A stretch of DNA of 43,551 bases. It comes from an uncultured bacterium. GTDB taxonomy: Bacteria; Bacillota_I; Bacilli_A; RFN20; CAG-826. Location of the stretch: NCBI GenBank assembly GCA_949299165.1, contig CASFZJ010000010.1, positions 1 through 43,551 on the forward strand, read 5' to 3'. The notes below the pieces were generated by a model. It had not been told where the DNA came from and did not search any database. It saw only the letters and a list, made by a program, of their open reading frames with translations. The position numbers were made by a program, and so were the translations under genes. This document shows, in pieces, positions 1 to 43,551 of this stretch (positions are counted from its first letter, which is position 1; each line of letters begins with the position of its first letter).

Positions 1-14
1 GGTTGAATTCACCC

Positions 15-47
15 AAAAAGCGAAGTTTTACGGAATTTCGCTTTTTT
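15..47 (+). terminator. Intrinsic terminator of an upstream gene
   Basis: A 9-bp stem, AAAAGCGAA pairing with TTCGCTTTT, runs directly into six T residues. It probably ends a plus-strand gene lying left of the window. Confidence 0.75.
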
Positions 48-304
48 ATTGCTTAAATACTTTATAAAATTGGGCAAATGTAAGTTATTTACCAATACCG
101 AATACATTATTTTTAAAATTTAAAAATCTGGAAAATTTTTATTTTTTCCCAAGAAAAATTAATATTTCTTAAGGAAAATTAAATTTTATCCATAAATTTG
201 TAAAATTTACTATATTTTTTTTAAAAAAATACCGAAATTAATGTTTTTAAATTAGTGGATTAATATAATTTTATTACAATGTCAAAAACCAAAATTTAAA
301 ATAA
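48..304. other. AT-rich intergenic region upstream of ktrB
   Basis: About 260 bases with no supportable gene. The sequence is almost wholly A and T. It carries a palindromic TTCTTAAGGAA core (167-177) within a TTTCTTAAGGAAAATT string, related to TTCCTAGGAAAAATT at 14660. It also holds an 18-base string starting ATTTTATCCATAAATT (183-200) that recurs at 10004-10021. Both may be small dispersed repeats or binding sites. Confidence 0.5.
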
Positions 305-333
305 CTAACAATATTTTTTTAATTAGATATAAT
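305..333 (+). promoter_or_regulatory. ktrB promoter, near-leaderless
   Basis: The -10 box is a perfect TATAAT (328-333). A weak -35, CTAACA, lies 17 bp upstream. The ktrB ATG begins 11 bases after the -10 box, so transcription should start at or within a few bases of the start codon. No Shine-Dalgarno sequence is present. Confidence 0.6.
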
Positions 334-343
334 ATTTAATGTT

Positions 344-1732
344 ATGTCGCTATTTAAGAAAAAACTAGAAATTAGACCTATAGCCTTTATTTGTTTAGCG
401 TTCGTTCTTGTAATAGTAATAGGATCCCTTTTATTGCGGGCTCCTTTTTCTTTGAATGAAGGAATTAGCATTTCCTACATCGATGCATTATTTACATCAA
501 CATCCGCAACTTGTGTTACTGGGCTGGTTTCTTTACCAAATGGTTCAGTTGCTGATACTTTTAATATTTTTGGAAGATTTGTTGTTGCTATATTAATTCA
601 AATCGGTGGACTAGGTGCCGCAACTTTAGCAATGACATTTATCTTGATTATTTCTTCCAAATTAAGTTTTCATCAACAAGTTTTAGTCAAAGAAAGTTGG
701 AATATATCCTCGTTTAAAGGATTAAAAAAGATATTCTATCTGAATTTACTTATTACTTTTATCGCTGAATTTGTTGGAGCTATTTTGCTCTTTTTTGATC
801 TTTATTTCTTCCATAACGATGTTGTAAAAACAGTGGATGCAGCTTTTGGACATGCTTTTTTCTTATCTGTTAGCGCTTTTAACAATGCTGGATTTGATGT
901 TTTTGGAAATACATCACTTATTGCTTTTTCAAATGATGTATTTATGAATTTAGTAATTGCGTTATTAATCATTTTTGGCGGTTTAGGATATTTAGTAATT
1001 ATCGATATCATTTCTAAGAAGTTTAAATTTAAGAAAATGACACTTCATACCAAAGTTGTTATTTTCATGACTATTCTTTTGATAGTGGTTGGAACAATTT
1101 CGATTTATTTAAGTGAAAACGTGCCACATTTTATTGATCCTGCTGTGCCAGCTGGGATGGATTTTTTAGAGTCTTTCTTTTTAAGTGTTTCAACAAGAAC
1201 TGCTGGATTTACAACTTTCAACTTATATGATGCACAGATTTGTTCAATTCTTTTAATGAATGTTTTAATGTTTATTGGTGCCTCTCCAGGTGGAACTGGT
1301 GGTGGTGTTAAAACAACTACAATTTTTGCTTTATTTACTCGTTTAAGAAGTGAAGTGGATGGTAAGTATCCACACGCATTTAGACGATCTATTTCAAAAG
1401 ATACCACGCAAAAAGCCTTTATTTTATTCTTTTTATCAATCTTATTTTTGCTATTTTTCATAATTTTAATATTTGCGTTTGAAGGTAATAGTATTGAAGG
1501 AAACGGCAATACTTACTATTCACTTGATTATGTATTTGATGCTTTCAGCGCTTTTGCTACTGTTGGTTTATCAACTGGAGTTACTCCGTTTTTCAGCGTT
1601 GGAAGTAAACTTTGTTTAATTACTTTAATGTATATTGGACGTATTGGTCCAATGTCTATCTCTCTTTCATTATTTAAGAGTAGAAAAACAAGTACATGGA
1701 ATTACGTTGATGATTCGTTACCTATAGGTTAA
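344..1732 (+). CDS. ktrB: Potassium uptake channel subunit KtrB (TrkH/KtrB family)
   Basis: This is the membrane subunit of a Ktr-type K+ uptake system, 462 residues and strongly hydrophobic. The four pore loops of the TrkH/KtrB/HKT superfamily are visible: TCVTG (Gly60), NNAGF (Gly183), RTAGFT (Gly288) and ATVGLS (Gly408). All four selectivity-filter glycines are kept. A glycine-rich stretch GGTGGGVK (residues 317-323 region) matches the flexible intramembrane gate of KtrB. The partner gene ktrA starts 13 bp downstream, so the pair is cotranslated and forms the ring-gated channel. The start codon has no Shine-Dalgarno sequence and sits next to a perfect -10 box, suggesting a leaderless message. 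Length and both neighbours fit KtrB better than the larger TrkH of Gram-negatives. Confidence 0.93.
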   Translation: MSLFKKKLEIRPIAFICLAFVLVIVIGSLLLRAPFSLNEGISISYIDALFTSTSATCVTGLVSLPNGSVADTFNIFGRFVVAILIQIGGLGAATLAMTFILIISSKLSFHQQVLVKESWNISSFKGLKKIFYLNLLITFIAEFVGAILLFFDLYFFHNDVVKTVDAAFGHAFFLSVSAFNNAGFDVFGNTSLIAFSNDVFMNLVIALLIIFGGLGYLVIIDIISKKFKFKKMTLHTKVVIFMTILLIVVGTISIYLSENVPHFIDPAVPAGMDFLESFFLSVSTRTAGFTTFNLYDAQICSILLMNVLMFIGASPGGTGGGVKTTTIFALFTRLRSEVDGKYPHAFRRSISKDTTQKAFILFFLSILFLLFFIILIFAFEGNSIEGNGNTYYSLDYVFDAFSAFATVGLSTGVTPFFSVGSKLCLITLMYIGRIGPMSISLSLFKSRKTSTWNYVDDSLPIG

Positions 1733-1745
1733 AGGAGATAAATTT

Positions 1746-2396
1746 ATGGATAAAAAATCAACTATTGGTATTATTGGCTTAGGTCGTTTTGGAATGTCGC
1801 TCGCAATCGAGCTTTCTTCAAAAGGCAGAAATGTAATTTGTCTTGATAAAGACGAAAAGAAAGTCAAAGAAGTTTTAAATTACACTGATTATGCTTATGT
1901 TAGTGAAGACTTATCAAAAGAAACTTTAGAAGAACTTGGCTTTAAAGAATGCGATACAATTGTTGTTTGTATTGGTGAAAAAAGCGATATTTCAATTTTA
2001 ACAACATTAAATGCGATTTCTCTTGGTGTAGAAAAAGTTATTGCAAAAGCTGGAAACGAAGATCAAGGTAAAGTTTTGGAAAGACTCGGTGCTGAAGTTG
2101 TTTATCCTGATAAAGATAGTGCCGATCGTCTTGCTAAAAAGATTTTATCTCACAATATCATGGATTTTATCTCACTTAATGAAAATATTGAAATTGTCGA
2201 AATAGCAATTCCTAAAAGATATATTGGTGTAAAACTTTTAGATAGCGACATTAGAAAAAAATACAATTTAAATATCGTCGCTATTGAAAGAGATGATAAC
2301 ATCGATATTAATATTTCTCCTAACCATGTATTTAAAGAAAATGACGCAATCGTTGTTGTTGGGAACACAAATAACATTGCTGAATTTGAAAAATAA
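1746..2396 (+). CDS. ktrA: Ktr system regulatory subunit KtrA (RCK domains)
   Basis: Cytoplasmic gating subunit that forms an octameric ring under KtrB and responds to bound nucleotide. The 216-residue length fits a single RCK_N plus RCK_C module, as in KtrA, and not the duplicated TrkA. The Rossmann nucleotide loop is GLGRFG (Gly11, Gly13, Gly16), with Asp34 at the end of the second strand. The C-terminal part (about 135-216) is the RCK_C/TrkA_C domain that in relatives can bind c-di-AMP; whether it does so here is inference. A strong AAAGGAGAT ribosome binding site lies in the 13-bp gap after ktrB. The following glycosidase gene begins 31 bp downstream with no terminator between them, so it is probably in the same transcript. 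Confidence 0.93.
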   Translation: MDKKSTIGIIGLGRFGMSLAIELSSKGRNVICLDKDEKKVKEVLNYTDYAYVSEDLSKETLEELGFKECDTIVVCIGEKSDISILTTLNAISLGVEKVIAKAGNEDQGKVLERLGAEVVYPDKDSADRLAKKILSHNIMDFISLNENIEIVEIAIPKRYIGVKLLDSDIRKKYNLNIVAIERDDNIDINISPNHVFKENDAIVVVGNTNNIAEFEK

Positions 2397-2427
2397 ATTT
2401 AAATAAGTTAATTTTGAGGTCAAGAAT

Positions 2428-4956
2428 ATGAAAGCATTTGAATTTGATTCACTCCGCTTTGAATTATTAGATGATGAAATTATTCACATTGAAAAAGCAA
2501 CTTCTGCAGGGTTTTCAAACAAAAATACCTTTTTTGTTGCAGAAAAAGAAGCATTAAACCGCACAGAATTTTTTGTTCAAGATAATGGTGATTATTTTAC
2601 TTTATTTATGAACGAATATTATCTTGTTGTTTTTAAAAGAGATGGTTTAAATGATTTAAAAGTTTACGATAAATATGGCTCAATTCTTTATGAATATAAG
2701 AAAATTTTAAATTTAGGTGAACTCCCTTCGCCTAGTAAAACGCCTGCAATTTTTGCTCTTTTTGATAATCCAAGAGTCACTTTGCCAGAACATGGATACT
2801 CAGCTGCCTCTTTTGAAAATCACGAAAAATTAGTCGTTGAAAAAGATGTTGATGATGCTTATTTATTACTTGCAAAAGGTCAAGCCGACAAATTAAGAGA
2901 GCTTTATGTCAAACTTACCGGCAGAAGCGAACTTGTTAGATTCAAAACATTAGGTTTTTGGCACTCAAGATATTATAAATATAATGAAGAAAGTGCCAAA
3001 AAGATGATTTTAGATCATGAAGAGCACAATATTCCTCTTGATAATATGGTTATCGACACTGATTGGCGTAAAGCTAACGATATTGGAATTGGTTATGATA
3101 TTGATACAACTTTATTCCCTGATATGGCGAGATTTTTCAAATTTGCTCATAAGGAAGATGTCGAAATCATGTTTAATGACCATCCAGAGCCAGTAAAAGA
3201 TGCCAAAAATTGTTTTGATGAAAAAGAAGTTAAATTTAGAGAAGAAAAATTAACTTATTTACTTTCTTTAGGCTTAGATTATTGGTGGTACGATAGAAAC
3301 TGGATTACATGTTTAAAATCAATTGATAAAAATATTAATCCTGAAACAATGGGACAATATTTATTTACAGATATCACTAAACATTATTTCCAAAAAGTAG
3401 CTAAAAATGATTTTGTTTATAAACGTGCACTTGTAATGTCTAATGTTAATGACATTAAAAACGGATTTTATGACAAAATTTATGATAGTGCATCACACCG
3501 TTATCCATATCAATGGACAGGCGACATTCAATCTTCTTTAGATTCTCTTGGAAGAGAAATTTATAACTTAATTAAAGGATGTGAAAACGAAATCACTTAT
3601 ATAAATAGTGATATTGGCGGGCACGTTGGCAATCCAAATAAAGAAGAATATATCCGTTGGATGCAATTTGCGACATTTAGTCCTATTTTCAGAGTTCACG
3701 CCACAAATTGCGTAATCCGTTATAGAGAACCTTGGAATTATGACGAAGAAACATTAGATATTTCTAGAAAATATCTTAATATGAGATATCGCCTTATTCC
3801 GGCACTTTATACAAAATCTTTCGATAACTATCAAACAGGCGAACCACTTTTTAAATCTTTAGAATATAACTATAAAGACGAAGAAGTAAAAGGAAATAAA
3901 GATAGTTATTTATTCTCAAATGCAATTTTAATCTCACCTTTCTCCTTACCAAAATCTACCAAAATTAAAAAATCGAATTTTGTTGGAAAAATTAAAGCAA
4001 GTTATTTCACAAATACTAAATTCGAAGGAAAACCATTCGCTATAAAAGAAATTGATAAACTTGATTTCTTCTATAAAGAAGATCAAGCTCCAGTTAATGG
4101 AATGAGTGGAATCAATTGGAGTGCAATTTTTGAATTTAAACTTAAATTTAAAGAGGATGGCATATTAATTTCTAATAGTGATGATGGCGCTTCAGTTTAT
4201 ATTGATGGAAAACTTATTCATGAAGATAAATCATCTCATGCGCTTTCTCCAGCAAACCTTGGTTTAGTTAAAAAAGATGAAGTTCATGACATTAAAGTTG
4301 AATACATTCAATACACTGGTGGAGCACAATTCTTCCTTTCTTTGATTAAAAAAGATGATGCACTTAAGAAGGTTTTCTTACCACGTGAAAAATGGGTCGA
4401 TGTCTTCACGGGCCAAAAATATGATGGTGGCTCATTTGTTGAGAAATCTGATGAAAACCTTGCAGAACTGCCACTTTTTGTTAGAGAAGGCACAATTTTA
4501 CCACTCGTAAAAGAAAGAAATAGAGCTTCAAAATTAGACTATTCTAAACTAACTTTAGATTTCTATCCTTCATTTATAAATGAAGATCATCAATCACTTT
4601 ATGAAGATGATAAGGTGACAACAGCTTATCAATTTGGAACATATCGCAAGACATATTTTGATACACGTTTTGATTCGGAACAAAACGCAATTATTGTTCA
4701 TATTTCTAAAGCAATTGGTGAATATAAAGACAAAATTTCTAAGAGAAATATTATCTTTAAATATAATATGATTGAAGGTTTTGAAGGAGTAAAAGAAGTC
4801 TTTGTAAATGATCAAAAAGTCGATTTCAAACTTAACAAAGCTGATTTTAAACTTATGCCATTTAGTTATGGTGAAAAATCTAATGTTTTCGGCACATTAT
4901 CATTTAAGTTTGAAGAAAAATTAGACGAAGAATATTTCATCAGATTCCAATTTTAA
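2428..4956 (+). CDS. Glycoside hydrolase family 31 (alpha-glucosidase/alpha-xylosidase type) with PA14 insertion
   Basis: An 842-residue GH31 retaining alpha-glycosidase. The N-terminal beta domain (about 1-165) is followed by the catalytic barrel. The nucleophile is inferred as Asp289 in WWYDRNW and the acid/base as Asp366 in WTGDIQSS; SDIGGH and FRVHATN are also typical. Between the barrel and the distal beta domain, at about residues 515-648, sits a PA14-like module with the signature SDDGASVYIDGKL. PA14 modules bind sugars or shape the active site in some GH31 enzymes. There is no signal peptide, so the enzyme is cytoplasmic and presumably acts on imported oligosaccharides. No sugar transporter is adjacent. 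A GAGGT ribosome binding site precedes the ATG. The exact substrate cannot be read from sequence. Confidence 0.88.
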   Translation: MKAFEFDSLRFELLDDEIIHIEKATSAGFSNKNTFFVAEKEALNRTEFFVQDNGDYFTLFMNEYYLVVFKRDGLNDLKVYDKYGSILYEYKKILNLGELPSPSKTPAIFALFDNPRVTLPEHGYSAASFENHEKLVVEKDVDDAYLLLAKGQADKLRELYVKLTGRSELVRFKTLGFWHSRYYKYNEESAKKMILDHEEHNIPLDNMVIDTDWRKANDIGIGYDIDTTLFPDMARFFKFAHKEDVEIMFNDHPEPVKDAKNCFDEKEVKFREEKLTYLLSLGLDYWWYDRNWITCLKSIDKNINPETMGQYLFTDITKHYFQKVAKNDFVYKRALVMSNVNDIKNGFYDKIYDSASHRYPYQWTGDIQSSLDSLGREIYNLIKGCENEITYINSDIGGHVGNPNKEEYIRWMQFATFSPIFRVHATNCVIRYREPWNYDEETLDISRKYLNMRYRLIPALYTKSFDNYQTGEPLFKSLEYNYKDEEVKGNKDSYLFSNAILISPFSLPKSTKIKKSNFVGKIKASYFTNTKFEGKPFAIKEIDKLDFFYKEDQAPVNGMSGINWSAIFEFKLKFKEDGILISNSDDGASVYIDGKLIHEDKSSHALSPANLGLVKKDEVHDIKVEYIQYTGGAQFFLSLIKKDDALKKVFLPREKWVDVFTGQKYDGGSFVEKSDENLAELPLFVREGTILPLVKERNRASKLDYSKLTLDFYPSFINEDHQSLYEDDKVTTAYQFGTYRKTYFDTRFDSEQNAIIVHISKAIGEYKDKISKRNIIFKYNMIEGFEGVKEVFVNDQKVDFKLNKADFKLMPFSYGEKSNVFGTLSFKFEEKLDEEYFIRFQF

Positions 4957-4957
4957 T

Positions 4958-4986
4958 TTGAAGTCCTAATCTTAATAGTATATATT
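4958..4986 (+). promoter_or_regulatory. metK promoter
   Basis: TTGAAG, a 17-bp spacer, then TATATT. The predicted start at about 4993 coincides with the first paired base of the riboswitch, so the RNA begins with the P1 stem. Confidence 0.7.
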
Positions 4987-4992
4987 ATTAAC

Positions 4993-5140
4993 ACTTATCA
5001 AGAATTGCACACAGATTAAGTGAAAAAGTGCAATAGCAACTCTCAAAAATGAGTAAGTGCTTCTTAATAGCAAGGTTCCACAAGCCTTGAGCGATGAGTA
5101 AGGGATTAAATATGACTCCCACAAGTTGTGGGAGTTTTTT
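4993..5140 (+). promoter_or_regulatory. SAM-clan (SAM-I-like) riboswitch with intrinsic terminator, upstream of metK
   Basis: The leader folds like an S-box aptamer. P1 is CTTATC (4994-4999) with GATGAG (5093-5098). P2 is ATTGCAC (5004-5010) with GTGCAAT (5028-5034). P3 is ACTC (5039-5042) with GAGT (5051-5054). P4 is CAAGG (5071-5075) with CCTTG (5085-5089). ATTAAG in the P2 loop (5015-5020) can pair with CTTAAT in J3/4 (5063-5068), the SAM-I pseudoknot. The conserved core strings CTTATCAAGA, AGCAAC and AGTGCT...AGCAAGG are recognisable. The terminator is ACTCCCAC (5115-5122) with GTGGGAGT (5128-5135) plus a T run. The usual kink-turn and upper P2 stem appear to be missing, so this is a variant. 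SAM binding should favour termination and lower MetK synthesis. Confidence 0.82.
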
Positions 5141-5164
5141 GTTAGATAAATTCGGAGGTTTTTT

Positions 5165-6328
5165 ATGGAAGAGAAAATTTTATTTACTAGTGAAAGCGTT
5201 TCAGAAGGCCATCCTGACAAAGTTTGCGATCAAATTTCTGATGCAATTTTGGATGCTGTTTTAAAAGAAGACAAAGATAGTTTTGTTGCTTGTGAATGCT
5301 TTGCAACTACAGATTTTTTGTTGATTGGTGGAGAAATCACTACAAAAGCTGAAATTGATTATGAAAAAGTTGCTAGAGAAGTAATAAAAGATATTGGCTA
5401 CGAAAAAGATGAACTTGGCTTTAATTATAAAACTGTTAAGATTTTTAACGCGATTAAGACTCAATCTCCTGATATTAGACAAGGTGTTTATAATGATGAT
5501 CCTTTAATGTATGGTGCCGGCGACCAAGGAATTATGTTTGGTTATGCATCAAATGAAAGTGAAGGTTATATGCCTTTAGCAATTTGTATTGCTCACAAAC
5601 TTGTTCGTATTGCTACACAAAATAGAAAATCAGGCGCATTTAAGTGGGCACGACCAGATATGAAAAGTGAGGTAACTATTGATTATTCTGGTAAATCTCC
5701 TAGAATTAAAACAATTTTAATGAGTGTTCAACATGATCCAGATTATGATGAAATAGCTTTTAAAAACTATATAAAAGAAGAAATTATGAAAAAAGTTGCT
5801 GAATCTTTTGGCCTAAATTCAGATTTTGAAGTTTTAATTAATCCTACTGGAAGATTTGTTTTAGGCGGGCCTGCTGGAGATACTGGTTTAACGGGTAGAA
5901 AAATCATTGTCGATACATATGGCGGTAGTGCAAGACATGGAGGAGGCGCTTTTAGTGGAAAAGATCCTTCAAAAGTTGATAGAAGTGCTGCTTATCTTGC
6001 AAGATATATTGCAAAAAATCTAGTTGCAGCTGGTGTTGCTGATAGATTAGAAGTTCAATTATCATATGCTATTGGAAGGGCTGAACCACTTTCTGTCTCG
6101 GTTTCAACTTTTAAAACTTCACACTATGATGATGAAACAATCTTATCAATTATTAGAAAAGTATTCGATTGTAGACCAGGTGCAATTATCAAAAATTTCT
6201 CTTTGAAAGAGCCAACATTTAGATATAGAGACATTTCAAATTATGGGCATTTCGGTAGACCTGACTTAGATTTGCCTTGGGAAAAATTAGACAAAGTTGA
6301 AGAAATAAAATCGCTTTTAAATAAATAA
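5165..6328 (+). CDS. metK: S-adenosylmethionine synthetase
   Basis: Makes SAM from methionine and ATP in the cytoplasm. The 387-residue length is normal for the family. The N-terminal signature GHPDK (residues 15-19), the ATP-binding GAGDQG (117-122) and the phosphate loop GGGAFSGKD are all intact, and the C terminus is complete. The gene is monocistronic: a riboswitch/terminator precedes it and a terminator follows. TCGGAGG, 8-9 bases before the ATG, is the ribosome binding site. Control by a SAM-responsive leader is expected product feedback. Confidence 0.98.
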   Translation: MEEKILFTSESVSEGHPDKVCDQISDAILDAVLKEDKDSFVACECFATTDFLLIGGEITTKAEIDYEKVAREVIKDIGYEKDELGFNYKTVKIFNAIKTQSPDIRQGVYNDDPLMYGAGDQGIMFGYASNESEGYMPLAICIAHKLVRIATQNRKSGAFKWARPDMKSEVTIDYSGKSPRIKTILMSVQHDPDYDEIAFKNYIKEEIMKKVAESFGLNSDFEVLINPTGRFVLGGPAGDTGLTGRKIIVDTYGGSARHGGGAFSGKDPSKVDRSAAYLARYIAKNLVAAGVADRLEVQLSYAIGRAEPLSVSVSTFKTSHYDDETILSIIRKVFDCRPGAIIKNFSLKEPTFRYRDISNYGHFGRPDLDLPWEKLDKVEEIKSLLNK

Positions 6329-6352
6329 CCTTGCAAAACTCAACTATTTTTT
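6329..6352. repeat. Dispersed intergenic motif, TTGCAAAACTCAAC type
   Basis: Starts right after the metK stop codon. 21 of its first 23 bases match 21258-21280 in the same orientation. Inverted, shorter matches lie at 7641-7657 and 19491-19502. TTGCAA is itself palindromic and matches the -35 element of the rplK and rpsL promoters. Confidence 0.5.
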
Positions 6353-6354
6353 CT

Positions 6355-6406
6355 AAAAAGTAAGGAAATTAATTTAAAAATCCTTACTTTTGTTCCTTAC
6401 TTTTTT
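6355..6406 (+). terminator. metK terminator with two alternative 3' arms
   Basis: The 5' arm AAAAAGTAAGGAA (6355-6367) pairs perfectly over 13 bp with TTCCTTACTTTTT (6393-6405), which runs into the T tract. A nearer copy, TCCTTACTTTT (6381-6391), can pair over 11 bp with the same 5' arm. The 3' arm is therefore duplicated in tandem. Confidence 0.7.
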
Positions 6407-6431
6407 CAATTTCTTTTTATATAGATTTTTG

Positions 6432-6437
6432 TATAAT
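6432..6437 (+). promoter_or_regulatory. -10 element for the deaminase gene
   Basis: Perfect TATAAT located 16 bases before the start codon. No convincing -35 is seen at 17 bp. The short leader contains the AGGTGAT ribosome binding site. Confidence 0.5.
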
Positions 6438-6453
6438 TTTTTTAGGTGATATT

Positions 6454-6906
6454 ATGAACAAATTTATGCGAGCTGCTATAAAAGAAGCAGAAAAAGGTAT
6501 TTTTAATAATGAAGGCGGACCTTTTGGAGCGGTAATTGTAAAGAATGGAAAAATTATTGCTCGAGGGCACAATCAAGTTGTAAAAAACGAGGACCCAACT
6601 TGTCACGGAGAGATGATGGCTATTCGAAAAGCATGTAAAAAGCTAGGAACGTTTAATCTAAGTGGTTGCGAAATTTATACAACAGGTGAACCTTGCCCAA
6701 TGTGTTTAGGAGCAATTTTATGGGCACGAATCGATAAAATTTATTATGGATGCAATGTGGTCGATACAGAAATGATTGGATTTGACGATTTGGATTTTTA
6801 TAAAAAAATCGATAATAAAACTGAGTTTATGTTTGAGATAGATCGTGAGGAATGTCTTAAACTTTATGAAAAATATAAGGCGCAAATCGATAAAATTTCA
6901 TACTAG
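6454..6906 (+). CDS. Guanine deaminase-like cytidine/deoxycytidylate deaminase family protein (GuaD type)
   Basis: A 150-residue zinc deaminase. The zinc ligands and proton shuttle are visible as CHGE (His51, Glu53) and EPCPMC (Cys81, Cys84). Several features favour guanine deaminase (GuaD) over the tRNA adenosine deaminase TadA: GGPFGAVIVK near the N terminus where TadA has a GE-x-PVGA pattern, DPTCHGE, AIRKACKKLG, EPCPMCLGAILWAR, and GFDDLDFY near the C terminus. If so, it converts guanine to xanthine in purine salvage. The residue after the zinc His is Gly where Ala is usual. It is probably monocistronic, with a -10 box and AGGTGAT ribosome binding site just upstream. A TadA role remains possible if no other copy exists in the genome. 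Confidence 0.75.
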   Translation: MNKFMRAAIKEAEKGIFNNEGGPFGAVIVKNGKIIARGHNQVVKNEDPTCHGEMMAIRKACKKLGTFNLSGCEIYTTGEPCPMCLGAILWARIDKIYYGCNVVDTEMIGFDDLDFYKKIDNKTEFMFEIDREECLKLYEKYKAQIDKISY

Positions 6907-6923
6907 TTTTAACTACGTTAAAA
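6907..6923 (+). repeat. Perfect hairpin TTTTAAC-TAC-GTTAAAA at the gene end
   Basis: Starts at the base after the deaminase stop codon. It is a 7-bp stem with a TAC loop and no T tract. The central AACTACGTTA recurs in the hairpin just after cysS (18040-18063). Confidence 0.55.
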
Positions 6924-6981
6924 AGACGAAAGGAATCGAAATTTATTAATAATTTGTATATTAAAAAAATCATTTTCATTA

Positions 6982-6987
6982 TATAAT
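6982..6987 (+). promoter_or_regulatory. -10 element for hpf
   Basis: Perfect TATAAT 34 bases before the hpf start. The -35 region is AT-rich and has no clear match. Confidence 0.45.
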
Positions 6988-7021
6988 TAAATTAGAAATA
7001 AACATAAAGGAGATAATTTAT

Positions 7022-7582
7022 ATGAAATATCAAATTATTGGCAAAAATATTGAAGTCACCGAAGGTATTTCTGCTGCATTGATGAAAAAATTATCCAAAA
7101 TGGACAAATATTTTAAGGGTGACGATGAAGTAAGTTGTAGAGCAGTTGTAAGAAGTTACAAAAAAGGCGAAGCAAAAGTAGAAATCACTATTTTTACTAA
7201 AGACACAACTTTCAGAGCAGAAGTAAAAACTAATGATTTGTATGCTGCTTTTGATCTCGCAATTGATAAACTTCAAGGTCAAATGAGAAAATTAAAAACA
7301 AAATTAAGAAATCGTTATGACCATGATGGAATTGGAAAAGCAATCGTTTTTGAAGCAATTCAAGATGAAGAAGAAAAAGAAGAAGAATCAAATATTGTTA
7401 GAAGTAAAACTTTAACTTTAAAACCAATTACAGTTGAAGAAGCTGTTCTTGAAATGGAAGCTATTGGACATGATTTCTATCTCTATCTTGATACAGACGA
7501 TGAAAAAATCAGTGTTGTATATAAGAGAGAAGATGGGGGTTATGGATTACTTCAAGCCGGCAATAAGATTGATTTAAGGTAA
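7022..7582 (+). CDS. hpf: Ribosome hibernation promoting factor, long form
   Basis: Binds the 30S decoding region and dimerises 70S ribosomes into inactive 100S particles in slow growth. At 186 residues it is the long Firmicutes form. The N-terminal RaiA/YfiA domain (about 1-97) starts MKYQIIGKNIEVTEGI. An acidic linker (about 118-127, DEEEKEEE) follows, then the C-terminal dimerisation domain (about 128-186) with KPITVEEAVLEMEAIGHDFY and a terminal GGYGLLQ. The ribosome binding site AAAGGAGAT is strong. The gene has its own -10 box and a clean terminator, so it is monocistronic, fitting stress or growth-phase control. Confidence 0.95.
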   Translation: MKYQIIGKNIEVTEGISAALMKKLSKMDKYFKGDDEVSCRAVVRSYKKGEAKVEITIFTKDTTFRAEVKTNDLYAAFDLAIDKLQGQMRKLKTKLRNRYDHDGIGKAIVFEAIQDEEEKEEESNIVRSKTLTLKPITVEEAVLEMEAIGHDFYLYLDTDDEKISVVYKREDGGYGLLQAGNKIDLR

Positions 7583-7606
7583 ATTTAGTAATAATTTTTG
7601 ATAATT

Positions 7607-7632
7607 AGAGCCAGTAAAAATGGCTCTTTTTT
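7607..7632 (+). terminator. hpf terminator
   Basis: Stem AGAGCC with GGCTCT, 9-base loop, then a T run. Confidence 0.85.
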
Positions 7633-7640
7633 AAAAAAAT

Positions 7641-7657
7641 AATTGAGTTTTGCAAAG
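7641..7657. repeat. Dispersed intergenic motif, inverted copy
   Basis: AATTGAGTTTTGCAAAG is the reverse complement of the motif at 6329 with two differences. It abuts the GTGAAAACTTT palindrome. Confidence 0.5.
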
Positions 7658-7682
7658 TTTTCACGAAAGACGTGAAAACTTT
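7654..7682. repeat. 12-bp perfect inverted repeat built from GTGAAAACTTT half-sites
   Basis: AAAGTTTTCACG (7654-7665), a 5-base spacer, then CGTGAAAACTTT (7671-7682). The same half-site occurs as paired direct repeats at 21307-21339 and 32059-32091. It lies about 20 bp upstream of the -35 box of the next gene, where an operator would fit. As RNA it would form a stable hairpin. Confidence 0.6.
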
Positions 7683-7700
7683 TGGGTGAAAAGTCAAGTT

Positions 7701-7728
7701 TTGAAAAAATATATTTTTATTGTAAAAT
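7701..7728 (+). promoter_or_regulatory. Promoter of the HAD gene, near-leaderless
   Basis: TTGAAA, 16-bp spacer, TAAAAT. The ATG begins 10 bases after the -10 box, so the transcript should start at or just before it. There is no ribosome binding site. Confidence 0.65.
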
Positions 7729-7737
7729 AAATTAGTT

Positions 7738-8571
7738 ATGGAAAAGATTATTGCTACAGATTTAGACGGCACACTTTTTTATCCAAAAGATACTAAAGAG
7801 ATGATTGCTAAACCGAACCTATTCTTCCTTCAAAACTTTATTGATAATGGTGGAAAAGTCATTTTGATTAGTGGTAGAAGTTATGCATACTGTCAAAAAA
7901 CCGTCAAAAAAATTGGTAGACCTTGTATGTCTATTTCGTATAATGGCGGTTGTATTTATGATGGGGAAAAAATTATTTATCAAAATTCCATCAAAAATGA
8001 AGAAGCCAAAAATATTATTAATGAAATCTTTAAGACTTACCGAAATTCAGGTGTATTTTTGATGACTGATAGAGGTTTATCGATTCACCTTATTTATAAA
8101 AGCAAAATTATTAGATGGGGCTTTAAAATGTATTATAAAACTCAAGGCATTTATACAGAAAATCTGATGCCAAATGAGGAAGACTATCTTAAAGAATTAA
8201 ATACTGGATCTATCTATAAAATTATGATTTATTTTGGTCTTGGTAAAAGAATGCAAAATAGAGCTAAACAAGCAAATACTATTCTTCGAAATACCTACGA
8301 TAATGTCGAATGCAATTGGAGTAAAAATGTTATAGAAATAACGGCGAAAGATTGTTCGAAGGCAAAAGGTCTTAAAACTTTACTCGAAGCTACCAACAAT
8401 TCTGATAAAGAAATTTATGTCGTTGGAGATAGTGGAAATGACATCTCATTATTTAAGGCTTTTCCTAAAAATTCATTCTGTATGGGGCATGGACCTGATG
8501 CTGTAAAAAAATATGCTAAATATACAATTGACAAGTTTGAAGATTTATCTAGATATATTTACGAAAAATAG
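7738..8571 (+). CDS. Cof-type HAD-superfamily phosphatase
   Basis: A 277-residue soluble phosphatase of the Cof/YidA (HAD IIB) type. Motif I is TDLDGTLF, with nucleophile Asp8 and acid/base Asp10. Motif II is ISGRS (Ser45). Motif IV is VGDSGND, with Asp231 and Asp235 for magnesium. The cap domain lies between motifs II and III and determines the substrate, which is typically a sugar phosphate or flavin/cofactor phosphate and cannot be read here. The start has no Shine-Dalgarno sequence and sits at the expected transcription start. A TTGACA element inside its 3' end (8528-8533) may drive the following gene separately. Confidence 0.88.
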   Translation: MEKIIATDLDGTLFYPKDTKEMIAKPNLFFLQNFIDNGGKVILISGRSYAYCQKTVKKIGRPCMSISYNGGCIYDGEKIIYQNSIKNEEAKNIINEIFKTYRNSGVFLMTDRGLSIHLIYKSKIIRWGFKMYYKTQGIYTENLMPNEEDYLKELNTGSIYKIMIYFGLGKRMQNRAKQANTILRNTYDNVECNWSKNVIEITAKDCSKAKGLKTLLEATNNSDKEIYVVGDSGNDISLFKAFPKNSFCMGHGPDAVKKYAKYTIDKFEDLSRYIYEK

Positions 8572-8604
8572 TAAAATAATTAAATGATAAAAGGAGATAT
8601 ATAA

Positions 8605-9483
8605 ATGGAAACTATTAGTAGAGTTATTGTTTCTTTGGTTTATTACAATTCACTTGTTAGAGATACACTTGAATATACTCTCAACAGACCAAACGGATTC
8701 GATGTAAAATATTACGATTACAAAAGAAACGGAATTGTTAATGAAATCAAACTCAACACACCTTTAAAAGTATTTTTAGATCAAAACGGTGAAAAAGGTG
8801 AAGAATTAAGAAAGAAACTAGAACAATATGGCAATGATTTTTATAGCGATACATCAACAGTTATCAAAAAAGCTAGCGATGGATTAAGAGTTGATCATGC
8901 TCAAAACGTAAAAATCTTTGAATCAACAATTCCACTACACGAAGAATTAACACAAGTTATCAGACTTCATGTAAATTACGCAAGACAACATAATCAATTA
9001 GAAGATAAAATTGTCAATCTTGTTGCTGCAGATGAAAGATTCTATAGAGCAGTTGCTTTATTAGCTTTAAGTGGAGAAATCGATCGTCAATTTGCTGAAT
9101 TTAACAAAGCAATGAGAGAATCAAAGGGTCAAGCTACACCTGCATCAAACTTCATTCAAAACGATTTAAATACATTAGTCAGATGTTTAGCAACAGTTAG
9201 ACAAGGCGCTACATGTAAAGATGAACTTTATACAGACGCATTAGATGCTGTTTTCCACAGTGTTGAAATGATGAACGGAAGAAGAGATTTACCAAAAGGC
9301 AAAACATTCCAAGATGTTTTCAATGAAGCAAACATCAAAGTTGCTGCTTTTGTTAGAGATAGTGAAACAGAATGGAGAAATAACTACACACCATGCTTAA
9401 ATGAACTTATCGCTGACAATCAAAAAGCAAGAGAAAACGCACAACAAGCAGCTCCAGCAGAAGAGAATAAGGAAACTAAATAA
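8605..9483 (+). CDS. Conserved-looking protein of unknown function
   Basis: Not recognised. The 292-residue product is soluble, charged and predicted mostly helical. It has no signal peptide and no membrane segment. The N-terminal 60 residues are mixed (VIVSLVYYNSLVRDTLEY then a YYDYKRNG stretch); the middle is rich in Glu, Arg and Gln. The last 20 residues form an Ala/Gln/Glu-rich low-complexity tail (NAQQAAPAEENKETK). Only two cysteines are obvious (in VRCLA and TPCLN, plus one in GATCKDE). A strong AAAGGAG ribosome binding site and a uniform codon choice like that of the ribosomal genes suggest high expression. It is followed after 7 bp by a small membrane protein gene, so the two probably act together. 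Confidence 0.75.
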   Translation: METISRVIVSLVYYNSLVRDTLEYTLNRPNGFDVKYYDYKRNGIVNEIKLNTPLKVFLDQNGEKGEELRKKLEQYGNDFYSDTSTVIKKASDGLRVDHAQNVKIFESTIPLHEELTQVIRLHVNYARQHNQLEDKIVNLVAADERFYRAVALLALSGEIDRQFAEFNKAMRESKGQATPASNFIQNDLNTLVRCLATVRQGATCKDELYTDALDAVFHSVEMMNGRRDLPKGKTFQDVFNEANIKVAAFVRDSETEWRNNYTPCLNELIADNQKARENAQQAAPAEENKETK

Positions 9484-9490
9484 GTAAAAG

Positions 9491-9925
9491 ATGAAAAAGC
9501 AAAAAGAATTTTCTGAAAATAAGAAAACTAGTAAAGCAAAGCAATTTACTATAAAACAAGCCATTTGGTTTATTTTAGGTGTGCTTATTTCAGTTAATGC
9601 CTTGATTTTCTTAATTTTAGGGTTAATTAATGATTATGCCCCACTTGCTTATTCACCATTTGAAAGCGCAAATAGTGGGATGATTGCTTTATTATTTGGA
9701 ATCGACTTTAAATGGTTTGGCGTAATCACATTAATTCTTGGTACAATTATTTATTCTTGCGCTTTATCATTTGCAACCAAAACTCAAGAAAGAGAAGAAG
9801 AAAGAATTGCTAGAAGAAAACAACGCAGATTTTTCTCTGATGAAGGCGAAAATGTTGTTGCTGATTATAGCGTTTCAACTTCTGAGAGTGCTGTTCCAAA
9901 TTATAACGTTCCAGAACAAAAATAG
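9491..9925 (+). CDS. Small two-helix membrane protein of unknown function
   Basis: 144 residues. A basic cytoplasmic N terminus (about 1-25) precedes two transmembrane segments, about 27-50 (IWFILGVLISVNALIFLILG) and 75-95 (FGVITLILGTIIYSCALSFA). The C-terminal tail starts with a highly charged EEERIARRKQRR run, then becomes polar. Both ends should lie in the cytoplasm, with a short outside loop. No catalytic motif is seen. The gene starts 7 bp after the preceding unknown gene and has only a weak, distant ribosome binding site, so translation is probably coupled to it. The pair ends at a strong terminator. Confidence 0.75.
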   Translation: MKKQKEFSENKKTSKAKQFTIKQAIWFILGVLISVNALIFLILGLINDYAPLAYSPFESANSGMIALLFGIDFKWFGVITLILGTIIYSCALSFATKTQEREEERIARRKQRRFFSDEGENVVADYSVSTSESAVPNYNVPEQK

Positions 9926-9944
9926 TTTAAAAAAATGGGAACTT

Positions 9945-9970
9945 AAATCGCTTCGAAAGAAGCGATTTTT
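9945..9970 (+). terminator. Terminator of the 8605-9925 gene pair
   Basis: 10-bp stem AAATCGCTTC with GAAGCGATTT closed by a GAAA tetraloop, then T residues. Confidence 0.9.
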
Positions 9971-10003
9971 CATTTGCTTGATAAAAGTTTTACTTTAAAT
10001 TTT

Positions 10004-10021
10004 ATTTTATCCATAAATTCG
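10004..10021. repeat. Second copy of the ATTTTATCCATAAATT motif
   Basis: 17 of 18 bases match 183-200. In both places a TAAAAT string follows within two bases. Confidence 0.4.
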
Positions 10022-10034
10022 CTAAAATATGTTA

Positions 10035-10058
10035 GCAAAGTTAATTTATTAATTTTGC
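10035..10058. repeat. Near-perfect inverted repeat between convergent units
   Basis: GCAAAGTTAAT with ATTAATTTTGC: 11 paired positions including one G-T, separated by two bases. It lies between the plus-strand terminator and the tRNA terminator. Confidence 0.45.
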
Positions 10059-10061
10059 AAT

Positions 10062-10085
10062 AAAAAAGTGCGATTATCATCGCAC
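10062..10085 (-). terminator. tRNA-Ser terminator
   Basis: Read on the minus strand: GTGCGAT, a 4-base loop, ATCGCAC, then six T residues. Confidence 0.85.
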
Positions 10086-10103
10086 AATTGAAGTTTCAAT
10101 AAA

Positions 10104-10194
10104 TGGCGGAGAAAAGGGGATTTGAACCCCTGCTTCCTGTTACAGAACTATGAGCTTTCCAAGCCCACCCCTTCAGCCTCTTGGGTATTTCTCC
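10104..10194 (-). tRNA. tRNA-Ser (anticodon GGA)
   Basis: The minus strand gives a complete class II tRNA of 91 bases including an encoded CCA. The acceptor strands are GGAGAAA and TTTCTCC. The anticodon arm is TGGGC-TTGGAAA-GCTCA with anticodon GGA, which reads UCC and UCU. A long variable arm, characteristic of serine tRNA, follows, then a T arm with GTTCAAATC. It has its own promoter and terminator and is transcribed divergently from the pseudouridine synthase gene. Confidence 0.97.
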
Positions 10195-10205
10195 GTGCAA
10201 ATAGT

Positions 10206-10235
10206 ATTTTATCAACATTTATGAAGTATTGTCAT
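10206..10235 (-). promoter_or_regulatory. tRNA-Ser promoter
   Basis: On the minus strand ATGACA, 18-bp spacer, TAAAAT, ending 11 bases before the mature 5' end of the tRNA. Confidence 0.55.
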
Positions 10236-10251
10236 TAATTTTTTAAAAAAT

Positions 10252-11241
10252 ATGAAAGAAGTAGTAATAAAAAAAGAAGATTCTAATCAAAGAATTGATA
10301 AATTTGTTAGAAAGTATCTAAATGATGCTCCTCTTTCTTTTATTTACAAAACTTTCAGAAAAAAAGATGTAAAAATTAATGGGAAGTGGGTTAAAGAAAA
10401 TTATATCCTTCAAGAAAATGATGTTTTAAGAATTTATATTACTGATGAACAAATAGCTGAATTTAATAAACCGGTTGATGTCACAAAAGTCGATATCAAA
10501 GGTAATTTAGATATCGTTTATGAAGATGGAAATTTACTGATTTTAAATAAGCCAAAAGGAATTTTAGTACATGGCGACATCAACGAAAAAAGACGAACTT
10601 TATCAAATCAAGTTCTTTATTATCTGCACCAAAAAGGTGAATTTAAAAATGATGGTTTAAGTTATGTTCCTTCCCCTACTCATCGTCTTGATAGAAATAC
10701 TAGTGGTATAATTGTTTTTGCGAAAAATTTCATTTCTTCAAAAAAAATGATGGATTTATTTAAAGATCACGAAAATATTAAAAAAACATATCTTTTATTG
10801 GTATTTGGTAAATTGAAAGAAAAAGAAGGAGAAATTAACGCTCCGCTACTAAAAGACGAAAAAAATGGTTTTGTTAAGGTGGCTTCTATAAAAGATGGAG
10901 CAAAAAGTGCTAAAACTTTATATAAAGTCCTTGCGGAAAACGATGAATATTCTTTGGTTGAAGCGACTTTGGTAACGGGGAGAACTCATCAACTTAGGGT
11001 TCATTTTGCATATATTGGTTGTCCAATAGTTGGTGATGAAAAATATGGCGATTTTAAAAAGAATAAAATCTTTGAAAAAGAATACGATTACCACACTCAA
11101 TTTTTAATTGCTTACTCTTTAACATTTAAAGAAGTCCCAGTCGAGCTTTCTTATTTATCTAATAAGATTTTTAAAGCAAGAATCAGCAATAAAGAACTTG
11201 AAATTTTAAAGAAAATTAAATTAAAGATTAAAGATTTTTAA
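10252..11241 (+). CDS. RluA-family 23S rRNA pseudouridine synthase (RluC/RluD-like)
   Basis: Isomerises uridine to pseudouridine in ribosomal RNA. The 329-residue protein has an N-terminal S4 RNA-binding domain (about 1-75, with QRIDKFVRKYL and VKINGKWV) and a catalytic domain. The RluA signature HRLDRNTSG puts the catalytic Asp at 147; GRTHQLRVHFAYIGCPIVGDEKYG near residue 242 is the second family hallmark. The order of domains and the RNTSG variant fit RluC somewhat better than RluD, but the target uridines cannot be assigned. No ribosome binding site precedes the ATG. A weak promoter (TCAACA, 18 bp, TAATTT) would place the transcript start next to it. There is no terminator immediately after the gene. 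Confidence 0.88.
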   Translation: MKEVVIKKEDSNQRIDKFVRKYLNDAPLSFIYKTFRKKDVKINGKWVKENYILQENDVLRIYITDEQIAEFNKPVDVTKVDIKGNLDIVYEDGNLLILNKPKGILVHGDINEKRRTLSNQVLYYLHQKGEFKNDGLSYVPSPTHRLDRNTSGIIVFAKNFISSKKMMDLFKDHENIKKTYLLLVFGKLKEKEGEINAPLLKDEKNGFVKVASIKDGAKSAKTLYKVLAENDEYSLVEATLVTGRTHQLRVHFAYIGCPIVGDEKYGDFKKNKIFEKEYDYHTQFLIAYSLTFKEVPVELSYLSNKIFKARISNKELEILKKIKLKIKDF

Positions 11242-11430
11242 ACTGATTTTTATTCTTTTGTTTGTTGTTTTCTGTTTAGTTAGCTAACTTTTATCTTACT
11301 TTGCCTTTTAACTTTTTTAGAACATAAGATAAATAAAGTTTAATTAGTAATAGACCCTCTTAAAACTCATTAAAATAATTAAAAACCCTTTAAAACTCTA
11401 TTTATTTTTTTGAAATTTCATTAAAAATGT
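11242..11430. other. Intergenic region with small inverted and direct repeats
   Basis: No gene is seen. It contains the perfect palindrome AGTTAGCTAACT (11278-11289) and an 8-bp inverted repeat TTATCTTA/TAAGATAA (11291-11298 and 11325-11332). Two direct repeats of the form ACCCT-TTAAAACTC lie at 11354-11370 and 11385-11400, 31 bp apart, just upstream of the next promoter. Confidence 0.45.
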
Positions 11431-11459
11431 TTGATTTTTAAAAGCATAAAGCATAAATT
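11431..11459 (+). promoter_or_regulatory. Promoter of the Ntn-hydrolase gene
   Basis: TTGATT, 17-bp spacer, TAAATT, followed by an AAAGGAG ribosome binding site before the ATG at 11483. Confidence 0.6.
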
Positions 11460-11482
11460 AATATAGTTATAAAGGAGAACTT

Positions 11483-12712
11483 ATGAAATTATTATATAAA
11501 GTTTTAATTGGTGTAGGCGCTGTAGTTGTAGCAGTTGCTGCGGCTGGAGTAGGTACACTATATGGTATTTGGGGCAAAGAATTAAATTCTATTTCATCTA
11601 TTAAAGAAATTATTCCTGCTCACGAATCAAATAAGGCTGGAAAAGTATATGAAATGACAATGGATGGAGGTTATTATTTTGATGAATTCATTGAGCAAGG
11701 TGGCGTTAGTAATGATGACGACCTTATTCAATTTATTGTCGATAATATTACAAAAGGATTAATTCCAATTTCCATGAAAGCTCCTGAGGTTGGCTGTTCA
11801 TCTTTTACTGTTATTGATGAAAATGGAAACAATTTATTTGGAAGAAATTATGATTTTTCTTCTACATCATCATTAATTTTACACACTAATCCAGGCAATG
11901 GCCGACATGCTTCAATTTCAAGTGTTGATTTACAGTTTTTAGGACTTGGAGATGGAATTGATGGCTTAATGGATAAATTAACTGCTATTGCAGCAGCTTA
12001 CGCTCCTCTTGATGGTATGAATGATGCAGGCGTAAGTTGTGGAATTTATATGTCTTATCAAGGTCCAGGTGATGAATCATATTCAACAGATCAACAAACT
12101 GATAAACCTGATTTAACTTCAACAACAATGCTTAGAATGATTCTTGATTATGCAGATGATGTTGATGAGGCGGTTGAGCTTGTTAAAAAATATGATTTCC
12201 ATGATTCAGCTAATAGTTCTTTTCATTATATGGTGGCTGATAAAAGTGGGAAAAGCGCAATTTTAGAGTGGGTTAATGAAGATGCTACTGATAGCACTGA
12301 CATTGATGGAACAAAAAGAGTCTTAAAAGTTTATTATAATGATCAAGACGAAATGCTTGGCGAAGATGAAGCAAAAAATAATTTCCAATATATTACGAAT
12401 TTTATTGTTACACCTGGATACTATGCTAATGAAAATCAAGAAGATATGAAAGGTCTTGATCGATATAATTACATTAAAAATACTATTAATCCAGATGGAA
12501 CAAATAGTGAAGGTAAATTCACTAAAGAAAAGTCTTTAAATTTATTAAAAGACCTTGGAAGAAGAAAGTGGAATCAAACAGTTGGTGCTGATAGTAATAA
12601 CATTACTGTTTGGTCAGTTCTTTATGATTTAGATAATCTTGAAGCAACCTGGGTATCAAATGAAGAGTTTTATGAAGAAGGAAGTGTTTTTACTTTTTCT
12701 TTAAATAAATAA
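11483..12712 (+). CDS. Membrane-anchored Ntn-hydrolase, linear amide C-N hydrolase/choloylglycine hydrolase type
   Basis: A 409-residue protein with one N-terminal membrane helix (about 5-28, Ala/Val-rich), then an outside domain. The catalytic domain begins near GCSSFTVIDENGNNLFGRNYDF; family relatives use the equivalent cysteine, here Cys105, as the N-terminal nucleophile after self-cleavage. GMNDAGVSCGIYM (about 178-191) and the late WNQTVGADSNNITVWSVLYD block also fit the family. Members hydrolyse bile-salt, penicillin V or N-acyl amides; the substrate here is unknown. The long 104-residue segment before the nucleophile is unlike classic bile-salt hydrolases, where Cys is residue 2. Processing to free Cys105 would be needed and is inference. 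It is an isolated gene with its own promoter. Confidence 0.78.
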   Translation: MKLLYKVLIGVGAVVVAVAAAGVGTLYGIWGKELNSISSIKEIIPAHESNKAGKVYEMTMDGGYYFDEFIEQGGVSNDDDLIQFIVDNITKGLIPISMKAPEVGCSSFTVIDENGNNLFGRNYDFSSTSSLILHTNPGNGRHASISSVDLQFLGLGDGIDGLMDKLTAIAAAYAPLDGMNDAGVSCGIYMSYQGPGDESYSTDQQTDKPDLTSTTMLRMILDYADDVDEAVELVKKYDFHDSANSSFHYMVADKSGKSAILEWVNEDATDSTDIDGTKRVLKVYYNDQDEMLGEDEAKNNFQYITNFIVTPGYYANENQEDMKGLDRYNYIKNTINPDGTNSEGKFTKEKSLNLLKDLGRRKWNQTVGADSNNITVWSVLYDLDNLEATWVSNEEFYEEGSVFTFSLNK

Positions 12713-12761
12713 AATTTATTTAAGTTTTTATAAATTTACATCAAAAAAGTTAATAAAATTA

Positions 12762-12790
12762 TTTAAAAAGACCCTAAAAAATTATATTAT
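12762..12790 (+). promoter_or_regulatory. Promoter of the phosphoglucomutase gene
   Basis: TTTAAA, 17-bp spacer, TATTAT, 25 bases before the start codon. Confidence 0.5.
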
Positions 12791-12815
12791 AAAGCCGAAA
12801 TTGAGGTAGACAACG

Positions 12816-14528
12816 ATGGAGAATAGAACACAAGAAAATTATCAAAGATGGCTTAATAGTTCAGTCGTATCTAACGAAGATAAAGAAAAGTTAAAAACAA
12901 TGTCGGCTGCCGATATTGACGATGCTTTTTTCCAAAATATTGAATTTGGAACTGCTGGAATGAGAGGCCTTCTTGGTCCTGGAACAAATCGTATTAATTT
13001 TTATACAATTAGAAAAGCCTGTGTAGGTTTTGGCTTATATATTTTAAAGCATTTTAAATTTCCACAAAGCTGTGTAATTTCGCATGATAATCGTTATTTC
13101 TCTCGTGAATTCACTTTAGAATGCGCAGAGATCTTAAACGAAATGGGTATCAATACTTTTATTTTTGATTCTTTAAGACCAACTCCTGAACTTAGTTATG
13201 CTGTAAGAGCAAGAAAGGCAAGTGGCGGTATTATGATTACTGCAAGTCATAACCCAAAAGAAGACAACGGATTTAAAGTTTACGATGAATTTGGCTGTCA
13301 ACTTGTTCCTAGCAAAATTAAAGATTTAATTGACATTATCGCAACTTTAGGTGATGAGTTACTTTTAACAGTTCCTCACGGCTATAAAAAAGGTGAAAAC
13401 TTCTTGTTACCAAAATCTCTTGATGATAACTATGTTGATTTGTGTAAATCAGTACAAATTAATCCAGATTTAGATAAATCTGATTTTAAAATTGTATATA
13501 CTCCAAATCATGGTACAAGTTTTGTAAACGCAATGAGAGTTTTCCATGAATGTGGGTATAAAGTTTATCCTGTCCTTTCTCAATGCAATCCAGATCCGGC
13601 TTTTAGCGGAACACTTTCCCCTAACCCAGAAGATCCAAGAAGTTATATCGAACCAATTAAACTCGCAAAAGAAGTAGATGCCGATATTATCTGTATGACC
13701 GATCCTGATGGAGACAGAGTAGGGCTTGCTTGTAAAGATGGAAAGGGTGATTATGTTTTAATCACAGGCAATGAAGGCGCGGCAATTTTACTTGATTACA
13801 TCTTAAAAGAAAGAAAAAGAAAAGATGAATTACCATCAGACCCGGTAGTTTATAACACTGTTGTTTCTTCCGCTCTCGGCAAAGAAATTTGCGATAATTA
13901 TGGTGTAAAATGTGAGTCTTTCTTGACTGGTTTTAAATATATTGGCGATAGAATTCACTATTATGAAGTTAATGGTGGGCCTCAATTTATCTTCGGATAC
14001 GAGGAAAGTTACGGTTGTTTAATTAAACCATTTGTTAGAGATAAAGATGGAATTCAAGCAATTCTTCTATATTGTGAAGCCGCTTTATGGTACAAACAAC
14101 ATGGTTTAACTTTATATGAAGCATATAAGAAACTTGGAGAAACTTACGGTCAACATAAAGCTAAACTTTATAATATTTATTTCAAAGGCAGTAAAGGTCA
14201 CGAAGAAATGCAATCTCTTATGAAAGGACTCGAAAGTAATCCTTTTGAGATCCTTTGTGGAAATAAAGTTAAAGTAATTGAAAATTACTTCACTTTAACT
14301 AGATATAATCTTGATACGAAAGAGACAAGTCATATCGAGAATTTACCAAATGGAGACTTAATTAAATTTATTTTCGAAGATAGAAGTTCAATTTGCGTTA
14401 GGCCAAGTGGAACTGAACCAAAATGTAAATTCTATATAGAAGTTGTTGATAAGGATTTAGACAAAGCAGGCGAAAGATGTGATAAATATTATAAAGAATT
14501 ACTTGCTTTACTTAAAATTAAACTTTAA
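12816..14528 (+). CDS. pgcA: Alpha-phosphoglucomutase/phosphomannomutase
   Basis: Interconverts glucose 1-phosphate and glucose 6-phosphate (or the mannose equivalents), linking glycolysis with envelope sugar nucleotides. The 570-residue length matches the long Bacilli PgcA form. The four domains are marked by the phosphoserine loop TASHNPKEDNG (Ser144), the metal loop DPDGDRVG, the sugar loop GYEESYG and the phosphate-binding RPSGTEPK. FGTAGMRG near the N terminus is also typical. A GAGGT ribosome binding site lies 8 bases before the ATG. A terminator follows, so it is a single-gene unit. The sugar preference (glucose versus mannose) is inferred from length and family only. Confidence 0.93.
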   Translation: MENRTQENYQRWLNSSVVSNEDKEKLKTMSAADIDDAFFQNIEFGTAGMRGLLGPGTNRINFYTIRKACVGFGLYILKHFKFPQSCVISHDNRYFSREFTLECAEILNEMGINTFIFDSLRPTPELSYAVRARKASGGIMITASHNPKEDNGFKVYDEFGCQLVPSKIKDLIDIIATLGDELLLTVPHGYKKGENFLLPKSLDDNYVDLCKSVQINPDLDKSDFKIVYTPNHGTSFVNAMRVFHECGYKVYPVLSQCNPDPAFSGTLSPNPEDPRSYIEPIKLAKEVDADIICMTDPDGDRVGLACKDGKGDYVLITGNEGAAILLDYILKERKRKDELPSDPVVYNTVVSSALGKEICDNYGVKCESFLTGFKYIGDRIHYYEVNGGPQFIFGYEESYGCLIKPFVRDKDGIQAILLYCEAALWYKQHGLTLYEAYKKLGETYGQHKAKLYNIYFKGSKGHEEMQSLMKGLESNPFEILCGNKVKVIENYFTLTRYNLDTKETSHIENLPNGDLIKFIFEDRSSICVRPSGTEPKCKFYIEVVDKDLDKAGERCDKYYKELLALLKIKL

Positions 14529-14534
14529 TGAATT

Positions 14535-14559
14535 GAGCCGAAAATGCCGGCTCTTTTTT
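14535..14559 (+). terminator. Terminator of the phosphoglucomutase gene
   Basis: Stem GAGCCG with CGGCTC, 7-base loop, six T residues. Confidence 0.9.
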
Positions 14560-14740
14560 ATTATTTAGTCTTTAAAAAACTCGGAAATTTTAGTAAAAGT
14601 TCCGGAAATATTATCAAAAAGATATAGTTTTTTGTTGTTTTCTGGGAAATTATTTAAAATTCCTAGGAAAAATTGAAAAAAGTGCATTTTTGATAGTTTT
14701 AAAAAAATACAAAAATAAAATGGTGAAGCGATTTGTCTCA
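14560..14740. other. Convergent intergenic region, no gene
   Basis: AT-rich. It contains three related palindromic strings TTCCGGAA, TTCTGGGAA and TTCCTAGGAA (14600-14670), the last two continuing into AAATT-like runs as at 165-180. No clear minus-strand terminator is seen for the HAD gene; a weak GTGA/TCAC hairpin before an AT stretch near 14730 is the only candidate. Confidence 0.4.
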
Positions 14741-15559
14741 CTATTTTTGATTAAAAAATTTCTTTAATGCGTGCACGATACCATCTTCTTCGTTAGTATA
14801 TTCTGTTATATATTTTGCGATTTCTCGAAGATGTGGTGCGCCATTTTTCATTACAAAAGTGTTTTCGTAATCGCCTAACATTTCTCGATCATTATCGGCA
14901 TCGCCAAAAGTAATGATATTTTTAAGGTCGATCTGATAAATATCAGCGACTTCTTTTATCATTTTAGATTTAGATACGCCATTAAGATAAAGCTCGCAAT
15001 ATTCTCCACCGTGCCAGAATCTGACTTGGACATCTTTATATTTATCTTCAATTATCTTTTTGATTTGGTTATGTTTTTCCTTATCTTCATCAATTTTCAT
15101 GAGAAAGGTAAAAACATCTTCATCAATAGTTTCACTTAATGGCCCATAGATAACTTTTAAATCATCAATGTTATAAAAAGCGAACAATAAATCATCATCT
15201 TTATCAACGTAAATTTTGTGTAAATTCTCGCTCATTGCAGAATCACAATATTTATGAATTACGTCAAAATATATGGATTTTGCAGTGTTTTTATTTATTT
15301 TATGCTCTATTTTGAAACTATTTTTGTACGGATCTAATGCATAATGCCCATTATAGCAAATAATTGGAGAAGTCTTTAAACCTACGTCATTATAGTAAGA
15401 CATAACACTTCTTAAAGCTCTTCCAGAACATAAAACAATTAGATGACCTTCGCTTTCCAATTCGCGAAGATAAGATTTAGTTGTTTCAGAAATGGTTTTA
15501 TCGTCGCGAAGTAAAGTGCCGTCTAAATCGAGAGCAATTAAATATCTTTTTTTATTCAT
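14741..15559 (-). CDS. Cof-type HAD-superfamily phosphatase
   Basis: Soluble HAD IIB phosphatase of about 272 residues. Motif I is ALDLDGTLL near the N terminus, motif II LCSGRALRS, and the C-terminal metal motif is GDADNDREML. The cap domain between them sets substrate and cannot be assigned. It follows trpS on the minus strand. The open frame extends to a TTG at 15574 and an ATG at 15565, but the ATG at 15559 starts next to the conserved core, so it was chosen; it overlaps the trpS stop by 8 bases. This implies translational coupling with trpS. It is a different paralogue from the one at 7738. Confidence 0.82.
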   Translation of the reverse strand: MNKKRYLIALDLDGTLLRDDKTISETTKSYLRELESEGHLIVLCSGRALRSVMSYYNDVGLKTSPIICYNGHYALDPYKNSFKIEHKINKNTAKSIYFDVIHKYCDSAMSENLHKIYVDKDDDLLFAFYNIDDLKVIYGPLSETIDEDVFTFLMKIDEDKEKHNQIKKIIEDKYKDVQVRFWHGGEYCELYLNGVSKSKMIKEVADIYQIDLKNIITFGDADNDREMLGDYENTFVMKNGAPHLREIAKYITEYTNEEDGIVHALKKFFNQK

Positions 15560-16553
15560 GTACATATAGTCCAACAGTTTTCTTAACTTTATTTAAAGTT
15601 CTGTTTGCAACTCGAGAAGCTCTCTCTTTTCCTTCGTTTAAAACTTCGTTGATGACTTTTGGATTAGAGAATTCTTTAAATCTTTCTTGGAAAGGAACGA
15701 TTTCTTCTAAAACTTTGTCAGCAACGATTTTTTTGAATTCACCATATTGATGAATATTGTGGAATTTTGTTTGTGCCTCATCTAAAGTAATATCGCTTAA
15801 TGCAGAATAAATTTGAAGTAAATTGGAAATACCAGGTTTATTTACTGGGTCATAAATTATTTCATTTCCTGTATCGGTTACAGCAGACATGATTTTCTTG
15901 CGGATGATATTTGGTTCGTCTTTTAAGAAAATATCACCTTTAGGATCGCTTTTTGACATTTTTTTAGTTGGATCTGATAAAGACATGATTCTTGCGCCAA
16001 CTTTTGGAGTAACAGCCTTTGGCATAACAAAAACTTCTTTGTTATAACGAGCATTAAATCTATGAACTAAATCACGCGCTAATTCAACGTGTTGTGTTTG
16101 ATCTTCACCAACTGGCACAACATCGGCGTTATATAAAAGAATGTCAGCTGTCATTAAAACTGGATAGGCGAATAAGCCAACGCCAACGGCTTCATGATTC
16201 ATTTTGGCTGATTTATCTTTAAATTGAGTCATTCTTGAGAGTTCGCCCATGTAAAGATAGTTTATAAGTATAGAATTGAGTTCTGAATGAGCTGAGACAT
16301 CGCTTTGTAAAAAGATAGTTGTTTTATCTTTGTCAAGACCACTAGCAAGATAAAAAGCGACGATATCCTTGGTATTTTGTCTTAAAAAAGTTGGTTCAAT
16401 TGGTAAAGTTAAAGCATGTAAATCAGCGATAAAAACAAAGTTTTCATATTCTTCTTGATAATTTTTGAAGTTCCTTAATGCTCCAATGTAATTACCTAAA
16501 GTTAGATTACCTGTAGGTTTAATTCCGCTTAATGATCTCTTCATTTTGTCCAT
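15552..16553 (-). CDS. trpS: Tryptophanyl-tRNA synthetase
   Basis: Charges tRNA-Trp. A class I synthetase of 333 residues, the usual compact bacterial length. The HIGH-equivalent is TLGNYIGAL in SGIKPTGNLTLGNY, and the second signature is an intact KMSKS. The GEDQTQH tract is also typical. On the minus strand a GAGGT ribosome binding site lies 8 bases before the ATG. The leader is short, so there is no room for a T-box. The gene is divergent from cysS and overlaps the downstream HAD gene by 8 bases. Confidence 0.97.
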   Translation of the reverse strand: MDKMKRSLSGIKPTGNLTLGNYIGALRNFKNYQEEYENFVFIADLHALTLPIEPTFLRQNTKDIVAFYLASGLDKDKTTIFLQSDVSAHSELNSILINYLYMGELSRMTQFKDKSAKMNHEAVGVGLFAYPVLMTADILLYNADVVPVGEDQTQHVELARDLVHRFNARYNKEVFVMPKAVTPKVGARIMSLSDPTKKMSKSDPKGDIFLKDEPNIIRKKIMSAVTDTGNEIIYDPVNKPGISNLLQIYSALSDITLDEAQTKFHNIHQYGEFKKIVADKVLEEIVPFQERFKEFSNPKVINEVLNEGKERASRVANRTLNKVKKTVGLYVHE

Positions 16554-16574
16554 AATAACTTACCTCGCTATCAT

Positions 16575-16602
16575 ATTATATCTTAATTTAAATATTTTTC
16601 AT
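16575..16602 (-). promoter_or_regulatory. trpS promoter
   Basis: On the minus strand ATGAAA, 16-bp spacer, TATAAT. A transcript from it would have only about 15 bases before the trpS start. Confidence 0.65.
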
Positions 16603-16680
16603 TTTGATTAGGTCAAGTTTACATTATATTTACTTTTTTTGTTCGTTTTTCGCCATTTAAATGAATGAAAAGAGAATATG

Positions 16681-16689
16681 TGGTATTAT
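16681..16689 (+). promoter_or_regulatory. cysS extended -10 promoter
   Basis: TGG directly before TATTAT forms an extended -10 element 17 bases upstream of the cysS ATG. A -35 match is poor, as is common with extended -10 promoters. Confidence 0.45.
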
Positions 16690-16706
16690 TTTTAGCGGAG
16701 AATGAT

Positions 16707-18038
16707 ATGAATATTAGATTTTATAACTCGCTTACAGGAAAGATAGAAGATTTTAAGCCAATTAAGGAAAACGAGGTTTCGATTTATGTTTGTGGACCTA
16801 CAGTTTATAACGATCCACACATCGGCAATATGAGACCAGTCGTCTTTTTTGATACTTTCAGAAAATTTTTGGAAGAAATTGGTTACACAGTAAAATATGT
16901 TTCAAATTATACTGACGTTGATGACAAAATTATCAAAAGGGCAATTGAAGAAAATAAAAGCGAAAAAGAATTAACTGAGTTTTATATTAGTGAATATGAA
17001 AAATGTTTAAACGCATTAAATGTTTCAAAAGCATACGAAAATCCAAAAGTTACTGATTATATTCCTTCAATCATCAATTATATTGATGGATTAGTTAAAG
17101 TTGGTGCTGCTTATGAAAAAGATGGCGAAGTTTTCTTTAATGTTGCAGAGGATGAAAGTTATGGATGTCTTTCGAAGATAAATGTTGAAGATTTGATAAG
17201 TGGAGCAAGAGTTGAACAAAACTCAAAGAAAAACAATCCACTCGATTTCTTGCTTTGGAAAAAAACTGATGAAGGAATTAAATGGGATTCTCCATGGTGT
17301 TCTGGTCGTCCAGGTTGGCACACAGAATGCTGCGTTATGATTGATACTATCTTTAAAGGCATGATTGATATTCATGGTGGTGGAATTGACCTTAAATTCC
17401 CACATCACGAAAATGAAATTGCTCAAGCTGAAGCAAAGCATCATAATAAAATTGCAAATTATTGGTTGCATACTGCCATGATGAATATTAAAGGCGAGAA
17501 AATGTCTAAATCTCTTGGAAATATTATTTTGGCAAAAGACGCTATTAAAGAATATGGGGCAGACACGATTAGGCTCTTACTTTTAAATTGCGATTATCGT
17601 AGTGTTTTAAATTTTAGCGACGATACAATCAAAGATTGTTCTTCAATTATTCAAAAAATTTCTGCAGTTTATAAACAACTTAATCTTTTCATGAACATTA
17701 ATGGTTTTGAACTTGAAGGTAATTCTAATAAAGTTAATGTTTTTTTGGAAGATCTTGCAAATGATGTAAATATCGCAAACGGAATTACTCATCTTTTAGA
17801 TATTATTAAAGAAGCTAACGTTGAGTTAAGAAAGAAAGACAAAAACACAGAAATCTTAAAAGATGATTTCTATGCAATAAATAAAATTTGTTATATTTTA
17901 GGGCTTCATTTTGCTCTTTATAAATTTAGTGATGAAGATATTTCTTTGTACAAGGAATATTTAGAAGCTAAAGCAAATAAGGACTTTGAAAAGTCAGATA
18001 AAATAAGAAATATCTTAATTGAACATAAAGTTTTATAA
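16707..18038 (+). CDS. cysS: Cysteinyl-tRNA synthetase
   Basis: Charges tRNA-Cys. This ATG gives a 443-residue protein starting MNIRFYNSLTG, the conserved beginning of the family; it has a GGAG ribosome binding site 6 bases upstream. An in-frame ATG at 16665 would add 14 residues that overlap the promoter, so it was not used. The HIGH motif is PHIGN within CGPTVYNDPHIGNMRP, the zinc site includes WHTECC and HHENE, and KMSKSLGN is intact. The length is a little under the 460-470 usual for Bacilli. It begins the conserved cysS-rlmB-sigH-rpmG-secE-nusG order, but the mrnC gene normally next to it is missing. Confidence 0.97.
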   Translation: MNIRFYNSLTGKIEDFKPIKENEVSIYVCGPTVYNDPHIGNMRPVVFFDTFRKFLEEIGYTVKYVSNYTDVDDKIIKRAIEENKSEKELTEFYISEYEKCLNALNVSKAYENPKVTDYIPSIINYIDGLVKVGAAYEKDGEVFFNVAEDESYGCLSKINVEDLISGARVEQNSKKNNPLDFLLWKKTDEGIKWDSPWCSGRPGWHTECCVMIDTIFKGMIDIHGGGIDLKFPHHENEIAQAEAKHHNKIANYWLHTAMMNIKGEKMSKSLGNIILAKDAIKEYGADTIRLLLLNCDYRSVLNFSDDTIKDCSSIIQKISAVYKQLNLFMNINGFELEGNSNKVNVFLEDLANDVNIANGITHLLDIIKEANVELRKKDKNTEILKDDFYAINKICYILGLHFALYKFSDEDISLYKEYLEAKANKDFEKSDKIRNILIEHKVL

Positions 18039-18039
18039 C

Positions 18040-18063
18040 ATTGTATAACTACGTTATTACAAT
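18040..18063 (+). repeat. Hairpin ATTGTATAAC-TAC-GTTA just after cysS
   Basis: ATTGTA (18040-18045) pairs with TACAAT (18058-18063) and TAAC with GTTA, with one bulged T and a TAC loop. The AACTACGTTA centre is shared with 6907-6923, also right after a stop codon. No T tract follows. Confidence 0.5.
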
Positions 18064-18125
18064 AGGAAAACTCGAAAATTAGTATCGAATTTTCTTCATC
18101 AGGTACTATATTTAGGAGGATAAAT

Positions 18126-18842
18126 ATGATTATATATGGGAGTAACACCATTCGCGCTTGCTTGGAAGCGAAAAAACTTAAAAAAGTAATGGTGTCCAAA
18201 GGCTTTTCAAATCATAACTTGATTGAAGAAATTCAAAATCAAGGGATACAAATTAAGTATGCATCTAAAGAAGAGTTGGACAGGTTGGCAAAAGGCGGAA
18301 ATCATCAATCGATAATTGGGGAAATTGATGATATCCGTCTATATGGTTTGGATGAGATTTTAAAAACTTGTACTGACAGTAAAAATCAAAAAGATGTTCC
18401 TATTTTAGTTATGCTTGATTCGTTAACTGATCCTCATAACCTTGGAGCAATCTTAAGAAGTTGCGATGCATTTAATGTATCTGGAGTTATTTATAAGAAA
18501 CACGGTAGTGTAGGTTTGAATGATACTGTTGCTAAAGTTTCAACAGGGGCAATTAATTTCGTTAAATGTTGTGAAGTAACAAATTTAACAAGAGCAATCG
18601 ACGAAATCAAAAAACATGGATTTTGGGTCGTCGGTTTAGATGGAGCCGGTGAAAAAAATATTGAGGAGACTGCTAAAAACACACCAATTTGTCTCGTAGT
18701 TGGCAGCGAAGGATATGGAATTTCGCGCCTAGTAAGGGAAAATTGCGATTATTTGGAAAAAATTGAGATGTTCGGACGAGTTAATTGCCTTAATGCCTCT
18801 GTTGCTTGTTCAATAGCTCTTTATGCTTTGAGAAATCTCTAA
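18126..18842 (+). CDS. rlmB: 23S rRNA 2'-O-ribose methyltransferase RlmB (SpoU/TrmH family)
   Basis: SAM-dependent RNA 2'-O-methyltransferase of 238 residues. The N-terminal substrate-binding domain (about 1-75) starts IYGSNTIRACLEA. The SPOUT knot motifs follow: LDSLTDPHNLGAILRSCDAF (motif 1), VVGSEGYGISRLV (motif 2) and NCLNASVACSIALYALR (motif 3). By family knowledge the target is a guanosine in 23S rRNA. A strong TAGGAGGA ribosome binding site precedes it. The position between cysS and sigH is the same as in Bacillus, which supports the name. Confidence 0.93.
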   Translation: MIIYGSNTIRACLEAKKLKKVMVSKGFSNHNLIEEIQNQGIQIKYASKEELDRLAKGGNHQSIIGEIDDIRLYGLDEILKTCTDSKNQKDVPILVMLDSLTDPHNLGAILRSCDAFNVSGVIYKKHGSVGLNDTVAKVSTGAINFVKCCEVTNLTRAIDEIKKHGFWVVGLDGAGEKNIEETAKNTPICLVVGSEGYGISRLVRENCDYLEKIEMFGRVNCLNASVACSIALYALRNL

Positions 18843-18859
18843 TTCTTAAGGTATAAAAT

Positions 18860-19495
18860 ATGTTCGATAAAAATGTAAATTATGATGAATTAATAATCAA
18901 ATCCAGGCACGGATCGATTTGCCATCAAAAACAACTATATAAAATTTGCTTAAATCTAATTCAACCAGTTTTGTATAAATATTTTTCATATTGTAATCAT
19001 CTTGGTATAAATCGTGAAGATCTAACAAATCTGATGAATGAAACTTTCTTGGCTTTAATGTGTGAAGAAGTTTACCATTACTCAAATTTTGAATCGTATT
19101 TTAAGAAAAAATATGAATATGATGTTTTGGAAGCTTTGAAAAATAGCAAAACAATTAAACGTAGAATTTTTTGTGAAGCTTTACTAGATAAAGAAAAGGA
19201 CAAAAATATTGAAAAATCTTCTAAAGAAACTGGCGATTGTAGTGATGATGTAAAAAAATACGTTGATGCTTTTTCTTTTATCGACACTTTAAAGAAAAAC
19301 GAAGAACTTAACAAAAATGATATAACAATTTTTAGGGAATATATTAATGGGTATAAGATAAGCGAAATTGGAACGCTTTTTAACGTTTCAAGCTATAAAA
19401 TTAGAAATTCGATTAGGAAAACAATCAGGGTTATTACAAGTTTAAAAAACTTTAATTCTTCAAATAAGAAAATAGAAAAAAATAAAAATAATTGA
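18860..19495 (+). CDS. Divergent sigma-70-family factor at the SigH locus
   Basis: 211 residues, close to B. subtilis SigH (218). Region 2 is visible as INREDLTNLMNETFLAL (about 55-71), followed by a shortened FESYFKKKYEYDVLEALK segment and a KTIKRR basic run. A variable linker (about 108-140) leads to a C-terminal helix-turn-helix: ITIFREYINGYKISEIGTLF then NVSSYKIRNSIRKTIR. The place between rlmB and rpmG-secE-nusG is that of sigH in Firmicutes. Sequence is far from the SigH consensus, so it may have a new promoter preference; a competence or stress role is inference. The ribosome binding site is a modest AAGG. The lysine/asparagine-rich C-terminal tail ends inside a dispersed intergenic motif. 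No anti-sigma gene is adjacent. Confidence 0.75.
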   Translation: MFDKNVNYDELIIKSRHGSICHQKQLYKICLNLIQPVLYKYFSYCNHLGINREDLTNLMNETFLALMCEEVYHYSNFESYFKKKYEYDVLEALKNSKTIKRRIFCEALLDKEKDKNIEKSSKETGDCSDDVKKYVDAFSFIDTLKKNEELNKNDITIFREYINGYKISEIGTLFNVSSYKIRNSIRKTIRVITSLKNFNSSNKKIEKNKNN

Positions 19496-19578
19496 GTTTT
19501 GCGGTGTTTTTAAAAAGTAGAAAAATGGCATTTTTTAAAAAAAGTAGTAATTTTTTGAAAAAACTCCGCAAATTTTGA
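19491..19578. repeat. Palindrome-like intergenic element after the sigma factor gene
   Basis: Starts with ATTGAGTTTTGC, the inverted form of the 6329 motif. TTTTGCGG at its left end is matched by CCGCAAA at about 19567. Two direct repeats of the form TTTTTAAAAA-GTAG lie inside. Its stem-loop layout may act in RNA stability or termination. Confidence 0.4.
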
Positions 19579-19611
19579 ATAAATCCTAAGAATTTTTAAT
19601 AAAGTATATTT

Positions 19612-19640
19612 ATTACACATTTTTAAGATCGGTTTATAAT
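19612..19640 (+). promoter_or_regulatory. Promoter of the small unknown gene
   Basis: ATTACA, 17-bp spacer, TATAAT (19635-19640), then AGGTGA before the ATG at 19658. Confidence 0.6.
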
Positions 19641-19657
19641 TATATTAGGTGATAAAT

Positions 19658-20104
19658 ATGATTTTAACCGAAGGTTTAAATGGAAAGGAATTGCTACTTG
19701 AGTATAAGGAGTTAGTAGCAAACAAATTGAATTCATCTCGTGACATAAAAAGTAACGAGGAATATTTCAATTGGTACAACGCAAACAAGGAAGATCTAAA
19801 AAGATTGGTGACTTTAAAAAGCTCGATTTTTTATATCTTCGAAAATCAAATAGAACTATTTACGGTTGATGAAGACACCTACGAATTAGCAGTTGAGTTT
19901 TTATCAACCTACATTAAAGATATTGACTATCTTTTAAATGCGGATAATTTACCAGCTGTTTTTATTAATGATGGTAAAGAAACTGAGTTAGATGAGGAAA
20001 ATAAAACGATAGCTTTAAAAGTGACACTCGACACTTTAAAGGATGTTAAATCTAGATATCTAAATTATTTAAATAATTTAAATACTCGCTTGCCTAAATG
20101 CTAA
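19658..20104 (+). CDS. Small protein of unknown function
   Basis: Not recognised. 148 residues, acidic, soluble, predicted helical, with one terminal cysteine. The frame could begin at a GTG at 19649, but the AGGTGA ribosome binding site covers that codon, so the ATG at 19658 was chosen. Motif-like stretches are limited to ELLLEYKELVANKLNSS at the N terminus and VTLDTLKDVKSRYLNYLNNL at the C terminus, which look like amphipathic helices. It has its own promoter and sits between the sigma factor and rpmG, where most Firmicutes have no gene. Confidence 0.7.
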   Translation: MILTEGLNGKELLLEYKELVANKLNSSRDIKSNEEYFNWYNANKEDLKRLVTLKSSIFYIFENQIELFTVDEDTYELAVEFLSTYIKDIDYLLNADNLPAVFINDGKETELDEENKTIALKVTLDTLKDVKSRYLNYLNNLNTRLPKC

Positions 20105-20143
20105 TTTCTACGAAATTTATATTAAGCTATCTGAAGTATTTTC

Positions 20144-20172
20144 TTGACTTTCTGCTAGTAGAAAAGTAAGAT
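20144..20172 (+). promoter_or_regulatory. rpmG-secE-nusG promoter
   Basis: TTGACT, 17-bp spacer, TAAGAT. One of the best -35 matches in the window. Transcription should begin near 20179. Confidence 0.75.
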
Positions 20173-20205
20173 TTGTGATAGTTTGTTAAGTATAGGTAAT
20201 AAGTT

Positions 20206-20355
20206 ATGAGGAAAAAGGTAATTTTAATTTGCTCTGAATGTCTAGCTAGGAACTATACAACAACAAAAAGAGTTGAGGATAAAACCACCAGACTCGAACT
20301 TAATAAATATTGCCCTCATTGTGGAAAATATACAGTTCACAAAGAGAGCAAATAA
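20206..20355 (+). CDS. rpmG: 50S ribosomal protein L33
   Basis: 49 residues, starting [20 protein letters not shown] and ending [14 protein letters not shown]. The two CxxC pairs (CSEC and CPHC) make this the zinc-containing (C+) form. Position before secE-nusG is standard in Firmicutes. A weak AGGT ribosome binding site is present. The gene is short enough to be missed by size-filtered gene calling. Confidence 0.93.
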
Positions 20356-20364
20356 GGAGACACT

Positions 20365-20568
20365 ATGAAAAAGATTGTTGGTTATTTTAAGGGTGTTATC
20401 AAAGAAGGGAAAAGAATTAAGTGGCCTAAAAGGTTACAATTTGTTCCGGCAGTAGCTGTTGTTTTATGTATTACAATTTTTGCTGCTATATTTCTTGCTT
20501 TAGAAGATTATGCTGGTGGGATTTTAGTTCAACAATTAAGAGACGCATTCAGCTCAATTAGGGGATAG
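20365..20568 (+). CDS. secE: Preprotein translocase subunit SecE
   Basis: 67 residues with the cytoplasmic amphipathic helix (FKGVIKEGKRIKWPKR) carrying the conserved WP pair, followed by one membrane helix (about 26-48). SecE clamps SecY in the SecYEG channel. It starts 9 bp after rpmG with an AAGGAGA ribosome binding site that overlaps the rpmG stop, so translation is coupled. Confidence 0.95.
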   Translation: MKKIVGYFKGVIKEGKRIKWPKRLQFVPAVAVVLCITIFAAIFLALEDYAGGILVQQLRDAFSSIRG

Positions 20569-20581
20569 TGAGGAGACTAGT

Positions 20582-21181
20582 ATGGCAGAAAACGAAAACA
20601 AGCTTGCAGAAAAGCAATGGTATATTGCAACAACTTATAGCGGTCACGAACAAAAAGCCGCAGAAAATATCAAAAGACGTATTGATAGCATGAATCTTAA
20701 AGATTACATCTTTAGAATTGTTGTTGCTGAAGAACAAGTTCAAGAAAAAGATAAAGATGGTAAATTAAAAACTGTTAAGAATAAGGAAACAGGTCTTGAA
20801 GAGCCAAAGATGAAGACAATTAACTTATATCCAGGTTATGTCTTTGTTGAAATGATTATGACAGACGAAAGCTGGTTTATGATTAGAAACACACCTGGCG
20901 TTACAGGTATTGCTGGATCGTCTGGCGGTGGTCAAAAACCTACTCCAGTTTCGGGAAGAGAAATTGAAGCTGTTCTTAAGAGAATGGGCGTTGTTGATAG
21001 CTCAATGTATGAAGATTATCATATTGGCGATAATGTCAAAATTATTCATGGTACATTTGATGGTCTTGAAGGCAAGATTTCTAGCATTGATAAAGAAAGC
21101 GGTACAGTTGTCGTTCAAACAATGTTCTTCGGTAGAGTTACTCCAGTCGAACTTGAATTCTCAGAAATTATTCGTATCTAA
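20582..21181 (+). CDS. nusG: Transcription termination/antitermination factor NusG
   Basis: 199 residues. The NGN domain (about 8-120) contains WYIATTYSGHEQKAAENI and PGYVFVEM; the KOW domain (about 146-199) contains GDNVKIIHGTFDGLEGKI. A charged insertion of about 20 residues (near 50-75, rich in Lys and Glu) sits inside the NGN domain and accounts for the length above the 177 of B. subtilis. It binds the RNA polymerase clamp and influences pausing. It starts 13 bp after secE behind a GAGGAGA site. Confidence 0.97.
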   Translation: MAENENKLAEKQWYIATTYSGHEQKAAENIKRRIDSMNLKDYIFRIVVAEEQVQEKDKDGKLKTVKNKETGLEEPKMKTINLYPGYVFVEMIMTDESWFMIRNTPGVTGIAGSSGGGQKPTPVSGREIEAVLKRMGVVDSSMYEDYHIGDNVKIIHGTFDGLEGKISSIDKESGTVVVQTMFFGRVTPVELEFSEIIRI

Positions 21182-21202
21182 TTAATTAATTTGTATTTGA
21201 TG

Positions 21203-21229
21203 AGGTCGTATTAATTTACGGCCTTTTCT
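21203..21229 (+). terminator. nusG terminator
   Basis: AGGTCGTA with TACGGCCT, 8 paired positions including one G-U, then a T-rich run. Confidence 0.8.
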
Positions 21230-21257
21230 TTTGTTTAAAACTTAGTTTTTTAAAAAA

Positions 21258-21280
21258 CCTTGCAAATCTCAGCTATTTTT
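21258..21280. repeat. Dispersed intergenic motif, direct copy
   Basis: 21 of 23 bases match 6329-6351. It is followed 27 bp later by the GTGAAAACTTT pair. Confidence 0.5.
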
Positions 21281-21306
21281 AGAAATATTGTATATTTTTT
21301 TGATGT

Positions 21307-21339
21307 GTGAAAACTTTTTCAAAAACCGTGAAAACTTTT
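21307..21339. repeat. Paired GTGAAAACTTT sites, 21 bp apart
   Basis: GTGAAAACTTTT occurs at 21307-21318 and again at 21328-21339, exactly two helical turns apart and in the same orientation. The pair lies about 60 bp upstream of the rplK -35 box. The reverse-complement pair at 32059-32091 has the same 21-bp period. Confidence 0.6.
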
Positions 21340-21397
21340 GGGAAAAATATTTTATATTTCTTGCTAAAATTTTGTGCGAAGTATTTTTAGAAAAAAC

Positions 21398-21426
21398 TTG
21401 CAATATAATTTATTTTTAGATAAAAT
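21398..21426 (+). promoter_or_regulatory. rplK operon promoter
   Basis: TTGCAA, 17-bp spacer, TAAAAT. The -35 context ACTTGCAAT is identical in the rpsL promoter at 38897. Confidence 0.7.
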
Positions 21427-21439
21427 ATCAAAGCATTTC

Positions 21440-21498
21440 GGGTTTACGAGGTGCTATTAGATTTATCTAATAGGGTAGGAGGAGAGGCGAACTACTCC
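21440..21498 (+). promoter_or_regulatory. Structured rplK-rplA leader (candidate L1 autoregulatory site)
   Basis: An 8-bp hairpin CTATTAGA-TTTA-TCTAATAG (21454-21473) is followed by a GGTAGGAGGAGAGG purine run and CTACTCC, which can pair through GTAG/CTAC or GGAG/CTCC. L1 represses the L11-L1 operon through a leader mimic of its rRNA site in many bacteria. I could not match the exact L1 consensus, so the role is inferred from location and structure. Confidence 0.45.
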
Positions 21499-21527
21499 AA
21501 ACTACTAACATTGAAAGGAGAACTACA

Positions 21528-21941
21528 ATGGCAAAAAGAGTCGCAAAGGTAGTTAAGATGGAACTTCCTGGTGGTGAAGCTAAACCAGGACCAAAATTAG
21601 CTAGCGCTGGTGTTGTTATGCCAAAATTCTGTACTGAATTTAACGCAAAAACAGCCGACAGAAAGGGCGAAGTTGTCCCTGTTATTATTACAGCTTACGA
21701 AGACAAAACATTCAGCATGGAGATTAAAACCTCTCCAGTTACAGGCTTACTTCTCAAAGCAGCCGGCATTTCAAAAGGAAGTGCTAATGCTAAAACAACA
21801 AAAGTTGGCAAAGTAACAAAAGAACAAATTAAGAAAATTGCTGAATACAAAATGCCTGATTTAAATGCTAATGACATTGAATCAGCTATCAAAATCGTTG
21901 AAGGCAGTGCTCGTAATATGGGCATCGAAGTCGTTGATTAA
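21528..21941 (+). CDS. rplK: 50S ribosomal protein L11
   Basis: 137 residues; part of the GTPase-associated centre with L10 and L7/L12. The C-terminal rRNA-binding domain (KEQIKKIAEYKMPDLNAND...GSARNMGIEVVD) is standard. The N-terminal domain differs: the proline loop usually reads close to NPAPPVGPALGQAGV, but here it is KPGPKLASAGV, about four residues shorter and lacking two prolines. That loop contacts thiostrepton and translation factors, so altered drug response is possible. The gene has a strong AAAGGAG site and is followed 15 bp later by rplA. Confidence 0.97.
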   Translation: MAKRVAKVVKMELPGGEAKPGPKLASAGVVMPKFCTEFNAKTADRKGEVVPVIITAYEDKTFSMEIKTSPVTGLLLKAAGISKGSANAKTTKVGKVTKEQIKKIAEYKMPDLNANDIESAIKIVEGSARNMGIEVVD

Positions 21942-21956
21942 TTGGAGGGAATGTAA

Positions 21957-22631
21957 ATGAAACACGGAAAGAAATATGAAGCAGCCCTTAAGTTAATCGA
22001 TAAGAGCAAAGTTTATTCAGTTCACGAAGCTTGTGAATTAATCGCAAAAACTTCAACAACAAAATTTGATGCTACTGTTGCAGTATCAATGAAACTTAAT
22101 ATCAATACTAAAAAAGCCGATCAACAAGTTAGAGGAACAGTTATTCTTCCTCATGGAACAGGTAAAAACGTTAGAGTTGTCGCAATTACTTCAAAAGCTG
22201 ATGCAGCTAAAGAAGCAGGCGCAGATTATGCTGGCGGAAAAGAATTACTCGAAAAAATCGTTACAGAAAAATGGTTTGATTTCGATATAATGTGTGCAAC
22301 ACCTGAAATGATGGGTGAAATTGGTAAAAATGGTAGAGTTTTAGGTCCTAAAGGCTTAATGCCAAACCCAAAAACTGGTACAGTTGGACCAGATATTGCA
22401 AAAATGGTTAAAGAACTTAAAGCTGGTAAAGTTGAATACAGAGCTGATAAGGATGGAAACGTTAATGTTGGCGTAGGTAAAGTTAGCTTCGATACAGCCA
22501 AACTTGAAGAAAACGTTCAAACACTTATCAATCAAATCATCAAAGTTAGACCATCAGTTGTTAAAGGAAATTACATCCTTTCCTGCTATATTGCAACAAC
22601 TATGGGACCATCAATTAAAGTTCAATTTTAA
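21957..22631 (+). CDS. rplA: 50S ribosomal protein L1
   Basis: 224 residues; binds 23S rRNA at the mobile L1 stalk and usually represses its own operon. Recognisable blocks are [35 protein letters not shown] and the C-terminal [19 protein letters not shown]. It is translated from a TTGGAGGG site in the 15-bp gap after rplK. No terminator separates it from the L10 leader. Confidence 0.98.
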
Positions 22632-22647
22632 TTAAATTAGTTTAGTA

Positions 22648-22740
22648 GGCAAAATATACCAAAGACAGTAACGGACGAAAGTCTTAATTATGTTACCGAG
22701 GTTAAACTTAATATAAGATCCTCATGTATATTTGGCCTCG
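22648..22740 (+). promoter_or_regulatory. L10 leader (rplJ-rplL autoregulatory RNA)
   Basis: Matches the Firmicutes L10(L12)4-binding leader: ACCAAAGAC near the 5' end, GTAAC pairing with GTTAC, CCGAGGTTAA, GATCCTCAT and TTGGCCTCG. The closing stem pairs GGC-AAAATATAC (22648-22659) with GTATATTTGGCC (22726-22737). CCTC at 22720 and 22736 could alternatively pair with GAGG of the rplJ ribosome binding site (22753-22756), suggesting translation-level control. No T-tract terminator is seen in the leader. Confidence 0.8.
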
Positions 22741-22762
22741 AAATATATTAAGGAGGTAAAAG

Positions 22763-23251
22763 ATGAATCAAAGTATCTTGAAGCAAAAAGAAGCTGTGGT
22801 TAGTGAAATCTCCGACTTAATGAAGAAAAGTGCAGCAACAGTTGTTTGCGAATATCGCGGACTTACAGTTGATGAAATCACAACATTAAGAAGAGATTTA
22901 AGAGAAAAGAACGCAGTTGCTACTGTTTACAAAAATTCACTTGTTACAAGAGCTGCTGAAAGTTGCGACCACAAAGGTTTTGACGAATATCTTACTGGAC
23001 CAAATATGTATATCTTCTTTGAAGATTACACAAACGGCTCATTAAGATCAGTCGCAAAATTTGCTAAAAAGTATGATGCTTTCTCAATCAAAGGTGGAAT
23101 CATCGAAAACAAGGTATGTGATGCTGATTATGTTAAACAAATCGCTGCATTACCATCAAAAGAAGGTCTTGTCTCTATGCTTTTAAGTGTATTACAAGCT
23201 CCTATGAGAAATTTAGCTTACTCATTAAGCCAAGTCTCAGAAAAGAAATAG
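22763..23251 (+). CDS. rplJ: 50S ribosomal protein L10
   Basis: 162 residues; anchors L7/L12 dimers on the ribosome stalk. The N-terminal rRNA-binding part contains TVVCEYRGLTVDEITTLRRDLRE; YKNSLVTRA follows; the C-terminal helix binds L7/L12. AAGGAGG is the ribosome binding site, possibly masked by the L10 leader. rplL follows after 31 bp. Confidence 0.97.
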   Translation: MNQSILKQKEAVVSEISDLMKKSAATVVCEYRGLTVDEITTLRRDLREKNAVATVYKNSLVTRAAESCDHKGFDEYLTGPNMYIFFEDYTNGSLRSVAKFAKKYDAFSIKGGIIENKVCDADYVKQIAALPSKEGLVSMLLSVLQAPMRNLAYSLSQVSEKK

Positions 23252-23282
23252 TTTGCTGATTAATTAAATGGAGGAAAGAAAA

Positions 23283-23654
23283 ATGGCAAAATTAACAAAT
23301 GAAGAAATTATCGCTGCTGTTAAAGAAATGACAGTCGTCGAATTAAATGATCTCGTTAAAGCAATTGAAAACGAATTTGGTGTTACCGCTGCTGCTCCAG
23401 TTGCAGCTGCTGCAGCTCCAGCTGAAGAAGAAAAGAAAGGACCAACAGAAGTTACATTAACTTTAAAAGCTTGTGGTATGAACAAAGTCGCTACAATCAA
23501 AGCAGTTCAAGCTATCACTGGTTTAGGCTTAATGGATGCTAAGAAACTTGTTGATGCTGCTCCAAGCGTAGTTAAAGAACACATTTCACCTGTTGAAGCA
23601 GAAGAACACAAGAAAGCATTAGAAGCTGCTGGTGCTCAAGTTGAAATTAAATAG
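23283..23654 (+). CDS. rplL: 50S ribosomal protein L7/L12
   Basis: 123 residues. The N-terminal dimerisation helix ([20 protein letters not shown]), an Ala/Pro hinge (about 41-52), and the C-terminal factor-binding domain ([27 protein letters not shown]) are all normal. An upstream in-frame ATG at 23268 overlaps the GGAGG ribosome binding site, so the ATG at 23283 is the start. Confidence 0.97.
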
Positions 23655-23676
23655 TTTAAAGAGAGATTTAAATTAT

Positions 23677-23705
23677 ACCTGCTCTACTTTGTAGAGCAGG
23701 TTTTT
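23677..23705 (+). terminator. Terminator between rplL and rsmC/rpoB
   Basis: 11-bp perfect stem ACCTGCTCTAC with GTAGAGCAGGT and a 3-base loop, then five T. Because no good promoter is evident before rpoB, it probably allows partial read-through, as between rplL and rpoB in other bacteria. Confidence 0.88.
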
Positions 23706-23725
23706 GCCTATTTATAGTTGATGAA

Positions 23726-24316
23726 ATGAGTCATTATTTTACATTTGATCCTAACTTAAAAAGTCACGAAAGGCAGATTAAGTTTACGTTATTTGACCAA
23801 GAAATTGTTCTTGAAACCGACTCAGGAGTCTTCTCAAATAAGGCAATTGATAAAGGAAGTTTGTTTTTCATAAAAACACTTTTATCACAAAATTTATGCG
23901 GTAAAGTTCTAGACCTTGGATGTGGCTATGGAGCAGTTGGGGTTTCACTCAAATTATTCTTAAAGGATAAAATTGATCTCACCTGTTCGGATGTCAATCC
24001 TAAATGCGTAGAACTAACTAGTAGAAACTTAAGGCAATACGATTTGGATGGTAAATGCTCTCTAAGTGATGGCTACTTATTATTACATGGGACATTTGAC
24101 TTTATATTGTTCAATCCTCCTATCTCTGTAGGTAAGGAAAAAATCTACTCTTTATATAAAGATAGTAAGGAACATTTAAATGAAAAGGGGAAACTTTATA
24201 TTGTCATTCGAAAAGATAAAGGAGCCTATTCCCATATGGATTATCTGAAAACTCTATTTAGCTCAGTTGAGATTATTGATAGAGAAAAAGGATATTTCGT
24301 AATCGAATGTTTGTAG
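23726..24316 (+). CDS. Class I SAM-dependent methyltransferase, RsmC/YbxB type
   Basis: 196 residues. The SAM-binding motif is VLDLGCGYGAVGV (about 56-68) and the catalytic NPP motif is LFNPPISVGKE (about 131-141), typical of 16S rRNA guanine-N2 methyltransferases. It is the positional equivalent of B. subtilis ybxB between rplL and rpoB. The N terminus (MSHYFTFDPNLKSHERQIKF...DSGVFS) also matches that family. No ribosome binding site precedes the ATG; a TATAGT string 8 bases upstream could give a leaderless start, or translation depends on read-through RNA. The actual target base is inferred. Confidence 0.88.
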   Translation: MSHYFTFDPNLKSHERQIKFTLFDQEIVLETDSGVFSNKAIDKGSLFFIKTLLSQNLCGKVLDLGCGYGAVGVSLKLFLKDKIDLTCSDVNPKCVELTSRNLRQYDLDGKCSLSDGYLLLHGTFDFILFNPPISVGKEKIYSLYKDSKEHLNEKGKLYIVIRKDKGAYSHMDYLKTLFSSVEIIDREKGYFVIECL

Positions 24317-24331
24317 AAGGAGAAGTATTAG

Positions 24332-27300
24332 ATGAAATCTTATAAGGATTACCCAAAGATTAACAACGATCGTATAAATTTCTCTAAGATTGGTGGTACA
24401 CTCGAATTACCTTATCTTGTTGAAATTCAAACTGAATCTTACAAAAACTTCCTAAAAGATGGAATTGACGAAGTATTTAAAGATGTCTTCCCAATTGAAA
24501 ATTATGGCGGAACAATGTCAATTGTTTATAATTCATTCCATCTCGACGCTCCTAAGCATTCATTTTTAGAATGCAAAGAGAAAGATTTAACTTATAGCGC
24601 ACCATTAACTGTTAACTTACGTTTACTTTTTAAAGAAACAGGTGAATTTGTTGATAGTGATGTTTTTATGGGTGATATTCCACTTATGACTGATAGTGGA
24701 ACATTCATTGTCAATGGTGCAGAAAGAGTTATTGTTTCTCAAATCGTTAGATCACCAGGTGCTTATTTATCAAAAACATTTGATAACAAATTTGGTAAAT
24801 ATATTTACAATGCCGATTTAATTCCAGCTCGTGGTACATGGCTTGAATTTGAAAGCGATGTTAAAGGCTATTTATGGGTTAGAATTGATCGTCAAAGAAA
24901 AATGCCAGCAACTGTCTTATTAAAAGCTCTTGGCATTGAAAAAGAAGAAGATTTAGTCGCACTTTTTGGTGATAGAGAATCATTAAGATTAACTTTAAGT
25001 AAAGATCAAGATAACAAAACTTCACTTAAAGCATTAAAAGAAATCTTTAGAAAATTAAAACCAGGCGAACCTATTACAGATGAAGGTGTTCACACTTTCT
25101 TAATTCAAAAATTCTTTGATGCAAAACGTTATGATTTAGGTAGAGCTGGTCGTTTTAAATATGCTAAAAAACTCGGCATTTATAATAGACTTGAAAATAG
25201 AATTCTTGCTGAAAACCTTGTAAGTGCTGATGGCGAAATTAAATATACAAAAGGCACACTTTTAACCAAAGAAATGGTCGATGCCCTTCAAGATGAAGAA
25301 TTCTTCGAAAATGGTGCACACCGTTATGACATCAATATCAATAAAAAACTTGATGAATTTGGTAGTGTGAACATGGTTAAGGTCTATACTAACGAAAAGA
25401 AAGATGTTGTTTCTAACGTTATCGGCACAGACCTCAACTTAACTGTTTCAAGAGTTACAGTTAGCGATATGCTCGCAATTTTCAGCTATTTTATGAATTT
25501 AATGGATGGCTTTGGAAATGTTGATGATATCGATAACTTATCCAATAGACGTATTAGATGCGTTGGTGAACTTATTCAAACTCAATTTAGAATTGGTCTT
25601 ACCAAGATGGCTAAAAATATCACTCAAAAAATGAGTGTTACAACTGGCACAGAAACTAAAGATTCACCAAAATCTTTAATCAACATTAAGCCTCTTGCAA
25701 GTGCAATTCGTGAATTCTTCTCTTCATCTCAACTCTCTCAATTCATGGATCAAACTAACCCACTTGCTGAACTTGCTAACAAACGTAGAATTTCAGCTTT
25801 AGGTCCAGGTGGTTTAACCCGTGATAGAGCAAGTATGGAAGTTAGAGATGTTCACTTTACTCACTATGGTCGTATCTGTCCTATTGAAACACCTGAAGGA
25901 CAAAACATTGGTTTAATTAATAACCTTGCAACTTATGCAAAAATTAATAAATATGGCTTTATCGAAACTCCTTATAGAATTGTCGATAAAGAAACAGGCA
26001 CAATTACTGAAAAAACAGTTTATTTAAGCGCTGATGAAGAAAACAATCACGTCATTGCTCAAGCAACAAAAGAAGATATTGTTGATAACAAACTTGCTAA
26101 TGATAAGATTGTTGCAAGATATAATGGAAAGAACATTCTTGCTGATAGAAAAGAGGTTGATTACATTGATGAATCACCAATGCAAATCGTTTCTGTTGCA
26201 GCTGCTTGTATTCCTTTCCTTGAAAATGATGATAACACCCGTGCTTTAATGGGTGCTAACATGCAAAGACAAGCTTTACCTCTTTTAAGACCACACGCAC
26301 CATATGTTGGCACAGGTTTAGAGCACAAGATTGCTCATGACTGTGGGCTTGCAGTTGTTGCTGTAAATGATGGTATTGTAACTTACACCGATTCTTTAAC
26401 AATTAGAGTTCAAGAAGAAGAAGGTGAAAGAACATATCACTTACAAAAATATGAAAGAAGTAATAACGGAACTTGTATTAATCAAAAAAGCATCGTAAAA
26501 GTCGGTCAAAAAATTAAAAAAGGCCAACTCATCGCTGATGGTCCTTCCATGGAAAATGGCGACCTTGCTCTTGGTCAAAACGTCGTTGTCGCATTTATGA
26601 CTTGGGAAGGCTTAAATTATGAAGACGCTGTCATCATGAGTGAAAGACTTGTTAAAGATGATGTTTATACAACAATTCATATCGAAAGTTATGAAATTGA
26701 ATGTAGAGATACTAAAAATGGTAAAGAATATTTAACACCTGATGTTCCAAATATTGGAATTGATGCTAAACAACATCTTGATGAAAGAGGTATCGTCTTC
26801 CCAGGAACTGATGTTAAAGAAGGCGACATCCTTGTTGGAAAAGTCACTCCAAAAGGTACAAGTGAACCATCCCCTGATCAAAAATTACTCGATGCTATCT
26901 TTGGTGATAAATCAAAAGATGGAAAAGATACTTCATTAAGAGTTCCTCATGGTGGAGCTGGCACTGTACTTGACGTTAAAGTCTTTACACGTGAAAACAA
27001 AGATGAACTTTCTCCAGGCGTTAACATTAAAGTTAGAGTTTACGTCGCTCAAAAGAGAAAGATTTCTGAAGGTGATAAGATGTCAGGACGTCACGGTAAC
27101 AAAGGTGTTATCTCACGTATCGTTCCTGTAGAAGATATGCCATTCCTTCCAGATGGTACACCAGTTGATATTTTACTTAACCCACAAGGTGTTCCTTCCC
27201 GTATGAACATTGGACAAATTCTTGAAGTCCATTTAGGTATGGCTTGTAAAGCACTTGGTGGCTTAAAGATTGCAACTCCAGTTTTTGATGGCATCTCAAA

Positions 27301-27931
27301 CGATGAAATCAATGAACTCATGAATGAAGCAAAAATGCCAAGTGATGGTAAATATACTTTATATGATGGTAGAACAGGTGAAAAATTTGACGACAGAATT
27401 AACGTTGGCGTCATGTATATGATTAAACTTGTTCACATGGTTGATGATAAACTTCACGCTCGTGCCACCGGACCATATTCAATGGTTACACAACAACCTC
27501 TTGGAGGTAAGGCACAAAACGGTGGTCAAAGATTTGGTGAAATGGAAGTTTGGGCACTTGAAGCATATGGTGCAGCAAACATTCTCCAAGAAATGATGAC
27601 TATTAAATCTGATGACCGTGTTGGTAGAAGAAAAGCTTATGAATCTATCATCAAAGGTAGACCACTTCCAAAACCATCTATTCCAGAAGCTTTCAAAGTT
27701 TTAACTAAAGAACTTATGGGTCTTGGAATGGATGTTGAACTCTTCTCAAAAGATGGCAAGATTGTCGATATGGATTCTCTTGCTAGACAAACTCAACAAG
27801 AAGAGCAACGCAGTTTAAAATCACTTAGAAATATCGGAAGCGAATCTTCTAGTGAAAGAAATAGCTTAATGTCAGAAGAAGACAACTCTAATTTTGATGG
27901 AGTTGACACAATCGATGACTTATTCAATTAA
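24332..27931 (+). CDS. rpoB: DNA-directed RNA polymerase beta subunit
   Basis: 1199 residues, complete. The rifampicin-binding cluster reads [22 protein letters not shown]; residue Asn483 corresponds to E. coli His526, and Ala replaces Ser522. Asn at 526 is known from naturally rifampicin-insensitive Mollicutes. Other conserved blocks are GERVIVSQ-like [39 protein letters not shown] and [24 protein letters not shown]. It starts 15 bp after the methyltransferase gene with an AGAAGGAG site. The acidic C-terminal tail ([12 protein letters not shown]-like) is short. Confidence 0.98.
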
Positions 27932-27945
27932 GGGAGGACAAAATC

Positions 27946-30900
27946 GTGTTTGATGTAGAAAAATTAGCTAGCATTAAAGTTGGTCTAGCATCTCCTGAAA
28001 AAATTAGAGAATGGTCTCATGGTGAAGTTACAAAACCAGAAACCATTAACTATCGTAGCCAAAAACCAGAGATGGATGGCTTATTCTGTGAAAAAATCTT
28101 TGGTCCTAGCAAAGACTACGAATGTCATTGTGGAAAATATAAAAAGATAAGATACGCTGGCGTTGTTTGTGAAAAATGTGGCGTTGAAGTTATTTCAAAA
28201 GAAGTAAGAAGAGAAAGAATGGGACATATTGAACTTGCTTCACCTTGTTCCCATATCTGGTACTTAAAAGGTATCCCTTCAAGAATGGGTCTTGTTCTTG
28301 ATGTTTCTCCAAAGGCACTTGAAGAAGTTATTTATTTCAGTGCTCATATCTGTTTAAATCCAGGTAATTGTAAATCTTTATATTATAAGCAATTCTTAGA
28401 CGATAGAATTGGTAGAGAAACTTTTATTGTTGCAATCAAAGAAATCGATGAAACTTTAGATAAAGAATCTTTCGAACATACTAAAGCTCAAGAACTTTTA
28501 GAAAGATTAAATAATCCAAATGATCCATTTGATTTCTTCTCTTGTGCTGAATTTATTTCTTTCCATACAGGAGCTGAATTTGGTGAAGGTGCTGAAGCTA
28601 TTAAAAGACTTCTTAAAGAAGTTCAAATTAATGATGTTAAAACTAAAGATGAAAATGGAAATGACGTTTTAGTTGAAGGCGAATTCACAAAAGTTAGCAA
28701 AGAAATTAAGGGCGCAAGCGGTCAAAAACTTCAAAAACTCATCAAAAGACTTGAAGTTTTAGATGCATTTAGAAAATCAAATAACAAACCTGAATGGATG
28801 ATCTTAGATGCTCTTCCAGTTATACCACCAGATTTAAGACCTATGCTTCAACTTGATGGTGGAAGATTTGCAACTAGTGATTTAAATGATTTATATAGAA
28901 GAATTATTACTCGTAATAACAGATTAAAGAAATTAATTGATCTTGGTGCACCTTACGTTATCTTAATGAACGAAAAGAGAATGCTCCAAGAAGCAGTTGA
29001 TGCTTTAATCGATAATGGTAGAAGAAATGGAAAACCAGTTACTGGCCCTAATGGCAGGCCATTAAAATCTTTAAGTGGTGCTTTAAAAGGAAAACAAGGT
29101 AGATTTAGACAAAACTTACTTGGTAAGAGAGTCGACTACTCTGGACGTTCCGTTATCGCAATTGGTCCAACTTTAAAGATGTATCAATGTGGTCTTCCTC
29201 GTGAAATGGCTATTAACTTACTTAGACCATATATCGCTGCTGTTTTAATTAAAGAAGGCAAATGTTTATTACATAGACAAGCTGATAAAAAGATTGATGC
29301 AAAAGATAGCGATGTCTACGATGTTGTTGAAAGAATTATTTCTGAGCACCCAGTCTTATTAAACCGTGCTCCAACACTTCATAGACTTGGTATCCAAGCT
29401 TTCCAACCTATCCTTGTTGAAGGAAGAGCTATCAGACTTCACCCTCTCGTTTGTACAGGATTTAATGCTGACTTCGATGGTGACCAAATGGCAGTTCACG
29501 TTCCATTATCAAAAGCAGCTCAAGAAGAAGCTCTTGATTTAATGCTTGCAAGTAATAACATTCTTGCACCAAAAGATGGAAAACCAATTGTTACTCCATC
29601 TCAAGATATCTTAATTGGTAACTATTACCTCACCATGGAAGCTAGTAAGGAAGATTTCCTTAAACAAGCAGACAAATTTGATAAAGTCGGCGACACTGAA
29701 AGAGCTGAACAATATCGTAAATTTGCTTTAATGGAAGGTAAAGTCTTTAAAGATATTAATGAATGTTACAAAGCTTATGAACTTGGCGAAGTACATTTAC
29801 ATAATAGAATTGCTCTTCCTGGAAGAGAGATGAAGAGAAAATCTTTCACTGATGAAATGAACAATTCTTACTTAATTACAACTGTTGGTAAAGTTATCTT
29901 CAATTTTGCTTTCCCAAGCGATTTCCCTTATATCAATGATGTAAGTTCTGAAAACTTAAAACATAACAAAATTGAATTCTTCGTACCAAAAGGCACAAAT
30001 ATTCCTGAATATATTGCAAGTATTAAGACAAAAGAGCCAATTGGTAAAAAACAAATCACTTCAATTATTAACCAAGTTTACCAAGTTTATGGAACAACTA
30101 AAACATCTGCTGTTCTTGATAAGATCAAAGACCAAGGTTATAAATATTCCACAATTAGTGGCTTAACTGTCGCAATTAGTGATATTTATGTTGTTGGCGA
30201 TAAAGAAGAACTCATCAAAAAAGGTGATGAAGTCGTATCTCGTATTGAAAAATTATATGATAAAGGCTTCTTAACTGATGCTGAGCGCCATGCTAAAGTT
30301 GTTGACGTTTGGAACCAAGTAAACGGAAAAGTTGCAGATGATGTTCAAGATGCATTATCAAAAGATAGAAGAAATCCACTCTTTATTATGTGGAATTCTG
30401 GTGCTAGAGGTAGTAAATCTAACTTCGCTCAACTTATGGGTATGAGAGGTCTTATGGCTTCAACTAGTGGTGAAACTATCGAACTTCCTGTTAAATCCTG
30501 TTTCCGTGAAGGTCTTAACGTTGCTGAATTCTTCACTGGTACACACGGTGCTAGAAAAGGTGGTGCTGATACTGCTTTAAAAACAGCTGACTCAGGTTAT
30601 TTAACTCGTAGACTTGTTGATGTCTCTCAAGACGTTATCGTTAGAGAAGAAGATTGTCATACAGATCACGGCACAATCGTTAAAGATATTGTTAATACCG
30701 CTCAAAATCAAGTCATCGTCTCTTTAGAAGATAGACTTATTGGTAGATATTCTTGTCACGATGTAATTCACCCAGTTACAGGTGAAATTATTGTAAAAGG
30801 TAACACCATGATTGACGAAAAGCTTGCAAAAGATATCGTTAATGCAGGTATTACACAAGTTGAAATTAGATCACTCTTTGGTTGTCAAACAAAAGATGGA

Positions 30901-31953
30901 GTCTGTCAACATTGTTATGGTCGTAACCTCGCAACAGGAAAACCTGTTGAAATTGGCGAAGCTGTTGGTATTATGGCCGCTCAATCAATTGGTGAACCAG
31001 GTACCCAACTTACTATGAGAACATTCCACTCTGGTGGTGTTGCTACAAGTGAAGATATCACTCAAGGTTTACCTAGAGTTCAAGAACTTTTCGAAGCTAG
31101 AAACCCAAAAGGTGAAGCTACAATTTCTGAAATCAGTGGTAAAGTTACAAATATTGAAGAGAAAAACGGAATTCATGTTGTAACTATTACAAATGATCTT
31201 GAAGAAAAAACATATACTACAAACTTTGGTGCTAGATTGAGAGTTAAAGTTGGTGATTCTATTAAAAATGGTGGAAAAATCACTGAAGGAGCTATTTCAC
31301 CTAAGAAACTTCTTGAAGTTGCGGATATTAGCTCAGTCGAAAGTTATATCATCAAAGAAGTTCAAAAAGTTTATAGAGTCCAAGGTATCGCAATTTCTGA
31401 TAAGCACATCGAAGTCATCGTTAGACAAATGTTAAGAAAAGTTGTCATTATCGATGGTGGAGATACTGAAATGATCCCTGGTACAAGAGTTTCTTTACCA
31501 GAATTTACAAGAAACAACAAGGTTGCTTTGCTTGCTGGAAAACGTCCTGCAGTTGCAAAACCTCTTGTTCTTGGCATTACTAAAGCTGCTCTTGAAACAG
31601 ATTCATTCTTATCAGCTGCCTCATTCCAAGAAACAACTCGTGTTCTTACTGATGCTGCAATTAAAGGTAAAACTGACCCATTACATGGCTTAAAAGAAAA
31701 TGTCATTACTGGTAAGTTAATCCCAGCAGGTAGAGGACTTATTTCAAGAGAACAAGAAAAAGAAATTTTAACTAATTTCGATGTCTTAGGAAGAATGAGA
31801 GAAGTTAAACAACAATATATTGGTATTCACGATAATGGTGTCGATGATAACAGTGATAGAACTGATCCAAAATATGAAAATATGCAATCACTCGATACTG
31901 AAGGAATGATTACTAATAAAAATTACGATACACCTCTTAAACCAGTTGAATGA
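27946..31953 (+). CDS. rpoC: DNA-directed RNA polymerase beta' subunit
   Basis: 1335 residues from a GTG start with a GGGAGG ribosome binding site, 14 bp after rpoB. The N-terminal zinc site uses Cys60, Cys62, Cys75 and Cys78 (CHCGKY...CEKCGV). The catalytic magnesium loop is NADFDGDQM (Asp509, Asp511, Asp513). A second zinc ribbon ([11 protein letters not shown]) and the trigger-loop/bridge-helix region ([16 protein letters not shown]) are intact. The stop codon is TGA, evidence for the standard code. A terminator follows; the ybxF-type L7Ae gene that normally comes next is absent. Confidence 0.98.
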
Positions 31954-31973
31954 GAGTAAGTAATTTATAGAAT

Positions 31974-32004
31974 AAAGGTCATGGAGAAATCTGTGGCCTT
32001 TTTT
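31974..32004 (+). terminator. rpoC terminator
   Basis: AAAGGTCA with TGGCCTTT, 8 paired positions including one G-U, then a T run. It separates rpoBC from the inserted ABC/lipoprotein block. Confidence 0.85.
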
Positions 32005-32058
32005 GAATAGAAAAACTATATGTTCAATCAATAAACAAGCAAAACTAACCTAAAATTA

Positions 32059-32091
32059 AAAAGTTTTCACAAAAAATGATAAAGTTTTCAC
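32059..32091. repeat. Paired AAAGTTTTCAC sites, 21 bp apart
   Basis: AAAGTTTTCAC is the reverse complement of GTGAAAACTTT. The two copies are exactly 21 bp apart, as at 21307-21339. A partial GCAAAACT motif lies just left (32039). The pair is about 100 bp upstream of the ABC gene promoter. Confidence 0.6.
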
Positions 32092-32188
32092 GCTGTAGAA
32101 ATTAAATAAATTTTTTGGAAAATTTGTATAAATATCCTCAAAATATCTCGGTTACATTTAAGGACAAAAGGATATGTTTTAGTTTAAA

Positions 32189-32216
32189 TTGGTTCGAGCA
32201 TGTGCCAAAATATTAA
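32189..32216 (+). promoter_or_regulatory. Candidate promoter of the ABC transporter gene
   Basis: TTGGTT, 16-bp spacer, TATTAA. The -10 box ends 10 bases before the ATG and overlaps an AAGGAA that could serve as ribosome binding site, so this and a longer transcript are alternatives. Confidence 0.4.
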
Positions 32217-32226
32217 GGAATAATTT

Positions 32227-34944
32227 ATGTTAGAACTTAAAGATTTATCAAAAGAATATATAAGTAAACACGCAGGGACAATACCAGTTTTAAAAGGTAT
32301 TAATTATACATTTTCTAATAGTGGTTTATATTCTATTCTTGGTGAATCAGGATGTGGAAAAACAACCTTACTTAATTTAATTGGTGGACTAGATACACTT
32401 ACAAATGGTGATATTTTAGTCGATAATAAATCTATAAAAGATTTTAAGGAAAAAGATTTTGATAGATACAGAAATCAAGAAATTGGATTTATTTTTCAAG
32501 ATAATAATTTACTTGATAATTTAACTGTCGAAGAAAATGTGTCTTTAGCACTTTCATTATCATCAATTAAAAATAAAGAAAGAACAAAACTTGTAAAAGA
32601 AGCTTTAGAGAAAGTTAAACTTGTAGATAAATTAAAGAAATATCCATCTGAATTAAGTGGTGGAGAAAAGCAAAGAGTTGTTTTAGCAAGAGCCTTAATC
32701 AAAAATCCAAATATCATACTTGCTGATGAACCAACCGGATCTTTAGATGAAGTTAATTCTTTAGAAATAATGAGATACTTAAAAGAATTAAGTAAAGATC
32801 ATTTAGTAATTATGGTCACACATAGTTCTTTTTTAGCAAACGAGTTTTCTGATGTTATTTTGAGAATGAAAAATGGACAACTTAGCGAAGAAAAACGACT
32901 TGAAAAAATTCTCGAAAAAAATGGAAAAAATCCTAGAAAAATTAACAAAAACCTACACTTTTTTGACGCGTTTAAATTATCTTTAAAGAATATATTTTCT
33001 AAGAAAATTAAATCATTTATTGTTGCTTTTACTTTGGCACTAGGAATAGGAGGACTAGGTTTAATAGTTTCTATTCAAAATGGTTTTTATGATTCTTTAG
33101 AAGTGATGGAAAGTCAGACTTTAAGCCGTTATCCAATTTCAATAGAAAAAACTGGGTTAAAAAGCGAAGACATATTTCAATTATCAAGTAGTGAAGGAAC
33201 ATTTCCTACTGAAGAAGAAATTGGAATTTCTTCGACGAATATGGAGTTTTTAAAAACAAATAATATCTCTCAAGACTTTGTTAATCATCTTAATAATATA
33301 GATCCAAATTATAAAGATGCGATCAAATTTAATGACAATACAGCAATAAATATTGTTTATAAAGATGATTTAACAGATAGCGTCAGTTATTTTACGACTT
33401 CTGAATATAGTCTTCTTGCAAACATGGTAACAACCGAAGGAAATGAATGGAGAACTTTACCTGATAATAAAGAAGCTGTATTAGAAGACTATGATATATT
33501 AAGCGGAGAATATCCAGAAACTTCAAACGAAGTCGCTTTAATATTAGACACTAACAATTGCTTACCACAAAACCTAATTAATAAATTAGGATTAGCAAAT
33601 AGTTTGAATTCTGAGAAAAAACTTGAGTTTTGCAGGGTTTTTGATTTGAAATTCAAGATTATTTCTAATAATGAGTTATATAAAAAGATTGAAATTGATG
33701 ATAAAACTTCAAGACAAAGCGGGATATTTTTTAAACCAGGATATGAACTTTATAATGAAGGAATTGAATTTTTAGATCTTGTTAATTATTTAAATTCAAA
33801 CATTTTTGATTTTGCAAATTCATCAAATAATGAAAATGTTGATTTAAACAAGAATAAACCTGAACTTGAAAAGTTACTTAAATTTATTGACCTAGCTGAT
33901 GGAGTTACTATCAATTTAGATGATTATGATTTAAATAACGAAGATGACCAATTTAAATTTTTGACATCGTTGATTTCGACAAAGTATTTAGATTTATATT
34001 CAGAAATTTCAAACGATGAACTTAAGGATTTTTACGAAGACAATACTAAAGGAAAAGAAGTAAAGATTTCTTGTATCTTAAGACCAAAACCAGATTCTTT
34101 TATGGTTACCTTAAATCCAGGAGTTTATTATACAAATGATTTACTTGAAGAATTTAAAAAAGAAAACGGTTTATATTTTGAAGATGAAAACGGAAATGGA
34201 GTGATTGACAAAAAAGAAGACCATCGTTCCGATATTTCAAAAAGTTTCGAAGAAAATATCTATCTTGAATTTGATGGAACGTTTTCTTTACATACCAGAA
34301 CTATTTTAAATACATCAACAGAAAATGATGATTTAACTGAGTACTTGAATAATCGTGTTAAGTTTGGGCTTGGCAATGCAATTACTTCAATCTCGATTTA
34401 CCCAAAAACATTTGACGAAAGGAATTACATATTATCTTATATAAATGAATATAACAAAAATCAGATTGATGATAATAAGATTATCTTAACCGATATCGCC
34501 GGTATTGTTTTTGATAACCTAGAAAATATTGTAGGCCTAATTACAATTGTTTTAATCATATTAAGTTCAATTTCGATTATTGTAGGTGTTCTTCTTGAAT
34601 CTTTGATTGTTTATTCTTCAATTAATGAGAGAAAGAAAGATATTGGAATTTTAAGATCGCTTGGCGCGAGAAGATTAGATATCTCAAATATATTTTTACT
34701 CGAAAGTGGAGTAATCGGCTTTATTAGTGGAATTATCGGTTCGATTTTATTAATTATTTCTGGTTTAACAATGAATTCAGTTTTTGCATCAAGTTTTGAT
34801 TTAGGTACAAATATTTCTGATATCAATATTATCCTTGTATTATTAGTAATAATTGTTTCAATAGGTATACATGTTTTGGCATCAATTATTCCAACACTTG
34901 TTGCTTCAAATAAAAAACCAATTGAATGTATTAGAAATTTATAG
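32227..34944 (+). CDS. ABC transporter ATPase-permease fusion (MacB/FtsX-like)
   Basis: 905 residues. Residues 1-220 form a LolD/MacB-type ATPase: Walker [10 protein letters not shown] (39-47), signature LSGGEKQR (143-150), Walker B IILADEP (163-169) with Glu168, and H-loop His199. A membrane helix (about 263-283) leads to a large outside domain (about 290-765), then three C-terminal helices (about 769-795, 830-855, 868-895) with the FtsX-type [17 protein letters not shown] linker. The outside domain carries a canonical EF-hand loop at Asp653-Glu664 (DENGNGVID). This half-transporter topology extracts lipids/lipoproteins or transmits force and does not import nutrients. A large lipoprotein gene follows 57 bp downstream and may be its partner. 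Substrate unknown. Confidence 0.87.
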
Positions 34945-35001
34945 ATGAAAAACAACTTTTAAAAGAATAAAATTTTAATTGATAATTAAGAGGGGACAAT
35001 T

Positions 35002-38000
35002 ATGCGAAATAAAAAATTATTTACATTAGCAATCAGCCTATTATTAGGTGGTTTTGCTGTAACTTCGCTTGCTGGATGTGGTGAAGAACAAACTAAAGAA
35101 CCAGGGGGAGAACATCCAGGAGGAGATGACAATCCTGGCACAGATAATCCAGGCGGTGAAGAAAATCCAGAAGAAAATACATATAATGTTTCTTTAGAGT
35201 ATGACAACGCATTAGGAACTGTTACTGCATCTAAAACTTCCGGAAAAGCCGGCGAAACTGTCACTATCACAATTACACCAAATGAAGATGCAACAATTAA
35301 ATCAATCACTATTAATGGTGAAAGCAAAACTGTAGCTAACTCAGTTAGCTTTGTCACAAAAGAAGGTACTAACACTGTTTCAGTTGTTTTTGAGAAAAAA
35401 GATAAATCATTTACGGTTGCTTTAGAATACGATGAAGAATTTGGGAAAGTAACTGTTGATAAAACTGAAGGGCAAGATTATTCAGCAGAAGATGCTGCAG
35501 TAACAGTTACAATCGAACCATTTGAACATTATAAGGTTGCTCAAATTTTAATTAATGGTCAAGAAAGAAGTGCAGATGAACTAGAATTTACTTTTGTTCC
35601 TCAACAAGGACATAACTTAGTTAAAGTTGTTTTTGCGCAAATGTCTAATTTTGAAGAACTTGGTGCCGGATACAATGTTGATACTACAAACTTCAGCTAT
35701 AAAGGTACACCTGATTTTACAAAAGAAGAATTCTTAACTTTAGCTAATAACGGCTTAAAGAATGTTGATGTTACTGATCCTGATAACATAAAAAGTGTTA
35801 TTTATTACCTTGATGTTTTTTACGATAAATTCGTCTCAACTTTTGATATTAAGAAAACGACTTTAGAAAAGGCGGTTGAATTACTAAAAGAAGAAGAATT
35901 CGACATTTTAATTCAAAGTTTTACAACTGGATATCAAAATCCAGAAAAGAATCAATTTGAATTTATAGTTGATTTAGTTTCTCTTTTTGTTGATAACTTT
36001 ACCGAAGAAGAATTTGTAAAAATTATGTTCATGGGATATTCCTTCTTCCAATTTGGTTATGTTGGAATGACATATTCTGCAAATTTAAGCTATTCTGGTT
36101 TGCAAGGTAGTCAAATTGAAGATGCTGAAAAATATTTTAGAGCAAATAATAATTTAGATGCTGCTAACGAATTATCAGCTTATATTAATACGTCTTATTT
36201 TAACGAAGGTTCCTTTGGCAAAATTAACGAAGAAAATGCTAAAACTTCTTTATCAGTTATAAGAGCTGTTTACCAAATGGTCACTCGTGCATTAACTATT
36301 GATACTGGCGAAGATTCTTTAGGTATAAAAATTCAAAATGTCAGCCAATTTGTTTATTCTCTTAATTCTGGTGAATTTTTAAATCCTGAAAATTATGAAA
36401 AAGACTATGAAACAGTTAAATTTTTAGGGCAAGTTATTGGAACTGTTCTTCCTTCATACAAATCATTTAAAAATATTTTTGAAATCTTAGATGAAGGCGA
36501 TAATCTCTTAAAATTCATGCAAGATTTCATGAATTATGTTAATGGAACACCTTATCTAAACGGTATGGGCGAAGCTTTACCAGCTTATATAAGTAATAAT
36601 AGTGAAAGTGTTTATTATACTGTTAAATATTTGGGTGCATTTTTTGAAGATTTAACTTTAGAAGACTATAAAGGTGCAATGGCGCTTATTGGCGAAATGC
36701 TTGGTAACAGCCAAAGTGCAACAAGTGATTACTATGCTCCTGCTGTTAAATTATCTAAATTAATTGTTAACAATCTTGTTAGTTATGGGGCTGATGCAGA
36801 TAAAATTAAAGAATATTTAAGCGAAGGTTTATATATCTATTTTGATATTGGAAATATTTTCACGCTCGGGAACATTTATCATGTCGAGAATTCTTATGGC
36901 ACTTATAAATTAACTGTCACAAGTAAAAAAGATCTTCGTTCACTTGTCGATCAAAATAAAATCGTCGATTTTATTAATGAAGTTTCTGCGTTTGATGGAG
37001 ATAATTTAACCGAAGAAAATAAACAATATATTGATGAATTTATTCAATATTTACAAACTAATTTAAATAGTGATCAACAATTAGTAAAATACACTGATTA
37101 CTTAATAACGGTGAATCATGAGGCAAAAGTTGGTACTGAATTACTTGCTTCAGCTGGATTAGCTGGTGGCACAGAAAAACCTGACAATCCAATTGATTTT
37201 TCAAAAATTGAAAACTTTAATAAGGATGTTCAAAATAAAGGTCTAGCTTCAATTAATATAGCTGAAAATTTAGATTTAATCATTCCTTATAACAGATATT
37301 TAAATGAAGGTGAGTCTTATGAAATATCAACTAGCAATTCAATGATTATTCAAGACTTTTATGCGCTAGTTATAAATAAGAATGTTAAATTTAGTGATGA
37401 AGACCGCTTAATTATTAGGGACGATCGCTTATATGACTATAGTAATCCTCCTAGTGGAGAAGAGGATCCATCATATATAGCAAGCTACAAACTATCAGAA
37501 TTAAATCTTGATTTAACAACAAAAGGAATGAAGTATGCTCAAATTGAATACGAAGAAGGGAAATATTTCTATTTTAGCTATTTCGTTTTTGACGAAGACG
37601 ATGTAAAAAGCGAATATGAGGTTGCCGATTCTAATAGTGATTCTTATGGACCATATTATTTATTAAATTTACCAGGGGAAATTACAAATCCTTATATAAG
37701 AAAATACGTTTCTTACCAAATAAATAGTTATGAAAGACAAGTTACAGTTGGTAGAGAAGATTTACAATTTGCTAACGGAACAAACATATATTATTTAGAC
37801 ACAAGCAAAGCTGGGCATTTTACAACTGAATTAGAATTTTCGGATGGAGCAAAATCAAGTTTTAATTATAGCGTTTATGATCCGCAAGGAGATGTTGAGG
37901 TAAGAATTTACATAGAAAGTGAAAATGGCCTCGATGGCCATGGAAGAAATGATTTTGAATATCAAAATAAAGAAAAATCTAAATATTCTGGATATATATC

Positions 38001-38796
38001 ACTTGATTCTGATTTTATAGATGGAAATGGTGATAGAAAATATTACTCAAGGCGTTATAATTTTGCTAATCTTACAGCAGATGATTTTGAAAACAAACTA
38101 GATAATTCAACACCTGGGCCAAAAACTGACACATTAAATTTAAAACTTGGTGATAAAGTTTATAAATTTGATTTTGAATATATAGTTAATGAAGCTTTAG
38201 AAGATAACGATACTGAGTATTATTGGAATTTTGAAACTCGTGGCTATTATTATTTAGTGGGCTTTGGATATAGCCATAGTTTGATGCAAGCAAGCAAGGC
38301 AAAAGAAGAAAAATATAGAGATTATAATACCGGAGAAATAATCGATTTAACTTACAATTTAGACTGGGACAACTATTTATCAGTTGATGCCGAAAATGTT
38401 TCTGTTCCTGAAGAAGAAATCAAGAACCATGAAACTTCAGCCTTTGTTGAATTTACATCTAGAAATAATCCGGAAAGTACTAATATTGGTAAAGTTAAGA
38501 TTGTTTACCAAGATGAATATGAACTTTATGATGGTAAATTTAGTGTTCCTTACGATGGTTTTGGTTTGGAATACTTACTAGAGCAGGAATTTCTTGTAGT
38601 AAGGCACGAGGCTAGAGCCAAATTTTATAAAATTTATGAGCGAAATGGTGAATTATTAGATACAGCGGTTTCAAGGCTTATTAATATTCCAATTGATGAC
38701 ATTAGGGATCAACTTGTTGCAAATGGTGTTGGAACCCACACTCTCAAAATCACCATTGATGGAGTAGTATACGATTTAGAATATACAGTAGGTTAA
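35002..38796 (+). CDS. Very large surface lipoprotein with repeated beta modules
   Basis: 1264 residues. A type II signal peptide ends in LAGC, so Cys26 would be lipidated. Residues about 32-58 are a Pro/Gly/Asp/Glu linker. Two tandem InlB-B-like repeats follow (about 61-131 and 136-213; each has TVTITI- or TVTIEP-like strands and an INGES/INGQE turn). Residues about 215-720 are mostly helical and unrecognised. From about 770 on, at least four Ig-like (Big_3-type) modules are suggested by strings such as LDTSKAGHFTTELEF (933 region), GPKTDTLNLKLGDKVYKFDF (1038 region) and GVGTHTLKITIDG (1241 region). It probably binds a host or polymer surface. A strong AAGAGGGG ribosome binding site is present; the upstream ABC gene is likely cotranscribed. 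Confidence 0.8.
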   Translation: MRNKKLFTLAISLLLGGFAVTSLAGCGEEQTKEPGGEHPGGDDNPGTDNPGGEENPEENTYNVSLEYDNALGTVTASKTSGKAGETVTITITPNEDATIKSITINGESKTVANSVSFVTKEGTNTVSVVFEKKDKSFTVALEYDEEFGKVTVDKTEGQDYSAEDAAVTVTIEPFEHYKVAQILINGQERSADELEFTFVPQQGHNLVKVVFAQMSNFEELGAGYNVDTTNFSYKGTPDFTKEEFLTLANNGLKNVDVTDPDNIKSVIYYLDVFYDKFVSTFDIKKTTLEKAVELLKEEEFDILIQSFTTGYQNPEKNQFEFIVDLVSLFVDNFTEEEFVKIMFMGYSFFQFGYVGMTYSANLSYSGLQGSQIEDAEKYFRANNNLDAANELSAYINTSYFNEGSFGKINEENAKTSLSVIRAVYQMVTRALTIDTGEDSLGIKIQNVSQFVYSLNSGEFLNPENYEKDYETVKFLGQVIGTVLPSYKSFKNIFEILDEGDNLLKFMQDFMNYVNGTPYLNGMGEALPAYISNNSESVYYTVKYLGAFFEDLTLEDYKGAMALIGEMLGNSQSATSDYYAPAVKLSKLIVNNLVSYGADADKIKEYLSEGLYIYFDIGNIFTLGNIYHVENSYGTYKLTVTSKKDLRSLVDQNKIVDFINEVSAFDGDNLTEENKQYIDEFIQYLQTNLNSDQQLVKYTDYLITVNHEAKVGTELLASAGLAGGTEKPDNPIDFSKIENFNKDVQNKGLASINIAENLDLIIPYNRYLNEGESYEISTSNSMIIQDFYALVINKNVKFSDEDRLIIRDDRLYDYSNPPSGEEDPSYIASYKLSELNLDLTTKGMKYAQIEYEEGKYFYFSYFVFDEDDVKSEYEVADSNSDSYGPYYLLNLPGEITNPYIRKYVSYQINSYERQVTVGREDLQFANGTNIYYLDTSKAGHFTTELEFSDGAKSSFNYSVYDPQGDVEVRIYIESENGLDGHGRNDFEYQNKEKSKYSGYISLDSDFIDGNGDRKYYSRRYNFANLTADDFENKLDNSTPGPKTDTLNLKLGDKVYKFDFEYIVNEALEDNDTEYYWNFETRGYYYLVGFGYSHSLMQASKAKEEKYRDYNTGEIIDLTYNLDWDNYLSVDAENVSVPEEEIKNHETSAFVEFTSRNNPESTNIGKVKIVYQDEYELYDGKFSVPYDGFGLEYLLEQEFLVVRHEARAKFYKIYERNGELLDTAVSRLINIPIDDIRDQLVANGVGTHTLKITIDGVVYDLEYTVG

Positions 38797-38801
38797 TGTT
38801 A

Positions 38802-38825
38802 AATGGCCGCCCCTCGGTGGCCATT
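38802..38825 (+). terminator. Hairpin after the lipoprotein gene (weak terminator)
   Basis: 10-bp stem AATGGCCGCC with GGTGGCCATT and a CCTC loop. The T run is missing, so termination efficiency is uncertain. Confidence 0.55.
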
Positions 38826-38896
38826 ACTCTTATATATAAAGATTTATAAAGAAAATTCTTTCTAAATTTTTCGTACAAAATTTCTTAAAAAAATAC

Positions 38897-38925
38897 TTGC
38901 AATGGGCTTTTCAATTCTTTATTAT
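38897..38925 (+). promoter_or_regulatory. rpsL operon promoter
   Basis: TTGCAA, 17-bp spacer, TATTAT. It gives the str operon its own promoter now that rpoC is 7 kb away. Confidence 0.75.
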
Positions 38926-39007
38926 ATTACAGCAACTGAAAAGTTCTTATTTTTTAGTAAGTAGTATGATACACCAGGTATTGTGTGTATGAGAAGGAGA
39001 AAGAAAG

Positions 39008-39427
39008 ATGCCAACTATTAATCAATTAGTTAGACAAGGTAGAAAAACACCTACCTTTAAATCAAAAGCACCTGCACTCTTAAAAAGATATGATTCCTTA
39101 AATAAAAAGGAAAGAAATCAAAACAGTGCACAAAAAAGAGGAGTTTGCACCCGTGTTGGTACAATGACTCCTAAAAAACCTAACTCAGCTTTGAGAAAAT
39201 ACGCTAGAGTTAAGCTCTCCAACGGATACGAAGTTACAGCTTATATCGGTGGAGAAGGACACAATTTACAAGAACACTCAACTGTCATGATTAGAGGCGG
39301 TAGAGTTAAGGACCTCCCAGGTGTCAGATATCACATCATCAGAGGTTGTTTAGATTGTGCTGGTATTGAATCCCGTAGACAAGGTAGATCCTTATACGGT
39401 ACCAAAAAGCCAAAAGGCAAAGAATAA
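39008..39427 (+). CDS. rpsL: 30S ribosomal protein S12
   Basis: 139 residues; decoding-centre protein. [17 protein letters not shown] and [13 protein letters not shown] keep the lysines at the two streptomycin-resistance positions, so a sensitive allele is expected. The Firmicutes-type insertion after [12 protein letters not shown] is present. GAAGGAGA lies before the ATG. First gene of the str operon. Confidence 0.98.
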
Positions 39428-39443
39428 GTAAAGGAGAAGAGTT

Positions 39444-39914
39444 ATGTCTAGAAAGGGAAGTGTCGGAAAAAGAGATGTTTTACCAGATCCAATTTATAAT
39501 TCAAAATTAGTCACAAGATTAATTAACAAAATTATGATTGATGGTAAAAAAGGAACAGCTCAAACAATTTTATATACAGCTTTTGAAAAAATCGAAGCTA
39601 AAACACAAAAATCTGCAATGGACGTTTTCGCAACAGCTATTAACAACATCATGCCAGAAGTTGAACTTAAAGCTAAAAGAATTGGTGCTGCAAACTATCA
39701 AGTACCAACCGAAGTTAGCAAAGAAAGAAGAGTTACACTTGGCTTAAGATGGTTAGTTAACTATGCACGTTTAAGAAAAGAAAAATCCATGGAAGATAAA
39801 CTTTGCAACGAAATCATCGATGCAGCAAATGGAACAGGTGCTAGCGTCAAGAAAAGAGAAGATACACATAAAATGGCTGAAGCTAACAAAGCATATGCCC
39901 ATTATAAGTGGTAA
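39444..39914 (+). CDS. rpsG: 30S ribosomal protein S7
   Basis: 156 residues, normal for the family, starting [16 protein letters not shown]. It nucleates the 30S head by binding 16S rRNA, and in other bacteria controls str operon translation. AAAGGAGA in the 16-bp gap after rpsL. Confidence 0.98.
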
Positions 39915-39948
39915 TTTATCTTATATTTTAATTTATTAGGAGAGCTTT

Positions 39949-42018
39949 ATGGCTAGAGAATACGATTTAGCGCATACCCGTAATATCGGTATCATGGCTC
40001 ACATTGATGCCGGTAAAACAACAACAACTGAACGTATCTTGTTCTTCACAAATAAGATTCATAAACTTGGTGAAGTTCACGAAGGTGCAGCCACCATGGA
40101 CTGGATGGTTCAAGAACAAGAAAGAGGTATTACAATTACATCTGCCGCAACAACATGTTTCTGGAAGAACCACAGATATAACATTATCGATACTCCAGGG
40201 CACGTCGACTTTACTGTTGAAGTTGAACGTTCTTTAAGAGTTCTCGATGGTGCAATCACTGTTCTTGATGGTAAAAATGGTGTTGAACCACAAACTGAAA
40301 CAGTTTGGAGACAAGGAACTAAATATGGTGTTCCAAGAATTGTTTTCGTTAACAAACTTGACGCTATTGGTGCAGATTTTGAAATGTCATGGAAATCAAT
40401 CCATGAAAAACTTGGTGCTAATGCTCGCCCAGTTCAATATCCAATCGGCATCTCAAATGAATTAAGTGGTGTCATTGATATCATTAAAATGGAAGGTTGG
40501 GACTTCACAGATGCTAAAAATCCAAAACAAGTTCCAGTTCCAGAACAATATAAAGCAAGATGTGAAGAATTAAGACAACAACTTATCGAAGATCTTGCTG
40601 GATTCGATGATGATTTCTGTATGAAAGTACTTGATGGTGAAGAACCAACAGTCGAAGAAATCAAAGCAGTTATTAGAAAAGCTACTATTGCTGGTCAATT
40701 CCACCCAGTTTTCTGCGGTAGTGCTTATAAAAATAAGGGTGTTCAATTACTTCTTGATGGTGTTATTGATTACTTACCTTCACCACTTGATATTCACCCA
40801 GCTAAAGGTACATTACCAGATGGTACAGAATACGATTGTATCCCAGATGATAACCAACCAATGGTTGGCCTAGCATTCAAGATTGCAACTGATCCATTCG
40901 TTGGTAGACTCGCTTATGTTAGAGTCTATTCTGGTATCTTGAAATCAGGCAGCTATGTCTTAAATAGCAACAAAGGTACTAAAGAAAGAATTGGAAGACT
41001 TGTTTTAATGCATTCTAACCATAGAGAAGAAGTTGAAGCACTTCACGCAGGTGAAATCGGCGCTATCATTGGTTTAAAGAATACTACAACTGGTGAAACA
41101 CTTTGTGATGAAAACTTAGATGTTGTTCTTGAAAAAATGGAATTCCCAGAACCAGTTATCGAAGAAGCAGTCGAACCAAAAACAAAGGCTGACCAAGAAA
41201 AAATGGGTATTGCTCTTGCAAAACTTGCTGAAGAAGACCCTACATTCAAAGTTCATACAAACGAAGAAACAGGTCAAACAATTATCGCTGGTGTTGGTGA
41301 ACTTCACCTCGATATCATTGTTGATAGATTAAGAAGAGAATTCAACGTTCAAGTTAACGTTGGTAAACCACAAGTTGGCTACCGTGAAACAATCAAGAAA
41401 GTTGGCGATTGTGAAGGTAAATACATCAGACAATCTGGTGGTAGAGGTCAATATGGTCACGTCGTTATTAAATTTGAACCAAACCCAGGAAAAGGATTTG
41501 AATTCGTTAACGCAATTGTTGGTGGTACAGTTCCAAAAGAATATATCAAACCAACTCAAGATGGTTTAATCGATGCAATGCAAAAAGGTCTTGTTGCAGG
41601 TTATCCAGCAATTGATATTAAAGCTACATTACATGATGGTTCTTACCACGATGTCGATAGTAGTGAAGCAGCTTATAAGATCGCTGCAAGTATGGCACTC
41701 AAAGAAGCTGCTAAAAAATGTGACCCAGTTATCCTTGAACCTATTATGAAAGTTGAAGTCACTGTTCCAGAACAATATTATGGTGATGTTATCGGTGATA
41801 TCAGCAGAAGAAGAGGTCAAATGACTGGTGAATCACAAAGAGGTAATGCAAAAATTGTTGAAGCAGAAGTCCCACTTGCTGAAATGTTTGGTTACGTTAC
41901 CGATCTTCGTTCCTTTACACAAGGAAGAGGTAGTTACTCTATGGAATTTGATCATTTCGGCGAATGTCCAAAATTCATTCAAGAAGAAATTATCAAAAAG
42001 AGTGGAGTTAACAACTAA
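39949..42018 (+). CDS. fusA: Elongation factor G
   Basis: 689 residues; translocase GTPase. G1 is AHIDAGKTT (17-25), G3 DTPGHVDF, G4 NKLD. Domain IV includes [16 protein letters not shown] and the C-terminal [13 protein letters not shown] loop. AGGAGAG site in the 34-bp gap after rpsG; no terminator between them. Confidence 0.98.
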
Positions 42019-42035
42019 TTTTAGGCAATAATAAG

Positions 42036-42058
42036 TTTGATAAATATTGATTATCAAA
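42036..42058 (+). repeat. Perfect 8-bp inverted repeat in the fusA-tuf gap
   Basis: TTTGATAA with TTATCAAA, 7-base loop. It overlaps the -35 box of the tuf promoter, so it may act as a binding site or as a weak transcript-end hairpin. Confidence 0.5.
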
Positions 42059-42075
42059 ATTTATTAAAGTAAAAT
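42047..42075 (+). promoter_or_regulatory. tuf promoter
   Basis: TTGATT, 17-bp spacer, TAAAAT. Separate expression of tuf in addition to read-through from fusA is expected. Confidence 0.65.
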
Positions 42076-42119
42076 ATTTACATTGCGAAAGCTATGTATT
42101 CTAGGAGGAAAAATTACTT

Positions 42120-43304
42120 ATGGCAAAAGAGAAATTTGATAGAAGCAAAGTCCATATGAACATTGGTACCATCGGCCACGTTGACCATGGTAAAACAACT
42201 TTAACAGCTGCTATCACACACGTTCTTGCTAAATCAGGTTTTGCAAAATCAATGGATTATGAACAAATTGATGCTGCACCAGAAGAAAAGGCAAGAGGTA
42301 TTACAATTAATACAGCTCACGTTGAATATCAAACAGCAAAGAGACACTATGCACACGTTGACTGTCCAGGGCATGCTGACTACGTCAAGAACATGATCAC
42401 TGGTGCTGCTCAAATGGATGGTGCTATCCTTGTTGTTGCAGCTACAGATGGTGTTATGCCACAAACAAGAGAACACATTCTTCTTGCTAGACAAGTTGGT
42501 GTTCCATACATCGTTGTTTTCTTAAATAAATGTGACTTAGTTGAAGATCCAGAACTCATCGATCTCGTTGAAATGGATGTCAGAGACTTACTCACAAAAT
42601 ATGGTTTCCCAGGAGACACTACACCAATTATCAGAGGTAGTGCAAGAAAAGCTCTTGATGGCGATCCAGAAGCAGAAAAAGCTATTCTTGAATTAATGGA
42701 TACTGTTGATAGCTATCTCCCAGATCCAGTCAGAGATACAGATAAACCATTCTTAATGCCAATTGAAGACGTTCTCACCATCACAGGTAGAGGTACAGTC
42801 GTCACTGGTAGAGTTGAAAGAGGTACTGTTAAACTCAACGATCCTGTTGAAATTGTTGGTATCAAAGCTACAAAATCATCAGTCGTCACTGGTATCGAAA
42901 TGTTCAGAAAAACACTTGATTACGCAGAAGCAGGCGATAACGCAGGTGTCCTTTTAAGAGGTGTTAACAGAGACGAAGTTGTTAGAGGACAAGTTCTTGC
43001 TAAACCAGGATCAATTACTCCACACAGCAAATTCACATGTCAATGTTACATTCTTACAAAAGAAGAAGGTGGTAGACATACAGCTTTCTTAAGCAACTAC
43101 AGACCACAATTCTACTTCCACACAACTGATATCACAGGTACAATTACACTTCCAGCAGGCACTGAAATGGTTATGCCAGGTGATAACGTTACATTCACAG
43201 TTGAACTTATCCACCCAGTCGCAGTTGAAAAAGGTACTAAATTCTCCATCCGTGAAGGTGGTAGAACAGTTGGTGCAGGTACTGTTAGCGAAATTATTAA
43301 ATAA
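42120..43304 (+). CDS. tuf: Elongation factor Tu
   Basis: 394 residues; delivers aminoacyl-tRNA to the ribosome. G1 is GHVDHGKTT (19-27), G3 [12 protein letters not shown]4 NKCD. Domain III ends with the normal [24 protein letters not shown] ribosome binding site. It has its own promoter in the 101-bp gap after fusA and ends at a strong terminator. Confidence 0.99.
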
Positions 43305-43334
43305 TTTAGCTTACATTACTAAACTTAACTATTT

Positions 43335-43361
43335 AAGAGCTCAGAAATGGGCTCTTTTTTT
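43335..43361 (+). terminator. tuf terminator
   Basis: AAGAGCTC with GGGCTCTT, 8 paired positions including one G-U, then a T run. Confidence 0.9.
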
Positions 43362-43421
43362 ATTGTAAGATAGGCGAAATTGATCAATTTTATGCCGACT
43401 AAGCATGTTTTGAAGAGTAAA

Positions 43422-43450
43422 TTGAAGAATGTACATCCTTTCTATAAAAT
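43422..43450 (+). promoter_or_regulatory. Promoter in the region after tuf
   Basis: TTGAAG, 17-bp spacer, TAAAAT. Expected start near 43457. No gene follows before the terminator at 43516-43545. Confidence 0.6.
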
Positions 43451-43456
43451 TTGGTC

Positions 43457-43545
43457 CTTTACAAAATTTTAGGGTTTTGTAGGGTTTGGCAAAAAAATAA
43501 TTTGTTGGCAATTTAGGGTCACCGAGTAAAATCGGTGCCCTTTTT
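43457..43545 (+). ncRNA. Predicted short transcript (small RNA or mRNA leader)
   Basis: A promoter and an intrinsic terminator bracket about 90 bases with no open frame of note. CTTTACAAAA (43457-43466) pairs with TTTTGTAGGG over 10 positions, including two G-U pairs. Two TTGGCAA-like direct repeats follow. It could be an attenuating leader of a gene to the right of the window or a stand-alone RNA. Confidence 0.4.
43516..43545 (+). terminator. Terminator at the right edge
   Basis: GGG-T-CACCGA with TCGGTG-CCC: 9 paired positions with one bulge, a 6-base loop, then five T. Confidence 0.85.
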
Positions 43546-43551
43546 GCTTAT

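Follow-up and report, generated by a model that had tools for sequence, protein, structure and literature searches.

The closest described systems to the RNA analysed here are the SAM-I (S-box, RF00162), SAM-IV (RF00634) and SAM-I/IV (RF01725) riboswitches, with the architectures of the last two taken as described in PMC6890682 and PMC2864571. In SAM-I, the kink-turn is a conserved element (PMC2258182), and A62 of the J3/4 junction docks on the P2b helix (PMC3764141). Taking the kink-turn out of SAM-I by engineering eliminated SAM binding, and the motif has been called essential (PMC3651934), so a kink-free form would not be expected to work unless compensated. Some SAM-I kink-turn mutants do still fold in context (PMC3651934), and other kinds of bend have been described for engineered SAM-I as well as for the lysine riboswitch (PMC4316175). 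The lysine riboswitch of Thermotoga maritima, in which a natural kink-turn is replaced by another bend (PMC4316175), provides a precedent, although it belongs to another class and keeps its kinked helix, whereas the RNA described here has lost the whole upper helix. The literature searched contained no account of a natural SAM-I that lacks a kink-turn.

The 43,551-nt stretch of DNA analysed here, which we call the window, contains a metK leader that very probably acts in cis as a riboswitch of SAM-I descent, repressing metK by premature termination at high SAM, with a longer pseudoknot in place of P2b and the kink-turn. Like SAM-I, it has the SAM-binding core, the P1-P4 order, the two-nucleotide bulge in P3, the pseudoknot between L2 and J3/4, a metK target and a terminator platform. 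It differs from SAM-I in lacking the kink-turn, P2b and A61-A62 docking, in its longer pseudoknot, in falling below the Rfam cut-off and in having a P4 loop that pairs with the terminator. With SAM-I/IV it shares a P2 without an internal loop, the binding core and P4, but it has PK-1 and lacks PK-2. With SAM-IV it shares the binding core, PK-1 and the absence of a standard kink-turn, whereas SAM-IV has P5, PK-2, a P2 split into P2a and P2b, and no P4. The features of the locus are as follows.

4958..4986, + strand: putative sigma-70-type promoter, TTGAAG-17-TATATT, 9/12 matches, expected start ~4993
4993..5099, + strand: SAM-clan aptamer without kink-turn; covariance model of the family leaders (R1), 104 bits, E 2e-23
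4993-4999/5093-5099, + strand: P1, covaries
5004..5034, + strand: P2 (5004-5010/5028-5034, ATTGCAC/GTGCAAT), one unbroken helix
5011-5027, + strand: P2 loop of 17 nt without P2b or kink-turn, from homologue comparison
5015..5020, + strand: 5′ strand of PK-1, ATTAAG, covaries with J3/4
5021..5027, + strand: conserved 7-nt linker TGAAAAA from PK-1 to P2, from homologue comparison
5035..5061, + strand: P3, with SAM-contact GCAAC / GUGC and a 2-nt UA bulge on its 3′ side; contact nucleotides in 54/54
5063..5068, + strand: 3′ strand of PK-1, CTTAAT, in J3/4, covaries with the P2 loop
5071..5089, + strand: P4 hairpin, whose apical CCACAA (5078-5083) complements terminator TTGTGG (5126-5131)
5114..5141, + strand: intrinsic terminator, stem-loop 5114-5136 followed by a U tract; chance expectation 0.0
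5154..5158, + strand: ribosome-binding site GGAGG, from sequence
5165..6328, + strand: metK, S-adenosylmethionine synthase, 387 aa, ATG at 5165

The leader fills the gap between an upstream ORF, which ends at 4956, and metK, and its predicted fold of -42.2 kcal/mol (z = -4.2) was not equalled in stability by any of 200 shuffles. On its own the promoter-like match would be weak evidence, as chance should yield 0.9 such matches over the region, but its position just 5′ of P1 fits.

In a 191-nt Rfam scan, the SAM model (RF00162) matched 4992-5100 over its full length with 37.7 bits (E 1.9e-7), short of the 44.4 bits set as its gathering score. Up to E = 10, the scan listed neither SAM-IV nor SAM-I/IV, and no overlapping clan match was reported as omitted. 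Scans of 1.1 kb or more, of the whole window or of the whole genome lose the element to speed filters, so Rfam counts from wide scans are lower bounds. Such a search placed SAM above the cut-off in 36 of the 146 genomes of the bacterial family, with about seven of those being the metK leader by coordinates, itself a lower bound as the search also lost the window's own match. Elsewhere in the window, positions 22641-22739 hold an ordinary ribosomal protein L10 leader (Rfam RF00557, 53.9 bits).

We gathered metK leaders from the genus, family and order of the window's genome. Nearly all of those from the same GTDB family share one form, running from TTATCAAGA through a P2 of 6-8 bp, a loop with (U/C)GAAAAA at its end and GCAAC to a P3 with the UA bulge, AGTGC, J3/4, P4 and (A/G)CGAT. 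We built a covariance model, R1, from 54 of these family leaders. It found a single copy, 5′ of metK, in each of 129 of the family's 146 genomes (Bacilli), including 96 of the 100 of good quality; scores ranged from 32.7 to 109 bits, all but one above 52, and one genome had two near-identical contigs that matched. The canonical SAM-I riboswitches of Ruminococcus and Oscillospiraceae metK scored 23-25 bits with R1. At its cut-off, Rfam passes over the window's riboswitch and recognizes few of the metK relatives, leaving the family's main SAM feedback loop largely unannotated.

All five helices covary among the 54 leaders: 94.0% of cells are paired, a share that drops to 75.2% in shuffles and to 34-42% when the controls are slid, and double changes number 412 versus 134 in shuffles, with none of 500 shuffles as good; these permutation tests ignore shared ancestry, whereas the slid controls retain it. 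By helix, paired cells reach 95% in P1, 97% in each of P2, P3 and P4, and 83% in the pseudoknot, and double changes occur at 28 of 35 pairs, the pseudoknot included. In the window, the pseudoknot is a 6-bp complementarity, ATTAAG/CTTAAT, between the P2 loop (5015-5020) and J3/4 (5063-5068). At least four contiguous Watson-Crick pairs are found there in 53 of 55 leaders, and the length is mostly 5-7 bp compared with about 4 bp in SAM-I. The 54 leaders hold 35 different pseudoknot helices of at least 4 bp. Both strands change together even inside the window's genus, which has, besides the window's own pair, ATTAGG/CCTAAT, GTTAAG/CTTAAC, ACTAAG/CTTAGT and AATAGG/CCTATT. Native pairs score 12.9, and exchanging J3/4 among the leaders brings this down to 8.7 +/- 0.3.

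P2 itself is paired in 96.7% of cells and shows double changes at all 7 of its pairs across the 54 leaders. A P2b helix nested in its loop could be drawn for 20 of 56 relatives, which is chance level (22.1 +/- 2.1 in shuffled loops). P2b is present in 20 of 20 SAM RNAs from the family that do carry a kink-turn; this set is the comparison used, the f8 and class controls having been partly spoiled by regular-expression starts placed too early. J3/4 A61-A62 is found in 0 of 55 kink-turn-free leaders and in 19 of 19 kink-turn-bearing RNAs, suggesting that the P2b helix and its docking partner were lost together. The linker has G in 50 of 54 leaders and A in 42-52 of 54 at each of the next five positions; its UGAA matches the bulged-strand side of the SAM-I kink-turn without a GA partner strand, and L1, which would supply that strand, varies between leaders, is A-rich for the most part and is often no longer than 2-4 nt. 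No kink-turn between P2a and P2b was found in the window or its homologues. The initial annotation had read this leader as a SAM-clan element of metK that keeps P1-P4, lacks the kink-turn and upper P2 and has its pseudoknot rewritten by compensatory change. The helices and terminator lie where it placed them and every helix covaries, the P2 loop and J3/4 strongly so across 54 leaders; a kink-turn is missing from the Rfam alignment and the homologues alike, and P2b stays at chance in the 55-56 relatives compared.

Homology and the metK target point to SAM as the ligand. At the SAM-I contact positions given in PMC3764141, U7, G11, A12, G43, C44, A45, A46, C47, G56, U57, G58, C59 and A87 are present in 54 of 54 leaders, and A6 and U88 in 53; the SAM-I contact nucleotides of P1, J1/2 and P3 are in place, as are the P1-P4 order and PK-1. 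SAM-I variants that bind spermidine exist, some of them 5′ of metK and one upstream of that gene in Oceanobacillus damuensis (PMC10853860), but a comparable change of ligand here is very unlikely. Those variants are altered at SAM-contact positions (PMC10853860), whereas the contact set of the window's family is essentially invariant across the 54 leaders, and the downstream gene is metK throughout the family. An ordinary SAM-I whose kink-turn and P2b have diverged too far in sequence to be recognized also seems unlikely. The UGAA kept in the 3′ linker, the class relatives in which weakened kink-turns accompany a retained P2b, and the SAM-I mutants that fold in context would all suit it, but P2b pairs at chance level, the adenines that dock on P2b are gone, the would-be GA strand is variable and short, and the P2 pairs lead directly into the pseudoknot strand.

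Membership of SAM-IV or SAM-I/IV is the sort of assignment we would be very surprised to see hold, even though SAM-I/IV likewise has no P2 internal loop (PMC2864571) and SAM-IV combines PK-1 with the absence of a standard kink-turn (PMC6890682). P4 is present and covaries, and PK-1 is present, unlike in SAM-I/IV. Pairing of the P3 loop with sequence 3′ of P1, as in PK-2, scored 6.55 versus 6.65 when permuted, 372 of 500 permutations being as high, and the P3 loop measures 3-4 nt in 41 of 55 leaders. The SAM-IV combination of PK-2 with P5 and no P4 was not found, and the SAM-I/IV features of PK-2 presence and PK-1 absence were not found either, leaving the P2 without an internal loop. Because PK-2 is absent, the aptamer is neither SAM-IV nor SAM-I/IV. 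The initial annotation had suggested a minimal or intermediate form related to SAM-I, SAM-I/IV or SAM-IV and had proposed scanning the leader with the Rfam models; SAM alone matched, below threshold and in an alignment without a kink-turn, and of the suggested affinities the kinship to SAM-I stands while a form intermediate towards SAM-IV or SAM-I/IV does not, given the missing PK-2 and the retained P4. On sequence comparison, the metK aptamer is better described as a lineage-specific SAM-I derivative. The class members closest to it are built like SAM-I, with P2b and a kink-turn that is either canonical or weakened. The descent of the metK aptamer from a SAM-I riboswitch is almost certain.

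How this derivative might control metK is suggested by its terminator. For 54 of 55 leaders, a script located a terminator hairpin with a T-run in the stretch separating P1 from metK, a few picks being imprecise (for example, G041 and G029). Pairing with the terminator exceeds all 500 permutations both for the P4 loop (13.0 versus 10.6 +/- 0.3) and for the sequence after P1 (12.7 versus 10.6 +/- 0.3). The partners of the P4 apical loop are the loop and 3′ arm of the terminator, as CCACAA/TTGTGG in the window and as TCCCATAA/TTATGGGA, CCCAGAA/TTCTGGG or CCCACC/GGTGGG elsewhere. The leader sequence that begins with the 3′ strand of P1 pairs with the terminator 5′ arm and loop over 9-11 bp in five leaders (G034, G051, G053, G055 and G063), and the window's own version is short (GGGA/TCCC). 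The two competing pairings are nested and able to form together, and we infer that they would constitute an antiterminator at low SAM.

In the mechanism we propose, P2 is a single 7-bp helix whose loop pairs straight to J3/4 through the lengthened pseudoknot, with the conserved 7-nt A-rich linker (U/C-GAAAAA) standing in for the bend; in three dimensions, the extended pseudoknot probably fills the site of the P2b-plus-pseudoknot stack. The SAM-bound aptamer would hold P1, leaving the terminator free to form and metK repressed. At low SAM, the post-P1 strand would pair with the terminator 5′ arm and block termination, assisted in most relatives by the apical loop of P4, which would pair with the loop and 3′ arm of the terminator. 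Neither strand of P1 is overlapped by the P4-loop pairing, and there is no evident route by which SAM would disfavour it. The direction of switching is the one that homology and the metK target would predict.

The family probably represents a fourth natural SAM-clan architecture, fixed among its members, in which the kink-turn and P2b have given way to a longer loop-to-junction pseudoknot and an A-rich linker, the terminator is a direct target of the P4 loop, and one genus has gone further by losing P4 to leave a minimal P1-P2-P3-pseudoknot aptamer. In that genus (g33), the metK leaders (G057, L217, L218, L219 and L169) lack P2b, the kink-turn and P4, with P1, P2, P3 and the pseudoknot remaining. 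The P1 3′ strand of g33 pairs with the terminator (GATGAGAG/CTCTCATC). Kink-turn-bearing SAM-I-like RNAs, without P4, occur elsewhere in the family's genomes, with GA-type kink-turn bases in 18 of 19. In more distant members of the class, among them those at metK of Thomasclavelia and Stoquefichus, P2b is retained beside a weakened kink-turn, and other class members keep near-canonical kink-turns. Because these family RNAs and class relatives retain P2b, the kink-turn-free state looks derived within the lineage. The family would then document an evolutionary swap of a kink-turn for a longer pseudoknot, offering more than 100 natural kink-turn-free SAM-I relatives, some sharing genomes with kink-turn-bearing SAM aptamers, as ready constructs for testing what the kink-turn is for.

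Several further observations concern relatives of these RNAs. A second SAM-I-like type (L237-L256, and also at metK in L136 and L162 of order families f3/f5) has the form CCATAAAGAG...GCAACC...GGTGCTAA(A/T)GCTTG...ATGATGGG, with a standard kink-turn, a CAAGC/GCTTG pseudoknot and an altered J1/2 but without P4. Terminators accompany it, and the ORFs downstream are mostly uncharacterised, several of them encoding small proteins that resemble one another by eye (motif ~GVGLV). Class relatives L197-L206 and L032-L034 have P1 U8-A86 (TTATT...ACAATAAG) in place of the C8-G86 pair of the window's family, which is a clean compensatory exchange beside the SAM site. In order families f3 and f5, metK mostly has no recognizable upstream SAM riboswitch, and SAM feedback at metK there appears to be either lost or of another kind. 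Finally, the window's genome encodes two extra MetK paralogues, about 50% identical, on contigs C12 (L258) and C19 (L257), each directly 3′ of a DNA-methyltransferase-like gene (by eye) and with no SAM riboswitch visible upstream; these are possibly mobile-element SAM synthases that operate outside the host feedback loop.
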